Below, one piece after another: positions 1-64,000 of a stretch of DNA of 64,000 bases. The notes under the pieces were generated by a model. It had not been told where the DNA came from, made no database searches, and saw nothing but the letters and a program-made list of their open reading frames with translations. Both the position numbers and the translations under genes were made by a program. This DNA comes from Geobacteraceae bacterium. Lineage in GTDB: Bacteria > Desulfobacterota > Desulfuromonadia > Geobacterales > Pseudopelobacteraceae. Position 1 is the stretch's first letter. Each line of letters opens with the position of its first letter. The stretch lies in assembly GCA_025355965.1 (NCBI GenBank), contig JANXYR010000060.1, positions 1-64,000 on the forward strand. The letters run 5' to 3'.

Positions 1-134
1 ATTAAGCAGCTAGTGCAATAGGAGTGTTATAATTGTCGGCAATTAATGCCGTGCAGGTTTATTAAGGTCGGCCACCTGCCCCGACCCGGTGCTCCCCAGA
101 TTTTCAATTCCCCGTCGAAACCTTTACGTCCCCC
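1..134 (-). ncRNA. ssrA: tmRNA (ssrA), 5' part, cut by the window edge
   Basis: Transfer-messenger RNA rescues stalled ribosomes together with SmpB. Read on the minus strand from about 134, it opens with a G run and the conserved GGTTTCGACGGGG block. An H-type pseudoknot (PK1) follows: GGTCGG pairs with CCGACC, and GCAGGT in the loop pairs with ACCTGC (+ strand 53-58). Twelve nucleotides later comes a resume codon GCC (38-40) opening the tag frame ADNYNTPIALAA and a TAA stop (2-4). The spacing, the pseudoknot and the -ALAA tag ending are all typical. The 3' half, with the tRNA-like acceptor end, lies outside the window. It sits just downstream of smpB, its protein partner. Confidence 0.93.
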
Positions 135-169
135 TTTAAAACTTAATTGAATGTTGAATTTGAACCGGA

Positions 170-628
170 TTAATCCCGGTTTCTGCTCTTCAGTGCCTGT
201 GCTACTTCGCGATTGCTGTCCTTCTCTTTTAAAACTTCGCGTTTATCGTACAGTTTCTTTCCTTTAGCAAGCCCTATCTCGACCTTGACCAAGCCGTCCT
301 TAAAATAGAGTCGCAGAGGAATGACAGAAAGTCCTTTTTCACGAATCCTGCCGTAGAGTCGGTCAATCTCTTTGCGATGCAGCAAAAGTTTGCGGTTGCG
401 ATCCGGTTGGTGATTCTGGCGATTGCCGAATTCATACTGCGAAATGTTCAGGTTGTGCAAGTACGCTTCACCATCACGCACCAGCATGAAAGAATCATTC
501 AGGCTTGCCATGCCGGCACGCAGTGACTTAACTTCCGTCCCTTGCAGTACCAGACCCGCCTCAAACTTCTCCTCGATAAAATAATCGTGATAGGCTTTTT
601 TATTATTACAAATCAGTTTTTCACCCAT
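170..628 (-). CDS. smpB: SsrA-binding protein SmpB
   Basis: SmpB binds tmRNA and delivers it to ribosomes stalled on broken mRNA. The 152-residue product has the usual family length and the conserved core: N-terminal NKKAYHDYFIEEKFEAGLVL, the TEVKSLRAG motif and the C-terminal KGKKLYDKR basic tail that enters the decoding centre. It lies 35 nt upstream of ssrA on the same strand, the partner arrangement seen in many bacteria. A small inverted repeat (AACCGG/CCGGTT) overlaps its stop codon. It is divergent from glgP across about 135 bp. Confidence 0.97.
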   Translation of the reverse strand: MGEKLICNNKKAYHDYFIEEKFEAGLVLQGTEVKSLRAGMASLNDSFMLVRDGEAYLHNLNISQYEFGNRQNHQPDRNRKLLLHRKEIDRLYGRIREKGLSVIPLRLYFKDGLVKVEIGLAKGKKLYDKREVLKEKDSNREVAQALKSRNRD

Positions 629-763
629 GCAGACACCATAACAGAGATTATGCTAAAATGGAACGCTCATCCTTGCATTAAGCAATAGAAATCTATATAG
701 TTTCCATCCCGAAACTTTGGATAAATAAACGGCTAATTATTTTTGTTTCAGAGGATGGATACT

Positions 764-3256
764 ATGGCTAAAGTTGACACAACTCCTGCTTGCGATGAAA
801 AACCGACAGTTGCAGATCTTCAGCGCTCTTTTCTCCGCCACCTTCAATATACTTTGGTAAAGGATAAATACTCCGCCACCAAGGCAGACCTTTATCTGGC
901 GCTGGCTTATGCTGTGCGTGACGTACTGGTCAACCGCTGGCTTGACACCCAACAATCCTATTATATCAACGACGCCAAAAGAGTTTACTATATATCGATG
1001 GAATTCCTGATGGGGCGCACGCTCGGCAACGCCCTGATAAACTTGGGGATCATGGATGAGTGGCAGACAGCTCTTAAGCAGATGGGAATTGATGTTGAAG
1101 AGTTGCAGGAACAAGAGTGGGATGCTGGTCTCGGTAACGGTGGCCTGGGACGTCTCGCGGCTTGTTTTCTTGATTCAATGGCTACTATGAGTCTGCCAGC
1201 CTATGGTTATGGTATTCGCTACGAATACGGAATGTTTTACCAAAAAATTATCAACGGTGCGCAAGCCGAGTTTCCTGATAACTGGCTGCGCTACGGCAAT
1301 CCGTGGGAGTTTGACCGTCAGGAACATCTGCACCAGATCAAGTTTCACGGCCGGGTTGAAAGTTATCGTGATGAACATGGGGAAACCCGCTATTCATGGA
1401 TTGATACCACCGATGTTATGGCATTGGCCTATGATTTTCCGATTCCTGGTTATGCTAATGAAACTGTTAATACCATGCGGCTCTGGAGTGCCAAATCGAC
1501 TCGTGATTTCGAGCTTGGGTCGTTTAATCAGGGGAACTACATCGGTGCTGTCGAATCCAAAATGCGCACCGAAAATATTTCCAAAGTGCTCTATCCGGCC
1601 GACCATATGGCTGAGGGGAAAGAGTTGCGTCTCCGTCAGGAGTATTTCCTTTCTGCAGCTACGGTGCAGGACATTTTCTATCGTTTCTCAAAAAAGCATG
1701 ACAACCTGAACATGTTGCCGGAAAAGGTGGCAATCCAGCTAAATGATACTCATCCAACCCTGGCTATTCCTGAACTGATGCGTATTCTGCTTGATGAAAA
1801 ACGACTCGGTTGGGATGATGCCTGGAAAATAGCACTGAACACCTTCGCCTACACCAACCATACTGTACTTCCGGAAGCGCTTGAAAAGTGGCCTGTGCAG
1901 ATGATGGAGAGGGTTTTGCCGCGCCATTTGCAGATCATTTATCGTATAAATGAAATTTTCATTCAGCAGATTGCCGCCCGTTTTCCGGGTGACAATGACC
2001 GACTGCGGCGGATGTCTATTGTTGGCGAAGATGGTGAGCGCAGCGTGCGTATGGCGCATCTTGCGATTGTTGGCAGCCACTCGATCAATGGCGTTTCGGC
2101 TCTGCATAGTGAAATTTTGAAAGATGACCTTTTCCACGATTTTTATGAACTTTGGCCGGAGCGCTTTAATAACAAAACCAATGGTATCACACAGCGGCGC
2201 TGGCTGAAGTACTGCAACCGCTGGCTGGCCGATCTGATCTCATCGAAGATCGGTGAGGGGTGGGTCACCAACCTGGATGAGCTGAAAAAATTGATTCCTT
2301 TGGCTGACGATCCTGAATTTCAGCTGCAGTGGATGGAGGTCAAGCGGGCTAACAAAGAGAGACTGGCCGACTATATCCGTGAGCACAACGGCATTGAAGT
2401 GTCGCAAGATTCGATGTTCGACTGTCAGACGAAGCGTATTCATGAATATAAACGTCAACTGCTCAATGTACTGCACGTCATCACCCGATATAACCGTATC
2501 AAGGCCAATCCCGGAGGCAGTTTTGCTCCACGTACCGTTATCTTTGGCGGTAAGGCGGCCCCTTCATATTACATGGCCAAACTGATCATCAAATTGATCA
2601 ACTCGGTCGGGTCTGTCGTCAACAACGACCCGGCGGTCAATAATCTGCTGAAGGTTGTTTTTCTCGGCAATTACAACGTTACACTGGCTGAGATGATTTT
2701 TCCGGCCTCCGATCTTTCCGAACAGATTTCCACAGCAGGCACTGAAGCATCAGGTACCGGAAATATGAAGTATTCATTGAACGGGGCACTGACAGTTGGC
2801 ACTCTGGATGGGGCTAATATCGAGATTATGGAAGAGGTCGGTCGCGACAATATTTTTATTTTTGGCCTGACAACCGAGCAGGTGACCGGACTTAAAAGTG
2901 CCGGTTACCAACCGTATGATTACTATTTACATAATCCTGAACTGAAACAGGCTATTGACATGATCGGCAACGGCAGCTTTTCGGAGCATGATCAAAATCT
3001 ATTCAAGCCGATTGTCGACACGTTGCTGGATCTTGATCATTACCTGTTGCTGGCGGATTATTCGTCCTATATCTCTTGCCAGGATGAGGTTGATAAATTG
3101 TATCAACAGCCGCACGAATGGGCCCGCACATCGATCCTTAATACCGCTGCCATGGGTAAATTTTCCAGTGACCGCACTATTGCCGAATATGCCAGTGAAA
3201 TATGGGGCATCAAACCGGAAAAAATCACCCGTCACAGCCGGCGAGACCTGCGCTGA
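764..3256 (+). CDS. glgP: glycogen/alpha-glucan phosphorylase
   Basis: Cytosolic GT35 enzyme releasing glucose-1-phosphate from glycogen or maltodextrins with a pyridoxal-phosphate cofactor. The product is about 830 residues, normal for the family. The PLP site motif [20 protein letters not shown] is intact, with the cofactor lysine near residue 669, and the N-terminal half shows [17 protein letters not shown]. In-frame starts also exist at 743 (TTG) and 755 (ATG). I prefer ATG 764 because an AGAGG Shine-Dalgarno sits about nine bases upstream. rarA begins 15 nt after its stop. With pfkA (here) and pgi and eno (54.6-57.6 kb) it supplies glycogen breakdown into glycolysis. Confidence 0.95.
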
Positions 3257-3270
3257 GAAAACTGTCGGCT

Positions 3271-4632
3271 ATGAATACGCCAGATCTTTGGGATCAAACC
3301 TCCGGAGTTTATACCGCACCGGAAATATCAGCACATGCGCCGCTTGCCGAACGTATGCGTCCACGCTCAATTGCGGAATTTTCCGGTCAGGAACATCTGA
3401 TTGGTGACGGTCGCATTCTGCGGCGCATGATTGAAACTGATTCACTTGCGTCCTTGATCCTCTGGGGTCCTCCCGGCTGTGGTAAAACTACGCTTGCCCA
3501 CATCATCGCCGCCGAAACAAAATCCCACTTCATCTTCTTTTCTGCAATCCTCTCAGGTGTCAAGGAAATCCGCGAAACTTTCCGTGAAGCAGAGCGCTAT
3601 TCGGCTCGCGGCATCCGTACTATTTTGTTCATCGACGAAATCCACCGTTTTAATAAAGCTCAACAGGACGCGTTCCTTCCTTATATAGAAAAAGGGGTGG
3701 TCACTGTTATCGGCGCCACGACCGAGAACCCCTCCTTTGAAGTCATTGCGCCGTTACTTTCACGTTGCCGTGTTCTGACACTGCAGCAGCTCGAACCTGA
3801 TGCCGTGAGGCGCCTTCTGATACAGGCTATGGCAGACTGCCAGCGCGGTCTTGGGGATTTGTCCATCTCGGCAACTGATGAGGCACTTGATTTTCTGGCA
3901 GCCCAGGCCGGTGGGGATGCCCGCTCTGCTCTTAATACCTTGGAGGTCGCAGCTGGCCTTGCTTCTGCTCCACTCAGCAATCTGGAAAACGTGGGTAGCA
4001 TAACTCTGGAAATAGCCCAGGAGGCGCTGCAGAAAAAGGCGCTGCTTTACGACAAAGGTGGCGAGGAACATTACAACGTCATTTCAGCCTTTATCAAGTC
4101 TCTGCGCGGCAGCGCCCCGGATGCGGCTTTGTATTGGCTGGCCCGCATGATTGAGGCTGGCGAAGATCCGATCTTTATTCTGCGGCGTATGATAATAATG
4201 GCTTCAGAAGACATTGGCAATGCCGATCCAAGAGCTCTTCAGATGGCCGTTTCGGCTCTGCAAGCGTTTCAAGTTATCGGTATGCCGGAAGGTCGTATAA
4301 TACTGGGTCAGGCGGTTACCTATCTGGCCACCGCTCCAAAATCCAACGCTTCGTATGTCGGCATTGATTCCGCTCTTGCCGAGGTCCGTAAAAGCGGTGC
4401 TTTGCCGGTTCCGCTGCACATCCGCAATGCTCCAACCAAATTGATGAAAGAGCAAGGTTATGGAAAGGGGTACCAGTATGTTCATGATTATGATGACGGC
4501 TATGCCGGGCAGGAGTGTCTGCCGGAGCGGTTGGCTGGTCAAAAATATTATGAGCCGAAGGGGCATGGCTATGAAAAGAGCATAGTTGAGCGGATGGAGT
4601 GGTTGAAAAACAGAAAGGATAGGGCATCATGA
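3271..4632 (+). CDS. rarA: replication-associated recombination protein A (RarA/MgsA AAA+ ATPase)
   Basis: AAA+ ATPase related to clamp-loader subunits that acts at stalled replication forks. The 453-residue product has Walker A GPPGCGKTT (about residue 66), Walker B LFIDEIHRFNKAQQD, sensor GATTENPSFE and the C-terminal MgsA region (YDKGGEEHYNVISAFIKSLRGS...). ATG 3271 is chosen because an upstream in-frame start would lie inside glgP and add residues unlike the family. The stop overlaps the next gene's start (ATGA at 4629), so the two are probably translationally coupled. Confidence 0.93.
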   Translation: MNTPDLWDQTSGVYTAPEISAHAPLAERMRPRSIAEFSGQEHLIGDGRILRRMIETDSLASLILWGPPGCGKTTLAHIIAAETKSHFIFFSAILSGVKEIRETFREAERYSARGIRTILFIDEIHRFNKAQQDAFLPYIEKGVVTVIGATTENPSFEVIAPLLSRCRVLTLQQLEPDAVRRLLIQAMADCQRGLGDLSISATDEALDFLAAQAGGDARSALNTLEVAAGLASAPLSNLENVGSITLEIAQEALQKKALLYDKGGEEHYNVISAFIKSLRGSAPDAALYWLARMIEAGEDPIFILRRMIIMASEDIGNADPRALQMAVSALQAFQVIGMPEGRIILGQAVTYLATAPKSNASYVGIDSALAEVRKSGALPVPLHIRNAPTKLMKEQGYGKGYQYVHDYDDGYAGQECLPERLAGQKYYEPKGHGYEKSIVERMEWLKNRKDRAS

Positions 4633-5087
4633 AACCGTTTGCCTTTGAACGTACTCAAATTCTGCCGATCTCTCTTGAAACCGCCTGGGATTTTTTTTCC
4701 AATCCTGCCAATCTTGTAAAGATAACTTCGCCGGATATGGATTTCCGCATCACTTCACCAGCTCAGAGCGGAATCTATGCAGGTCAGATCATCACCTATA
4801 CTGTCCGCCCGTTATTTCTGGTTGCCGTCAACTGGATAACCGAGATCACGCATGTAGAACAACCCAATTTCTTTGTTGACGAGCAACGTTTTGGTCCTTA
4901 TCGTTTTTGGCACCATCAGCACCGGTTTCGCGAAGTTGAAGAGGGAGTCGAAATGCACGATCTCGTTCATTATCTGCTTCTTCATGACCAGCTTGCCGGC
5001 CTTGTCAATCGCATTTTTGTTGCGCCGCGCCTCAGGCGTATTTTTGATTTTCGCAGTGCGGCACTTACGAAGCTTTTTCCGAGTTAG
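4629..5087 (+). CDS. SRPBCC/START-like cyclase-dehydrase family protein
   Basis: Small cytosolic protein of 152 residues resembling the polyketide cyclase/START-like (SRPBCC) fold, which binds hydrophobic ligands in a helix-grip pocket. The N-terminus (FAFERTQILPISLETAWDFF followed by SNPANLVKITSP) is the classical beginning of this superfamily, and the rest (FVDEQRFGPYRFWHHQHRF, VEMHDLVHY) matches the ligand-pocket strands. The ligand is unknown. Its start overlaps the rarA stop by four bases. pfkA follows after 37 nt with its own strong Shine-Dalgarno (GAGGAGG). Confidence 0.8.
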   Translation: MKPFAFERTQILPISLETAWDFFSNPANLVKITSPDMDFRITSPAQSGIYAGQIITYTVRPLFLVAVNWITEITHVEQPNFFVDEQRFGPYRFWHHQHRFREVEEGVEMHDLVHYLLLHDQLAGLVNRIFVAPRLRRIFDFRSAALTKLFPS

Positions 5088-5124
5088 ATAACAATATAAT
5101 TCCAATATCGAGGAGGATTTACCT

Positions 5125-6087
5125 ATGAAACGACTTGCAATTTTGACTAGCGGCGGCGACTGTTCCGGCATGAATGCGACCATCCGCGCGGCAGCCCGAA
5201 CCGCCATAGCCAACGATGTAGAGATGATTGGCTACCGTAAGGGGTATGCCGGACTGCTAAAAAATGATTTCATTGTTCTTAATAGCCAGGCTGTTTCCGG
5301 AACACTGCAACGAGGCGGGACCTTTTTGCAGTCGGCCCGCTCGCTGGAATTCCGCACCGAGGAAGGTCGTAAAAAGGCGCTGGACAATCTGCTCAAGGAA
5401 AAGGTTGAGGGGCTGATAGTGATCGGAGGCGACGGCTCATTGAGTGGCGCTCTGGCACTGGATAAAATGGGCTTTCCGGTTGTTGGTATTCCGGCCAGCA
5501 TTGATAATGACATCGCTTATACCGACATGGCACTGGGGGTTGATACCGCACTCAACAACATAATCTATGCCGTAGACTGCATCAAGGATACAGCCAGTTC
5601 TCATGACCGGGCTTTTATCGTTGAAGTTATGGGTCGCAATTCCGGTTATCTTGCTTCAACCACCGCCATCGCCACCGGAGCCGAATTTGCCATAGTACCG
5701 GAGGTGGAGCTAGATCTTAATGAAATGTGCCATCAGCTGCGCCAAAGGTATGATGAGGGAAGGACTAACGCCCTTATTATAATGGCTGAGGGTGCAGGAC
5801 ATGCGCAGGAAGTTGCTGATGGTATCAAAAATGCTGTCGGTTTTGAAACCCGTGTAACCGTTCTAGGGCACTATCAGCGTGGTGGTGCACCTTCCGTTTT
5901 TGACCGTCTGCTCGGCAGTCGCTTCGGTATGAAGTCGGTGGAACTCCTGCTTTGTGGTACAAAAGGTGTCATGGTTGGGTTGTCGGCAAACTCACTTACC
6001 ACAACGCTGCTGGATATGGTCGTCAACGGTGGCCAGAAGAAACTGAATGATGATCTGCTGCATATGTCAGAGGTCCTTGGTATTTGA
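5125..6087 (+). CDS. pfkA: 6-phosphofructokinase (ATP-type)
   Basis: Phosphorylates fructose-6-phosphate to fructose-1,6-bisphosphate in glycolysis. It is 320 residues, the length of the short bacterial enzymes. Visible motifs are TSGGDCSGMNATIRAA, IGGDGS at residues 100-105 with Gly104, PASIDND at 123-129 with catalytic Asp127, and EVMGRNSGYLA. Gly104, and the absence of Lys at position 124, argue for ATP rather than pyrophosphate as phosphoryl donor (family knowledge). A GAGGAGG ribosome site lies upstream. The TGA stop overlaps the corA start (TGATG). Confidence 0.94.
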   Translation: MKRLAILTSGGDCSGMNATIRAAARTAIANDVEMIGYRKGYAGLLKNDFIVLNSQAVSGTLQRGGTFLQSARSLEFRTEEGRKKALDNLLKEKVEGLIVIGGDGSLSGALALDKMGFPVVGIPASIDNDIAYTDMALGVDTALNNIIYAVDCIKDTASSHDRAFIVEVMGRNSGYLASTTAIATGAEFAIVPEVELDLNEMCHQLRQRYDEGRTNALIIMAEGAGHAQEVADGIKNAVGFETRVTVLGHYQRGGAPSVFDRLLGSRFGMKSVELLLCGTKGVMVGLSANSLTTTLLDMVVNGGQKKLNDDLLHMSEVLGI

Positions 6088-7160
6088 TGCGCGCCAGTTC
6101 ACGGTTACAAATAAAACGCTCGGTCAAAAGCGGCCTTCCTCCCGGTACGTTGGTGCATATCGGCGATAAGTCGGACAGATCAGCGCAGATTTCCGTTATC
6201 GGCTATTCGCCTGACGGATTTGATGAACATCAGTTCGAGCAGATTGACCAGTATCTACAAAATACCTCTGATAGCCCGGTTGTATGGGTTAATGTCGAAG
6301 GGGTTCATGACGTTGAGCTGATCCGCAAACTGGGTGAAAAGCACACCTTTCATCCGCTGGTACTGGAAGATATCGTTAACACTGTGCAGCGCCCAAAGAT
6401 TGAGGATTATGGTGATTATCTTTTTATTGTTCTAAAGATGCTGCATCCGACAAAGGAAGGGGACTTCAATTCGGAACAACTCAGTATCATTCTCGGGCCG
6501 GATTATCTGTTTACCTTTCAGGAAGGCATAACTGGCGACTCCTTTGACTCGGTTCGTGATCGCATTCGGGGCGGCAAAGGAAAAATTCGCGGCATGGGGG
6601 TCGACTATTTGGCCTATGCCCTTATAGACGCCATTGTTGACGGTTATTTCAGCGTTCTTGAAGGTTTTGGCGAGCGAATTGTCGATGTTGAGGAAGAGTT
6701 GACTCTTACACCTGACCAGAGCTCTCTACATCGGATAAACAGCATGAAAAAGGAGATTATCTATCTGCGCAAATCCGTCTGGCCGTTGCGTGAGGCGATC
6801 TCTTTCCTCGAACGGGGTGATAGCCCTCTACTTCATGATGCAACCCGCATCTATTTCCGTGATGTTTATGATCATACCGTGCAGGTGATCGACACGGTCG
6901 AGACCTACCGCGATCTACTCTCCGGCATGCTCGATCTTTACCTTTCCAGTATCAGTAACCGCACCAACGAGGTGATGAAGTTCCTGACTGTGATTGGCAC
7001 TATTTTTATGCCACTGACTTTTTTGGTCGGGGTTTATGGCATGAATTTCAAACACTTCCCGGAACTGGAATGGAACAACGGCTATTTTATCCTCTGGGGT
7101 TTAATGATAGCTTTGTCGCTGCTAATGATCGCATATTTCAGAAAGAAACGCTGGTTATAG
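6087..7160 (+). CDS. corA: CorA-family magnesium/cobalt transporter
   Basis: Inner-membrane divalent cation channel. The 357-residue product has a long soluble N-terminal domain and two C-terminal membrane helices. The first helix (FLTVIGTIFMPLTFLVGV) ends in the signature YGMNF, which forms the pore selectivity filter, and the second is WGLMIALSLLMIAYF before a basic tail KKRW. ATG 6087, overlapping the pfkA stop, is the natural start; an upstream TTG at 6084 would add one residue. The small membrane protein downstream begins nine bases after its stop, suggesting one transcript. Confidence 0.95.
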   Translation: MRASSRLQIKRSVKSGLPPGTLVHIGDKSDRSAQISVIGYSPDGFDEHQFEQIDQYLQNTSDSPVVWVNVEGVHDVELIRKLGEKHTFHPLVLEDIVNTVQRPKIEDYGDYLFIVLKMLHPTKEGDFNSEQLSIILGPDYLFTFQEGITGDSFDSVRDRIRGGKGKIRGMGVDYLAYALIDAIVDGYFSVLEGFGERIVDVEEELTLTPDQSSLHRINSMKKEIIYLRKSVWPLREAISFLERGDSPLLHDATRIYFRDVYDHTVQVIDTVETYRDLLSGMLDLYLSSISNRTNEVMKFLTVIGTIFMPLTFLVGVYGMNFKHFPELEWNNGYFILWGLMIALSLLMIAYFRKKRWL

Positions 7161-7168
7161 GGGGAATA

Positions 7169-7516
7169 ATGACGCGACTTGTACTTAAATGGGCACTCAA
7201 TTCCTTTGCCCTCTTTTTAGTTATGAAACTGATTCCAGGCATTCATATCAACCGCTTTCAGGACCTGCTGCTGGCAACGTTGGTAATTGGCCTGTTGAAT
7301 GTTTTTCTGCGTCCGATCATTATTCTCCTGACCCTGCCGGTTACTCTGCTGACACTCGGCCTGTTTACTCTCGTTATCAATGGCCTGATGTTCTATCTGG
7401 CAGCACAGCTGGTGTCAGGATTTCAGGTCGCCGGCTTTGGATCTGCATTTTTCGCCGCTCTGCTTTTTAGTCTGTTCAGTTTTGTACTGAACATGGCTTT
7501 CGGAACAAAGCAGTGA
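7169..7516 (+). CDS. phage holin family / YvlD-like membrane protein
   Basis: A 115-residue integral membrane protein with four hydrophobic segments. It looks like the Phage_holin_4_2 / YvlD family: NSFALFLVMKLIPGI, the conserved LLATLVIGLLNVFLRPIIIL, LTLGLFTLVINGLMFYLAA, and a final FFAALLFSLFSFVLNMAF. Despite the family name these are ordinary chromosomal bacterial proteins of unknown function, and nothing here indicates a phage. The start is ATG 7169 just after a GGGGG ribosome site; an earlier in-frame start lies inside corA. Cotranscription with corA is likely. Confidence 0.82.
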   Translation: MTRLVLKWALNSFALFLVMKLIPGIHINRFQDLLLATLVIGLLNVFLRPIIILLTLPVTLLTLGLFTLVINGLMFYLAAQLVSGFQVAGFGSAFFAALLFSLFSFVLNMAFGTKQ

Positions 7517-7543
7517 CTCTATTCAGTTCTGCACAGTGCACCC

Positions 7544-8935
7544 ATGATCGCCACTGACACCGCACTTATAACCCGGGTAGAACGCACAGTCCGCAAGCAG
7601 AGTCTCTTCCAGCCTGGCGATATTCTCGTGGTCGCTATTTCAGGTGGGGCAGACTCCTCTGCGCTGCTTGATCTGTTGATAAAACTTCCCGGCTATAATC
7701 TTCAGCTGATCGTCGCCCATCTGAACCATTGTCTGCGTGGTGTAGAATCTGACGCCGACGAGGAGTTCTGCCGTGACCTGGCATCCCGTTACTCACTCCA
7801 GTTTGAAGAGCGGCGCATAGATATTAATAGTTTGGCTTCAAATCTTCGACTAAACCTTGAGGATGCGGGACGATGTGCCCGTATAGAATTTCTTGATGAG
7901 ATCAGCAGGAAGTATGGGGCGGCAGCGGTGGTACTTGCCCATCACGCCGACGATCAGGCTGAAACCGTGCTCATGCGTCTCCTGCGTGGATCTGGTATGA
8001 CCGGGTTGTCGGGGATGGCGTATCGTAATGAGCGGGGCTATGTTCGCCCGCTTCTTGATGTAACCCGCTCCGAAATCGAACATTACCTCAACGGCTGTGG
8101 CCTCGAATGGCGCGAAGATTCCAGCAACAGCGACACAATTTATCTGCGTAACCGTATTCGCCACCAGCTGCTGCCGCTTCTTGAAGAGTACAATCCCGCC
8201 ATCCGCTCCTCCCTTGCGACAACGGCATCAATTATCAGTGGTGATGATGTTTTACTGGAGGAGTTGACGGAACGTGCTTTTGTAGAGTCGTGCCGAATGG
8301 GGGAGGGTAGGGTCGTCTGCTCTATCCGGCAATTGCGTACACTCAACCCTGCCCTGCAACGAAGAGTTCTGCGCCATGCTTTTAAACGGTTGGCTGGCAC
8401 TCTGGAGGGGGTGAGCATACGACATGTGGACGCAATATGTGATCTGATTGGTTCCGACCGTCCTAACTCCCGACTGGCTCTCCCGCAAGGAGTTGTGGTG
8501 CTCAGAGAATATGATAGTCTTATGTTGATGCAGCCTGGTGAGGCTTTTCTCGAAACAAACTACGAACTACTGATAATGGAACCGGGCCGTTATCAATTCC
8601 CTTCTGGCGGTTCTATCGTGATTGACGTAACCGATGAAGCAACATTCCGGGCGGATTCCTGCACAGCGTATTTTGATCTTGCCAAGACCCCGTTCCCTTG
8701 GCTGGTCCGCACCTTCTGCCCCGGTGACCGCATTTCGCCGTTTGGCATGACTGGCAGAAAAAAGGTCAAAGATATCTTTATAGACCGGAAAATCCCGACA
8801 TCTGAAAGGAGGAGTATTCCGCTATTGTTTTGTGGTGATGATCTGATCTGGATTGTCGGTGTATGCAGTTCTGAGTTAGCCCGTGTATCTGATGGTGTAG
8901 ATAGCGCTGTAAAAGCAACCTTAATAAGGCAATAA
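7544..8935 (+). CDS. tilS: tRNA(Ile)-lysidine synthase TilS
   Basis: Modifies C34 of the CAU-anticodon tRNA-Ile to lysidine using ATP and lysine, so that AUA is read as Ile. The 463-residue protein has the PP-loop motif [14 protein letters not shown] (about residues 33-46), the HLNHCLRG segment, and the conserved [21 protein letters not shown] region, followed by the TilS substrate-binding and C-terminal domains ([22 protein letters not shown]). It lies 89 nt upstream of ftsH. The tilS-ftsH-folP order is conserved in many bacteria. Confidence 0.94.
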
Positions 8936-9024
8936 GCCGCAATTCAGCTTGTCAATATACCTCCCAATATGGTAGCCTCACAAAATTTTCAACGTCTCAA
9001 CACACATTTATTCGGAGGTTTACT

Positions 9025-10893
9025 TTGAACCAGTTTTACAAGAATCTTTCACTATGGCTGGTCATCAGTCTGATGATGATCCTGCTTTTTAACATGTTTA
9101 ACAAGCCACACCCGACCGCCGAAAAGCTTAACTTCAGTGATTTTATGACCCAGATTGAAACGGGGAAAATTACTTCCGTAGTTATTCAGGGCAACGAAAT
9201 TTCCGGTAAGTTCGACGGTAAAGACGGTAAGGAGTTTCACACCTATAAACCGTATTCTGATGCAGACTTGACCAAAAAACTGCTGGAGAAGAAAGTTACG
9301 ATCAACGCCAAGCCGGAAGAGGAAAAATTTTCCTGGTTTTCAATATTTATTTCCTGGTTTCCGTTGATTCTGCTGGTTGGCGTCTGGATTTTCTTCATGC
9401 GTCAGATGCAGATGGGTGGCGGCAAGGCCATGTCGTTTGGCAAGAGCCGCGCCAAGCTGCTGACCGAGTCACAGGGGAAAATAACTTTTGAAGATGTTGC
9501 AGGCATTGAAGAGGCCAAGGAAGAGCTGGAAGAGATTATCGCCTTTTTGAAAGAGCCGAAGAAGTTCACTGCACTGGGCGGAAAAATTCCCAAGGGGGTG
9601 CTGTTGGTGGGCCCCCCGGGAACCGGCAAGACATTGCTGGCCCGCGCTGTTGCTGGTGAAGCCGGCGTTCCGTTCTTTTCGATATCAGGATCCGACTTCG
9701 TAGAAATGTTTGTCGGTGTTGGTGCCAGCCGTGTGCGCGACCTCTTTTTGCAGGGGAAAAAGAGCGCTCCGTGCATTATCTTCATTGATGAAATAGATGC
9801 GGTTGGTCGTCACCGTGGCGCTGGCATGGGTGGAGGACACGACGAACGTGAACAGACCCTTAACCAGTTGCTTGTTGAGATGGATGGGTTTGAATCCAAC
9901 GAGGGCGTAATCCTTATCGCTGCCACCAACCGCCCTGACGTCCTTGATCCGGCCCTGCTCCGTCCCGGTCGTTTTGACCGTCAGGTAGTTGTGCCACGCC
10001 CTGATGTAAAAGGTCGTGAAATGATTCTGAAAGTACACTCCAAAAAGGTGCCACTTTCTCCCGAAGTTGATCTGGCCGTAATCGCACGCGGTACACCAGG
10101 TTTTTCAGGAGCTGATCTGGCTAATCTGGTTAACGAAGCCGCTCTGCTGGCTGCCCGTTTGAATAAGACCGTTGCAGAGCCGAGTGATTTTGACAGCGCC
10201 AAGGATAAGGTTTTGATGGGAGCTGAACGACGTAGCATGGTTATCTCTGATGAAGAAAAGAAGAGTACCGCTTATCATGAAGCTGGACATACTTTAGTCG
10301 CAAAAATGGTGCCTGGTACTGATCCTATTCATAAGGTTTCCATTATTCCACGTGGTCGGGCGCTGGGCGTTACTATGCAGCTCCCTATCGAGGACAAACA
10401 CAGCTATTCCAGAGAATCCCTTTTGGCGCGCCTTGCCGTGCTGATGGGGGGCCGCGCTGCCGAAAAAATTATTTTTAACACTTTCACCACTGGAGCCGGT
10501 AACGACATTGAGCGTGCTACCGATATGGCCCGCAAGATGGTTTGCGAGTGGGGTATGAGTGACAAAATGGGGCCGCTTTCTTTCGGCAAGAAGGATGAAT
10601 CTATTTTCCTTGGACGTGAGATGGCTATGCATAAAAATTTCAGCGAAAAGACCGCTGAGCACATTGATGACGAGATTAAACGTATTGTAGATGAAGCGTA
10701 TGAACGGGCGCTTAGTTTACTGAATGATAATATTCAGAACCTTCATAACCTTTCCGAGTGTCTTATCGAAAAAGAAAATTTGACCGGCGATCAGGTTGAT
10801 GAAATTATTGCTACTGGCAAATTGCTCTGCCCGGAATCACAACAGTCGGTACCGGTTGAGCCCGCTGTAGTACATACCGATATCGAAGCGTAG
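9025..10893 (+). CDS. ftsH: ATP-dependent zinc metalloprotease FtsH
   Basis: Membrane-anchored AAA+ protease that degrades misfolded and regulatory proteins. In the 622-residue product I see an N-terminal membrane helix ([16 protein letters not shown]), a periplasmic domain, a second helix ([18 protein letters not shown]), Walker A GPPGTGKT, Walker [12 protein letters not shown], the SRH region [19 protein letters not shown], and the zinc site HEAGH at residues 418-422. Translation appears to start at TTG (9025), placed eight bases after a CGGAGG ribosome site, with no nearby in-frame ATG that would keep the first membrane helix. Confidence 0.96.
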
Positions 10894-10897
10894 ACAT

Positions 10898-12103
10898 ATG
10901 GCCCGCTTTGCCCCTCGATTACTGGTAGTGCCAACTCCAGGGGATGCCGCTCGTGAATTAGGGCGCATTGCGGTTGACAGCTACGGTATAGTTGAAATGG
11001 TCCCCAAGATGCGGACGCTATGTATCGGTCTCTCCCGGTTGGAGTGCCGACAGGCAAACGTCCTTAAACAGGAGATGTTGTCTGTGGGGGGGGATGCTGC
11101 CGTTGCCAGGGGGACGGTCGCTTGCAGTGTTGAAAGTACTGATTGTGTTCTAATCGGAACAATTAAACAGCTTAAACGACTCACTCAGAAGCTTAAAGCA
11201 CAGCCGTTTGGTTTACCGGAACTTGCAGGGGAGTTGGACAGATTACTGGCGCATGCCGTCTCGGTACCAACAGTGTGGAAAACGTCACGCCGCCTGTTAT
11301 CTCTCCAGCGCCCTTTGATTATGGGAATTCTCAATCTTACCCCGGACTCTTTTTCTGATGGCGGTCGCTGCTTTGCCCCTGACCTGGCATTTGAAAGGGC
11401 TCTGGAGATGGAAGCGGAAGGTGCCGATATCATCGACATCGGCGGCGAAAGTACACGTCCAGGAGCAGCGCCGGTATCGTCAGCTGAGGAACTGAACCGC
11501 GTAATTCCTGTTATCGAGCGGCTTGCCGGTAGACTGAAGTGCGCTATTTCGGTCGATACCTGGAAAAGCGCTGTTGCTAGCAGAGCACTTTTGGCAGGTG
11601 CGGAAATTATCAACGATATCAGTGGCTTCAATTTTGATTCTCAGATGGCCGGAGTAGCTGCTGCAGGCGGAGCCGGAGTTGTGCTGATGCATACCAGGGG
11701 CACGCCGGATAACATGCAGCAGGATACCGCCTATGATGATATGATGGCTGAAATAACCGCCAATCTGAGTGCCTCAATAGTCCGTGCCCAGGAATCCGGC
11801 GTTTCCGATAATTGTATCGCAATTGATCCCGGGATCGGTTTCGGCAAGGATGTTGCGGGGAATCTGGAAATTATACGGCGAATTGCTGAGTTGACCGGTT
11901 TCGGTTTTCCTGTCCTGACTGGCCCATCGCGCAAATCATTCATAGGCAAAGTTCTGGGACGTGAGAACACTGATGATCGACTCTTCGGTACTGCTGCAGC
12001 CGTAGCTCTCTCTGTATCCCACGGTTCATCAATTCTACGTGTACATGATGTTCGCGCAATGAGAGACGTTGCTGATATGGCACATGCCGTAATGCACAGT
12101 TGA
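10898..12103 (+). CDS. folP: dihydropteroate synthase with N-terminal extension
   Basis: Joins p-aminobenzoate to the pterin pyrophosphate in folate synthesis. The catalytic domain starts near residue 140 (PLIMGILNLTPDSFSDGG) and continues with DIGGESTRPGA, SVDTWKS, NDISGF and GPSRKSFIG. The product is 401 residues, about 120-130 longer than the minimal enzyme. The extra N-terminus (residues about 1-130: RFAPRLLVVPTPGDAARELG... CVLIGTIKQLKRLT) is not a pterin-binding domain I recognise. The gene starts four bases after ftsH. A run of eight G lies in the extension at 11086-11093. Confidence 0.93.
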   Translation: MARFAPRLLVVPTPGDAARELGRIAVDSYGIVEMVPKMRTLCIGLSRLECRQANVLKQEMLSVGGDAAVARGTVACSVESTDCVLIGTIKQLKRLTQKLKAQPFGLPELAGELDRLLAHAVSVPTVWKTSRRLLSLQRPLIMGILNLTPDSFSDGGRCFAPDLAFERALEMEAEGADIIDIGGESTRPGAAPVSSAEELNRVIPVIERLAGRLKCAISVDTWKSAVASRALLAGAEIINDISGFNFDSQMAGVAAAGGAGVVLMHTRGTPDNMQQDTAYDDMMAEITANLSASIVRAQESGVSDNCIAIDPGIGFGKDVAGNLEIIRRIAELTGFGFPVLTGPSRKSFIGKVLGRENTDDRLFGTAAAVALSVSHGSSILRVHDVRAMRDVADMAHAVMHS

Positions 12104-12125
12104 ATGCCAACTTCAAAGGGGATGT

Positions 12126-12914
12126 ATGGCTCCATTTTTTGATAACGTCACCCTGCTTGGCCTACTCGATAAGTTTATTGTTGTGGGACTGGTTTACGGT
12201 TGCGCGCTGATTATTAGAAAAGAGGCCGCCCTTCGCCTTATCGCAATTATGACCGCCCTTTTCGTGGCGGAGTACAGCTCAAAAAAACTCGGTCTCACCT
12301 CTACCGCCTCCTTTTTCCATTTGTTGCTTTCTTCTGCGCCGGTTATTCTGGCAATCATTTTCCAGAGTGATATTAAGCGTGCACTATTTTCATTTTGGAA
12401 ACGACATAAGTCAGGTGATAGCGACAACCAAGACGTGAGTACTACTGTTGATGAACTGTCAAAAGGGCTTCACGAGTTGGCTGAGCGAAGGATTGGCGCC
12501 CTGATTGTCATCATCCGTCAGATGTCAATTGATCATCTTGTCCAGATTGGTACCGAGATTGACGCCAAGGTTACCAGCGAATTACTCAACTCTATTTTTC
12601 TTCCCTATTCTCCGATTCATGACGGCGCGGTCATTATCCAAAGGGAAAAGATTACCTCTGCCGGCTGTATTCTTCCACTTTCCCAGAATCCTGACATTGC
12701 AAAAAGCTTTGGAACTCGCCACCGTGCAGCACTTGGCATATCAGAACAGACTGATGTTCTTGTGCTGGTTGTCTCTGAGGAAACCGGAAAAATATCAATT
12801 GTTCATGAAGGAAAGATTACCTATGATGCTGATCCAGCGGAGATTCGTCGCCTTTCGCGTAAAGCGATCGAAGGGCGGCGCGCACCAAGGGTGACTATTG
12901 CACCTGAACACTGA
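12126..12914 (+). CDS. cdaA: membrane diadenylate cyclase CdaA (DisA_N domain)
   Basis: Makes the second messenger cyclic di-AMP from two ATP. The 262-residue product has hydrophobic N-terminal segments (residues about 10-30, 36-50 and 62-80) followed by a DAC domain holding both catalytic motifs, DGA at 166-168 and RHR at 198-200. Its neighbour glmM is the classic partner of CdaA. In Firmicutes a CdaR/YbbR regulator gene lies between the two; here only 24 nt separate cdaA and glmM, so no ybbR is present. Confidence 0.93.
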   Translation: MAPFFDNVTLLGLLDKFIVVGLVYGCALIIRKEAALRLIAIMTALFVAEYSSKKLGLTSTASFFHLLLSSAPVILAIIFQSDIKRALFSFWKRHKSGDSDNQDVSTTVDELSKGLHELAERRIGALIVIIRQMSIDHLVQIGTEIDAKVTSELLNSIFLPYSPIHDGAVIIQREKITSAGCILPLSQNPDIAKSFGTRHRAALGISEQTDVLVLVVSEETGKISIVHEGKITYDADPAEIRRLSRKAIEGRRAPRVTIAPEH

Positions 12915-12938
12915 CTCTACGTAAGGAGATGTATACTA

Positions 12939-14297
12939 ATGAAAAAACTATTCGGAACTGACGGCGTTCGCGGCGTTGCTAATGTGCATCCCATGACGAC
13001 TGAAATGGCGATGCAATTAGGCCGGGCCGCAGCCTATATCTTCAAGGGTGGGAGAAAAAGGCGGCACCGCATTGTGATAGGAAAGGATACCCGCCTCTCC
13101 GGTTATATGCTTGAAAATGCACTGGTAGCCGGCATCTGCTCGATGGGAGTCGATGTTCTGCAGGTCGGGCCGTTGCCGACTCCCGGGATTGCCAATATTA
13201 CTAAATCAATGCGCGCTGATGCAGGAGTTGTAATCTCTGCTTCACATAATGCCTTTCAGGATAATGGCATAAAATTCTTCTCGGCTGATGGGTTTAAACT
13301 GCCTGACGAGCTGGAACTGAAGATTGAAAAACTGATTGAGTCAAAAAAAATTGATGCGCTCCGGCCGACCGCTACAGAAGTTGGCAAGGCATACCGCATA
13401 GAAGATGCGGCTGGACGCTATATCGTTTATCTCAAAAATACATTTCCTCAGGAGATGGATCTTTCCGGCCTAAAGATAGTGCTGGATTGTGCAAATGGTG
13501 CGGCCTACAAGGTTGCGCCGGCTGTGTTTGAAGAGTTAGGAGCTGAAGTTATCCCGTATGGGGTTAAGCCGAACGGCACAAATATCAATGCCGAATGTGG
13601 TTCTACCTGCCCGTCTGTAATCAGTGAGGCTGTCAAGCTACATCGCGCTGATATCGGTATTGCTCTTGACGGTGATGCCGATCGTGTGATCGTCTGTGAC
13701 GAATTCGGCAATGAAGTCGATGGAGATCACATCATGGCCATCTGTGCCAGCGACATGCTTAAGCGCAAATTGCTCAAGAAAAAAACACTTGTGGCTACTG
13801 TCATGAGCAATATGGGGCTTGATATTGCACTTCGCAAAGCGGGCGGTAAAATCATCAAGACCGATGTTGGTGATCGGTACGTTGTTGAAGCAATGCGTAA
13901 AGGTGGCTACAATCTGGGTGGCGAGCAGTCCGGCCATATGATCTTCCTGGACTACAACACAACCGGTGACGGGATACTTTCCGCACTGCAGCTTCTGGCC
14001 GTTATGCGCCGGGAAGATAAGCCGCTTTCTGAATTGGCAGAGATCATGATCCCACTGCCGCAGGTACTATGCAATACACGCGTCAGAGAAAAAGTGGATA
14101 TCTATTCCATTAGCGATGTTGCTGCCAAGATTAAGGATGTTGAGGAAAAACTTGGCAATGAAGGTCGGGTGCTGATCCGCTACTCCGGCACTGAACCGTT
14201 GCTAAGAGTCATGATCGAGGGACAGGATAAATACGAGATCACGACATGGGCCAATGAGATCTGTGATCTAGTGAAGAAACATATTGGAGAGAAATAA
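12939..14297 (+). CDS. glmM: phosphoglucosamine mutase GlmM
   Basis: Interconverts glucosamine-6-phosphate and glucosamine-1-phosphate on the way to UDP-GlcNAc, feeding peptidoglycan and LPS. The 452-residue product carries the phosphoserine loop ISASHN with Ser102, the metal-binding loop DGDADR, the sugar-binding GGEQSGH and the phosphate-binding [16 protein letters not shown] strong ribosome site (TAAGGAGATG) precedes the ATG. The stop overlaps the pdxJ start (TAATG). In Firmicutes CdaA and GlmM interact physically; whether this holds here is inference from gene order. Confidence 0.96.
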
Positions 14298-15016
14298 TGG
14301 CAAAACTGGGACTAAACGTTGATCATATAGCTACAGTCCGTCAGGCTCGTGGCGGGGTCGAGCCGGATCCGGTAACAGCCGCAGCCATTGGCGAGATGGC
14401 AGGTGCTGAAGGAATAACCATCCACCTGCGTGAGGACCGTCGCCACATTCAGGATCGCGATCTGGAAATTTTGCGTCGCACAGTCAAGAGTAAGCTAAAC
14501 CTTGAGATGGCTGCCACTCAGGAGATGGTACGCATCGCCCTGAATATAAAACCGGAGCAGGTTACCCTGGTTCCGGAAAAACGGCAGGAGCTGACTACGG
14601 AAGGTGGCTTGGATGTAATCGTTAATCTCAAGATGATCACCGATACCGTCAAACGCCTGAAAGATGGTGGAATAGTTGTCAGCTTATTTGTAGATCCCAA
14701 TCAGGAACAGATCAAGGCGGCCAAAAAAACCGATACCGATTATATTGAGATACACACCGGCGCTTACGCCGAGGCGGTGACTTGGACTGAACAGCAGCAT
14801 GAACTGGAACATATCGATACAGCCATAAAGTTGGCCCGTAAGGTTGGCTTGGGTGTAAATGCCGGCCATGGGCTTAATTACGTTAATATCAAGGCTATTG
14901 CCGCGCTTGGTGGGATAGAAGAGTACAACATCGGCCACTCCATCATTGCCCGCGCCATGCTTGTCGGGCTGGATCGAGCGGTGCGTGACATGGTTGAGCT
15001 TCTCAAGTACGCATGA
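14297..15016 (+). CDS. pdxJ: pyridoxine 5'-phosphate synthase PdxJ
   Basis: Condenses 1-deoxy-xylulose-5-phosphate with 3-amino-2-oxopropyl phosphate to pyridoxine phosphate in the DXP-dependent vitamin B6 pathway. The 239-residue TIM-barrel protein shows [17 protein letters not shown] at its N-terminus, [29 protein letters not shown] and the terminal [17 protein letters not shown]. It is coupled to glmM by overlapping stop and start, and its stop overlaps the acpS start (15013). Confidence 0.96.
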
Positions 15017-15390
15017 TCTACGGAATAGGCACTGATATTGTTGCAGTAGAGCGTTTTCAGCGGTTTATAGATACCGGCAATTCAGCTGTTATTGAGCGGC
15101 TCTTTACCCCGGCCGAACGTTCCAGGTGCAACAGCAGAAAGGATGCCGCATCCTGTCTGGCAGCCAGATTTGCCGCAAAGGAAGCTTTCCTGAAGGCTCT
15201 CGGAACCGGCCTGCGAGATGGTATTTCATGGTTGGATATGGAGGTATCTAATGATACTCTCGGAAAACCGGAACTGCTGCTTTCCGGGAAAGCAGCAGCG
15301 CAGTTTGAGGCCAAAGAATTGATCAAAGTACATCTGTCTCTATCTCATGATGGTGGCAGTGCTATTGCGATGGTGGTTTTGGAGTCATAA
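15013..15390 (+). CDS. acpS: holo-[acyl-carrier-protein] synthase
   Basis: Transfers the phosphopantetheine arm of CoA to apo-ACP for fatty acid synthesis. The 125-residue protein starts with [15 protein letters not shown], whose Asp binds magnesium, and has the second signature [15 protein letters not shown] plus the C-terminal [14 protein letters not shown]. Its start overlaps the end of pdxJ by four bases, and the next gene begins directly after its stop. This pdxJ-acpS pairing is common in bacteria. Confidence 0.95.
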
Positions 15391-16935
15391 ATGAGAGTCG
15401 TTACCGCACAGACCATGCAGGAAATCGACAAACAGGCTATCGATGGTTATAACATTGCCGGTCAGCAACTAATGGAAAGTGCCGGTAGCAGGTGCGTTGA
15501 AGAGATAATCGCCAAGTTTGGGTTGGTTGGTTGCTCTGTGATCATGGCCGGCAAAGGTAACAATGGTGGAGATGGCTATGTCATTGCCCGTCTGCTGGAT
15601 CAGAAGGGATGGAATGTCAAAGTTATTCTCCTGGCTGATCGTGATCAGGTCTGCGGAGACGCGGCGGTGAACCTCGAAAAGCTTCACGGTTCCATCATCA
15701 ATTTTTGTACCCACGAAGGTCAATTGTCTGCCCTGCATATGGAAGAAATTTTTCAGGCGGATGTGATTGTCGATGCTCTGCTTGGCACAGGGTTGAACAG
15801 CGATGTCAGCGGTATTTACCTTGAGGCGATTGATCTGATTAATGCATCCGGTCGGCCTGTCGTTTCTGTTGATATTCCATCCGGCATCCATGGCACCACC
15901 GGACGAGTGCTGGGAGAGGCAGTCAGAGCAGATATAACCGTTACATTCGCCTTTGCAAAACTTGGGCATGTTCTCTACCCAGGCGCCGAATATACCGGAC
16001 GACTGGTGGTGGCCGATATCGGTATTCCACAAAAGCTGATGGAAACTGCGGTTGGTTACGATTTTCTGAATGCAGATACAGTGCGACCAATGCTGCATCG
16101 GAGAGATCGGCAAGCTCACAAGGGGCAGTTTGGACATTGCCTGATAATCGCCGGATCTACCGGCAAAACCGGTGCAGCGGCTTTATCCGCAAACAGTGCC
16201 GTGAGAGCCGGTTCAGGGCTGGTAACCCTGGCTGTTGCCGAAAGTATTCACAGCATTCTTGAAATAAAAACAACGGAAGTAATGACCTCACCACTTCCTG
16301 ATTCCGGCAGCGGACATCTTTCAGACAGCGTATTTCCGCTAATTGAAAAGCTGCTGGTCGGTAAGAATGCAATAGCAATTGGCCCTGGTCTTGGCGCTCG
16401 TTCAGGAACAAATGCACTGGTTCAGAATATGGTTGAGACTGTTGCATTGCCGATGGTCATCGATGCCGATGGTCTGAACGCTTTGGCAGAAGAAATATCC
16501 GTCTTAAATCGAAAAAAATCAAAGCAGGTCATTCTAACCCCGCACCCTGGAGAAATGTCACGCTTGTTGGGTACTTCAATCCATGCTGTTGAGGCAACTC
16601 GCATTTCAGTTGCTCAGGAATTTGCCAGTAAATACGGTGTTTTCCTGGTTCTTAAGGGAGCTCGTACTATTATTGCTTCTCCAGATGGTAGCGTGGCTAT
16701 CAATGGCAGTGGCAACCCCGGTATGGCCAGTGGTGGCATGGGCGATGTGCTGACCGGCATAATTGTTTCTCTGCTGGGCCAAGGATATACCGCTATGGAC
16801 GCCTGCTGTCTGGGGGTGTTTCTTCACGGTTTTGCCGCAGATATGGTTGTAGAGGAGAAAGGTGAAATCGGAATAAATGCGTCCGACGTTATTGAGTCGT
16901 TACCGTATGCGTATAACAAAATTATTAAAAAATAA
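15391..16935 (+). CDS. nnr: bifunctional NAD(P)HX epimerase/dehydratase
   Basis: Repairs hydrated NADH and NADPH. The 514-residue product is a fusion: residues about 1-215 form the NnrE epimerase (YjeF_N fold, with MAGKGNNGGDGYVIARLL and SVDIPSGIHGTTG), and about 225-510 the ADP-dependent NnrD dehydratase of ribokinase-like fold (LTPHPGEMSRLL, then GSGNPGMASGGMGDVLTGI, the anion hole with catalytic Asp). Both halves look intact. The start abuts the acpS stop. The downstream CBS gene has its own ribosome site (AAAAGGAG). Confidence 0.95.
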   Translation: MRVVTAQTMQEIDKQAIDGYNIAGQQLMESAGSRCVEEIIAKFGLVGCSVIMAGKGNNGGDGYVIARLLDQKGWNVKVILLADRDQVCGDAAVNLEKLHGSIINFCTHEGQLSALHMEEIFQADVIVDALLGTGLNSDVSGIYLEAIDLINASGRPVVSVDIPSGIHGTTGRVLGEAVRADITVTFAFAKLGHVLYPGAEYTGRLVVADIGIPQKLMETAVGYDFLNADTVRPMLHRRDRQAHKGQFGHCLIIAGSTGKTGAAALSANSAVRAGSGLVTLAVAESIHSILEIKTTEVMTSPLPDSGSGHLSDSVFPLIEKLLVGKNAIAIGPGLGARSGTNALVQNMVETVALPMVIDADGLNALAEEISVLNRKKSKQVILTPHPGEMSRLLGTSIHAVEATRISVAQEFASKYGVFLVLKGARTIIASPDGSVAINGSGNPGMASGGMGDVLTGIIVSLLGQGYTAMDACCLGVFLHGFAADMVVEEKGEIGINASDVIESLPYAYNKIIKK

Positions 16936-16987
16936 CCTGCCGTCGAATTTGAAGATGTTCGGTGAGCTCTAAAAAAGGAGTATTCCC

Positions 16988-17437
16988 ATGCTGACCGTTG
17001 CAGATATCATGACCAAAAATGTAGTTTCAATAAAAGGGACCACAACCGTGCGCGAAATGGCCGTTATTTTCGGCACCATGAACTTTGGGTCACTTCCGAT
17101 TGTTGATGAAGTCGGAAATCTGACCGGAATAGTTTCCGCATCCGATTTGGTTGAACAGGATCGCCCCCTGCATATCCCGACAGTTATCTCTCTTTTTGAT
17201 TGGATCATACCGCTTGGTGGTGAAGGATCACTGCAACGAGATCTGAATAAAATCACCGCACAAACCGCTTCTGAATTGGCATCAACTGATATCATCACCG
17301 TCACACCTTTAGATGCTGTCAGTAGTGTCGCCGAAATCATGAGCAGCAAAAAGTTACATTCGCTTCCCGTTGTGGAAGGTGAAAAGCTGGTCGGCATCGT
17401 GTCTAGAATTGATATCATCCGCTCAATGAACCGGTAG
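16988..17437 (+). CDS. two-CBS-domain protein
   Basis: A 149-residue protein built almost entirely of a CBS pair (Bateman module). CBS1 covers residues about 8-58 (DIMTKNVVSIKGTTTVREMAVIF... LPIVDEVGNLTGIVSASDL) and CBS2 about 92-147 (STDIITVTPLDAVSSVAEIM... LPVVEGEKLVGIVSRIDI). Such stand-alone pairs bind adenine nucleotides and act as energy sensors, but the partner is unknown. The stop overlaps the GTG start of tsaE by one base, so the two are probably cotranslated. Confidence 0.9.
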   Translation: MLTVADIMTKNVVSIKGTTTVREMAVIFGTMNFGSLPIVDEVGNLTGIVSASDLVEQDRPLHIPTVISLFDWIIPLGGEGSLQRDLNKITAQTASELASTDIITVTPLDAVSSVAEIMSSKKLHSLPVVEGEKLVGIVSRIDIIRSMNR

Positions 17438-17928
17438 TGCCAAGTTTGCAGATTACAACAAACTCTCCTGGCGAGACGGAGCAACTGGGTGAGACTCTCG
17501 GTTTGCTACTCCATTCCGGTTTTTTTCTGGCTCTACGTGGTGACCTCGGAGGTGGAAAAACTTGCCTTACCCGTGGAGTGGTTGCCTCGCTGGCCCCTCA
17601 AAGTACTCATTTGGTGGCAAGCCCGACATACGCAATAATGAATTGTTATCCGGGCAGTATTCCGGTCTACCACTTCGATTTCTACCGCCTGACCGGTGAT
17701 GATGATATTGCCGAGCTTGGATTTGAAGAGTTCTTTTATGGTGACGGTGTCTGTGTTGTTGAATGGTCTGAGCGCCTCGTAGAACTGAGACCATCAGATG
17801 TGATGACGTTGCTGTTTGAATATTCAGGGGATGCTCAACGTCTGATTACCATAACCAGCTCCGGACAAAAATCAGACATTGTCCTTGAACAGCTTTCAGA
17901 TATGCTCCAACAGCAAAAAAAACTTTGA
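17437..17928 (+). CDS. tsaE: tRNA threonylcarbamoyladenosine biosynthesis ATPase TsaE
   Basis: ATPase partner of TsaB and TsaD in making t6A37 in ANN-reading tRNAs. The 163-residue protein has Walker A LRGDLGGGKTCLTRGV, the SPTYAIMNCY segment and HFDFYRL, followed by VVEWSERL near the C-terminus, all diagnostic of the family. It starts with GTG at 17437, sharing one base with the upstream stop codon; no better in-frame ATG precedes the Walker motif. tsaB and tsaD are not in this window. Confidence 0.93.
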   Translation: MPSLQITTNSPGETEQLGETLGLLLHSGFFLALRGDLGGGKTCLTRGVVASLAPQSTHLVASPTYAIMNCYPGSIPVYHFDFYRLTGDDDIAELGFEEFFYGDGVCVVEWSERLVELRPSDVMTLLFEYSGDAQRLITITSSGQKSDIVLEQLSDMLQQQKKL

Positions 17929-18006
17929 CCTGACAGTATGTTGTCTGTTATAGAGCAACATTCGGCGGTTCATATTATCAACCAATTTCCCAACAAGGAG
18001 AGCAGT

Positions 18007-19221
18007 ATGGCGCTTGTAGTACAGAAGTACGGTGGCACCTCAGTCGGTTCACCCGACCGCATTAAAAATGTTGCCAAACGCATCATCAAGACATATGACG
18101 CAGGAAATGATGTGATTGTTGTTGTATCCGCCATGTCTGGTGAAACCAACAAGCTCGTTGCACTTGCTAATGAAATGTGTGAAATACCGGACGGTCGTGA
18201 ATATGACGTTCTGGTTGCGACCGGCGAACAGGTCACTATCGGACTACTCTCCATGTATCTTAAGTCTCAGGGGTACAAAGCAAAATCTTATCAGGGGTGG
18301 CAGGTTCCGATCATTACGGACTCTACTGCCGCGAAAGCTCGTATTGAGAGTATCGGTGATAAGAATATCCGCACCGATCTTAAAGAAGGCACCATTATAG
18401 TTTTGGCCGGTTTTCAGGGGATCGATGCCGCCGGCAACGTAACCACTCTGGGACGCGGTGGTTCTGATACCTCTGCCGTTGCTATTGCCGCTGCCCTCAA
18501 GGCGGATGTCTGTGAAATTTACACTGATGTTGACGGTGTCTACACTACAGACCCCAACGTCTGTAAAGAGGCCCGAAAGATTGAAAAGATATCGTATGAC
18601 GAGATGCTGGAACTGGCCAGTCTTGGAGCCAAAGTACTCCAGATACGTTCTGTTGAATTCGCCAAAAAATATAACGTGGACGTACATGTCCGCTCAAGTC
18701 TTAATGAAAACACCGGTACAATGGTTACCAGGGAGGACAAGGATATGGAAGGAATACTCGTTTCAGGGGTTGCGTACGACAAGAATGAGGCTAAGATTGC
18801 TGTCAAGGGTGTCCCTGATAAGCCCGGCATTGCTGCAAAGATTCTTACACCACTTTCCGATGCCGCTATCTCGGTAGATATGATTGTTCAAAATGTCAGC
18901 GACAACGGCATGACGGACTTCACTTTCACCGTTACAAAGGCTGATCTTAAGCAGGCTCTTTTGATTACGAACGAAGTAGCTAAAGAAGTCCAGGCCAAAG
19001 AGGTCCTTTCTGATGAAAATATCAGCAAAATATCGATTGTAGGTCTTGGAATGAGGAGCCATGCCGGAGTAGCTACGCAAATGTTCAGTGCACTCTCCCA
19101 AAACGGTATCAATATCCAGATGATTTCAACATCGGAAATAAAAATCTCGGTTGTCATTGATGAGAAATATACCGAATTGGCCGTGCGCGTCTTGCACGAA
19201 AGCTTTGGTTTGGCCGGCTGA
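18007..19221 (+). CDS. lysC: aspartate kinase
   Basis: Phosphorylates aspartate at the head of the lysine, methionine and threonine pathways. The 404-residue protein begins [20 protein letters not shown] (kinase ATP site) and ends with two ACT domains ([14 protein letters not shown]... and [19 protein letters not shown]), the usual site of feedback inhibition. ATG 18007 has an AAGGAGAG ribosome site; the in-frame ATG at 17938 would add 23 residues unlike the family. No lysine riboswitch fits in the 78 nt upstream. A clear terminator follows. Confidence 0.95.
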
Positions 19222-19250
19222 TTTTTTGACCGACATGTAACCTGTTTGTC

Positions 19251-19285
19251 ATGGGGGAGAGCAATTAATGCTCTCTCCCATTTTA
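19251..19285 (+). terminator. intrinsic terminator of lysC
   Basis: A 12-bp stem (19251-19262 with 19270-19281, one G-U pair) closes a 7-nt AATTAAT loop and is followed by a short T-rich run. It lies 30 nt after the lysC stop. An ATG at 19268 falls in the loop, which argues against using it as the start of the next gene. Confidence 0.75.
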
Positions 19286-19303
19286 ATATCGGAGTTGGTG
19301 TCG

Positions 19304-19945
19304 ATGAAACATGAAATTATTTACAGCCAACCGGAAACAAATGGGAACCTTTCGGAACTACCTAAAATAGAGGGTGTTACCGGTGTTATTCTGGCTGGTG
19401 GGGCATCTAGTCGCATGGGGAGGAACAAGGCGTTGCTGGAAATTAACGGCACTTCGATCATAACCCTTACCTTTCGAACACTGGCCAGCTTGTTTCATGA
19501 AGTTATAGTCGTCACAAATTCACCGCTAGATTATGATTTTCTTCCCTGCCGCATAGTCCCGGATATTTATCCTGGTTACGGTTCAATTGCTGGCCTGCAC
19601 TCAGCTCTGACTCACAGCAGTAACTCGTATTCATTTGTAACCGCTTGCGACTTGCCATTTATAGACCAGGCTATTATTCGCTATCTGTGTGATTTTCGCA
19701 CGGAGGAATATGACGCTGTGGTCCCTTTAAGCGGGGGGGGGCAGGAGCCGCTGCATGCGCTCTATGCATCATCTTGCAAAGATCTCTTTGAAGACGCAAT
19801 ACAGCATGGTGAACGGAAGATTCAGGATGTCTTGAAAAGGATGAATATTAGACAGGTAACTTGTTATGAATTAAAGGGTTTTGGAGGGAGAAAGTCATCC
19901 TTTCTAAATGTGAATACGCCTGAAGAGTACGAGGCAATCAGGTAG
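19304..19945 (+). CDS. mobA: molybdenum cofactor guanylyltransferase (MobA-like)
   Basis: Adds GMP to molybdopterin to form the guanine dinucleotide cofactor used by many anaerobic oxidoreductases. The 213-residue product has the nucleotidyltransferase motif VILAGGASSRMGRNKALLEI near residue 30, then PDIYPGYGSIAGLHSAL and TACDLPFI. ATG 19304 has GGAG nine bases upstream, whereas the in-frame ATG at 19268 lies inside the lysC terminator. A run of nine G at 19733-19741 encodes Gly-Gly-Gly. The 3' end overlaps the convergent tadA by eight bases. Confidence 0.88.
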   Translation: MKHEIIYSQPETNGNLSELPKIEGVTGVILAGGASSRMGRNKALLEINGTSIITLTFRTLASLFHEVIVVTNSPLDYDFLPCRIVPDIYPGYGSIAGLHSALTHSSNSYSFVTACDLPFIDQAIIRYLCDFRTEEYDAVVPLSGGGQEPLHALYASSCKDLFEDAIQHGERKIQDVLKRMNIRQVTCYELKGFGGRKSSFLNVNTPEEYEAIR

Positions 19946-20450
19946 TACGTATTATTCTTTTCCGCGTGCGTAATTGGGCAAAGAAGTCACTCAGCAGGCC
20001 GGAACATTCGCTTTCAAGAACACGCGGTAGAAGTTCAGCCTTGTGATTAAGTCGGGGATCGTTGGAGAGGTCATAGAGCGAACCGGCTGCTCCCCCCTTT
20101 GGGTCGTAACAGCCGAAGATTACCTTGGGGATGCGGGCCAATATGACAGCCCCCATGCACATCGTACAAGGCTCGAGGGTGACATACAGGACAGTTTCAA
20201 GAAGCCGCCAAGAACCAAGTTTTCGGGCGGCTTTTCGGATGGCAATCAACTCGGCGTGTCCTGTCGGGTCCTGACTGGTTTCACGCAGGTTATGGGCGCG
20301 GGCAATGATTCTGTCACTCTTTACGATAACGCAGCCGATCGGCACCTCGTTCTTGGCCTTGGCCTTGCCCGCTTCGGCGATGGCATAGCGCATCCAGTAT
20401 TCGTGGGAGCGAGGCGGGGCGGGCTTTATAGGGGGGCTGGAGAGTGTAAT
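19938..20450 (-). CDS. tadA: tRNA-specific adenosine deaminase TadA, probable non-canonical ATT start
   Basis: Deaminates A34 to inosine in tRNA-Arg(ACG). Zinc and catalytic motifs are intact: TGHAELIAI and LEPCTMCMGAV. The first ATG is at 20393, giving 151 residues, but the codons just upstream read SHEYW, which continues the conserved TadA N-terminal helix (E. coli TadA also has SHEYWMR). No ATG, GTG or TTG lies in frame between there and the upstream stop. An ATT at 20448-20450, nine bases after an AAAGGA ribosome site (20460-20465), is the best start and gives 170 residues. The enzyme identity is sure; the exact start is inference. Confidence 0.9.
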   Translation of the reverse strand: MTLSSPPIKPAPPRSHEYWMRYAIAEAGKAKAKNEVPIGCVIVKSDRIIARAHNLRETSQDPTGHAELIAIRKAARKLGSWRLLETVLYVTLEPCTMCMGAVILARIPKVIFGCYDPKGGAAGSLYDLSNDPRLNHKAELLPRVLESECSGLLSDFFAQLRTRKRIIRTT

Positions 20451-20664
20451 GCTTGAAATTCCTTTGGTTTGTAAATTTACAACTTTGATCCACCAGAGTC
20501 ATCAACTCGGAGCAATTTTTAAGATAAGCCTTATTCTGTCTCCGATTGTCAAGTGTGAAAGTTATATAAGGGTGTAGCAAGATGACTGTGCCCTTTTCCC
20601 CTTTACTTTCCGGCCATCTTTATTTATTCTTCACAGTCCTAATTTTTAGAGTACGAAGGAATTC

Positions 20665-22461
20665 ATGGAAATCAGCAGAATCCGCAACTTCTCCATTATC
20701 GCTCACATCGACCATGGCAAATCAACCTTGGCAGACCGCCTTCTTGAGTATACCGGTACGGTTTCCGACCGGGATAAACAGAACCAGTTCCTTGATAAAA
20801 TGGATTTGGAGCGGGAGCGGGGCATTACCATTAAAGCCCAGACAGTACGGCTTAATTATCGTTCTGATGCCGGTGTAGACTATGTTCTTAACCTGATAGA
20901 CACCCCTGGCCATGTTGACTTTACCTATGAGGTGTCACGCTCGCTGGCCGCCTGTGAAGGCGGATTGCTTGTGGTTGACGCTTCCCAGGGGGTCGAAGCC
21001 CAGACCCTGGCAAATGTTTATCTCGCCTTGGATATAAATCTGGAGGTTTTTCCGGTACTGAACAAGATCGATCTGCCTGCAGCCGATCCGGAACGGGTTA
21101 AGCAGGAAATTGAGGACATCATCGGAATTGATGCTCATGATGCGGTTCTTGCCAGTGCCAAAGAAGGGATCGGTACGCATGAAATCCTTGAACAGATTGT
21201 AAAGAAGATCCCGCCACCGGTCGGGAACCCTGATGCACCACTCAAGGCGTTGTTGTTTGACTCTTGGTACGATCAGTATCAGGGGGTCATAATTTTGGTG
21301 CGTATCTTTGACGGAACGCTTAAAAAGGGTGATAAAATCCAGTTGATGTCAACCAACAGCTCGTTTGAAGCGCTGAAGGTCGGTGTCTTTGCGCCGACAA
21401 TGGTTGAGGTGCCCGAACTGGCGGCCGGTGAGGTAGGTTTCATTATTGCTGGAATCAAGGATGTTGCAGATGCCAAAGTCGGCGATACGGTCACTCTGCT
21501 GCATCGGCAGTGCGAGCTGGCACTGGATGGGTTCAAGGAAGTAAAACCGATGGTTTTCTCCGGTTTGTATCCGATAGACACCGTTCAGTACGAACAGTTG
21601 CGGGACGCGCTTGCCAAGCTGAAATTAAATGATTCATCTTTCTCGTTTGAGCCGGAAACGTCACTAGCACTCGGTTTTGGCTTCCGATGTGGTTTTCTCG
21701 GCTTGCTGCATATGGAAATTATTCAGGAGAGGCTGGAGCGGGAGTTTGCGCTCGAGTTAATTACTACTGCGCCGACAGTTGTCTATAGAGTTCATAAAAT
21801 GAATGGCGAAGTGTACTCAATTCAGAGTGCCAATCAGATGCCGGAACTGCAAAGTACGGAGTATCTGGAAGAGCCTTTTATCGTTGCTCATATTCATGTC
21901 CCCAACGAATTTGTGGGGGGCGTGCTGTCTCTTTGTGAAGACAAACGAGGCGTGCAGCGCGAGATCAAGTTCCTGACTCCGACGCGCGTCATGATTATCT
22001 ATGAACTGCCGTTGAATGAAATCGTGCTTGATTTCTACGATCGGCTCAAATCAATTACCAAAGGATATGCTTCCCTTGATTATGAACATCTGGAGTACCG
22101 GCAGAGTGATCTGGTGCGCATGAATGTTATGATCAACGGAGAGGTTGTTGATGCACTTTCGCTGATCTTGCACCGTGAAAAAGCCTATTTCCGCGGCCGT
22201 GATCTTGTCTCCAAGATGAAAGAGTTGATTTCGCGGCAGATGTTCGAGGTGGCCATTCAGGCCGCTATCGGCAACCGGATTATTGCCCGTGAGACGGTCA
22301 AGGCCATGCGCAAGGATGTTCTGGCAAAATGTTACGGTGGTGATATAACTCGTAAACGCAAACTACTTGAAAAGCAAAAAGAAGGTAAAAAGCGAATGAA
22401 GAATGTTGGTAATGTTGAGTTACCACAGGAAGCGTTTCTGGCAATTTTGAAGGTTGACTGA
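20665..22461 (+). CDS. lepA: elongation factor 4 (LepA)
   Basis: Translational GTPase that back-translocates or remodels stalled ribosomes. The 598-residue length is typical. G-domain motifs are AHIDHGKST (G1), RGITIKAQ (G2), DTPGHVDF (G3) and NKIDLPAA (G4), and the C-terminus has the LepA-specific [20 protein letters not shown] and [21 protein letters not shown]. An ACGAAGGA ribosome site precedes the ATG. lepB follows 26 nt downstream, a conserved lepA-lepB pair. Confidence 0.96.
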
Positions 22462-22487
22462 TATTTAAGTTTTTAAAAGGAATCCGC

Positions 22488-23153
22488 ATGGAAGAAAATC
22501 TGAAATCACCACAAGCCGAATTTACTCCGGTCCAACAGGAGTTGGTCAAAAAGAAGGGTCTGATTCGGGAGTATGCCGAGTCGATAATAATTGCGGTACT
22601 GCTGGCCATGGTAATCCGCACCTATCTTGTTCAGGCTTTCAAAATTCCGTCTGGGTCGATGGAGGATACGCTTTTAATCGGTGATCATTTACTGGTCAGC
22701 AAGTTTATGTATGGTACTAAAATCCCATTTGTCGACCAACGAGTACTTACGCTTCGTGACCCACGCCAAGGTGATGTGATTGTTTTCGAGTATCCCGAGG
22801 ATCCCAGTAAGGATTTTATCAAGCGCGTCATCGGGGTTCCAGGCGATGTGGTTGAGGGGAAAGAGAAGAAGGTTTATGTCAATGGCAAGTTGTATGAAAA
22901 CCCTCATGAAGTTCACAAAGAAAAGGAAGTTATCCCGAAAGAAATGAATCCGCGTGATACGTTTGGTCCGGTTACTGTGCCTGCTGATTCGTACTTCGTG
23001 ATGGGCGACAACCGTGACCGTTCCTATGACAGTCGGTTCTGGAAATTTGTCCGACGTGATCAGATTAAAGGGTTGGCATTTATAAAGTACTGGTCGTGGG
23101 ATCGTGAAAAGATCATGCCGCGGTTTGGGAACATCGGACGACTAATTAACTAG
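22488..23153 (+). CDS. lepB: signal peptidase I
   Basis: Inner-membrane serine peptidase that removes signal peptides from exported proteins. The 221-residue protein has one N-terminal membrane segment (ESIIIAVLLAMVIRTYLVQAF) followed by the catalytic serine motif IPSGSMEDTL, the lysine motif DFIKRVIGVPGD and box E GDNRDRSYDSRFWKFV. It has its own AAAAGGA ribosome site after lepA. An unusual C/G-rich inverted repeat separates it from aspS. Confidence 0.95.
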   Translation: MEENLKSPQAEFTPVQQELVKKKGLIREYAESIIIAVLLAMVIRTYLVQAFKIPSGSMEDTLLIGDHLLVSKFMYGTKIPFVDQRVLTLRDPRQGDVIVFEYPEDPSKDFIKRVIGVPGDVVEGKEKKVYVNGKLYENPHEVHKEKEVIPKEMNPRDTFGPVTVPADSYFVMGDNRDRSYDSRFWKFVRRDQIKGLAFIKYWSWDREKIMPRFGNIGRLIN

Positions 23154-23157
23154 GGAC

Positions 23158-23252
23158 AAGGAAGGGTCAATGGGCGAGGGTCAAAGGTTAAGAAAAACCT
23201 TTTACCGATGCCTTTTTGCCCCTTGCCCCTTGCCCTTTGACCCTTAAGGAGG
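23158..23252. repeat. imperfect inverted repeat built from GGGTCAAGGG-like units
   Basis: Between lepB and aspS the left arm (about 23162-23187, GAAGGGTCAATGGGCGAGGG...) is largely complementary to the right arm (about 23212-23246, ...TTGCCCTTTGACCCTT). A smaller nested hairpin (AAAGGTT/AACCTTTT) lies in the loop. The right arm is itself a tandem of CCCCTTG-like units. The structure ends at the aspS ribosome site (AAGGAGG, 23246-23252). It looks like a REP-type element or an RNA structure in the aspS 5' UTR. Confidence 0.6.
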
Positions 23253-23260
23253 TTTTTAAT

Positions 23261-25045
23261 ATGGATTTTCTTGGAAGTTGGAAAAGAACGCATTACTGCG
23301 GTGATCTGAAAGCTACTGACATCGGCAGCGAAGTGATACTGATGGGGTGGGCACTGCGTCGTCGCGATCATGGTGGGCTTATTTTTATCGATCTGCGCGA
23401 TCGCGAAGGGATAGCCCAGATCGTTTTTGATCCGGAAGTCAATCTGTCCGGTCATGCTGTTGCCGAATCGGTTCGTAGCGAGTTTGTTCTGGCTGTCAGA
23501 GGTACAGTTATTCCCCGACCGGAAGGAACTGTAAACCCCAACATGAAGACCGGCGAAGTGGAAATTCAGGTGCTGGAGTGCAAACTGCTCAACCGCTCCA
23601 AACCGCTCCCGTTCATGCTTGATGAACATAGCGACATCAACGAGAATATTCGTCTGAAGTACCGCTATCTTGATCTTCGGCGCCCACAGCTGCAGTATAA
23701 TCTGATTCTCCGCTCGAAGGTCGCTCAGTTAACCCGCTCATATCTGACAGATAATGGTTTTATCGAACTTGAAACCCCATTTCTTACCAAATCTACCCCA
23801 GAAGGGGCACGTGATTTTCTTGTCCCGTCACGTATCAATCAGGGGCATTTTTATGCATTGCCGCAGTCTCCACAGATTTTTAAACAGATTCTGATGATCT
23901 CCGGTTTTGACAAATATTTCCAGGTTGTGCGCTGTTTCCGTGATGAAGATCTGCGAGCTGATCGCCAGCCTGAGTTCACTCAGATTGATTGCGAGATGTC
24001 CTTTATTGACCAAGAGGATATTATAACTGTTATGGAAGGGCTCATTGCCCGTATTTTCACCGAAGCAAAGGGTGTTACAGTTCAACTGCCGGTGGAGCGT
24101 CTTACCTATGCCGAAGCAATTCGTCGTTTTGGTCTCGATAATCCTGATCTCCGTTTTGGTATGGAGCTTTGCGATCTGACCGATATCGTTAAATCCTCTG
24201 GTTTTAAAGTCTTTGCCGATGTAGCTTCCAAGGGGGGAGTAATCAAAGGTATTAATGCCAAGGGGTGCGCAAAATTCTCCCGCAAGGAAATTGACGACCT
24301 GACGGAATTTGTAAAAATCTACGGCGCCAAAGGACTGGCTTACGTCAAGATTGAGAACGGCGAGTGGCATTCTCCGATCGCCAAGTTCTTTACTGCGGAA
24401 GAGATTGCCACCATGAACAGAGAATTTGCCGCCGAAGAGGGTGATCTGCTTTTCTTTGTGGCTGACAAACCGAAGGTTGTTAATGATTCACTCGGCAAGC
24501 TGCGTAACCACTTGGCGAACCTCCTCAAGTTGACAAGCAAGGATGACTACCGCTTTGTCTGGATTACTGAATTCCCGCTGCTGGAGTGGGATGAAGATGA
24601 AAAACGCTGGTGTGCGGTTCATCACCCCTTCACCGCCCCGATGGACGAGGATCTGGAATTTGTTGAGTCAGATCCTGGTCGCTGTCGCGCTAAAGCATAT
24701 GATCTGGTGTTGAACGGCAATGAGATCGGGGGGGGGTCCATTAGGATTCATCAGGAACATGTTCAGTCTCTAATGTTCAAACTGCTTGGAATGAGTGTAG
24801 AGGATGCCCGTAGCAAATTTGGCTTCCTGCTTGATGCACTGGAGTTTGGTACACCACCACATGGAGGGATTGCATTTGGTATGGATAGATTGATAATGCT
24901 ACTGACCGGTAGCGACTCAATCCGTGATGTTATTGCCTTTCCAAAAACCCAGAAGGGCACCTGCATGATGTCTGAGGCACCATCAGAGGTTGATACCAAG
25001 CAACTCCGTGAACTGGGTATACGTTTGGCTGAAAAGAAAGCTTGA
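23261..25045 (+). CDS. aspS: aspartyl-tRNA synthetase
   Basis: Class II synthetase charging tRNA-Asp. The 594-residue bacterial-type enzyme has an N-terminal anticodon-binding OB fold ([26 protein letters not shown]), the motif 2 region [23 protein letters not shown], the bacterial GAD insertion in the middle, and motif 3 [18 protein letters not shown] 23261 follows a strong AAGGAGG; longer starts lie in the inverted repeat. Whether it also charges tRNA-Asn (with GatCAB) cannot be decided here. It contains a nine-G run at 24728-24736. Confidence 0.96.
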
Positions 25046-25047
25046 TA

Positions 25048-25740
25048 ATGTTTAGAGCATGCCGTCAGGCTGTTTGCATACTGTTTTTAGGTGCGCTTCT
25101 GGCGGCATGTTCGGCACAGGTTCCTACTTGGCGGAGTAAAGCAGCTCCACTGGTTGAGGAGCTTGCTCATAACGAAGCCCAGGCACTGTTTCCTCAAGAG
25201 TATCGAAGTATGTTGGAAACGTTTGAGCATGGTGAAGCACTCTATCATGTTCGTGAGGATGACAAGGGTGCGGACCTGTATTATCAGTTGGCATTTCAGA
25301 AAGCAGGGATGCTGAAGTCTGAGGTTCAACTGGCAAAGAAGCAAATTGCTTTTGAGAAACAACAGCGTATAGCAGAACTAGCTGCGAAAGCCGAAGAAGA
25401 ACAGCTGATGCGTGCTGCCGCAGAAGCTGAGATACGATTAAGAACCCAGGAGCTGGCAAGATCAGCCGAAGCTGCTCAAACCGTACTGAAAAAACCTAAA
25501 GCCCCACCCCCGCCTCTACCTACTTCTTACACTGTCCGTCGTGGTGAAACATTGCCGCAGATTTCCGCACGAACAGAGATCTATAATGACTCAACGCTAT
25601 GGCCAATTATCTATCGTTCCAACCGTGACCAGATCCGTGATCCAAAGCGGCTCTGGCCTGGCCAGGTCTTAGTCATACCTCGTAATTTCAGTCGTGATGA
25701 AGCTGTTGAAGCGCGGCGTTATTCGGATAAAAAAAACTGA
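25048..25740 (+). CDS. LysM-domain lipoprotein
   Basis: A 230-residue probable lipoprotein: a signal peptide ending in a lipobox (GALLAAC, lipidated Cys21), an Ala/Glu/Lys-rich helical middle (about residues 55-145, likely coiled coil), a proline stretch (KAPPPPLPT), and a C-terminal LysM domain (SYTVRRGETLPQISARTEIY... RLWPGQVLVIPRN) that should bind peptidoglycan. The role is probably a cell-envelope tether; the partner is unknown. It starts two bases after the aspS stop. Confidence 0.8.
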   Translation: MFRACRQAVCILFLGALLAACSAQVPTWRSKAAPLVEELAHNEAQALFPQEYRSMLETFEHGEALYHVREDDKGADLYYQLAFQKAGMLKSEVQLAKKQIAFEKQQRIAELAAKAEEEQLMRAAAEAEIRLRTQELARSAEAAQTVLKKPKAPPPPLPTSYTVRRGETLPQISARTEIYNDSTLWPIIYRSNRDQIRDPKRLWPGQVLVIPRNFSRDEAVEARRYSDKKN

Positions 25741-25793
25741 TTTTCTGGACTGTGTCCAGTTAATGCAACACTTTGTCTTAAACTGATTTTTTC

Positions 25794-25827
25794 TTGACAG
25801 CTAAACTGCTTTTGTATACTGTATACA
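25794..25827 (+). promoter_or_regulatory. promoter with overlapping palindromic operator upstream of icd
   Basis: A perfect -35 (TTGACA, 25794-25799) is followed after 15 bp by TATACT (25815-25820). Over the -10 lies a perfect 15-bp palindrome, TGTATACTGTATACA (25813-25827). The form resembles operators bound by GntR/FadR-type regulators, which is inference from shape only. A transcript from here would have about 190 nt of 5' UTR before the first isocitrate dehydrogenase gene. Confidence 0.65.
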
Positions 25828-26008
25828 GGATATTTACCGTGACTATAAAGTATCGTTATAGCTTATAGTTTTATCAAAAAAAGCTCTGCTGTCTGGATAG
25901 GTTATTCAGGCTTCAGGTGTCCCCGTTTCAAGCACTGCCCTTCTGAATGTTTCGGTTGAATCCGTTGCACCTATTCAAAGAGCCTTTGGCTTTCTGATTA
26001 AAAACTAA

Positions 26009-28243
<2,235 letters not shown>

Positions 28244-28303
28244 TGGCCTTATGTGCTTCAAAGCTCTTTTAAAATTGATTAAGTGCCGTAAGAAGTGAAC
28301 TAG

Positions 28304-29716
28304 ATGGAATATCGATACGTTAAAGTCCCTTCAGGGGAAAAGATCACTATGGGAAGTGAAGGCACGCTAAAAGTGCCGAACAACCCGATCATTCCCTATA
28401 TTGAAGGTGACGGAACAGGTATAGATATCTGGAAAGCTTCGGTTCGAGTTTTCGATGCCGCCGTAGGAAAGGCCTACGGCGGTTCGAAAAAAATCAGTTG
28501 GATGGAAGTGTATGCTGGGGAAAAACCATTTAACCGGTTTCGTGCTGAAATGGGTGATAAAGCCTGGTTGCCTGATGAAACTGTGCAGGCATTCAGGGAG
28601 TTTCTGGTAGGAATCAAGGGGCCGCTGACAACTCCTATTGGGGGCGGAATTCGCTCGCTGAATGTCGCACTCAGGCAGATACTTGATCTCTATACATGCC
28701 TTCGCCCGATCCGTTACTTTCAGGGTGTTCCTTCACCAGTTAGAAAACCGGAAGATGTCGATATGGTGATTTTCCGAGAGAACTGTGAAGACATTTATGC
28801 CGGCATTGAATGGATGACCGGTACTGATGAATGTGAAAAGATCATAAATTTTCTGATCAACGAAATGGGAGTCAGCAAGATCCGTTTTCCAGAAAGCTCC
28901 TCTATCGGCATCAAGCCGATATCCCGTAGCGGTTCGGAACGGTTGATTCGGGCCGCTATTCAGTATGCACTTGATCATAAACGTAAATCTGTGACTATTG
29001 TTCATAAGGGCAATATCATGAAGTTTACGGAGGGTGCATTCAAGGATTGGGGATATGCATTAGCCACTTCAGAGTTTCGCGCATGGGTTGTAACAGAAAG
29101 AGAATCATGGGTAATTAATAACCATGATCGTAATCCTGATCTTTCTATTGAAGATAATGCAAAGATGATCGACCCAGGTTATGAGATGATGTCGTTACAG
29201 CAGCAAGAAGTTATATGTGATGAGGTGGAAGCCGCGCTTAAGCTTTTACCGACTCACGGAAACGGTCAGCTGAAAAAACTCCTGATGATCAAGGATACTA
29301 TTGCCGATATCACTTTTCAGCAGGTTCTTACCAGGGCCAAGGAATTTGATGTTGTTGCCGCTATGAACCTTGAAGGAGATCTTCTCTCCGATGCTCTGGC
29401 TGCCCAGGTTGGCGGAATAGGCATAGCGCCGGGCGCTAACATAAACTATGTAACAGGGCATGCAATCTTTGAAGCGACGCATGGAACAGCGCCTAAGTAC
29501 GCAAATCTTGATAAGGTTAATCCGGGATCAGTCATTCTTTCGGGTGTTATGATGCTGGAATATCTGGGGTGGCAGGAAGCTGCTGATCTCATTGTAAAAG
29601 CGCTGGACAGAACTATCGGCCAGAAACTTGTTACATATGATTTTGAACGGATGATGCAGGGAGCAACGTTGCTTTCCTGTTCAGGTTTTGCTGATGCATT
29701 GATTGAAAATATGTAA
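28304..29716 (+). CDS. icd: NADP-dependent isocitrate dehydrogenase, homodimeric (E. coli Icd) type
   Basis: Second isocitrate dehydrogenase, of the beta-decarboxylating dehydrogenase family. It is 470 residues, about 50 longer than E. coli Icd; the surplus is an insertion before [11 protein letters not shown], similar in placement to cyanobacterial enzymes. Substrate residues are in RSLNVALRQ and [14 protein letters not shown]. The cofactor pocket has APKYA, KVNPGS and TYDFERMM, matching E. coli Lys344, Tyr345, Val351, Tyr391 and Arg395, which indicates NADP. It lies 60 nt after the monomeric gene, same strand. Confidence 0.93.
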
Positions 29717-29794
29717 CACGTTTATACGTAGTAGTCAGTAGGGGCTGGGATACAACTCCCCGCTTTATTTTAAAAAAAAAGAAAGAGGAGGTAA

Positions 29795-30748
<954 letters not shown>

Positions 30749-30779
30749 TATTTGATTCCAGGTCTCTGGAAGTTGCTGA

Positions 30780-30808
30780 AAGAAGGGTGGAGTATACGCC
30801 CTTCTTTT
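30780..30808 (+). terminator. intrinsic terminator after mdh
   Basis: An 8-bp perfect stem AAGAAGGG/CCCTTCTT (30780-30787 with 30799-30806) closes an 11-nt loop and runs into TTTT. It sits 32 nt after the mdh stop, separating icd-icd-mdh from korDABC. Confidence 0.75.
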
Positions 30809-30866
30809 GCTTCTTTTTGGAGCCTGTATTTACCACCTTTTAATACGGAAAAGGAGTCTTTCTAAG

Positions 30867-31064
30867 ATGGAAAAAAAATTACCAAAAATTGAGATTATCG
30901 AGAAGTACTGCAAGGGGTGCCACATCTGTGTTGAATTCTGCCCTAAAGATGTACTTGAGATGAAGGGCTTTTATGCCTCTGTGAAAAATCTTGAAGCCTG
31001 TACCAGTTGTATGCAGTGTGAATTACGTTGTCCTGATTTTGCTATCAAAGTCACAAACGAATAA
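30867..31064 (+). CDS. korD: 2-oxoacid:ferredoxin oxidoreductase, delta (2x[4Fe-4S]) subunit
   Basis: A 65-residue ferredoxin-like electron-transfer subunit. It has two classical [4Fe-4S] motifs, Cys15-18-21-25 (CKGCHICVEFCP) and Cys45-48-51-55 (CTSCMQCELRCP). It is the first of four genes for 2-oxoglutarate:ferredoxin oxidoreductase, so it should carry electrons from the catalytic subunits to ferredoxin. ATG 30867 follows an AAAAGGAG ribosome site; longer starts would run into the mdh terminator. Confidence 0.92.
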   Translation: MEKKLPKIEIIEKYCKGCHICVEFCPKDVLEMKGFYASVKNLEACTSCMQCELRCPDFAIKVTNE

Positions 31065-31086
31065 AATCTACAGGAGGAAATGAACA

Positions 31087-32220
31087 GTGTCCAAAAAAGT
31101 AGCGTTTCTTCAGGGTAATGAAGCTGCCGCATACGGTGCATTATATGCCGGTTGTGACTTCTTTGCAGGTTACCCTATTACCCCCTCAACTGAGGTTTCT
31201 GAAGTACTGTCTGCCGAATTGCCCAAGACCGGCGGAAAATTTTTGCAGATGGAAGACGAAATTGCTGCCATGGCTGCAATTCTTGGCGCATCACTTGCCG
31301 GTGCAAAAGTACTGACATCAACCTCAGGCCCAGGTCTATCCTTGAAACAGGAACTGATCGGCTACGGCTGTATTGCCGAAATCCCTTGTGTTGTCTATAA
31401 CGTTATGCGTGGCGGTCCTTCAACCGGTATGCCTACCGGTCCTAGTCAGTCCGACGTTATGTGCGCCAAGTGGGGAACACACGGCGACCATCCGGCTATC
31501 TGTCTTGTGCCCGCTTCGGTTCAGGAAACGTACGAAGAAGTAATTCGTGCCTTCAACCTGTCTGAGAAATATCGTACTCCGGTTATGGTTATGCCTGACG
31601 AAATTGTTGCCCACATGCGTGAGCGCATCGTCTTTCCGGAGCCAGGTGAAGTTGAAGTTGTTCCACGCAAATCTCCGACAGTACCACCAGAGCAATACAA
31701 ACCATACGACACCAGCTTTGGTGATGTTCCGCCACTGGCAGCTTTCGGTTCCGGCTACAAGTTTCATGTTACCGGTCTCAACAAGATGCAAGACGGTTTT
31801 CCGACCACAAAAGCTGAAATTGTTCAGGCCGAAGAAGAGCGCCAGGTACGTAAGGTCGATGCCAACATTGACGATATTGTCACTTTCGAAGAGTACCTCC
31901 TCGATGATGCCGACGTTGTTGTTGTCGCTTACGGTTCTACCTCACGCTCGGCACGCTATGCAGTCAATGTTGCCCGTGAACAGGGAATCAAAGCCGGAAT
32001 GTTCCGGATCAAGACCTTCTGGCCTTTCCCGGATAAGCAGATTAAAGCGTTGGCCGGTAAGGTCAAAGGCATCGTTATTCCTGAGATGAACTTAGGAATG
32101 TGCTCACTTGAACTTGAGCGTTGTGCGCAGGGCAAAGTTCCGGTACTCGGGATTTTCCGTGTTGATGGTGAACCGATCAATCCGGATCAGATCCTTGCTA
32201 AGATTAAGGAGGTTAAATAA
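31087..32220 (+). CDS. korA: 2-oxoglutarate:ferredoxin oxidoreductase, alpha subunit
   Basis: Pyrimidine-binding subunit of the thiamine-diphosphate enzyme that interconverts 2-oxoglutarate and succinyl-CoA with ferredoxin. The 377-residue protein has the family signatures GNEAAAYGALYAGCDFFAGY, YPITPSTEVSEVL, TSTSGPGLSLKQELIGY and RGGPSTGMPTGPSQSD. Translation starts with GTG 31087 after an AGGAGGAAA ribosome site. The assignment to 2-oxoglutarate rather than another 2-oxoacid rests on the neighbouring TCA genes. Confidence 0.92.
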   Translation: MSKKVAFLQGNEAAAYGALYAGCDFFAGYPITPSTEVSEVLSAELPKTGGKFLQMEDEIAAMAAILGASLAGAKVLTSTSGPGLSLKQELIGYGCIAEIPCVVYNVMRGGPSTGMPTGPSQSDVMCAKWGTHGDHPAICLVPASVQETYEEVIRAFNLSEKYRTPVMVMPDEIVAHMRERIVFPEPGEVEVVPRKSPTVPPEQYKPYDTSFGDVPPLAAFGSGYKFHVTGLNKMQDGFPTTKAEIVQAEEERQVRKVDANIDDIVTFEEYLLDDADVVVVAYGSTSRSARYAVNVAREQGIKAGMFRIKTFWPFPDKQIKALAGKVKGIVIPEMNLGMCSLELERCAQGKVPVLGIFRVDGEPINPDQILAKIKEVK

Positions 32221-32221
32221 C

Positions 32222-33040
32222 ATGGCATTTGATTATGATAAATGGCTTCGCCCCGGCAAATTGCCCCACATCTGGTGTCCAGGCTGCGGCCACGGTATCG
32301 TCATGAAGGGGTTGATCCGTGCGATGGATACGCTTAAACTCAAAAAAGAGGAGACCGCTATCGTATCCGGTATCGGTTGTGCCTCTCGTCTTCCTGGCTA
32401 TATCGACTGCTGTACGCTGCATACAGCCCACGGTCGCGCCGCTGCATTTGCAACCGGCGTCAAGATGGCTAAACCGGAAATGAATGTTATTCTGGTTGGC
32501 GGCGATGGCGATGGTACTGCAATCGGCGGCAATCACTTCATTCATGCTTGCCGACGTAACATCAACATGACTTATATCATCATGAATAATTATATTTACG
32601 GTATGACCGGTGGGCAGTTTTCTCCATGTACACCTACCGGCCATAAGGCGTCTACCACTCCTTATGGCAACCCGGATCCCGGTTTTGATATTGCCAAGTT
32701 GGCAATCGGAGCAGGTGCTACTTTTGTTGCTCGTGGTACCGCATTCCATGCCAACCAGATTGATAAACTGATTGCAGAAGCGATTCAGCACAAAGGGTTC
32801 TCAGTCGTTGAAATTCTTGACGATTGCCCAACCACATATGGTCGTCGTAACAAGTACAAGTCGGTTATTGAAATGATGAACCGTTTGAAAGATGTTGCAG
32901 TGCCAGTAAAAGCTGCTGAAAAAATGACGGCGGAACAATTGCAGGGTAAGATATTAACTGGCGTTCTCTACAAAGAAGAGAAACCGGAGTACATCGAAGA
33001 GTACGCCAAGGTTATTGAGCGTGCCAAGGCTGCTAAGTAA
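32222..33040 (+). CDS. korB: 2-oxoglutarate:ferredoxin oxidoreductase, beta subunit
   Basis: Thiamine-diphosphate-binding subunit, 272 residues. Visible are the WCPGCGHGIVMKGLIRA motif near the N-terminus, SGIGCASRLPGYIDC, HGRAAAFATGVKMAKP and the ThDP/Mg motif GGDGDGTAIGGNHFIHA...NNYIYGMTGGQ. ATG 32222 lies two bases after the korA stop with an AAGGAGG in the end of korA; an upstream in-frame start inside korA is unlikely. It works with KorA as the catalytic core. Confidence 0.93.
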   Translation: MAFDYDKWLRPGKLPHIWCPGCGHGIVMKGLIRAMDTLKLKKEETAIVSGIGCASRLPGYIDCCTLHTAHGRAAAFATGVKMAKPEMNVILVGGDGDGTAIGGNHFIHACRRNINMTYIIMNNYIYGMTGGQFSPCTPTGHKASTTPYGNPDPGFDIAKLAIGAGATFVARGTAFHANQIDKLIAEAIQHKGFSVVEILDDCPTTYGRRNKYKSVIEMMNRLKDVAVPVKAAEKMTAEQLQGKILTGVLYKEEKPEYIEEYAKVIERAKAAK

Positions 33041-33068
33041 CAATTACAGGAAAAGGAGCGATATATTC

Positions 33069-33614
33069 ATGTCAAGATATGAACTCAGGTTTTCCGGTGC
33101 AGGTGGACAGGGTTTGATCACCGCCGGGATTATTATGGCCAAAGCCGCTTCGATCTACGAAGGGAAGCAGGCCGTTCAATCGCAAAGCTACGGCCCGGAA
33201 GCGCGTGGTGGCGCATCAAAATCGGAAGTTATCATTTCGGACGGTCCGATTGACTACCCGAAAGCTACTACGGTTGATGCATTGCTGGCCATGACTCAGG
33301 AAGCATGCGACAAGTATACACACGATCTGAAAGATGGCGGCATTCTGTTGGTGGATTCCGACCTTGTTACAAAACTCCCTACTGGGAACTATAAGATTAT
33401 TTCATTCCCAATTATCAACACTGCCAAAAACGAGGTCGGTCGTGAGATCGTTGCCAACATTGTTGCCCTTGGGGCAATGGTAGCGTTGACTGGTCAGGTA
33501 AGTCGTGAAAATGCCGAAAAAGCTGTTCTTTCAAGTGTCCCCGAGGCATTTATTGAGCTTAACAGGAAGGCATTCAGTATCGGTTTTGAAAAGGCTCTGG
33601 CAGCCAGCGCCTAG
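33069..33614 (+). CDS. korC: 2-oxoglutarate:ferredoxin oxidoreductase, gamma subunit
   Basis: The 181-residue gamma subunit (catalytic domain of pyruvate/ketoisovalerate oxidoreductases). It begins with RFSGAGGQGLITAGIIMAKAA and has QSYGPEARGGASKSEVIIS, both diagnostic. It ends the korDABC group; a 15-bp terminator follows 24 nt later. ATG 33069 has an AAAGGAG ribosome site; the earlier in-frame start lies in korB. Electrons probably pass to ferredoxin, allowing oxidative or reductive TCA use. Confidence 0.93.
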   Translation: MSRYELRFSGAGGQGLITAGIIMAKAASIYEGKQAVQSQSYGPEARGGASKSEVIISDGPIDYPKATTVDALLAMTQEACDKYTHDLKDGGILLVDSDLVTKLPTGNYKIISFPIINTAKNEVGREIVANIVALGAMVALTGQVSRENAEKAVLSSVPEAFIELNRKAFSIGFEKALAASA

Positions 33615-33637
33615 AAGTTCAAACTTAATAAAACGGT

Positions 33638-33682
33638 AACACGTAAGGCCCGATGTTAATGCACCGGGCCTTACGTGTTTTT
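33638..33682 (+). terminator. strong intrinsic terminator after korC
   Basis: A perfect 15-bp stem (33638-33652, AACACGTAAGGCCCG, with 33665-33679) closes a 12-nt loop and runs into a T tract. It ends the TCA block. Confidence 0.88.
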
Positions 33683-33832
33683 AGTAATCATCGTTCTTGC
33701 CGTTATCAGTATAGTAATGATAGACTGGAAGCTTATGGTACTACTCATTTCATGTATTTTGCAGGGTAATTATATAAAAGGATCGTAAATGTTTCAGTTT
33801 GAGTACCAAATAACAGTTCTGGTAGTTCATGT

Positions 33833-34681
33833 ATGAAAACTCCGGAGTGCTTTGAAATACTGGTTCGCAACGGTTTGGTCGATGAAGTCATGTTGCGGCT
33901 GATGAGTGGCAAGGAAGCAGACGTGTATGTTGTCCAGTCAAAGGGAGAACTTTGTTGCGCCAAGGTTTATAAAGACGCCCGCACACGTAGTTTTAGCCAG
34001 TTAGCCCAGTATCAAGAAGGGCGTAAAGGGCGCAATAGTCGTCAGGCGCGAGCCATGCATAAGAATTCCAAGTACGGGCGCAAGGAAACTGAAGATGCCT
34101 GGAAAAATGCCGAGGTCGACGCACTGAGAACTTTGGCAGAGGCGGGTGTTCGTGTCCCACAGGTTTATGATTATGCTGATGGAATTTTGCTGATGGAATT
34201 TGTGGTTGACGTTGATGGTGCTGCGGCTCCCCGTCTAAACGATCTTCGATTGACTGCGGTAAAGGCTCGTGAATATCATCGCGAGTTGATAAGAGAGATT
34301 GTCCTCATGCTTTGTGCCGGAATAATACATGGCGACCTGTCTGAGTACAATGTACTTGTCGGCCGTGACGGTATGGTAATCATCGATCTGCCGCAGGCTG
34401 TCAATGCTTCTGGTAATAATAATGCCCGCAGAATGCTTGAACGTGATGTTGGAAATATAACTGCCTATTTTGGTCGTTTCGCTCCAGAACTTATTTCTAC
34501 AGACTACGGTAGGGAAATATGGAAACTGTATGCGAGTGGAGCGCTTAGTCCGACATCTGAGCTTACAGGACTTTTTGTCCAGAACGATAGTCCGGCTGAT
34601 GTTAAGGGAGTCATGCGAGAAATAGATTATGCACGGATTTTACACGAACGCACTTTAGCCAGATCTTCTCAAATATCTTGA
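33833..34681 (+). CDS. RIO-family serine/threonine kinase
   Basis: A 282-residue protein with the RIO1 kinase fold: the phosphate-binding region GKEADVYVVQSKGELCCAKVYKD, the catalytic loop IIHGDLSEYNVLV (His-Gly-Asp with Asn) and the metal loop VIIDLPQAV. RIO kinases act in ribosome maturation in archaea and eukaryotes; bacterial members are known but less well understood, so the substrate here is unknown. It stands alone between the kor terminator and a small outer-membrane protein. Confidence 0.9.
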   Translation: MKTPECFEILVRNGLVDEVMLRLMSGKEADVYVVQSKGELCCAKVYKDARTRSFSQLAQYQEGRKGRNSRQARAMHKNSKYGRKETEDAWKNAEVDALRTLAEAGVRVPQVYDYADGILLMEFVVDVDGAAAPRLNDLRLTAVKAREYHRELIREIVLMLCAGIIHGDLSEYNVLVGRDGMVIIDLPQAVNASGNNNARRMLERDVGNITAYFGRFAPELISTDYGREIWKLYASGALSPTSELTGLFVQNDSPADVKGVMREIDYARILHERTLARSSQIS

Positions 34682-34722
34682 ATATTATTGCTGCAGTCTG
34701 AAAGGGTGTCTGCACTCTCTAA

Positions 34723-35160
34723 ATGAAGCATATACAAAAATACATTACTGCACCCCTGTGTCTTTGTTTTCTATTGCTATTGCATTTACCTCTTGCCTTT
34801 GCAGATGAAATATACCAGCAATTTTCCTTGGGAGCCGGCAGTCTGGGTATGGCTCCTTCTGATGTAAAATCTTCTGAGCCTGGCGTTGTAACAGCAAAAT
34901 ACGGCTTTAAAATAGCGAAGGATTTTATGCCTTATATGGGTACTGGACTTGCGTACACGTATCAATCGGACACAAAAACTGGTGATATAACAAAGATTAA
35001 AACAGGTGTGGCTGCCCAGTTTGGCTTCAATTATCTTCTTGGCACAAATTCTACCTTAAAACTAGACTACAAATACCTCTCAGTATCTCCTGATCTTCCT
35101 CGTGGCGACTCCAGACCACCTCCGCAATCGCTAGGCATCGGGTTCGATATTAAATTTTAG
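34723..35160 (+). CDS. small outer-membrane beta-barrel protein
   Basis: A 145-residue protein with a signal peptide (PLCLCFLLLLHLPLAFA, cleavage about residue 27) and alternating amphipathic beta strands (VVTAKYGFKIAKDFMPYMGTG, AAQFGFNYLLGT, STLKLDYKYLSV) ending in a C-terminal Phe, as expected for outer-membrane barrels inserted by BAM. I do not recognise a specific family; it resembles small OmpW/OmpA-like porins. No strong ribosome site is visible upstream. Confidence 0.65.
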   Translation: MKHIQKYITAPLCLCFLLLLHLPLAFADEIYQQFSLGAGSLGMAPSDVKSSEPGVVTAKYGFKIAKDFMPYMGTGLAYTYQSDTKTGDITKIKTGVAAQFGFNYLLGTNSTLKLDYKYLSVSPDLPRGDSRPPPQSLGIGFDIKF

Positions 35161-35189
35161 TTCCAACTTAATAATAAGGAGAAGCAAAC

Positions 35190-36071
35190 GTGCCGAGCTA
35201 CATCGAACCACTGTTTCGCCCTCCCAGTGAAGCACGAAGTCTTATATTCCAAATTACGGTTGGTTGCTCTCAGAACCAGTGCCGCTTTTGCGGAATGTAT
35301 AAGGGCAAGAACTTTCAGATCAGACCTGTTCAGGAAATATTGACGGAGATCTTAGAAATCCCTTTAAACCATCGTCTCCGTATAGACAGGGTGTTTCTGG
35401 CTGATGGCGATGCTCTTGTTTACCCATTTGATGATCTCTGTATAATTCTTGATGCTATGGCAGTAACATTTCCAGGACTAACTCGCATCGCTTCGTATGC
35501 TTCTCCTAACAGTCTTATTACCAAAAGTGCCGGGCAGCTCGCCATACTGCGTATGAAGCGTCTTAAAATTATCTATTTCGGTCTGGAGTCGGGTGATGAT
35601 ACAACGCTGCTGGCTGTTAATAAAGGTTTTGAGTCCAAGAGGATGGCGGAGCTAGCGCAGGTGGCCCGAGATGCTGGAATGAAAATGTCTGTAACAGCCA
35701 TCCTCGGTTTGGCCGGGCGCGGTCGAAGCCTGCAGCACGCCCGCGCTACGGCAGAGTGGGTCAATCGTGTTAATCCGGAATATTTTTCCCTGTTGACGAT
35801 GTTTCACCGTCATAATGCTGATTTTATCAGCACTATCAAGCAATGTACCCGGCGCGAGTTGATGTTGGAGGCGAGAGAAATGCTTCAACATCTACATCCT
35901 GCCAAAACCATTCTCCGTTCTAATCATGTTTCCAACTTTCTCAATCTGGCCGGCAGCTATCCCAAGGACCGAGAGCGGCTGATCGCAGATGTGGATTTAG
36001 CTCTCAAGCACGCTACCGTGCGCCCCGGTTTTCTGGATGAAGTGCCATCATATCAGGAAGAGTACTACTGA
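35190..36071 (+). CDS. radical SAM protein
   Basis: A 293-residue radical SAM enzyme of unknown substrate. The iron-sulfur motif is Cys26-x4-Cys31-x2-Cys34 (GCSQNQCRFCGMYK), one residue longer between the first two cysteines than the usual CX3CX2C, but I recall this spacing from a family annotated only as radical SAM proteins. Downstream features include FLADGDALV and IYFGLESGDDTTL. It starts with GTG 35190 after a TAAGGAGAAG ribosome site. Confidence 0.85.
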   Translation: MPSYIEPLFRPPSEARSLIFQITVGCSQNQCRFCGMYKGKNFQIRPVQEILTEILEIPLNHRLRIDRVFLADGDALVYPFDDLCIILDAMAVTFPGLTRIASYASPNSLITKSAGQLAILRMKRLKIIYFGLESGDDTTLLAVNKGFESKRMAELAQVARDAGMKMSVTAILGLAGRGRSLQHARATAEWVNRVNPEYFSLLTMFHRHNADFISTIKQCTRRELMLEAREMLQHLHPAKTILRSNHVSNFLNLAGSYPKDRERLIADVDLALKHATVRPGFLDEVPSYQEEYY

Positions 36072-36145
36072 CCTCTTTTATCTTGCCGTAATCGCATCAT
36101 AAATGCTATTTTGCCCCCGCTTTGGATCATCTGTGGAGGTTTTTT

Positions 36146-37306
36146 GTGAGTATATTTCGTTACCTGACGGCCGGAGAGTCACACGGGCCTCAGTTGAGTG
36201 CAATTATTGAAGGACTACCAGCCGGAATTCATCTCTCTGCCGAAATGCTAAATCATGATCTGTTACGGCGGCAGCAGGGGTATGGTCGTGGTGACAGGAT
36301 GAAAATAGAGAAGGATACTGCCCAGCTCCTTTCCGGAGTTCGTTGGGGAGAAACAATCGGATCTCCTGTTACGCTGGTGGTTGTGAATCGCGACTGGGAA
36401 AACTGGTCCGAGAAGATGTCGCCCCTTTTGGAGTATCGCGATGACTCCAGTGCAGTGACCCGTCCGCGCCCAGGTCATGCTGATCTTTCGGGCGTTTTAA
36501 AGTATAATCAGAGCGATGTGCGTAACGTGTTGGAGCGTTCAAGTGCCCGTGAAACAGCTGTTAGAGTCGCTGTTGGTGCTGTAGCTAAAGCATTGTTGGC
36601 CGAGTTTGGCATCAGTGTGGGTGGTTTTGTGACAGAGTTAGGTGGGATTTGTGCCATTACTCCGCAGGAACCTATAGAACTCCTTTGGCAGCGTGCAGCG
36701 TGTTCGGAAACGTTCTGCTGTGATATGTCTGCTGAAGTAGATATGAAGAGGGTTATTGATGCGGCTAAGTCTGGCGGCGATACGTTGGGGGGGGTTGTTG
36801 AGGTGCAGGTGATTGGCGTCCCACCAGGCCTTGGAAGCTATGTGCATTGGGATCGTAAACTGGATGCGCGCCTTGCTATGGCGCTGATGAGCGTTCAGGC
36901 CATCAAGGGTGTAGAGGTCGGAATCGGTTTTGACGCTGCACGCAGACCAGGCTCTCGCGTGCATGATGAAATTTTCTACAAGGATGGCTACAAACGAGAC
37001 AGCAATAATGCCGGCGGTATTGAAGGTGGTATGTCAAATGGTGAGCCTATTGTTGTGCGGGCCGCCATGAAACCGATACCTACGCTTTATTCACCTCTTC
37101 GCTCTGTAGATATGCGTACACATGAGCCTTTTGAGGCGACTGTCGAACGTTCAGATACCTGCGCGGTGCCTGCCGCCTTAGTGGTCGCAGAAGCGGTAGT
37201 AGCGATCGAAATTGCCAATGCTTTACTGGAAAAGTTTGGTGGTGATTCGATCTTTGAAATTCGACGTAATCTGGAAGGATATCGTGAACAGATTCGTAAT
37301 GGCTGA
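36146..37306 (+). CDS. aroC: chorismate synthase
   Basis: Final shikimate-pathway enzyme, converting EPSP to chorismate with reduced FMN. The 386-residue protein has [22 protein letters not shown] at the start, [32 protein letters not shown] and GSRVHDE. GTG 36146 sits eight bases after a GGAGG ribosome site; the longer in-frame TTG adds an unrelated stretch. It overlaps aroK by eight bases and heads the aroC-aroK-aroB group. Confidence 0.95.
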
Positions 37307-37844
37307 GCGCCCGTTGATCATGACTGGTTTTATGGGAAGCGGTAAAAGCACTGTTGGCAAAATTGTGGCGGAGAGACTTGGTTACCGTTTTGTAGATCTG
37401 GATGCAGAAATAGTAGCTGCGGCTGGATGTTCAGTCAATGAAATCTTTGCCAGTAAAGGTGAACCGGCGTTTCGTACTCTGGAAAGCTCTAAGCTAGAGC
37501 AGATTCTGTCAACGGAGGAGCGAAGTGTTGTTGCTACCGGTGGTGGGGCGGTGATTTGCCCGCAGAATCGCATTCTGATGCGAAGAAAGGGTGTAATCAT
37601 CAACCTGATGGTGACACTGGAACAGATGTTGGTTCGCCTGAATGGCTGTAGCAACCGGCCTCTTCTGTCAGGTGAGGATGCCGCAATTCGCGCAGAAGTG
37701 CTGATGAATGAGCGCGAACAATTTTATGCTGATGCTGATATTAGAATTGACACGGATGGGAAATCCGTGGAAGATGTTGCGGCAGAGATTTTATGCAGTT
37801 TGAAGGGGCTTTTGAGTGAGTATTCTGTCTGTAAATCTTGCTGA
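37299..37844 (+). CDS. aroK: shikimate kinase
   Basis: Phosphorylates shikimate. The 181-residue protein has the P-loop [17 protein letters not shown] near its start, [11 protein letters not shown] (shikimate-binding Asp), FRTLES and [12 protein letters not shown] 37299 overlaps the end of aroC by eight bases and its own 3' end overlaps the GTG start of aroB, so translation of the three shikimate genes is probably coupled. Confidence 0.93.
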
Positions 37845-38895
37845 TAACAGCTACAATATTGTGATTGAACGTGGTACTCTTGCATCGCTTGGCCAGCGGT
37901 GCCTGACTATTGGCTTGAAGGGGATGGCTGCAGTCATTTCAAACTCCACAGTTGCTACACTGTACGGTGCTGTTGTGCAGGAAGCTCTAACGGCTGCCGG
38001 TTTTACTGTTGTACATATTGAAATACCAGATGGCGAGGAGTATAAAAACAGCACAACTCTAAATCATGTCTATGATGCCCTTCTTGCGTCAGGTGTTGAT
38101 CGTAGCTCTTTTATTGTCGCGCTTGGTGGGGGTGTTGTAGGGGACGTGGCCGGTTATGCCGCCGCAACCTGGATGAGAGGTATTCCGTTTATTCAGGTGC
38201 CAACCACACTTTTAGCGCAAGTGGACAGTAGTGTAGGCGGAAAAACTGGCATTGATCATCCTAAGGGCAAAAATTTGATTGGTGCTTTTTATCAGCCTTG
38301 TCTGGTTTTGATTGATGTTAGTACTCTTGCTACGCTTGATCAACGCCAGTTCCGTGCTGGTCTTGCTGAGGTGATTAAATACGGTGTAGTTATTGATCAC
38401 TCGTTTTTTGAATTTGTAGAAAAAAATATTGCCGCAATTTTAGCTAAGGATCCTGATGTCCTGATAGAGATCATTCTTCGTTCCTGTCAATTAAAGGCAC
38501 AGGTGGTAGAGTTTGACGAAAAGGAAGCCGGTTTGCGTGCTATTCTGAATTACGGCCACACACTTGGCCATGCTTTTGAATCTATCTCAGGTTATAGTTC
38601 TTTGGTGCATGGTGATGCGGTTGCAATAGGAATGGTTTTGGCAGCCAGGGTTTCTGTTGCAAAAAGTCTTTGCAGCGAGGAAGAATTTTTAAGAATATAT
38701 TCTCTTATTGTCAAGTGTGGTCTCCCGGTTGAGATCCCGCATTATGACAGACAGCAGTTAATTGACGCTGTTGCAGCTGACAAGAAGTCCAAAGGCGGCA
38801 GCATTACTTTTATTTGTAATCAGGGCATTGGCATGTATGCAATGTCGCAGCATACTCCTGGAGAGCTGCTCACATTGAGCGGGTTGGAGACATAA
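37816..38895 (+). CDS. aroB: 3-dehydroquinate synthase
   Basis: Cyclises DAHP to 3-dehydroquinate with NAD and a metal. The 359-residue protein shows IPDGEEYKN, ALGGGVVGDVAGYAAATWMRG, PTTLLAQVDSSVGGKTGID, GLAEVIKYGV and the metal-binding NYGHTLGHAFE. It starts at GTG 37816, overlapping aroK by 29 bases; no better start keeps the N-terminal strand. The substrate comes from DAHP synthase (aroF, 50.9 kb), whose leader carries the attenuator. Confidence 0.95.
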   Translation: MSILSVNLADNSYNIVIERGTLASLGQRCLTIGLKGMAAVISNSTVATLYGAVVQEALTAAGFTVVHIEIPDGEEYKNSTTLNHVYDALLASGVDRSSFIVALGGGVVGDVAGYAAATWMRGIPFIQVPTTLLAQVDSSVGGKTGIDHPKGKNLIGAFYQPCLVLIDVSTLATLDQRQFRAGLAEVIKYGVVIDHSFFEFVEKNIAAILAKDPDVLIEIILRSCQLKAQVVEFDEKEAGLRAILNYGHTLGHAFESISGYSSLVHGDAVAIGMVLAARVSVAKSLCSEEEFLRIYSLIVKCGLPVEIPHYDRQQLIDAVAADKKSKGGSITFICNQGIGMYAMSQHTPGELLTLSGLET

Positions 38896-38897
38896 CT

Positions 38898-39893
38898 ATG
38901 AAAGAATCAGCTTCATTCTGGACGGATATCAAAAATCTTGAGGAACGACTTGCAAAATCACCAGATTCGTTCTGCTTTGCTCAACTGGCCGATGTTTATC
39001 TAAAAGTTGGGTTGGTTGATGACGCCCTTCATATTGCGCGTCAGGGCGTTGCAAAACACCCTGGCTATCTGTCTGGTCAACGGGCCCTTTCTCTTTCGTG
39101 CCACGCCAAGGGACTAGATGATGAGGCTCTAGCTGCGTTAAAGCTCGTTGTAAAGGCGATGCCCGAGGATATATCATCTCAAAAATTGTTGGGTCGCCTT
39201 CTTGCTGATGCGGGTAATCAGGAAGCTGCCAGTCAGGCCTTTAGGGCCGCACTGGAGTTTGCACCAGATGATGTTGAATGCCGGATTGAGCTTGAATCGC
39301 TAGAACGATCTGCTGGGGTGATAAAATCTTCCAGTGAATCGGATGAAGATGATGATGAAGAGATTATCGAAGATTTGGAAATAGTGGAAGAGTTTGATGC
39401 TGTAGAAAAAGATTCTACGGAATCCGGAGACTATTTCCAGGATTATTCTGAAGAGTCTGCCGGTTTAGATGCCCCGCTTCACGACCCACTTTCTACCGGT
39501 ACATTGGCTGAGCTGTACGTAACGCAAGGGTTTATTCATAAAGCGCTTGAAATATATCGCGCCATTCTTGCTGATAATCCTCAAGATAGAGTAACAGCTG
39601 AGCGTGTAGCTGATCTTGAGGCACTTGATAGTGGTTCATCAGGCCTTGGTACAGAAAAAACTGGCGATATCTTTGAAGAGGACGTTGCAGCTGAACAAGC
39701 TATTTATATGCCTGCCGAAACGATTTTTCAGGAAACAGCGTACATAGATCTTTCGGAAAATTCTGTTATATCTACATTTGAAAAACAGCAGGTAGAAGAA
39801 TCTCCTATATCTCTGCAAGCGGGCGCAGATAATACCATTTCTACACTTGACGGGTGGCTTGAAAATATCAGGAGGATTAAATCATGTCGCTAA
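38898..39893 (+). CDS. tetratricopeptide-repeat protein with acidic middle
   Basis: A 331-residue protein with TPR-like helices at the N-terminus (residues about 18-130: CFAQLADVYLKVGLVDDALHIARQG), a very acidic linker (residues about 145-195, DEDDDEEIIEDLEIVEEFD), one more TPR unit (TLAELYVTQGFIHKALEIYR) and a short conserved-looking end (LDGWLENIRRIK). It sits two bases after aroB and overlaps the roadblock gene by ten bases. A scaffold role with the roadblock protein is inference; no shikimate function is evident. Confidence 0.75.
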   Translation: MKESASFWTDIKNLEERLAKSPDSFCFAQLADVYLKVGLVDDALHIARQGVAKHPGYLSGQRALSLSCHAKGLDDEALAALKLVVKAMPEDISSQKLLGRLLADAGNQEAASQAFRAALEFAPDDVECRIELESLERSAGVIKSSSESDEDDDEEIIEDLEIVEEFDAVEKDSTESGDYFQDYSEESAGLDAPLHDPLSTGTLAELYVTQGFIHKALEIYRAILADNPQDRVTAERVADLEALDSGSSGLGTEKTGDIFEEDVAAEQAIYMPAETIFQETAYIDLSENSVISTFEKQQVEESPISLQAGADNTISTLDGWLENIRRIKSCR

Positions 39894-40246
39894 GAGATGC
39901 ACTGAGCACGATTGTCCAGTCCGTTGATGGGGCTCTGGCCGCAATAATTATGGCCTATGACGGCATTCCAATTGATGAAGTCACTGTTGACCAGTCGGAG
40001 TTCGATATGCAGCTCCTGTCTGTTGAGTATGCAACGGTACTTAAAGAAATCAAGCGTGCTGTTGATGTTATTAAAATGGGGGAACTTGAAGAAGTTTCTA
40101 TTACAACTACCCGTACCTGTCTCGTTGTCAGAATTTTAAACGAGGATCTTTTTGCCGCCCTAATAATGAGTCGTGGAGGAAATGTTGGCAAGGGTCGTTA
40201 TATGCTCAAACTCAAATCATTCGAAATGCTTCAGGAACTTTCATAG
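39884..40246 (+). CDS. roadblock/LC7-domain (MglB-like) protein
   Basis: A 120-residue single-domain protein of the roadblock/LC7 type ([24 protein letters not shown]... at the start, [29 protein letters not shown] at the end). The family often regulates small Ras-like GTPases, MglB with MglA in cell polarity being the best known. No MglA-type GTPase lies in the window. An AGGAGG ribosome site lies in the end of the overlapping TPR gene, implying coupled translation. Confidence 0.82.
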
Positions 40247-40248
40247 CT

Positions 40249-40686
40249 ATGAAATTTTTAGTTCTTCATGGGCCTAATCTGAATCTGCTTGGAAGACGCG
40301 AACCCGGGATATACGGCAGCCAAACCCTTGAAGATATAAATTCTTCGCTGTTTGAGCTGTCCACGGATTTGGGGTGTGAACTTTCTTTTTTTCAATCCAA
40401 CTCCGAAGGCGAACTGATCGATACAATCCAGGCCGTTTCAAATGAGTGCCAAGGCATTCTTATCAATCCTGCCGCTTACACCCACACCAGTATTGCAATT
40501 TGCGATGCCCTGTCGGCTGTAGGGCTTCCATGTGTTGAGGTACATCTCTCCAATATCCACCGCCGAGAGACGTTTAGGCATAAAAGCATGGTCGCCCCGG
40601 TTGTCGTTGGCCAGATCTGCGGATTTGGGCAGGACAGTTATCTGCTTGGCTTGCGCGCATTATTTAATCACGTTAAAAATAAATAA
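40249..40686 (+). CDS. aroQ: 3-dehydroquinate dehydratase, type II
   Basis: Dehydrates 3-dehydroquinate to 3-dehydroshikimate. The 145-residue protein is the dodecameric type II enzyme: [19 protein letters not shown] (catalytic Tyr and flexible lid), [25 protein letters not shown] and [17 protein letters not shown]. It starts three bases after the roadblock gene. With aroB, aroK and aroC in the same run, most of the steps from DAHP to chorismate are here; aroE and aroA are not. Confidence 0.95.
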
Positions 40687-40701
40687 ATAATTATGCATTC
40701 A

Positions 40702-40723
40702 TATCGCCTGTTTTAGGGCGATA
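40702..40723 (+). other. hairpin between aroQ and pepQ
   Basis: A perfect 7-bp stem TATCGCC/GGCGATA (40702-40708 with 40717-40723) with an 8-nt loop. No T tract follows, so it may be a weak terminator or a processing or stabilising hairpin. Confidence 0.4.
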
Positions 40724-40755
40724 CGTAAAAACTGTTTGTAGCCAAGGTTTCATTT

Positions 40756-41826
40756 ATGCTAAAAAACAGAAGTTCTCGTTTAAAGCGGTTCTTTGAAGAA
40801 TATTCACTTAAAGCTGTTTTGTTCACTGATCTCAAGAATATTCGTTATCTCTCTGGCTTTACTGGCAGCGAAGGTGTGTTACTTATATCGCAGGATCACG
40901 AATGGTTTTTGTGTGATTCACGTTATACAGCACAGGCTGCGGAAGAAATTAGGAGTGCTGAAGTCAGGGAATGCGGTGCAATCCGTATTGACACTGTCGC
41001 TGTATTGGCAAATGAATATGGTCTTGACCGGATTGGTTTTGAAGCTGCTCACACAACTGTCAGTGCTTTTAGGCGGATGTCTGAAAAACTGGTCGGAATT
41101 GAGTTGGTGGAGCTCGGCACTAATCTAGATGAAATTCGTATTTGTAAAGAACATGATGAAATTGAACATCTTAGATCGGTTGCCACGCTTTCGTCATTGG
41201 CCTTGACTTCAGTTTTGGATGATATCAAGCCTGGAGTTAGAGAAGTTGATATTGCCTTAGCACTTGAGTTTGAGATGAGACGACGTGGTGCAGAGGGTAA
41301 AGCTTTTGATTTTATCGTTGCTTCCGGTGAACGTGGTGCCATGCCGCACGGTAGGGCCAGTGACAAGATTATTCAATCAGGTGATCTTGTTACAATTGAT
41401 TTTGGCGCGTTGAAAAATGGCTATAATTCTGACGAAACGGTCACAGTTGCTTGCGGAAAGCCGGAAACTCGTGCGCGGGAGATCCACGCAATTGTCAAAA
41501 TAGCCCATGATCTTGCTATTGATGCGGTCAAGTCTGGTGTCAGCTGTAAGGATCTGGATGAGGTCGCACGCTCATATATCCGTGATAACGGATATGGTGA
41601 CTATTTTGGGCACGGATTAGGGCACGGTATCGGACTGGAAATTCACGAAATGCCGACGCTTTCTCCGCGTAGTACTGCAGTGTTGGAAGAAGGAATGGTT
41701 ATAACTATTGAACCCGGTATTTATATTCCAGGTTTTGGGGGTGTCAGGATTGAGGATACCGTGGTAGTGACCATTGATGGTTGCGACGTTCTCACCAGTG
41801 CTGATAAACAATTACTGATTTTATAG
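40756..41826 (+). CDS. pepQ: Xaa-Pro aminopeptidase / M24 metallopeptidase
   Basis: Cytosolic metallopeptidase of the creatinase fold, likely cleaving proline-containing peptides. The 356-residue protein has a creatinase N-terminal domain (FTDLKNIRYLSGFTGSEGVLLI) and an M24 catalytic domain with the five metal ligands in TIDFGALKNGYNSDETVT, FGHGLGHGIGLEIHE and VITIEPGIYIPG...RIEDTV. Family members are named PepP or PepQ interchangeably; the exact specificity is not decided by sequence. Confidence 0.9.
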   Translation: MLKNRSSRLKRFFEEYSLKAVLFTDLKNIRYLSGFTGSEGVLLISQDHEWFLCDSRYTAQAAEEIRSAEVRECGAIRIDTVAVLANEYGLDRIGFEAAHTTVSAFRRMSEKLVGIELVELGTNLDEIRICKEHDEIEHLRSVATLSSLALTSVLDDIKPGVREVDIALALEFEMRRRGAEGKAFDFIVASGERGAMPHGRASDKIIQSGDLVTIDFGALKNGYNSDETVTVACGKPETRAREIHAIVKIAHDLAIDAVKSGVSCKDLDEVARSYIRDNGYGDYFGHGLGHGIGLEIHEMPTLSPRSTAVLEEGMVITIEPGIYIPGFGGVRIEDTVVVTIDGCDVLTSADKQLLIL

Positions 41827-41935
41827 TGTTTGATTAAGGGACTCTTTCTGATTTTTAAAGGCAGGTTTGTAAGCGCAGTTTATCATAAATTAGATTCACC
41901 ACTATCAGATTGACTGTAAAAGGAGACAAACTAGA

Positions 41936-42406
41936 ATGGATATCAAGGACCTGAGACTGCTGATTAAGCTTGTGACAGAAACAGACATAACCGAATTTGA
42001 AATGGATAATTCTGACGAGAAAATTATTATCAAGCGCGGACAAAAACCGGAATATGTTACATTTGCCGCTCCTGCAGCCCAACAGTACGCCCCATCCGGC
42101 TATCAGCAAGCTCCAACAGCTACTGCTGCTGCTCCGGTCACTCCTGTTGCTCCGACCGTTGAGGTTGGCGATACGCTTAATTCTCCGATCGTCGGAACTT
42201 TTTACGCAGCCCCAGGCCCAGAGGCAGCACCTTATGTTACAGTTGGCCAGGTTGTAGAGAAAGGGCAGGTACTCTGTATTGTAGAAGCAATGAAGTTGAT
42301 GAATGAGATTGAAGCCGAGTGTAAATGCAAGATCATAAAGGTTTGCAAAGACAATGCTCAGGCGGTAGAATTCGGAGATCCACTGTTCGTAATCCAGAAA
42401 CTTTAA
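41936..42406 (+). CDS. accB: biotin carboxyl carrier protein of acetyl-CoA carboxylase
   Basis: Carries biotin between the two half reactions of acetyl-CoA carboxylase. The 156-residue protein has a short N-terminal domain, a flexible Ala/Pro-rich linker (residues about 44-75) and a biotinyl domain with the motif EAMKLMNEI, biotin on Lys120. The thumb (GTFYAAPGPEAAPYV) matches the AccB type. accC follows 30 nt later, the usual accBC pair. Confidence 0.95.
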   Translation: MDIKDLRLLIKLVTETDITEFEMDNSDEKIIIKRGQKPEYVTFAAPAAQQYAPSGYQQAPTATAAAPVTPVAPTVEVGDTLNSPIVGTFYAAPGPEAAPYVTVGQVVEKGQVLCIVEAMKLMNEIEAECKCKIIKVCKDNAQAVEFGDPLFVIQKL

Positions 42407-42436
42407 AATTTATATTCCACAGCGGGGTTCGTCTTC

Positions 42437-43777
42437 ATGTTTCATAAAGTACTTATTGCCAATCGCGGCGAAATTGCTGTCAGGATTATCAGAGCTTGTA
42501 AGGAACTGGGCATCAAGACGGTTGCTGTCTATTCCCAGGCCGATGTTCACTCTCTGCATGTCAAATTGGCCGACGAGAGCGTTTGTATCGGGCCGGCTCC
42601 CAGTGCCCAGAGTTACTTAAATATAAATGCCATAATCAGCGCAGCTGAATTGACTGATTCCGAGGCGATTCATCCAGGATACGGTTTTCTATCTGAAAAC
42701 GCTAAATTTGCCGAGGTATGTGAAAAGTGCGGCATTACCTTTATCGGTCCAACCGCTGAAAGTATGCGTATCATGGGCGATAAAATCAGCGCACGTCAGG
42801 CAGTTATTAAGCAGGGAGTGCCGATTCTGCCAGGTACCAAGGAAGGCGTGAAAACTGTTGAGGATGCTGTCAAAGTCGCGAAGGAAATCGGCTTCCCGGT
42901 TATCATAAAGGCTACCGCAGGTGGTGGCGGACGTGGAATGAAGATTGTTCATTCACAGGCTGCCCTACCTAACGCTTTTGCAACGGCTCGTGCTGAAGCC
43001 CAATCTGGATTTGGTAATCCAGAGGTCTACATTGAACGGTACTGCGAAAAACCTCGTCATGTTGAGATCCAGATTCTGGGTGACAAACATGGTAATGTAA
43101 TTCATCTTGGGGAGAGGGACTGCTCAATTCAGCGTCGCCATCAGAAATTAATTGAGGAAGCCCCCTCAACAGTTGTCACGCCTGAAATCCGTAAGGCCAT
43201 GGGTGATGCTGCTGTTAAGGCTGCCGCTGCAGTCGGTTATAACAGTGCTGGGACAGTCGAGTTTCTGGTAGATAAACAAAATAATTTTTACTTCATGGAG
43301 ATGAATACTCGTATACAGGTTGAGCACCCTGTGACTGAAATGATTACCGGTGTTGACTTGGTCCGAGAGCAGATCCGTTCGGCTGCAGGAATTCCTCTTC
43401 GATATAAACAAGAAGATATACAGATCAGAGGGCACGCTATTGAGTGCCGTATAAATGCAGAGGACCCATTCAAATTTACACCATGTCCCGGTAAAATAAC
43501 CGCATATCATCCACCGGGTGGTTTTGGTGTACGTGTTGATTCGTTTGTGTACGATCAATATTCGGTTGTGCCAAATTATGATTCACTAATCGGGAAGTTG
43601 ATAGTTCATGCTGATACTCGTGAAGAAGCTATCAAGCGAATGGCGCGAGCACTTGACGAATTTCGTATTGAAGGGATCAAAACTACCATCTTTTTTCATA
43701 AACGCATCATGGCTCATAAAGATTTCATTGATGGCGATATTGACACCTCTTTCCTTGAACGAATAGTGCTGGAGTAG
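42437..43777 (+). CDS. accC: biotin carboxylase of acetyl-CoA carboxylase
   Basis: ATP-grasp enzyme that carboxylates biotin on AccB. The 446-residue protein has [39 protein letters not shown], the glycine-rich ATP loop [53 protein letters not shown] and [14 protein letters not shown]. It starts after accB and is followed after five bases by gcvH. The carboxyltransferase subunits (accA, accD) are not in this window. Confidence 0.96.
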
Positions 43778-43782
43778 ATGCC

Positions 43783-44169
43783 ATGGACTTTCCAGATGAA
43801 CTGAAATATTCAAAGGAACATGTCTGGGTCAGAATTGAAAACAGTTCGGCTGTTATTGGTATTACGGACTTTGCTCAGGAGGAACTGGGGATAATCAGTG
43901 GAGTGGAGCTTCCTGATGAAGGAGATTCAATTGAGCAGGATGATTCAATCGGCTCAATAGAAGCGCGAAAGACGGTTGCTTCAATTTATGCACCCTTTAG
44001 CGGGACTGTGCTGAACATAAATCACGAAGCACTGGACAATCCGGAACTGCTCAATGACGACCCGTACGATGGTGCCTGGCTGATTGAGGTATCCCTAGAC
44101 GATCCTGAGGAGCTTAAGAATCTTTTGTCAGCTGATGATTATGCAGACTATATTGAAAACAGGGATTAA
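43783..44169 (+). CDS. gcvH: glycine cleavage system H protein
   Basis: Lipoyl-carrier protein. The 128 residues match GcvH (SKEHVWVRIENSSAVIGITDFAQEELG) and the lipoyl site aligns as SIEARKTVASIYAPFSG with the lysine at residue 63, although the usual ESVKA is replaced by EARKT. No other glycine-cleavage genes are near. It is instead the last gene of a run with accBC, so it may serve glycine cleavage encoded elsewhere or act as a lipoate carrier. A strong terminator follows. Confidence 0.9.
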   Translation: MDFPDELKYSKEHVWVRIENSSAVIGITDFAQEELGIISGVELPDEGDSIEQDDSIGSIEARKTVASIYAPFSGTVLNINHEALDNPELLNDDPYDGAWLIEVSLDDPEELKNLLSADDYADYIENRD

Positions 44170-44192
44170 TCTTTGATATAAATTATGCTATA

Positions 44193-44229
44193 AGGGCGAG
44201 ATCATGTAGTGATCTCGCCCTGTTTTGTT
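44193..44229 (+). terminator. intrinsic terminator after gcvH
   Basis: A perfect 12-bp stem AGGGCGAGATCA/TGATCTCGCCCT (44193-44204 with 44210-44221), 5-nt loop TGTAG, followed by GTTTTGTTT. It closes the aroC-to-gcvH run. Confidence 0.88.
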
Positions 44230-44245
44230 TGAAAGGAACCTAGAC

Positions 44246-45712
44246 GTGCGCCTGCCAATATTGTTGTTACTTTCGATGCTGATTCTTCCTGTTACAGTAT
44301 ATTCCTCAGAGGCTCCACTTTTGCTGACTCTTAATAATGCCATTCGAATGGCTGTTGAGAAGAATCTGGACGTACGGGCTGAGCTTTATAACTCGGCTCA
44401 GTTCGAGGCTGATATTAACATTAATCGCTCAATATATGACCCTCTTCTTATACTTCAAGCCAGCTATACTGATTCTGAGGTAGCCGCAGGCACTTTGTCC
44501 AGTTCTCCAGGAAATACTTTGGCACTTAATTCTTCTCTCAAACAACTTTTTTGGACCGGTGGTACGGCTGAAATTAAATTTAATAACTGGCATGCCGATA
44601 CCCCATCAAGTAGTTGGCAGACCGGACTGGGAGCCAGCATTAGCCAACCTCTTTTGAAAAACGTTGGACGTGAGGCAACTGAAATAGCCATCAATTTATC
44701 CAGATTCTCAAAATTTGCATCACTCGAACGGTTCAATTCACTTTTGTTGGCAACTGTAGCTCAGGTTCGTACGGAATACTTCAAGCTATACAGTCTGCGG
44801 GAGGAGCGAGATGTTAAAAAAGTTTCGCTGGAACTGGCTCAAAAGATTCTTTTTGAAACTCAATCGCGTGTCAAGGCTGGAGTCCTTCCTGCTATGGAGG
44901 TGCTTAACGCAGAATTCGGGGCTGTAACTCGTGAAAAGGATCTTATTGATGCCGAGCGGGCTGTTAGTGATCAGGTTGATGTACTGCGTCTGCTTCTGCA
45001 GATGGATGCCAAGGTTGGTGATCTAAAGACTGTTGATTTGCCAACGCGTGATCAGGTTGTACCTGTTGAGAATGATGCAATTCAGAAAGCGCTGAATCGG
45101 CCGGATATACGGGAGCAGAAACGCAATTTGGAGTTATATGAGCTTCAAACCAAAAACCTTAGCCAAAAGACACGTCCGGATTTGACCTTGACCGCCTCTG
45201 CCCAGTTAACTGGCCTCGATAGTGCCTATCAACGGAATATGGATAAGGTTCTCACCTTTGATTACCCAGTTTGGAGCGTGGGACTTAATTTAAGTTATCC
45301 GCTGGGAAATGGTGTCGCAGAAAATGATTATCGTAAAAGCAGGTTGAAAACCGAACAGGTCTCCCTGCAATTGAGGAGCCTTGAAGAAAGTTCGACAAAA
45401 GAAGTCAAAGCGGCTATTCGAGGTGTCGTTGTCGGCTATAAACAGATTGAGGTGGCTGATAGGGGAAAAATATTTGCAGAAGAACGACTGAGAGCGTTCA
45501 TGCGTAAAAATGAGGTTGGTTTGGCTACTACCAAGGATGTTCTTGATGTCGAAAATGATCTTGCCGTTTCAAAGAGTAATCAGATAAAGGCAGTTGTTGA
45601 TTATACAAAGGCTTTGACCACCTATTGGCAGGTGACTGGAGAACTTCTGGAAAGGGAGGGGGTAAGAGTTGTGGAAGGTGATGCGGATAAACTGTACTCT
45701 GGCACCCGCTGA
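44246..45712 (+). CDS. TolC-family outer-membrane efflux protein
   Basis: Outer-membrane channel component of tripartite efflux or type I secretion. The 488-residue product has a signal peptide (LPILLLLSMLILPVTVYS), the paired TolC repeats with long alternating helices (LNNAIRMAVEKNLDVRAEL, LRSLEESSTKEVKAAIRGV) and the family pattern GxGxxPLLKNVGREA. GTG 44246 has an AAAGGA ribosome site; an upstream TTG would add seven residues before the signal peptide. No inner-membrane pump or adaptor is adjacent. The stop overlaps the mqnA start (TGATG). Confidence 0.85.
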   Translation: MRLPILLLLSMLILPVTVYSSEAPLLLTLNNAIRMAVEKNLDVRAELYNSAQFEADININRSIYDPLLILQASYTDSEVAAGTLSSSPGNTLALNSSLKQLFWTGGTAEIKFNNWHADTPSSSWQTGLGASISQPLLKNVGREATEIAINLSRFSKFASLERFNSLLLATVAQVRTEYFKLYSLREERDVKKVSLELAQKILFETQSRVKAGVLPAMEVLNAEFGAVTREKDLIDAERAVSDQVDVLRLLLQMDAKVGDLKTVDLPTRDQVVPVENDAIQKALNRPDIREQKRNLELYELQTKNLSQKTRPDLTLTASAQLTGLDSAYQRNMDKVLTFDYPVWSVGLNLSYPLGNGVAENDYRKSRLKTEQVSLQLRSLEESSTKEVKAAIRGVVVGYKQIEVADRGKIFAEERLRAFMRKNEVGLATTKDVLDVENDLAVSKSNQIKAVVDYTKALTTYWQVTGELLEREGVRVVEGDADKLYSGTR

Positions 45713-46548
45713 TGCTGAAAATAGGCGAGATAGAGTACGCTAACTGCACCCCGCTCTTTCATGTTCTTCGGGAACAATTTCCCTGTTTTGGCTATGAGTT
45801 TATTACTGGAGTTCCGGCTAAACTGAACAGGATGCTTCTTGCGGGTGATATTGATGTATGTCCCTCTTCATCGATTGAGTATGCATATCATCCAGACCGC
45901 TACACAATTCTACCGCAGCTTTCAATTTCAAGCATCGGCGCTGTGGCGAGTGTACTGCTCTTTTCCAAGGTGCCTGTCGAAAAGCTTGATGGCTGTAAAG
46001 TTCTGCTTAGCTCAGAATCCGCCACCTCCGTAAATTTACTCAAAATCTTGCTCGGTCAACGTTTCGATTGCTTATGTACCTATGAAGTGGCTCAGTCAGG
46101 TGCCTCTGTTGCAGACATTGATTCATCTGCCCTGCTGCTTATCGGTGATTCTGCGCTGCGGGCGTCTTTAGAAAAATCGGATTTGTTCGTATATGATCTT
46201 GGTGAGTTGTGGTATGCATGGACCGGCTATCCGTTCGTATTTGCTCTCTGGCTCTGTCGTAATGAGGTTGCTGGACGGGCTGAACTTATTAAGCTTTCAC
46301 AACAGTTGATTCAGGCCAAAGAGCTAGTCCCGCGTCAACTGGGACAGATTGCGATGTGCGCAATAGAAGCTAACTGGTTGGGGCACGATCGGTTGCTGGC
46401 CTATTGGCAGGATAATATTTCATATAATCTTGATGAGTGTGCGCAAGCGGGTTTGATGCTGTATTATGCCAAATGTTTTGAGATCGGTTTGATAGCTGCG
46501 GTACCTTCGCTAAAATTTTGTCTCGACACAAATATAAATCTTAAGTGA
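45712..46548 (+). CDS. mqnA: chorismate dehydratase MqnA (futalosine pathway)
   Basis: First step of the futalosine route to menaquinone: chorismate to 3-enolpyruvyl-benzoate. The 278-residue periplasmic-binding-protein-like fold has KIGEIEYANCTPLFHVL, GDIDVCPSSSIEYAYHPDRY and LLIGDSALRA, all characteristic of MqnA. It indicates that menaquinone is made via futalosine rather than MenF/MenD, as in many anaerobes. It overlaps the TolC gene start-to-stop and converges on the Nudix gene with an eight-base overlap. Confidence 0.9.
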   Translation: MLKIGEIEYANCTPLFHVLREQFPCFGYEFITGVPAKLNRMLLAGDIDVCPSSSIEYAYHPDRYTILPQLSISSIGAVASVLLFSKVPVEKLDGCKVLLSSESATSVNLLKILLGQRFDCLCTYEVAQSGASVADIDSSALLLIGDSALRASLEKSDLFVYDLGELWYAWTGYPFVFALWLCRNEVAGRAELIKLSQQLIQAKELVPRQLGQIAMCAIEANWLGHDRLLAYWQDNISYNLDECAQAGLMLYYAKCFEIGLIAAVPSLKFCLDTNINLK

Positions 46549-47011
46549 TTGTATTGTTACGCTGACATGAAGGCCTGACTGCTGCAGCATAATCTGCAAG
46601 AATTCGGGCGTGGTCAAAACAGAGTTGTTCCGGCAATGAATCCATTTTGAAAACAGCCAAATTCAGTGCGTCATCTGCAGCGTGGGGAGTGCCTTTGCTA
46701 TTTGCAATGTAAACTGTTGAAATTGTATGCATCCGGTCGTCACGCGCTGGATCGGAATAACATCCCAATAACCGCAGATTTGAAATCTCAAGCGATGTTT
46801 CTTCTCTTGCTTCCCTAACAGCAGCAGACTCTAAAGATTCCCCATAATCTACAAAGCCACCCGGCAGAGCCCAGCCAAAAGGCTCGTTCCGCCGTTCAAT
46901 CAGGATAATACCGTTGTCCAACTCTATAATTATGTCTACGGTTGGAAATGGATTTTGATACTGCTTTACGCCGGATCCGCAGGAAGGGCAGGTGAGGGTG
47001 GTGAACGACAT
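46541..47011 (-). CDS. Nudix hydrolase
   Basis: A 156-residue hydrolase of nucleoside-diphosphate-linked compounds. The N-terminus has a zinc-ribbon-like CPSCGS (only two cysteines), followed by the Nudix box GGFVDYGESLESAAVREAREETSLEI, in which the usual terminal Gly is Ser. The substrate is not predictable. It converges with mqnA. The terminator of the upstream PxxKW gene lies just before its start. Confidence 0.85.
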   Translation of the reverse strand: MSFTTLTCPSCGSGVKQYQNPFPTVDIIIELDNGIILIERRNEPFGWALPGGFVDYGESLESAAVREAREETSLEISNLRLLGCYSDPARDDRMHTISTVYIANSKGTPHAADDALNLAVFKMDSLPEQLCFDHARILADYAAAVRPSCQRNNTIT

Positions 47012-47025
47012 CAGGATGCCTCCAG

Positions 47026-47058
47026 AATAAAAAAAGGGGGAATAGAAATTCCCCCTTT
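47026..47058 (-). terminator. intrinsic terminator of the PxxKW gene
   Basis: On the minus strand an 11-bp perfect stem AAAGGGGGAAT/ATTCCCCCTTT (47058-47048 with 47043-47033) with a 4-nt loop runs into a T tract. It lies 27 nt after the stop of the cysteine-rich gene. Confidence 0.85.
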
Positions 47059-47084
47059 AATAATGATGGTGTTGAAACGTAAAA

Positions 47085-47378
47085 CTATTTCTTTTTCTTG
47101 GCACCGGCAGCTTTTTTGGAAGCTTTGAGCGGGTTGACCTTTAGTTCAGCAATCGAGAGATCGACTTTTACGTGGGAGGCGAAATTGCAGATTCCACCGG
47201 TCCATTTTTTAGCTGGTGCAGGATATGCGCTGCATACTTGACCAATGCTGCCGGTCACAACACGTTCACACCCTTCACAATTTTCTGCAATAGTCTGGCA
47301 GGAACCATCAGGAAATATACACCCCTGTTTTCCCCAAAAGGTACACTCGGTACCTGCAAGTACAGTCTGACACTTCAT
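47085..47378 (-). CDS. PxxKW-family cysteine-rich protein
   Basis: A 97-residue protein with eight cysteines (3, 12, 20, 27, 34, 37, 49, 64), the name-giving motif PAKKW at 55-59, and a lysine-rich tail (KKAAGAKKKK). This small family is known from deltaproteobacteria and has no established function; the cysteines suggest metal binding or redox, which is inference. It has its own promoter with a perfect palindromic operator (47408-47428), a strong AGGAGG ribosome site and its own terminator, so it is a separately regulated single gene. Confidence 0.85.
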   Translation of the reverse strand: MKCQTVLAGTECTFWGKQGCIFPDGSCQTIAENCEGCERVVTGSIGQVCSAYPAPAKKWTGGICNFASHVKVDLSIAELKVNPLKASKKAAGAKKKK

Positions 47379-47407
47379 ACTTCTTCCTCCTGAATTTGTG
47401 CTTGAAT

Positions 47408-47445
47408 GAATTGTTACTCTAACAATTCTTGCCGAGAAATGTCAA
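47408..47445 (-). promoter_or_regulatory. promoter with perfect inverted-repeat operator for the PxxKW gene
   Basis: On the minus strand, TTGACA (complement of 47440-47445) is followed after 18 bp by TAGAGT (complement of 47416-47421). Lying over the -10 is a perfect inverted repeat with 9-bp arms and a 3-bp centre, GAATTGTTA-CTC-TAACAATTC (47408-47428 as read on plus). A repressor binding here would block the promoter; the regulator is not identified. Confidence 0.65.
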
Positions 47446-47494
47446 CGTAAAAATTGACGGGAAATCGGACTCTTTCAAGAGATGGTTGCGAGAA

Positions 47495-48067
47495 TTAGCT
47501 GCTGCTGATGGCTAAAAAATTACGGAGCAGATCCATTCCACCCTCGGTCAGGATTGATTCCGGATGGAACTGCACTCCCCAGATAGGTAGTTCTTTGTGG
47601 CGTAGTCCCATGATTTCACCATTTTCTACCCAAGCAGTAATTTCCAGACAATCTGGCAGGGTGGGACGATCGACAATCAAAGAGTGGTAGCGAGTTGCCA
47701 GGAATGGGTTTGGGAGGCCTGCAAACAACTCCAGGCCGTTGTGAATAATTGGTGACGTCTTGCCATGCATAAGAGAGGAACTTCGAAGTACCTTGCCACC
47801 AAAGGCATATCCGATAGATTGATGGCCTAGACATACTCCCAAAATTGGGATCTTGCCGGCGAAATGCTTGATTGCTGAAACTGAAACGCCGGCCTCCTCA
47901 GGAGAACAGGGTCCTGGAGAAATAACAAGTCGTTCGGGTTTGAGGTCTTCAATCTCGGCTAAAGTTATTTTATCATTACGACGTACCTGGACGTTTTCAC
48001 CCAGTTGTCCAAAATACTGGACAATATTGTAGGTGAAAGAGTCATAATTATCGATCATTAGAAGCAT
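47495..48067 (-). CDS. trpG: anthranilate synthase glutamine amidotransferase component
   Basis: Supplies ammonia from glutamine to TrpE; some homologues also serve p-aminobenzoate synthesis (PabA). The 190-residue class I amidotransferase has [27 protein letters not shown], the nucleophile motif [11 protein letters not shown], and the His/Glu pair in [11 protein letters not shown]. Its ATG directly follows the trpE stop (TAAATG), indicating translational coupling. Confidence 0.95.
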
Positions 48068-49543
48068 TTATTCCAATCCTTTCTCGGCAATCTCTATCGC
48101 TCGCCGAGCAGCCATGGCCTTGTTGACAGTTTCCTGCCATTCTTCCGCAGGATCGGAGTCGGCAACGACTCCTCCACCGGCCTGCAGGTGTACCATGCCG
48201 TCCTTTATCACCAAGGTACGAATGGTGATGGCCAGATCCATGTTGCCTGAAAATGAGAAATAGCCCACAGCACCGCCATAAATCTCGCGGCGCACAGGTT
48301 CCAATTCGTCGATGATCTGCATGGCTCTGACCTTGGGGGCTCCAGAGAGAGTGCCGGCCGGGAAGGTAGCGCGTACCAGGTCGAAGGCGTCTCTTTTGCC
48401 TTCAAGTTCGCCCTGCACGTTTGAAACAATGTGCATGACGTGGGAGTATCGTTCAATAACCATTAGTTCGGTTACGTTAACTGTACCGGTCTTGCAGACT
48501 CTGCCCAGATCGTTCCTTCCCAAGTCCACTAGCATAACGTGTTCAGCCCGTTCCTTTGGGTCGGCCAGTAACTCTTCAGCCAATTGTGCGTCACTCTCGG
48601 GGGTTGCGCCGCGTGGGCGAGTGCCGGCAATGGGGCGCAACTCAACCAGATTTCCTTCCTTACGCACCATTACTTCAGGCGATGCTCCGACTATGACAGT
48701 ATCATCCAGACGGAGAAAGAACATGTATGGGGATGGGTTGAGGGTACGCATTACGCGATAAATGTCGAACGGATCAGCCGAGAGCGCACCGCTGAAACGT
48801 TGAGAAGGAACAACCTGAATGATGTCGCCAGCCCGGACATATTCTTTTGCCTTTTCTACGGCAGCCTCGTATTTTTCGCGGGTCATGTTGGAGCGAAGCT
48901 CAATCTGACTGCCTAAAGGTGCCTTTTTTTCAGTAGGCAGAGGGATTCGTAATCTCTGAACGATGTTGTTGATCTTTTCAGTTGCCTCGCTATAAGCCTG
49001 TTCCGCTGTTATTTCACCGTTTAGATGTGCGTTGGACACCACCTTGATCTTTTGACGCATGTTGTCGAAGATGACAATTGTATCGGTGATGAGAAAGTAA
49101 GAGTCATAGGCATCAATCAGGGCCGGTTTGTCCGTAGGGAGATGCTCGAAGTGCCGCACCATGTCGTAACCCAAGTAGCCGACAGCGCCGCCGAAGAAGC
49201 GCGGCAATCCTTCCACCTCCACCGGAGAAAAGCGGGCAAGTACATCACGGATGCTGGCCAGCGGGTCATCGACAGTTGCGGTCGTAGTTACACCGTTCTC
49301 GATGGTTTCAACCACATTTCCCTTGGAACGGATAATAAGAGATGGATTGGAACCAAGAAAGCTGTATCGCCCCCATTTTTCCCCACCCTCAATACTTTCA
49401 AGGAGATATGAAAAACGACCGTCATCAAGCTTTCTAAAAGCCGATACCGGTGTATCCATGTCAGCCATGATTTCCCGATAAACTGGAATCAGGTTGCCTT
49501 TTTCAGCAAGAGCATGAAATGTGTCGCGCGGTGGGAAAAACAT
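48068..49543 (-). CDS. trpE: anthranilate synthase component I
   Basis: Converts chorismate to anthranilate. The 491-residue protein has the tryptophan-feedback motif YLLESIEGGEKWGRYSFLG near the N-terminus and the chorismate-binding domain: DIIQVVPSQRFS, GASPEVMVRKEG, PIAGTRPRGATPE, LVDLGRNDLGRV, VSNVQGELEG and the final LQAGGGVVADSDPAEEWQET. No Trp-rich leader peptide is visible in the roughly 170 bp upstream (no TGG codon on this strand), so control is not by classical attenuation. It is divergent from cheV. Confidence 0.95.
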   Translation of the reverse strand: MFFPPRDTFHALAEKGNLIPVYREIMADMDTPVSAFRKLDDGRFSYLLESIEGGEKWGRYSFLGSNPSLIIRSKGNVVETIENGVTTTATVDDPLASIRDVLARFSPVEVEGLPRFFGGAVGYLGYDMVRHFEHLPTDKPALIDAYDSYFLITDTIVIFDNMRQKIKVVSNAHLNGEITAEQAYSEATEKINNIVQRLRIPLPTEKKAPLGSQIELRSNMTREKYEAAVEKAKEYVRAGDIIQVVPSQRFSGALSADPFDIYRVMRTLNPSPYMFFLRLDDTVIVGASPEVMVRKEGNLVELRPIAGTRPRGATPESDAQLAEELLADPKERAEHVMLVDLGRNDLGRVCKTGTVNVTELMVIERYSHVMHIVSNVQGELEGKRDAFDLVRATFPAGTLSGAPKVRAMQIIDELEPVRREIYGGAVGYFSFSGNMDLAITIRTLVIKDGMVHLQAGGGVVADSDPAEEWQETVNKAMAARRAIEIAEKGLE

Positions 49544-49714
49544 TACGTACCTCTATGTGAGAAATTAGGGTAAAAAGCTATCACAAGCTTTAAGGAGAGT
49601 CAAGTTCAGCCGGACACAGAGTACAGCATCTAAAAAATAGTTTTTTTTACAACGTACTTTATTTTATATAAAAGCGTGCTATACTGACGCATCTCTGTAA
49701 TACGAAAGGTACAT

Positions 49715-50659
49715 ATGACGCAACAGAGCAAAATACTTCTTGAAAGCGATACTAACGAACTTGAAATAGTTGAGTTCAGAATTGACGAAGTTGACTGGAA
49801 TGGCAACGTACTCCCTTGTTACTACGGTGTTAATGTAGCTAAGGTCCGTGAAATTATCCGTTTGCCACAAATGTCACGGGTGGTAAATGCCAAGCCGGGT
49901 GTTGAAGGAATGATCAAGCTGCGCGACAAGGTTATTACTATTATTAATCTTGCGACGGTACTGAATAAATCTACCGGGGATCTTGTGGCAGACCGAGTCG
50001 TGGTCCTAGAGTTTAACAATCTGATGGTGGGGGTTCTGGTCCATTCTGTTTCCAGAATTTACCGAATTTCATGGAAGAACGTAGAAGCCCCAGCGGCATC
50101 CGTCCATAGTGATGAGGTTACCGGTCTTGTTAAAATGGATGATCGGATTATTTTGGTGCTTGATTTTGAGAAGATTGTTGCTGAGCTCTGTTCTGAAAGT
50201 GCTCTAAAGCCGCTTGACTCTCTTATGATGAATCGCGCGGAGTCTAACCCGGAACGTGAGAGTAGAACTATTCTGGTTGCTGATGACTCAGTTTTTATAC
50301 GCAAGACTCTCTGTAGCAGTCTCAGATCTGCCGGATACTTAGTTGTTGAGGCAGAGAATGGTGCCGAGGCATGGAGCATTATTCAGGAAGTTCTTCAAAA
50401 AGTGGCTCAAGGAGGTGGGACGTTCCGTGATCATATACACATGATGATTACGGATGTTGAAATGCCACAAATGGATGGTCTCCATCTTACTTCGCTTGTA
50501 CGCAAGGAAGATTCACTGAAGGACATGCCCATAGCTATTTTTTCCTCACTTGCTTCGGAAGATAATAAACGCAAATGGATCGGACTGGGTGCCAACTGTA
50601 TTTTGACCAAACCTGATTTGCCGAAACTGGTCGATGTAGTAGATGAATTAACCGCGTGA
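49715..50659 (+). CDS. cheV: chemotaxis protein CheV (CheW-receiver fusion)
   Basis: Couples chemoreceptors to CheA and adapts by phosphorylation. The 314-residue protein has an N-terminal CheW domain (residues about 15-165: VLPCYYGVNVAKVREIIRLPQMSRV, GMIKLRDKVITIINLATVL) and a C-terminal receiver domain (about 183-312) with acidic pocket LVADDSVFIRK, phospho-acceptor Asp in MMITDVEMPQMDG and TKPDLPKLVDV with the conserved Lys. No other che genes are nearby. A TATACT -10-like element lies at 49680-49685 with only a weak -35. Confidence 0.9.
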   Translation: MTQQSKILLESDTNELEIVEFRIDEVDWNGNVLPCYYGVNVAKVREIIRLPQMSRVVNAKPGVEGMIKLRDKVITIINLATVLNKSTGDLVADRVVVLEFNNLMVGVLVHSVSRIYRISWKNVEAPAASVHSDEVTGLVKMDDRIILVLDFEKIVAELCSESALKPLDSLMMNRAESNPERESRTILVADDSVFIRKTLCSSLRSAGYLVVEAENGAEAWSIIQEVLQKVAQGGGTFRDHIHMMITDVEMPQMDGLHLTSLVRKEDSLKDMPIAIFSSLASEDNKRKWIGLGANCILTKPDLPKLVDVVDELTA

Positions 50660-50666
50660 TTCTAGC

Positions 50667-50696
50667 TTGACAACTGGCATGTCTCTGTGATTTAGT
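50667..50696 (+). promoter_or_regulatory. promoter of the aroF attenuator transcript
   Basis: A perfect -35 TTGACA (50667-50672), an 18-bp spacer, and a -10-like TTTAGT (50691-50696). Transcription from it would begin about 50702-50705, at or within a few bases of the ATG of the leader peptide, implying an almost leaderless leader-peptide message. Assigned by eye. Confidence 0.5.
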
Positions 50697-50704
50697 ACCT
50701 AACT

Positions 50705-50791
50705 ATGAACTCAAACCGCTTCTACATCGCTTTCAGCTTTTACTTTTGGTTCGGCTTTTATTTCAGGCCGTCTGCCCGGGTAGAGGTGTAA
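50705..50791 (+). CDS. aromatic leader peptide of the aroF attenuator
   Basis: An open frame of 28 codons plus TAA. Residues 6-20 read FYIAFSFYFWFGFYF: seven Phe, three Tyr and one Trp, so 11 of 28 residues are aromatic. Such density is the hallmark of an attenuator leader peptide (compare pheA and pheST leaders). Codons 22-25 (CCG TCT GCC CGG) form the 5' half of an antiterminator with the terminator arm downstream. No clear ribosome site precedes the ATG. The gene after it is DAHP synthase, the entry enzyme to all three aromatic amino acids. Confidence 0.85.
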   Translation: MNSNRFYIAFSFYFWFGFYFRPSARVEV

Positions 50792-50831
50792 GCGAGGAAG
50801 CTATTACACGAAACCACAAACCGGGGCAGAC
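50770..50831 (+). promoter_or_regulatory. antiterminator and pause structures of the aroF attenuator
   Basis: GTCTGCCCGG (50770-50779, inside the leader peptide) is complementary to CCGGGGCAGAC (50821-50831) except for one bulged G. That second segment is also the 5' arm of the terminator, so the two pairings exclude each other. Between them an internal hairpin, GTGTAAGC with GC(TA)TTACAC (50786-50809), begins at the leader stop codon. A ribosome stalled early in the aromatic codons leaves 50770-50779 free (readthrough); one reaching the stop codon covers it (termination). Confidence 0.8.
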
Positions 50832-50851
50832 GAAAGTCTCCCCGGTTTTTT
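50819..50851 (+). terminator. attenuator terminator before aroF
   Basis: A strong intrinsic terminator: AACCGGGG-C-AGAC (50819-50831) pairs with GTCTCCCCGGTT (50836-50847) around a GAAA tetraloop, with one bulged C, running into TTTTTT (50846-50851). It lies 74 nt upstream of the aroF start, so it must be bypassed for aroF expression. Confidence 0.88.
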
Positions 50852-50874
50852 ACTGTCTGTGCATCAGATGGGTC

Positions 50875-50898
50875 AGAGCCGGGGAAACTTCCGGCTCT
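50875..50898 (+). other. second hairpin just upstream of the aroF ribosome site
   Basis: A perfect 8-bp stem AGAGCCGG/CCGGCTCT (50875-50882 with 50891-50898) with an 8-nt loop ends 11 bases before the GGGAAAGGA ribosome site of aroF. It could stabilise the 5' end of readthrough mRNA or affect initiation; a weak T-rich stretch follows. Confidence 0.5.
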
Positions 50899-50924
50899 AA
50901 TTGTTTGTGGGAAAGGATCAGAAA

Positions 50925-51944
50925 ATGATTATTGTAATGAAAGCAGGAGCTGCAAAGAAAGACAAAGATGAAGTTCTGAAACGTATCAAAGAGTTGGGCT
51001 ATACGTCACATGTAATTCATGGTGCGACGCGTGACGTGATCGGTGCGATTGGTGATGAGCGTGCCAAGTCCGCTCTGCAGGCGTTGGAATCTCTGCATGG
51101 TGTGGAGAATGTTGTTCCAATCCTGCAACCGTATAAACTGGCTTCACTTGAAGTCAAAAAGGAGTCCAGCGTGGTACGTATCAGTGACAGTGTTGTCATA
51201 GGTGGCTCGCAGATTGTTGTCATGGCAGGCCCTTGCTCGGTGGAGAGTGAGGAACAGATTCTAGAGTCTGCTCTTGCAGTAAAAAAAGCCGGAGCCCATA
51301 TTTTGCGGGGTGGGGCATTCAAGCCGCGCACCTCACCCTATTCCTTCCAGGGGCTTGAAGAGGAAGGGTTGAAGCTGCTGGCCAAGGCGCGTGATTTGAC
51401 TGGCCTTCCTTTTGTGACGGAAGTTATTAATCCGGAAACAGCCGAAATGGTGGCGGAGTATTCCGATATACTGCAGATTGGTGCCAGAAATTCACAGAAT
51501 TTTGCGCTGCTCAAAAAAGTTGGTCAGCTTGGCAAACCGGTCCTCTTGAAACGGGGGATGGCTATGACAATTCAGGAGTTGCTGATGAGTGCTGAATATA
51601 TTATGAGTGAGGGCAACCAGTCCGTGATTCTTTGCGAACGTGGTATCCGCACCTTTGAGACTGCCACTCGTAATACCCTTGATTTATCGGCGATTCCGGT
51701 TCTGAAAGGAAAAACTCATCTACCGGTTGTTATTGATCCATCACATGGTACCGGTAATCATCATTATGTGGCTCCAATGTGTTATGCGGCGGTAGCAGCG
51801 GGGGCAGACGGATTGATAGTAGAAGTACACCCGGACCCGGAACACGCATCATCTGATGGTGCCCAGTCTCTGAAACCGGTCAAATTTGATATAATGATGC
51901 AAAAGTTGCGGCTGTTTGCCGAGGCGGCCGGAAGGAATCTTTAA
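50925..51944 (+). CDS. aroF: 3-deoxy-7-phosphoheptulonate (DAHP) synthase, type I beta with ACT-like N-terminus
   Basis: Condenses phosphoenolpyruvate and erythrose-4-phosphate, the first step of the shikimate pathway. The 339-residue protein has an N-terminal ferredoxin/ACT-like regulatory domain (residues 1-70, [20 protein letters not shown]) as in Thermotoga DAHPS, and the TIM-barrel core with [52 protein letters not shown] and DPSHGTGNH. It is controlled by the aromatic attenuator at 50705-50851. ATG 50925 follows GGGAAAGGA. Confidence 0.95.
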
Positions 51945-51960
51945 TCTCCATAAAAGCTAT

Positions 51961-52012
51961 TACCACGGAGATACAGGGAATGTTGTGAATATCCCTGCCT
52001 CTCCGTGGTTAA
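51961..52012. repeat. ACCACGGAG-type inverted repeat between aroF and hrpB
   Basis: ACCACGGAG...CAGGGA (about 51962-51979) pairs with TCCCTG..CTCCGTGGT (about 51992-52009), a 15-bp interrupted stem with a 12-nt loop. The sequence resembles the ACCACGGAG/CTCCGTGGT dispersed repeat that I recall from many bacterial genomes. Without a T tract it is a poor intrinsic terminator, though it could cap the aroF mRNA. Confidence 0.6.
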
Positions 52013-52053
52013 TAAAATATTCAATTCAAATTGGTAAAAAATTGATCCAATCC

Positions 52054-54579
52054 ATGACTAAACTCCCAATTGATGACATTCTTCCTCTTCTTCTTGAATC
52101 AGTCCGTACTAATCAGAACATCATTCTTCATGCCGCTCCTGGGGCTGGTAAAACAACACGCGTTCCGCTGGCCCTGCTTGATGTTATCCCTTCTGATGCC
52201 GGCCGTATTATTATGCTGGAGCCGCGGCGGATCGCTGCAGTATCAGCTGCCCGCTGGATGGCTAAAAGTCTTGGTGAAGAGGTTGGAGGTACAGTTGGTT
52301 ACTCTATTCGCTTTGATAGCTGCACTTCTAAAACCACGCGAATTGAGGTGGTAACAGAGGGAATTCTAACCCGCCGGATTCAGGCTGATCCTGAGCTTGC
52401 CGGCGTGGCAATGGTTATTTTCGACGAATTTCATGAACGGAGCATCCATGCCGATCTTGGTCTAGCCCTCTGCCGTGAGGTGCAGCAGATGCGTACCGAT
52501 CTTAAAATAATGGTCATGTCTGCGACGCTTGATCTTCAGCCGCTTGCCCGGATGCTTGACAACGCTCCTGTCATTAGTTCTGAAGGTCGATGTTTTGCTG
52601 TTGAAATGAAATATCTGGATGATAAATGGCATACACGTCTTTCGCAACGCGTGGCAACAGCGGTTATACGGGCGCTGAATGAAACAGAAGGTGATATCCT
52701 CGCATTTTTGCCCGGCTCCGGCGAAATTCGTGCTTGCGCTGCCCAGTTGGCAGAATCTGGAGCCGTGCCGCTAAATATAATAGTTTGCCAACTGTATGGT
52801 GATCTGCCGATTGCAGAGCAGCAGAAAGTTATTCAGGCAGGCCCACAGCGCAAAATAGTGTTGGCAACCAGTATTGCAGAAACCAGTCTGACCATTGAAG
52901 GTGTTCGGACAGTCATTGATTGCGGGGTATCGCGGCGGTTGCAATATGATCCTGGCAATGGCTTGAATCGCCTGGTTACAGTTCGCGAATCGCGTGCTTC
53001 TGCCGAGCAACGAGCCGGTCGTGCAGGTCGCACCGCTCCCGGTGTATGTTATCGTCTCTACACCCCTCACACACTCCATGCGATGTCTGCATACACGCCA
53101 CCCGAGATCAATGTCACCGATTTGTCACAGCTTTTGCTTGAACTGGCAGCGTGGGGTGTTACGGATCTGCAGCAGCTTGGCTGGCTGGATGTGCCACCCG
53201 TTGCAGCACAGGAATCGGCCCGCCGCCTGCTTGTAGAACTTGACCTGTTTGATGATACTGGCCGTATCACACCTCTTGGCCGAGAAGTTGTGCGGATGCC
53301 GCTTCATCCACGACTTGGCCGACTATTACTTCGTTCTAGAGAACTATGTTGTTCCGGTTTGGGATGCCAGTTGGCGGCTCTTCTTTCGGAACGGGACCTG
53401 TTCCGTTCCGATGTCGGTAATAACATGCCGCAGATAAGCCGCTCGGATATTGCAGATCGCCTGGAAGCTCTTAAAAACTGGCGCTTATCAGGGCGTAACG
53501 ACCATAAAATGGATCTTTCGGCTGTAAAAAACGTGGAACGTGTTGCTCGCCAACTGGAACGGTTTATGGCTATCCCCGCAGCGGAAAAAGATTGGGTATG
53601 CGATGATGACTGTATTACCCGGTTGCTGCTGGTGGCTTACCCCGATCGTCTTGCAAAGCACAGGGGAAATGGCGGTGACGGGTACTTGCTTGCCAGTGGC
53701 CGTGGAGCACGTTTTTCTGAGCGTAGTGCGGTCAGAGCGTCTGATTATATTATTGCGCTGGCGCTGGATGGCGGAAATCAGACTGAAGCTATCATCCATC
53801 TTGCCTCTGAAATATCCGAAACGCTTATACGTGAGGAGCGTTCAAAACATATCCGCTGTGAAACAATAGTGAGTTGGGATGATCGTGAGGGGCGCGTTAT
53901 TGCCAAGCGGCTGGAGCGCTTGGGTAGTGTTCAGCTATCTGCCGAAACAGTTATTCCGTCAGCAACTCAGACGGTGCCGGCTGTCGTAGGTGCACTCCGT
54001 GCGTCCGGATTGACGCTTTTGCCGATGAATGAAGCTGTCCGCCAGTTGCAGGGGCGTTTACTGTTGGTGCGATCTGCCTTCCCTGAGAGGGATTGGCCGG
54101 ATGTTTCGGACACTGTATTGTGTGATACGCTTGAAGAGTGGCTGGCGCCGCGTCTTGAAGGAGTTAACTCAGCAAAAAAAATTGCTAAGCTGGATATTGC
54201 GGAGATCCTGAGGCAGAATCTGGATTATCGGCAGCAGCGTGAACTGGATGAATTAGCGCCGACGCATCTGTCTGTTCCGAGTGGTTCGAGGGTAAAGATT
54301 GATTATTCCGGTGAAGTTCCTGTGCTGGCGGTGAAACTTCAGGAACTGTTCGGTTTGGCAGTTGGACCCTCCGTATGTGGCGGCAGGTTTCCTGCGCTGT
54401 TGCACCTGCTTTCGCCGGCTGGAAGGCCGATCCAGGTGACTCGGGATCTAAAGGGATTCTGGGACGGCTCGTATCAGCAGGTAAAAAAGGAGCTAAAGGG
54501 GCGCTATCCAAAACACCCCTGGCCTGATGACCCTTGGAGCGCTGCTCCTACACGCAGATTGAAGCCGAAGGGCAGTTAG
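52054..54579 (+). CDS. hrpB: ATP-dependent RNA helicase HrpB
   Basis: DExH helicase of unknown physiological substrate. The 841-residue protein has Walker A APGAGKTTRVPLALL, the box DEFHERS (DEFH rather than DEAH, normal for HrpB), motif III SATLD, motif V ATSIAETSLTIEGV and motif VI QRAGRAGRTAPG, followed by the helicase-associated domain and the HrpB-specific C-terminus (KGFWDGSYQQVKKELKGRYPKHPWPDDP). ATG 52054 fits the family N-terminus; the in-frame TTG at 51916 runs into aroF and the repeat. Confidence 0.94.
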   Translation: MTKLPIDDILPLLLESVRTNQNIILHAAPGAGKTTRVPLALLDVIPSDAGRIIMLEPRRIAAVSAARWMAKSLGEEVGGTVGYSIRFDSCTSKTTRIEVVTEGILTRRIQADPELAGVAMVIFDEFHERSIHADLGLALCREVQQMRTDLKIMVMSATLDLQPLARMLDNAPVISSEGRCFAVEMKYLDDKWHTRLSQRVATAVIRALNETEGDILAFLPGSGEIRACAAQLAESGAVPLNIIVCQLYGDLPIAEQQKVIQAGPQRKIVLATSIAETSLTIEGVRTVIDCGVSRRLQYDPGNGLNRLVTVRESRASAEQRAGRAGRTAPGVCYRLYTPHTLHAMSAYTPPEINVTDLSQLLLELAAWGVTDLQQLGWLDVPPVAAQESARRLLVELDLFDDTGRITPLGREVVRMPLHPRLGRLLLRSRELCCSGLGCQLAALLSERDLFRSDVGNNMPQISRSDIADRLEALKNWRLSGRNDHKMDLSAVKNVERVARQLERFMAIPAAEKDWVCDDDCITRLLLVAYPDRLAKHRGNGGDGYLLASGRGARFSERSAVRASDYIIALALDGGNQTEAIIHLASEISETLIREERSKHIRCETIVSWDDREGRVIAKRLERLGSVQLSAETVIPSATQTVPAVVGALRASGLTLLPMNEAVRQLQGRLLLVRSAFPERDWPDVSDTVLCDTLEEWLAPRLEGVNSAKKIAKLDIAEILRQNLDYRQQRELDELAPTHLSVPSGSRVKIDYSGEVPVLAVKLQELFGLAVGPSVCGGRFPALLHLLSPAGRPIQVTRDLKGFWDGSYQQVKKELKGRYPKHPWPDDPWSAAPTRRLKPKGS

Positions 54580-54613
54580 TTTCCATCCGGAAATGACCTT
54601 TTCCGGATGGAAA
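54580..54613. terminator. bidirectional terminator between hrpB and pgi
   Basis: A perfect 14-bp stem TTTCCATCCGGAAA/TTTCCGGATGGAAA (54580-54593 with 54600-54613) with a 6-nt loop starts one base after the hrpB stop and ends before the pgi stop on the other strand. The A/T ends suit termination from both sides. Confidence 0.75.
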
Positions 54614-54617
54614 TTGG

Positions 54618-56210
54618 CTAACCGGCAATCCGGAATGTTACCTCTGCCATCTGATCGGCGCTATTTAGAATAATCCCGTGGTCCGGGTTGGCCGCCAAAT
54701 GCCTCAGGATAGCAAATACCATCTCCGCTTGTTCTGCTTTTCCCAACAATTCTGCGATAGCATCCGCCGTCATGCTCCGCTGCTCCTTTTGTAACAGCTC
54801 CACTACTGATCTCTGGAGTGCTATCACGGTGCCGGCCGCTTTTTTACCCGCTTCTACACCTGGCTGGTGGTAGGCATTAATATTAATCAGGCTGGCATAA
54901 AATCCAACGGCCCTCTCGAACAGTGCAATCAGGACGCCGACTGTGTATGCATCAACCTCATTGATAGTGAGTGTCATCGATTCCCGGCCATTTTCATAAA
55001 GCGCTGTACGAGTGCCCTGGAAAAAACCGAACAGGAAATCTCCGCTGGTAATTCCATCCTCGACTAGTAGTGAACTTCCATTTCGATCTTTCAGTACCTC
55101 AATAAACGTAACAAAGAAATTTGCCACACCTTCCCGTAATTGCTGCACATAGGCGTGCTGATCGGTAGAGCCCTTGTTGCCGTACACCGTCAGCCCCTGA
55201 TTGACAGTCACACCATCACGGTCAAGCTCTTTGCCGATCGATTCCATGATTAGTTGTTGCAGATAGCGGGAGAGTAGCAGCAGGCGATCCTTGTATGGGA
55301 GCATGACCAGATCTTTCGTGCCGTGACCATCCGTAGCGTAGTGCCACATCAGCGCCATAATTGCGGCGGGATTTTGTTCAGTAACTGTCCTGCTGGTTAC
55401 TATGTCACAGGCTTTGGCACCTTCGAGCAGCGCTTTGATGTCGATCCCTTGCAGAGCCGCCGGCAGGAGCCCACCAGCCGAGGTGATTGAGGTTCGTCCT
55501 CCGACCCAGTCCCACATCGGGAAACGCTCCAACCAGCCTTCTGCCTGCGCCAACCTGTCCAACTCACTTGCAGCTCCGGTCACTGCCACTACATGCTGTG
55601 AGAAATCGAGTCCGGCACGATTATATGCTGTCTTGGCCTCCAGCATCCCGTTGCGGGTCTCCTTGGTTGAGCCACTTTTCGATATAACCACAGTCAATGT
55701 TTGTGAAACAGATGTACCCAGTTCTGCAAATATTTTATCAATGCCGTCCGGGTCAGTGTTGTCGAGAAAATACGCCTTCATCCGGTCTGATGAAGATGTT
55801 AGTGCGTCGGCCACAAACTGCGGTCCCAATGCTGAACCGCCGATGCCGATTATAAGAATGTTTTTGAAATCGGCGCCGTTCTGAGCGGTTATAGCACCGG
55901 TATGAATTTTGGCACTGAATGTCAGAATCTGTTCTATGGCGACTTCAATTTCGCGTTGAATGTCGCGTGAAGGAGAGAGTGACGGATTTCTTAACCAGTA
56001 ATGCCCGACCATGCGCCCTTCATCACGATTGGCAATTGCTCCACCCTCCAGATCACGCATTTCTGAGAATGCATCCTGTATTGCTGGTTCCATCTGTTTA
56101 AAAAAACTGTCAGGAAATTTCATGCGACTGATATCAAGCGAGAGTCCGATTTCAGGGCAGTGGCAGAGATATTTCTGATAACGATTCCAAAGGGCGGTCT
56201 CTTTTTGCAT
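54618..56210 (-). CDS. pgi: glucose-6-phosphate isomerase
   Basis: Interconverts glucose-6-phosphate and fructose-6-phosphate. The 530-residue protein shows [17 protein letters not shown], the phosphosugar loop [50 protein letters not shown] and a C-terminal [15 protein letters not shown]. It lies downstream of eno on the same strand, separated by a strong terminator. With pfkA, glgP and eno it forms the carbohydrate part of the window. Confidence 0.95.
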
Positions 56211-56236
56211 TCGTTTCTCCTATCCAATACTCAGAT

Positions 56237-56270
56237 ACACAAAAGGCGGAGAATTCTCCGCCTTTTGTGT
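56237..56270 (-). terminator. perfect palindromic terminator after eno
   Basis: A perfect 17-bp palindrome, ACACAAAAGGCGGAGAA followed by its complement (56237-56270), lies 17 bases after the eno stop. Read on the minus strand it gives a GC-rich stem with CCTTTTGTGT at its end. It separates eno from pgi. Confidence 0.85.
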
Positions 56271-56287
56271 CAGTTTCTATTCAATTT

Positions 56288-57649
<1,362 letters not shown>

Positions 57650-57814
57650 TTAATTTAAAAATAACAGCTCACTGGTGCAAATATTCACAACTTTTTTTGC
57701 AGTGGGCGGCATTTCTTTATGTTTGAATTACGGAATACTTCACAATGACCTTTAGACGTGGTATGACAAAAAACGGCACCCAGTTTTGTCAGATTGGTAC
57801 GATATGGAGTTCCG

Positions 57815-59194
57815 ATGAAAATAAAAATACTTGTTGTCGATGATGAACTGAGCATGCGTGAGTTTCTCTCCATCCTGTTGGAGCGTGAAGGTTATGATGT
57901 CACTGTTGCTGGCTCCGCCGAGGCTGCGCTGCGTACGATGGAGTCTGCGCTGTTTGATCTGGTGCTGTCAGATGTCAATATGCCAGGGCTGTCTGGCATC
58001 GAACTGTTGGCACGCATCAAAGAAAAATCTCCCGAGACTGCGGTTTTGATGCTCACCGCCTTTTCAGCTGCTGATCAGGCGGTTGAGGCGATGAAGCTGG
58101 GCGCATATGACTATATCGGCAAGCCGTTCAAGAACGAGGAGATCAAGCAGTTGATCAAAAATGCTCTTGAAAAGCAGGGGCTCAAACGTGAAAATGTTCT
58201 GCTGAAAAAAGACGCCAGTGAGCGGGATAGTTTCTGCGGCATCATTGGCAAAAGTCAGAAAATGCGTGAACTTTTCGATATGATCCAAAAAGTTGCTGCC
58301 AGCCAAAGCAGTGTACTGATTCTTGGAGAGAGCGGAACCGGTAAAGAGCTGGCAGCACGATCGATACATACGTGCAGTCCGCGCAAATCAAAACCGTTTG
58401 TGGCTGTCAATTGCGGTGCCATTCCGGACAATCTGATTGAGAGTGAACTGTTCGGGCATAAAAAAGGTTCTTTCACCGGTGCGGTGGGAGATCGCCCCGG
58501 ACTTTTCGAACAGGCCGAAGGGGGGACGCTCTTTCTGGACGAAATTGGCGAACTGCCGCTGCTGATGCAGACCAAACTGCTGCGGGTGCTGCAGGAACGC
58601 GAGTTCAAACGGGTAGGGGACGCTATGACACGCAAGGCGGACGTACGAATCATCAGCGCCTCAAACCGTGATCTTGAAAGTCAGGTAAAGGACGGGTCGT
58701 TCAGGGAAGACCTGTTTTATCGTCTCAATGTCGTTCAGCTTGTCATGCCGCCGCTACGGGAGAGAATCGAGGATATCCCGCTTTTGATTGAGTATTTCTG
58801 CCGTAAATTTCAGACCGGTGGTCAGAATAAACCGGCATCAGTCACTCCTGGTGCCCTTAAAATACTCATGAATCATCCCTTTCCGGGTAATATCCGCGAA
58901 TTAGAGAATTGTATCGAACGGAGCCTGATTATAGATCCGGTGGTTATTTCCGAGAATAGTCTGCCACAACAGCTTCTGGTCAGCAAAATGCCCTGCCTCA
59001 CAGCCGAATGCGATATCCCGGAGGGGGGAATGATGCTGGAACCGCTGTTAGAAGACCTGGAGAAAAAATACCTGCTCAAGGCGCTTGAGAAGACTGGCGG
59101 TGCGAAAAAGAAAGCAGGGGAACTGCTGGGGATGTCGTTCCGCTCTTTCCGCTATCGGCTGGCAAAATTCGGATTGGATAGTGGAGAGGAATAG
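57815..59194 (+). CDS. pilR: sigma-54-dependent response regulator, PilR-like
   Basis: NtrC-type activator expected to switch on pilin transcription. The 459-residue protein has a receiver domain (residues 1-120, LVVDDELSMREF; phospho-acceptor Asp53 in SDVNMPG), an AAA+ domain (about 142-375; GESGTGKE, GTLFLDEIGELP, and the sigma-54 contact loop as GSFTGA, the variant I recall for PilR) and a C-terminal Fis-type helix-turn-helix (GGAKKKAGELLGMSFRSFRYRL). ATG 57815 follows GGAG. The usual kinase gene pilS is not adjacent: upstream is divergent eno. Confidence 0.88.
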   Translation: MKIKILVVDDELSMREFLSILLEREGYDVTVAGSAEAALRTMESALFDLVLSDVNMPGLSGIELLARIKEKSPETAVLMLTAFSAADQAVEAMKLGAYDYIGKPFKNEEIKQLIKNALEKQGLKRENVLLKKDASERDSFCGIIGKSQKMRELFDMIQKVAASQSSVLILGESGTGKELAARSIHTCSPRKSKPFVAVNCGAIPDNLIESELFGHKKGSFTGAVGDRPGLFEQAEGGTLFLDEIGELPLLMQTKLLRVLQEREFKRVGDAMTRKADVRIISASNRDLESQVKDGSFREDLFYRLNVVQLVMPPLRERIEDIPLLIEYFCRKFQTGGQNKPASVTPGALKILMNHPFPGNIRELENCIERSLIIDPVVISENSLPQQLLVSKMPCLTAECDIPEGGMMLEPLLEDLEKKYLLKALEKTGGAKKKAGELLGMSFRSFRYRLAKFGLDSGEE

Positions 59195-59499
59195 ATTTCA
59201 TCCGCTATTGCCCAGTATAATGGGTTGCATAACTGCTGAAACTAATTTAGCAAAGTCAATCGTGAATATAAAATTATGAATAATGATCATTTAAATTCAT
59301 TAAAGCTGACAATATTTGTCACTGCGCTCTGCCGGAAATAAGTTGTTTAGATAAAGGTGGAGTTGTGGCGAGTTTTATTATCTAATTAATATAGTATGTT
59401 ACATCAGATATAGATTTTGGTCTTGATATTGCTGTTTAGTATGTTAACTTCACAACCAAGCTCTGTTTATAGAGCACAAACCAAGAAAGGAGAAACATT
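59195..59499 (+). promoter_or_regulatory. intergenic region with sigma-54 promoter of pilA
   Basis: In this 305-nt AT-rich region the clearest element is a -24/-12 promoter, TGGTCTTGATATTGCT at 59418-59433. It has the exact sigma-54 spacing (GG at -24, GC at -12), predicting a start near 59444 and a roughly 55-nt 5' UTR with a small hairpin GCTCT/AGAGC (about 59460-59475). The upstream half, where PilR would bind, is AT-rich and has no motif I can assign. I saw no GEMM-type riboswitch. Confidence 0.8.
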
Positions 59500-59724
59500 A
59501 TGTTAAACAAGTTCAGAAGTAACAAAGGTTTCACCCTGATCGAGCTGTTGATCGTTGTTGCGATCATCGGTATCCTGGCAGCTATCGCTATCCCACAGTT
59601 CTCTGCCTATCGCGAGAAGGCTTACAATGCTGCGGCAAACAGTGACCTGAAAAATCTGAAAACCGGCTTTGAGGCCTATAACTCAGACAACCAGGCATAT
59701 CCGACCGTTGTTGTCGCGCAGTAA
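59500..59724 (+). CDS. pilA: short type IV pilin PilA (Geobacter conductive-pilin type)
   Basis: Major pilin of 74 residues: a 10-residue leader (MLNKFRSNKG), cleavage before Phe, and a mature 64-residue chain consisting only of the N-terminal helix (FTLIELLIVVAIIGILAAIA) plus a short tail. Glu5 is present. Aromatics in the mature protein are F1, F24, Y27, Y32, F47, Y50 and Y57 (7 of 64), with no gap above 14 residues. This is the pattern of Geobacter electrically conductive pilins, which lack the large globular head. A strong AAAGGAG ribosome site precedes it; sigma-54 promoter upstream, pilR adjacent. Confidence 0.93.
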   Translation: MLNKFRSNKGFTLIELLIVVAIIGILAAIAIPQFSAYREKAYNAAANSDLKNLKTGFEAYNSDNQAYPTVVVAQ

Positions 59725-59759
59725 ACTTAATTCAATCATTCTGAAAGGGGAAATTTATT

Positions 59760-60146
59760 ATGAAAAAAACTATTTTGTTAACTCTGTTATTGATATCAGT
59801 ATTCAGTGTATCGGTTTTTGCTCAGGATATCGCTATTAGTACGCCTACTGTAACAAGTGCCGCAGGTATGATAATCAAGGGGGGAACTTCTAACACTACG
59901 GCTGCCGCTTCTACCAACCCAATGGGCAAAATGTCCACCGGTGTTTACCTTGGCGTTGATTTTACAACTACCACCTATGCGATCATCACGAAGCATCAAA
60001 CCGGTTCCAAGAAAGTTGGTACTTCAAGCGATTCAACAGCTATTTTCTTTATGACTGAGCCAGCCGGTGTCTTGGCTTCTGGCTCTGCGCCTCAGGCTGC
60101 TGATCAGACAGCATTTCCAACTACTGCTGGTTGGACTTCAATGTAA
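59760..60146 (+). CDS. probable PilA-C (separate pilin C-terminal domain protein)
   Basis: A 128-residue exported protein: signal peptide (KKTILLTLLLISVFSVSVFA, cleavage about residue 21) and a beta-rich domain (GKMSTGVYLGVDFTTTTYAIITKH, KVGTSSDSTAIFFMTEPAGV) resembling the head of ordinary type IV pilins. It follows pilA after 35 nt with its own ribosome site, the position of the PilA-C gene in Geobacter, where pilin is split into helix and head proteins. Identity rests on position and composition rather than a recognised motif. A terminator follows. Confidence 0.72.
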   Translation: MKKTILLTLLLISVFSVSVFAQDIAISTPTVTSAAGMIIKGGTSNTTAAASTNPMGKMSTGVYLGVDFTTTTYAIITKHQTGSKKVGTSSDSTAIFFMTEPAGVLASGSAPQAADQTAFPTTAGWTSM

Positions 60147-60171
60147 CTTCGATTCTTATTTGTCATTTAAC

Positions 60172-60202
60172 AAGCGGGGTGTTTCGGCATCCCGCTTTTT
60201 TT
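60172..60202 (+). terminator. intrinsic terminator after the pilA operon
   Basis: A 10-bp stem AAGCGGGGTG/CATCCCGCTT (60172-60181 with 60188-60197, one G-U pair) with a 6-nt TTTCGG loop runs into seven T. It separates pilA and pilA-C from the ABC-transporter group. Confidence 0.88.
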
Positions 60203-60235
60203 GTGGGTGGCTTTTTATGGAGTGAAATTTTCAAG

Positions 60236-60264
60236 TTGACGGTAATATGCAGCGCTTATATTAT
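60236..60264 (+). promoter_or_regulatory. sigma-70 type promoter of the ABC-transporter group
   Basis: TTGACG (60236-60241), a 17-bp spacer and TATTAT (60259-60264) lie 85 bases before the permease start, downstream of the pilin terminator. It would give constitutive expression independent of PilR and sigma-54. Confidence 0.6.
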
Positions 60265-60348
60265 TTCATATCAATATCTCAGGCTGCTGCACGTAAGTTT
60301 GAAACCGTGATGAATAAATTGTGGAAGTGTAAGGAGGTTGAATAAAGC

Positions 60349-61140
60349 ATGGTATCAATTATTCGTATAACCCTCAAAGGGATCTTTCGTGATCGGGTTT
60401 TTCAAGGGATTATGGTGACTGCGTGTGCATTTCTACTGATACCGGTGGTTGCGTCACTTTCCATGCGCCAAGTGAGCGAACTTTCCCTGACCCTATCGCT
60501 TTCGCTGATTTCCTTCATCTTGTTGTTGCTGGCGGTATTTCTGGGAGGCACTTCTCTCTGGAAGGATATTGAACGACGCTATACGTTCAGCGTGCTGGGT
60601 CTGCCGATTTCAAGACAGTCCTATCTGATTGGCCGCTTTGGCGGAACGGCTCTGTTTGTGCTTCTGGCCGCAGCTGTGCTTGGAATTGCCGCTTCTGCCG
60701 TAGTGTTCTATACGTCAACCTTCTACCCACCTGAGAGGCCGATTCTCTGGTCGACTATGACACTCTGCATACTGTTTGATGCTCTGAAATATATTCTGCT
60801 GATTGCGGTTGCTTTCCTGCTTTCCACTGTCAGTACTTCATTTTTTTTGCCAGTTTTTGGTACGATTGCAACTTTTCTGGCAGGAGGTGTTACTCAACAG
60901 GTATATGAATATGTTAATTCCCAGTCAGCGGATAAACTTTCCCCATTAGTTAGGCAAGTTGCAACAGGTCTTTATTACCTTTTACCTAATTTCGGATCTT
61001 TTGATCTTAAAGTAAATGCTATTTATGGGTTACCTCTCCCATACAATGGTTTACTTCTTACTGTTACGTATTTTGTTGTGTACACCGGAATTCTGCTGTC
61101 AGTTGCTGCGGCGATTTTTGCCCGGCGTGAAATGAGGTAA
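60349..61140 (+). CDS. ABC-2 type transporter permease
   Basis: A 263-residue membrane protein with about six hydrophobic segments (for example GIMVTACAFLLIPVVASL, LSLSLISFILLLLAVFL, ALFVLLAAAVLGIAAS, ILLIAVAFLLSTVSTSFFL) and a C-terminal VTYFVVYTGILLSVAAAIFARRE. It looks like the permease of an ABC-2 exporter; its ATPase is probably the gene at 62023. It lies next to pilA as in Geobacter genomes, but a direct role in pili is not shown by sequence. An AAGGAGG ribosome site precedes it. Confidence 0.78.
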   Translation: MVSIIRITLKGIFRDRVFQGIMVTACAFLLIPVVASLSMRQVSELSLTLSLSLISFILLLLAVFLGGTSLWKDIERRYTFSVLGLPISRQSYLIGRFGGTALFVLLAAAVLGIAASAVVFYTSTFYPPERPILWSTMTLCILFDALKYILLIAVAFLLSTVSTSFFLPVFGTIATFLAGGVTQQVYEYVNSQSADKLSPLVRQVATGLYYLLPNFGSFDLKVNAIYGLPLPYNGLLLTVTYFVVYTGILLSVAAAIFARREMR

Positions 61141-61142
61141 AC

Positions 61143-61994
61143 ATGATACGGATAGCCTCAAGTGGAGTTGTATTTCTGGTTTTATACGTTTTGCTGCTGC
61201 CTCCATTTACATCGTATCTAAAGAACAAGCCGTTTGTGGAAAAACTGGGGTATGTGCCGACTGTGAGTGTACTCAAAAGCGTTGCTTCAGATCAGAAAGA
61301 GTTGGTCGCTGCGTCGCTTGTTCTTAAGGTTTTAATGTATTTCGGTGGGTTGATGGATAAGTCGGATAACCAGTTTGTCGTGCCGCCTGATTACCAAAGT
61401 ATGTCGAGACTCCTGCACGGGGCGGTGAAGCTTGATCCATACAATATGGACGCGTATTATTTTGCACAGTCATTCCTTACCTGGGATGTAAAGCAGTTCA
61501 AGCTGGCCAACGATTTGCTTGATTACGGCATGAAATATCGCACCTGGGATTGGTATCTCCCTTTTTTCGCAGGGTTCAATAGTGCCTACTTTCTGCATGA
61601 TTCTAAAAAGGCGGCTGACTATTACAAGCAGGCAGGTGAACTGAGTGGATCGGATCTCTATAAAAGCCTGGCCGGTCGCTATATGCAGGAATCGGGGCAG
61701 ACTGATATGGCAATCGCATATCTCTCCACTATGGCAAATGGAGAAAAAAATCCGGTTTTGAAAAGGACGTATCTAACGCGATTAACCGCCTTCATGGAGG
61801 TGAGGCGGATCGAAGTAGCGCGTAACCGCTTCCGGGAAAAATGCGGAGTTGCGCCGGTCACTGTTGCGGAATTGGTTGCTGCCGGGTTGCTTTCGCGGCT
61901 TCCTGTAGATCCTTATGGAGGAAAATTTTATTTTGAGCCGGATGGAAAGATTTCTACGACCAGTAAGTTTGCCTTTGGTGTTGTAAAGAAGTGA
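61143..61994 (+). CDS. TPR-like protein with pseudopilin-like C-terminal tail
   Basis: A 283-residue protein with one N-terminal membrane segment (ASSGVVFLVLYVLLLPPF), a helical region with TPR-like repeats (residues about 95-230, LHGAVKLDPYNMDAYYFAQ) and a C-terminus (LSRLPVDPYGGKFYFEPDGK) that recalls the end of type II secretion pseudopilins (LPxDPWGxxY...). It starts two bases after the permease stop and is followed by the ABC ATPase, so the three are probably one unit. Function unknown. Confidence 0.7.
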   Translation: MIRIASSGVVFLVLYVLLLPPFTSYLKNKPFVEKLGYVPTVSVLKSVASDQKELVAASLVLKVLMYFGGLMDKSDNQFVVPPDYQSMSRLLHGAVKLDPYNMDAYYFAQSFLTWDVKQFKLANDLLDYGMKYRTWDWYLPFFAGFNSAYFLHDSKKAADYYKQAGELSGSDLYKSLAGRYMQESGQTDMAIAYLSTMANGEKNPVLKRTYLTRLTAFMEVRRIEVARNRFREKCGVAPVTVAELVAAGLLSRLPVDPYGGKFYFEPDGKISTTSKFAFGVVKK

Positions 61995-62022
61995 TGATTA
62001 GCAATTTGAACGGGAGAAACGT

Positions 62023-62886
62023 ATGAACGCCATTGAGATAGCAGGGTTGTGCAAGCAGTTTTCCGGAAAGCGCATGACAAAAGTTGATGCCTTGAAAGGG
62101 CTTACCTTAACTATTACAGCCGGTGAGGTGTTTGGTTTTCTGGGTCCTAATGGTGCCGGCAAGAGTACCACAATCAAATTGGTAATGGGGCTTTTACGAC
62201 CAACCTCCGGCACTGCTATGATCATGGGGGTGGATGTCAGCCAGGCAAAATCCCGACAAAAGGTCGGTTTTCTACCGGAAAATCCAGCTTTCTACGATTA
62301 TCTGAGTGCAGAGGAGTACATTGCTTTTGTCGGGTCACAATTTGGAATGGAGAGTGTCCTGCTGGCACAGCGTTCAGAAGAGGTTCTGAAATGTCTTGAT
62401 CTATGGGAAGCACGTAAACGGTCAATGCGCGGCTATAGTAAGGGCATGGTGCAGCGGGTTGGATTGGCACAGGCGCTAGTTCATGATCCGGATGTTTATA
62501 TCCTCGATGAGCCGATGAGCGGCCTGGATCCGATTGGCCGGGCACTGGTAAAGGATATTATTCTGGACCTGAAGAAGCGGGGCAAGTGCGTCTTTTTTAG
62601 TACGCATATTACCGATGATGTGGAGAAGGTCTGTGACCGTGTGGGCGTAATAAACAAGGGGGAACTGCTTGTTGTGGAAAATGTTGAAACTATTCTGCAG
62701 CGAGGCGTGGGAGGGTATAGCGTACTTGTTATGAATCCAGACGGTAAAAAGGAAGAACAATTTGTTGATAATGCCGACTTGCAGGCTTTTATACAGCAGT
62801 CAAGCAGTAATCATCAATCTATAGAGCAGATCGTTCCTCGCCGTAAAGACATGGAGTCCTTCTTCCTTGAAATCGTTGCACAGTAA
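62023..62886 (+). CDS. ABC transporter ATP-binding protein
   Basis: A 287-residue ATPase: Walker A FLGPNGAGKSTTIKLVMGLL (about residue 40), Q-loop VGFLPENPAFYDYL, signature RGYSKGMVQRVGLAQAL, Walker B VYILDEPMSGLDP and H-loop FFSTHITDD. It belongs to the CcmA/NatA-type exporter group, and the C-terminal extension (residues about 215-287) is typical. It pairs with the permease at 60349, with a TPR-like gene between. Its 3' end overlaps the next membrane-protein frame. Confidence 0.93.
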   Translation: MNAIEIAGLCKQFSGKRMTKVDALKGLTLTITAGEVFGFLGPNGAGKSTTIKLVMGLLRPTSGTAMIMGVDVSQAKSRQKVGFLPENPAFYDYLSAEEYIAFVGSQFGMESVLLAQRSEEVLKCLDLWEARKRSMRGYSKGMVQRVGLAQALVHDPDVYILDEPMSGLDPIGRALVKDIILDLKKRGKCVFFSTHITDDVEKVCDRVGVINKGELLVVENVETILQRGVGGYSVLVMNPDGKKEEQFVDNADLQAFIQQSSSNHQSIEQIVPRRKDMESFFLEIVAQ

Positions 62887-64000
62887 CAATCTGCTGCAGC
62901 ACCCTTTATCAGTGCCATTACTGCTCATTGCAGTGATTCTGGCAGTTTATTATCCTGCGCTTCTCGGTGGCATACACCCGGTTGATGATCCAGGCATCGT
63001 TGCCAAATACTCTGCTCCACAATCTTTCTCAAGTCTTCTGTTTCCAGGCAAAGGCTATTATTATCGGCCGATAGTCGAACTTTCCTTTTACCTTGATAAT
63101 CTGCTGTGGGGGATGGAACCAGGCATCATGCACCTGGAAAACATCCTGATACATTGTGCCAACAGCCTGATGGTTTTACTGCTGGCCCGCAGATATTTCG
63201 TCAGACAAGAAAACAAAACCATGGAGATTCCCCTGCTGGTCGCGCTGCTGTTTGCTCTGCATCCCCTCAATGTAGAGGCAGTCGCCTGGATAGCTGGAAG
63301 GACTGATCCACTGCTTGCCCTGTTTGTACTCTCTTCCTTTTTTTACATTTTGCGCTGGCTTGATAAACCTTGCTGGCAGGATATGGCCGCCGCCCTACTT
63401 ATGTTTTGTGCTGCTCTTCTGACCAAGGAGACGGCGCTTGCATTTGGAGTTGTTGTGATACTTATTGTCATGACTTGCTCCGGGTCGGCGACAGTAAGGC
63501 AGCGCTTGACCGCGGCTGGCATTCTGGTTGGCCCCGCACTGCTGCTGGTGATATTTGCACTGCTGTTTCGAAGTGGCGCAAGCGGATTAAACAGGTTTTT
63601 ATCAGGCACAGATCTACAGGCTGTGCATATTGCTTGGCAGGCTCTGATAGCCTTGGGTTTTTATGCCAAAAAACTGATTTTCCCCTTTCCTCTTAACTTT
63701 GCCATAAACAATGTACATCCTCTGAATGTATTGTTTGCTTTGGCGCTTTTTCCGTTACTCTGGTGGGCGGTACGTCGATATCGGCGATCCGGAGTTCTTT
63801 TTATAGCTGCTCTGCTCCTTGTTATGCCTGCCCTGCTGGTCGCCGTAAAGCAGGTCGCCTGGACTCTGTTTGCCGAACGCTATATGTACCTGCCATCGGC
63901 TTTTCTTGTTCTCGGTCTGGTTGGAGTTTGTGAAAATTGGCAAAGGAAATACCCTGCAATAGTAAGATCAGCCTTTGTTATTATGCTTTGTGGCTCAGCT
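62867..64000 (+). CDS. multi-pass membrane protein, TMTC/glycosyltransferase-like, cut by the window edge
   Basis: An open frame running off the window, overlapping the end of the ABC ATPase. The visible roughly 375 residues are strongly hydrophobic with many membrane segments. They contain FFYILRWLD, LHPLNVEAVAWIAGRTDP, FYAKKLIFPFPLNFAINN and AERYMYLPSAF, features of bacterial TMTC-like/O-mannosyltransferase-related proteins, which often carry TPRs at the missing C-terminus. The start is uncertain: TTG 62867 (with GGAG ten bases upstream) or TTG 62876. A sugar-transfer role, perhaps for the pilus or cell surface, is inference. Confidence 0.65.
   Translation, partial: MKSLHSNNLLQHPLSVPLLLIAVILAVYYPALLGGIHPVDDPGIVAKYSAPQSFSSLLFPGKGYYYRPIVELSFYLDNLLWGMEPGIMHLENILIHCANSLMVLLLARRYFVRQENKTMEIPLLVALLFALHPLNVEAVAWIAGRTDPLLALFVLSSFFYILRWLDKPCWQDMAAALLMFCAALLTKETALAFGVVVILIVMTCSGSATVRQRLTAAGILVGPALLLVIFALLFRSGASGLNRFLSGTDLQAVHIAWQALIALGFYAKKLIFPFPLNFAINNVHPLNVLFALALFPLLWWAVRRYRRSGVLFIAALLLVMPALLVAVKQVAWTLFAERYMYLPSAFLVLGLVGVCENWQRKYPAIVRSAFVIMLCGSA

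Follow-up and report, generated by a model that had tools for sequence, protein, structure and literature searches.

The window, a 64,000-nucleotide stretch of Geobacteraceae DNA, carries upstream of the DAHP synthase gene aroF an element that, judging from its sequence, is very probably a transcription attenuator. The complete explanation, in which a ribosome translating an aromatic-rich leader couples aromatic amino acid supply to DAHP synthase and a relay between successive hairpins completes the response, is also held with high confidence. The features involved, in window coordinates, are:

50667..50696, forward strand: predicted promoter with conserved boxes, TTGACA (50667-50672) and the extended -10 element TGA-TTTAGT (50688-50696)
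50705..50791, forward strand: leader open reading frame; its Trp is codon 15, and the Trp codon is invariant in the order alignment
50718..50801, forward strand: protector hairpin (segments 1:2), found in the minimum free energy structure and by covariation
50769..50781, forward strand: antiterminator arm A (segment 2), leader codons 22-26, pairing with 50820-50832; 95.8% of alignment cells paired
50818..50851, forward strand: predicted terminator T1, or H1 (segments 3:4), with its U-run, sequence AAACCGGGGCAGACGAAAGTCTCCCCGGTTTTTT; 92.9% of cells paired
50840..50884, forward strand: putative relay helix C:D (segments 4:5), T1 3' arm (50840-50847) with T2 5' arm (50877-50884)
50853..50871, forward strand: linker hairpin between T1 and T2 (CTGTCTG/CAGATGG), with at least five predicted pairs in 71 of 75 Geobacterales
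50875..50898, forward strand: second hairpin T2, or H2 (segments 5:6); 96.0% of cells paired; its U-run is poor here
50814..50910, forward strand: putative clamp, CCACAAAC (50814-50821) with GTTTGTGG (50903-50910), in the minimum free energy structure
50925..51944, forward strand: aroF, the regulated gene, DAHP synthase with an N-terminal ferredoxin-like domain (PF00793, PF18152, NF006421)

The leader frame (50705-50791, forward strand) encodes MNSNRFYIAFSFYFWFGFYFRPSARVEV in 28 codons, 11 of them aromatic (7 Phe, 3 Tyr and 1 Trp), and both this composition and its position agree with the original prediction. Within the 64 kb window it is the sole open reading frame of 10-60 codons with at least eight aromatics per 15 residues (it has 11), and frames with at least ten aromatics were found in none of 40 first-order Markov copies of the window. 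The aroF product scores 283.6 bits against PF00793 and 74.9 bits against PF18152; translation likely starts at the ATG at 50925, preceded by the ribosome site AAAGGA (50912-50917). The upstream neighbour encodes a protein with CheW and response-regulator domains, cheV by domain make-up, which ends at 50659 in the same direction and leaves a gap of 45 bp before the leader. Farther upstream lies a divergent trpE-trpG pair, named by eye from the sequence; the region upstream of this trpE is without an aromatic-rich leader. The same genome has another DAHP synthase of this type, with 54% identity (G000:C62:12469-13449; L082, L150), directly after a gene that by eye resembles a Crp/Fnr-type regulator, and a search of the region upstream of this second gene found no aromatic-rich leader.

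A leader frame rich in codons for the products of the pathway, a terminator, an antiterminator exclusive with it and a protector are all found here. The GC-rich terminator with a T tract that had been placed after the leader is confirmed at 50818-50851, as T1, a predicted intrinsic terminator between the leader and aroF. Its 5' arm had been proposed to pair with leader codons 22-25; the pairing holds, and its extent is corrected to 12 pairs over codons 22-26 (50769-50777 with 50824-50832, and 50779-50781 with 50820-50822). The antiterminator arm lies 8-20 nt 5' of the leader stop, under a ribosome sitting there. The protector extends from codon 5 to beyond the stop codon: its aromatic codons are base-paired both to the last part of the leader and to AAGCGAGGAAGC past the stop, an arrangement that hides the antiterminator arm. 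The fold of 50705-50860 has a predicted energy of -57.9 kcal/mol (z -4.56, 200 shuffles).

Covariation was assessed in an alignment of 75 sequences from the Geobacterales, 66 from the family and nine others, all picked for having the leader; the names of this order and of the phyla below (Desulfobacterota, Rokubacteria and relatives) are those that we take to apply, resting on named loci. In this alignment, doubly changed cells number 16 in the antiterminator against 5.1 in shuffles, 32 in T1 against 13.2, and 65 in the protector, in which 83.4% of cells are paired, against 38.8. Counted as doubly changed pairs, the protector has 19 against 14.1 (sd 1.7) in shuffles, while the three in the antiterminator and the three in T1 are no excess, since 110 and 209 of 500 shuffles, respectively, have at least as many. 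In the slide control, one slid version of the protector gave 68 doubly changed cells against 65 in register. The mutually exclusive helices appear to covary across the 75 Geobacterales, less clearly by some of these measures than by others.

The proposed sequence of events runs as follows. When the leader is untranslated, or is read to its stop, the arm at 50769-50781 would be held in the protector or covered by the ribosome; with the arm unavailable, T1 would form and most transcripts would end at about 50851. A shortage of Phe-, Tyr- or Trp-tRNA would stall the ribosome at or before codon 18 and open the protector; a stall at codon 18 or earlier is estimated, from the usual ribosome footprint, to free the arm. 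The freed arm would then pair with the T1 5' strand before the T1 3' strand is made. The second hairpin, through its 5' strand, would capture the T1 3' strand left free in turn, and this relay would lock the antiterminated state and undo the second hairpin, so that aroF would be transcribed. The frame, the exclusive helices, their covariation and their phylogenetic spread are read directly from sequence; we infer that stalling and readthrough occur, that these amino acids are the relevant ones, and that the relay and the clamp are used in vivo.

Folding predictions bear on the timing of these events. In the free window RNA up to T1, T1 has a predicted probability of 0.999, and with a stalled ribosome on RNA ending at T1 its predicted equilibrium probability is still 0.998. 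When the stalled-ribosome RNA is extended to 50905, the antiterminator is predicted at 0.84 and the relay at 0.94, with T1 at 0.06. The antiterminator beats T1 in 21 of 75 relatives when the second hairpin is left out and in 36 of 75 when it is included. Because equilibrium folding cut at T1 favours T1, kinetics must settle the decision at this point, the usual assumption for classic attenuators; in these models, the relay would stabilise antitermination afterwards.

The family is represented by 76 genomes, and an aroF ortholog was identified in 70 of them (E<=1e-120). Upstream regions were compared for 67 family loci including the window, with three partial aroF matches left out, and the leader is kept in 66 of the 67. 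At the remaining locus, L113 (G004:C87:85466-85966), aroF follows straight after cheV, and leader, promoter and terminator are gone; it is a natural deletion of the attenuator. Searched as DNA, the attenuator matches 70 of the 76 genomes, once in each save for two matches each in G018, G027 and G062. Among the 75 aligned Geobacterales leaders, rows chosen for having a leader, Phe, Tyr and Trp are each present in all 75, and all 75 reach a stop after 20-48 codons. The invariant Trp codon also pairs in the protector and is therefore no proof of Trp sensing on its own. Variation at codon positions 1, 2 and 3 of the leader is 0.135, 0.216 and 0.227. The second and third positions are almost equally variable; on this measure the frame signal is faint and the peptide is only weakly constrained. 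The comparison proposed at the outset, of the aromatic codons and the two exclusive pairings in relatives, has accordingly been run, and the idea survived it.

Beyond the family, aroF relatives at E<=1e-95 were found in 177 of 297 genomes drawn from the phylum. A candidate aromatic leader is present in 47 of 82 upstream regions and absent in 35, the 82 including five loci of the family that had been counted before and second copies of the gene, at least two in number (L237, L240); seven loci for which the gene start was not found were left out (L159, L170, L172, L174, L176, L177, L179). Chance may account for a few of the 47 candidate frames, such as L167. After most of the leaders at these loci comes a terminator with a 5' arm complementary to the leader end. 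The 47 leaders outside the order that entered the swap tests described below contain all three aromatic residues in 37 cases and Trp in 42. The arm GTCTGCCC reads Pro-Ser-Ala in Geobacterales and Val-Cys-Pro in Syntrophus-like leaders; because it is read in different frames, it is the RNA, not the peptide, that is kept there.

The swap tests compared each locus's own duplex with duplexes made from strands of different loci. From 125 parsed loci, 50 entered the set (the window itself with two near relatives, and 47 outside Geobacterales), with identical rows dropped and with L210 (by hand), its twin L051, L017, and L032 (the twin of L202) excluded; the permutations leave phylogeny in. Own antiterminator duplexes score -18.4 against -15.9 for swapped ones, a difference matched in 0 of 10000 permutations, and swapping within classes of like core gives -16.4 against the same -18.4 (0 of 20000). 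These own-versus-swapped comparisons across the phylum, with leader conservation and covariation, support the logic of ribosome-mediated attenuation that had been proposed for the window.

Among further named loci, 14 of 54 have a candidate leader. They include the Deltaproteobacteria L032, L051 and L065, a Deferribacteraceae MAG (L043), four Candidatus Rokuibacteriota (L033, L035, L038, L042) and, read by eye, three Planctomycetes (L052, L071, L074). The candidates at L026, L044 and L053 were taken for chance frames. Oryzomonas japonica carries a leader too, at L009. The locus search covered regions upstream of DAHP synthase genes, apart from the search with the attenuator DNA. By sequence, a candidate architecture of this kind recurs before DAHP synthase in other Desulfobacterota, in Rokubacteria and, by eye, in Planctomycetes. 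One clade of leaders ending in PPVG or PPMG (L192, L193, L200, L207, L212, L213, L216, L224, L225, L226) has its own arm sequence with a matching terminator, and most of its loci are without a stable second hairpin. At L193, a stretch downstream of T1 still agrees with the T1 3' strand in 13 of 14 positions, which looks as though a relay had been reduced to its capture strand.

The leader-terminator architecture that had been described for the window stands but is incomplete: a chain of helices is found where a single terminator had been seen. The protector, the second hairpin with its relay, the clamp and the promoter position are additions to that description. The second hairpin has 38 doubly changed cells against 12.7 in shuffles in the 75 Geobacterales, and its 5' strand together with the loop is complementary to the T1 3' strand. 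A second hairpin is common between T1 and the aroF ribosome site: by automatic picks, some of which run over the U-run, 30 of 48 scored loci show such a hairpin within 45 nt at -14 kcal/mol or lower. The linker hairpin could bring the two relay strands together.

For the relay helix itself, 96.3% of cells are paired in the 75 Geobacterales, with four doubly changed cells against 0.6 in shuffles. A shift by one column raises the count from four to 15 and gives a higher score, so the relay signal is ambiguous within this order. Across the 50 distinct loci of the swap set, own relay duplexes have -20.9 kcal/mol against -17.0 for swapped ones (0 of 10000 permutations). Part of this signal is cheap, because the relay cores CCGG and CCATGG are palindromic; when strands were swapped within core classes, one of which ('oth', four loci) is mixed, the swapped value was -19.1 against -20.9 (0 of 20000; 50 loci). 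Beyond the palindromic core, in 29 loci and without stratification, own extensions score -4.5 against -3.2 (3 of 20000). The role of the relay is less certain in Geobacterales because the U-run of the second hairpin is poor there, and its use in this order is given an even chance.

The weightiest evidence for the relay comes from the phylum of L038, for which 95 genomes were searched, 90 of them with the gene (E<=1e-120), and 50 upstream regions were taken. A two-hairpin pattern is present in 30 of these 50 Rokubacteria-type regions; this pattern count is used here, and the automatic picks sometimes took T2 as T1, or the C:D hairpin as H1. In all 30 loci, the ten nucleotides after the first hairpin contain 0-3 T (mean 1.0), and those after the second contain 5-8 (mean 7.0). 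An aromatic-rich leader with at least five aromatics precedes the pattern in 28 of the 30, the exceptions, L287 and L289, having two to three aromatics in the frame before the hairpin. The hairpin formed by C, linker and D is predicted to be stabler than H1 in 24 of the 30 and stabler than H2 in 28. By its sequence, the first hairpin of these loci should not act as a usual intrinsic terminator. As it has no U-run and yet leader, arm and hairpin are kept, the signal would pass through the first hairpin to the second, and the relay is probably used in these leaders. Other loci of the same phylum differ: a U-run follows both hairpins in L273, L274, L275, L276, L278 and L280, of which L275 and L276 were read by eye, their leaders being below the search threshold; a U-run follows the first hairpin only in L284 and L286; and the pattern is absent from the other loci of the 50, such as L277, L279 and L281-L283, in which no leader was seen. 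At six Rokubacteria loci (L265, L268-L272), repeated GC-rich units (GGAGCCGGGTCGC...CTCAGGCCACCCTCGG) lie between the attenuator and aroF.

One competing account is a plain trp-type attenuator of three hairpins, in which the second hairpin would stabilise the mRNA or serve as a spacer and the relay would be a product of the palindromic cores. It draws on the poor T2 U-run of the window, on the loci without a stable, U-run-bearing H2 (most of the PPVG clade, L284 and L286), on the trivial mutual pairing of CCGG and CCATGG cores, and on the higher covariation score of the one-column slide. However, own relay duplexes are stronger than swapped ones within core classes and also in the extensions beyond the core. 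The 30 Rokubacteria-type loci weigh against it as well: their H1 is without a U-run, and the leader would apparently have nothing to control if there were no relay. The C-linker-D hairpin is stabler than H1 or H2 in most of them. We consider the plain three-hairpin account unlikely, though it deserves to be kept in mind.

Two further accounts dispense with attenuation by the leader altogether. The hairpin could be the ordinary terminator of cheV, with the aromatic frame arising by chance and aroF transcribed from an unregulated promoter; the same orientation of cheV and its end only 45 bp before the leader would suit this. Such a frame, however, is missing from all 40 Markov windows, conserved promoter-like boxes lie between cheV and the leader, and the element occurs also in other phyla. 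Within the up to 1300 nt covered upstream, cheV was found at 5 of 24 named loci, which makes the element independent of cheV, and leader, arm and terminator persist at the 19 others. Conservation leads us to reject the combination of chance frame and cheV terminator, which is scarcely credible. The remaining account takes the RNA for a metabolite-sensing riboswitch, a T-box or a protein-binding element in which the frame is incidental; it could appeal to the elaborate conserved structure, including linker hairpin and clamp. Yet at gathering score Rfam gave no match in the attenuator region, and no T-box, riboswitch or amino acid leader; at E<=10, the seven matches in 50500-51000 are all far under gathering, none being an amino acid leader. 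One of the models, the Guanidine-I riboswitch, reaches 13.3 bits on the opposite strand, chance level given a gathering score of 63. The aromatic codons, present in 75 of 75 leaders, and the position of the arm in the last leader codons, within reach of the terminating ribosome in most of the loci listed, also speak against this account, which we regard as very improbable. Ribosome-mediated attenuation with a relay is the reading retained here.

A broader version of the relay attenuator can be offered tentatively, at somewhat less than an even chance. The element would be an old and widely shared pan-aromatic relay attenuator, in which pairing 2:3 frees segment 4 and segment 4 captures segment 5, with the result that the two terminators open jointly. 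Both would persist in several Desulfobacterota and some Rokubacteria relatives, the second alone in Rokubacteria and the first alone in the PPVG clade, L284 and L286, and Geobacterales would have added a leaderless start and the clamp as a possible third, translational gate.

The leaderless start is predicted from the promoter. TTGAC is present in 73 of 75 Geobacterales, and in 71 of 75 the leader ATG lies 30-32 nt beyond the last base of the -35 box; a Shine-Dalgarno-like 4-mer precedes the leader in 1 of 75 Geobacterales against 18 of 47 loci outside the order, leader starts having been picked by rule for both the spacing and the Shine-Dalgarno counts. A consensus promoter scan, which demands A at the second -10 place, missed 50667..50696. 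Transcription is predicted to start at about 50702-50704, no more than about 3 nt from the leader ATG, and it is because of this promoter spacing that the Geobacterales leader is predicted to be leaderless; the same is not predicted in several other orders.

The clamp nests around T1, the linker hairpin and T2 and adjoins the aroF ribosome site. No covariation was detected for it on unadjusted MAFFT columns. Because these columns look out of register there by eye, clamp duplexes anchored on the hairpins were used, and own duplexes score -10.7 against -8.3 (sd 0.25) for swapped ones (0 of 20000). Together with the antiterminator, the clamp would make a pseudoknot. Our guess is that it may reduce translation of transcripts leaking past T1 and T2. 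A leader-peptide attenuator of C. glutamicum, that of ilvBNC, was reportedly described by Morbach in 2000. The available text of PMC11857589 presents it as a three-hairpin attenuator whose leader peptide is without a ribosome binding site; it differs from the present element in responding to branched-chain amino acids, and neither a second hairpin nor a clamp is described in that text.

The kind of regulation proposed here is known, and the three-aromatic relay element is a variant of it: leader-peptide attenuation is well established and aroF leaders are in print for other bacteria. Attenuators of trp, pheA and pheST consist of leader codons, protector, antiterminator and terminator, and the window element is like them in all four. 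Unlike them, it has three aromatic amino acids in one leader, the common entry enzyme as its target, an additional second hairpin and, in Geobacterales, a predicted leaderless start. The pheA attenuator is listed in a table of PMC2659441; the same source, in its available part, lists or hypothesises for aroF of Shewanella and E. coli an 'attenuator sensing tyr-tRNA' (citing Camakaris 1980), so that attenuation by an aromatic tRNA has likewise been proposed there, the table naming Tyr only. In C. glutamicum, another phylum, an attenuator was proposed before a DAHP synthase gene with an aroF leader for which the accessible text names only Phe-Tyr-Phe (PMC4046766). The Acholeplasma uORFC-13-1 motif (PMC8632094), likewise a proposed attenuator, is described, in the part available, as an upstream frame with Phe and a terminator, always before aroF, in 24 representatives; going by that description, it is set apart by a ribosome site, a U run coding at least one Phe and the lack of a three-amino-acid leader. 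The element was not known at the outset as a described family in its group. This holds for Geobacter and Desulfobacterota, for which no aroF attenuator was found among the matches listed in partly accessible open literature (subscription papers and supplements being outside the scope), while the printed C. glutamicum and Acholeplasma leaders qualify it more widely. The main text, as available, of an ncRNA scan that includes Geobacter contains no aroF (PMC11109978).

The closest parallel to the relay is the his operon leader of Salmonella and E. coli, which has six segments, A-F, with B:C and D:E formed in opposition to E:F, according to the available text of PMC4046918. Like that leader, as described there, the present element has a peptide with control codons and an early antiterminator that frees a strand able to capture the 5' strand of a later terminator. 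Unlike it, the control codons are those for Phe, Tyr and Trp, and the first hairpin is already a terminator in the window, as in several other Desulfobacterota, with two hairpins gated in series; the Rokubacteria-type loci match the his arrangement. In the window, the strand freed from the middle hairpin is predicted to pair with the last hairpin's 5' strand, less clearly so in the Geobacterales columns, and the last hairpin is not the only terminator, the first bearing the U-run and the second a poor one. The window element is partly his-like in its working, yet it is not classed as a his-type leader.

These comparisons suggest that leader-peptide attenuation of DAHP synthase is a recurrent and widely spread device. 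To our knowledge, aromatic regulation has been little studied in the phyla concerned. The lineages missing one or the other U-run amount to a natural experiment on an antitermination relay between hairpins, and the predicted leaderless leader raises the question of how ribosomes would load quickly enough to match RNA polymerase. Elsewhere in the window, a partial tmRNA gene (RF00023) lies at the edge (1-133, reverse strand) and is the window's sole Rfam match at gathering score.
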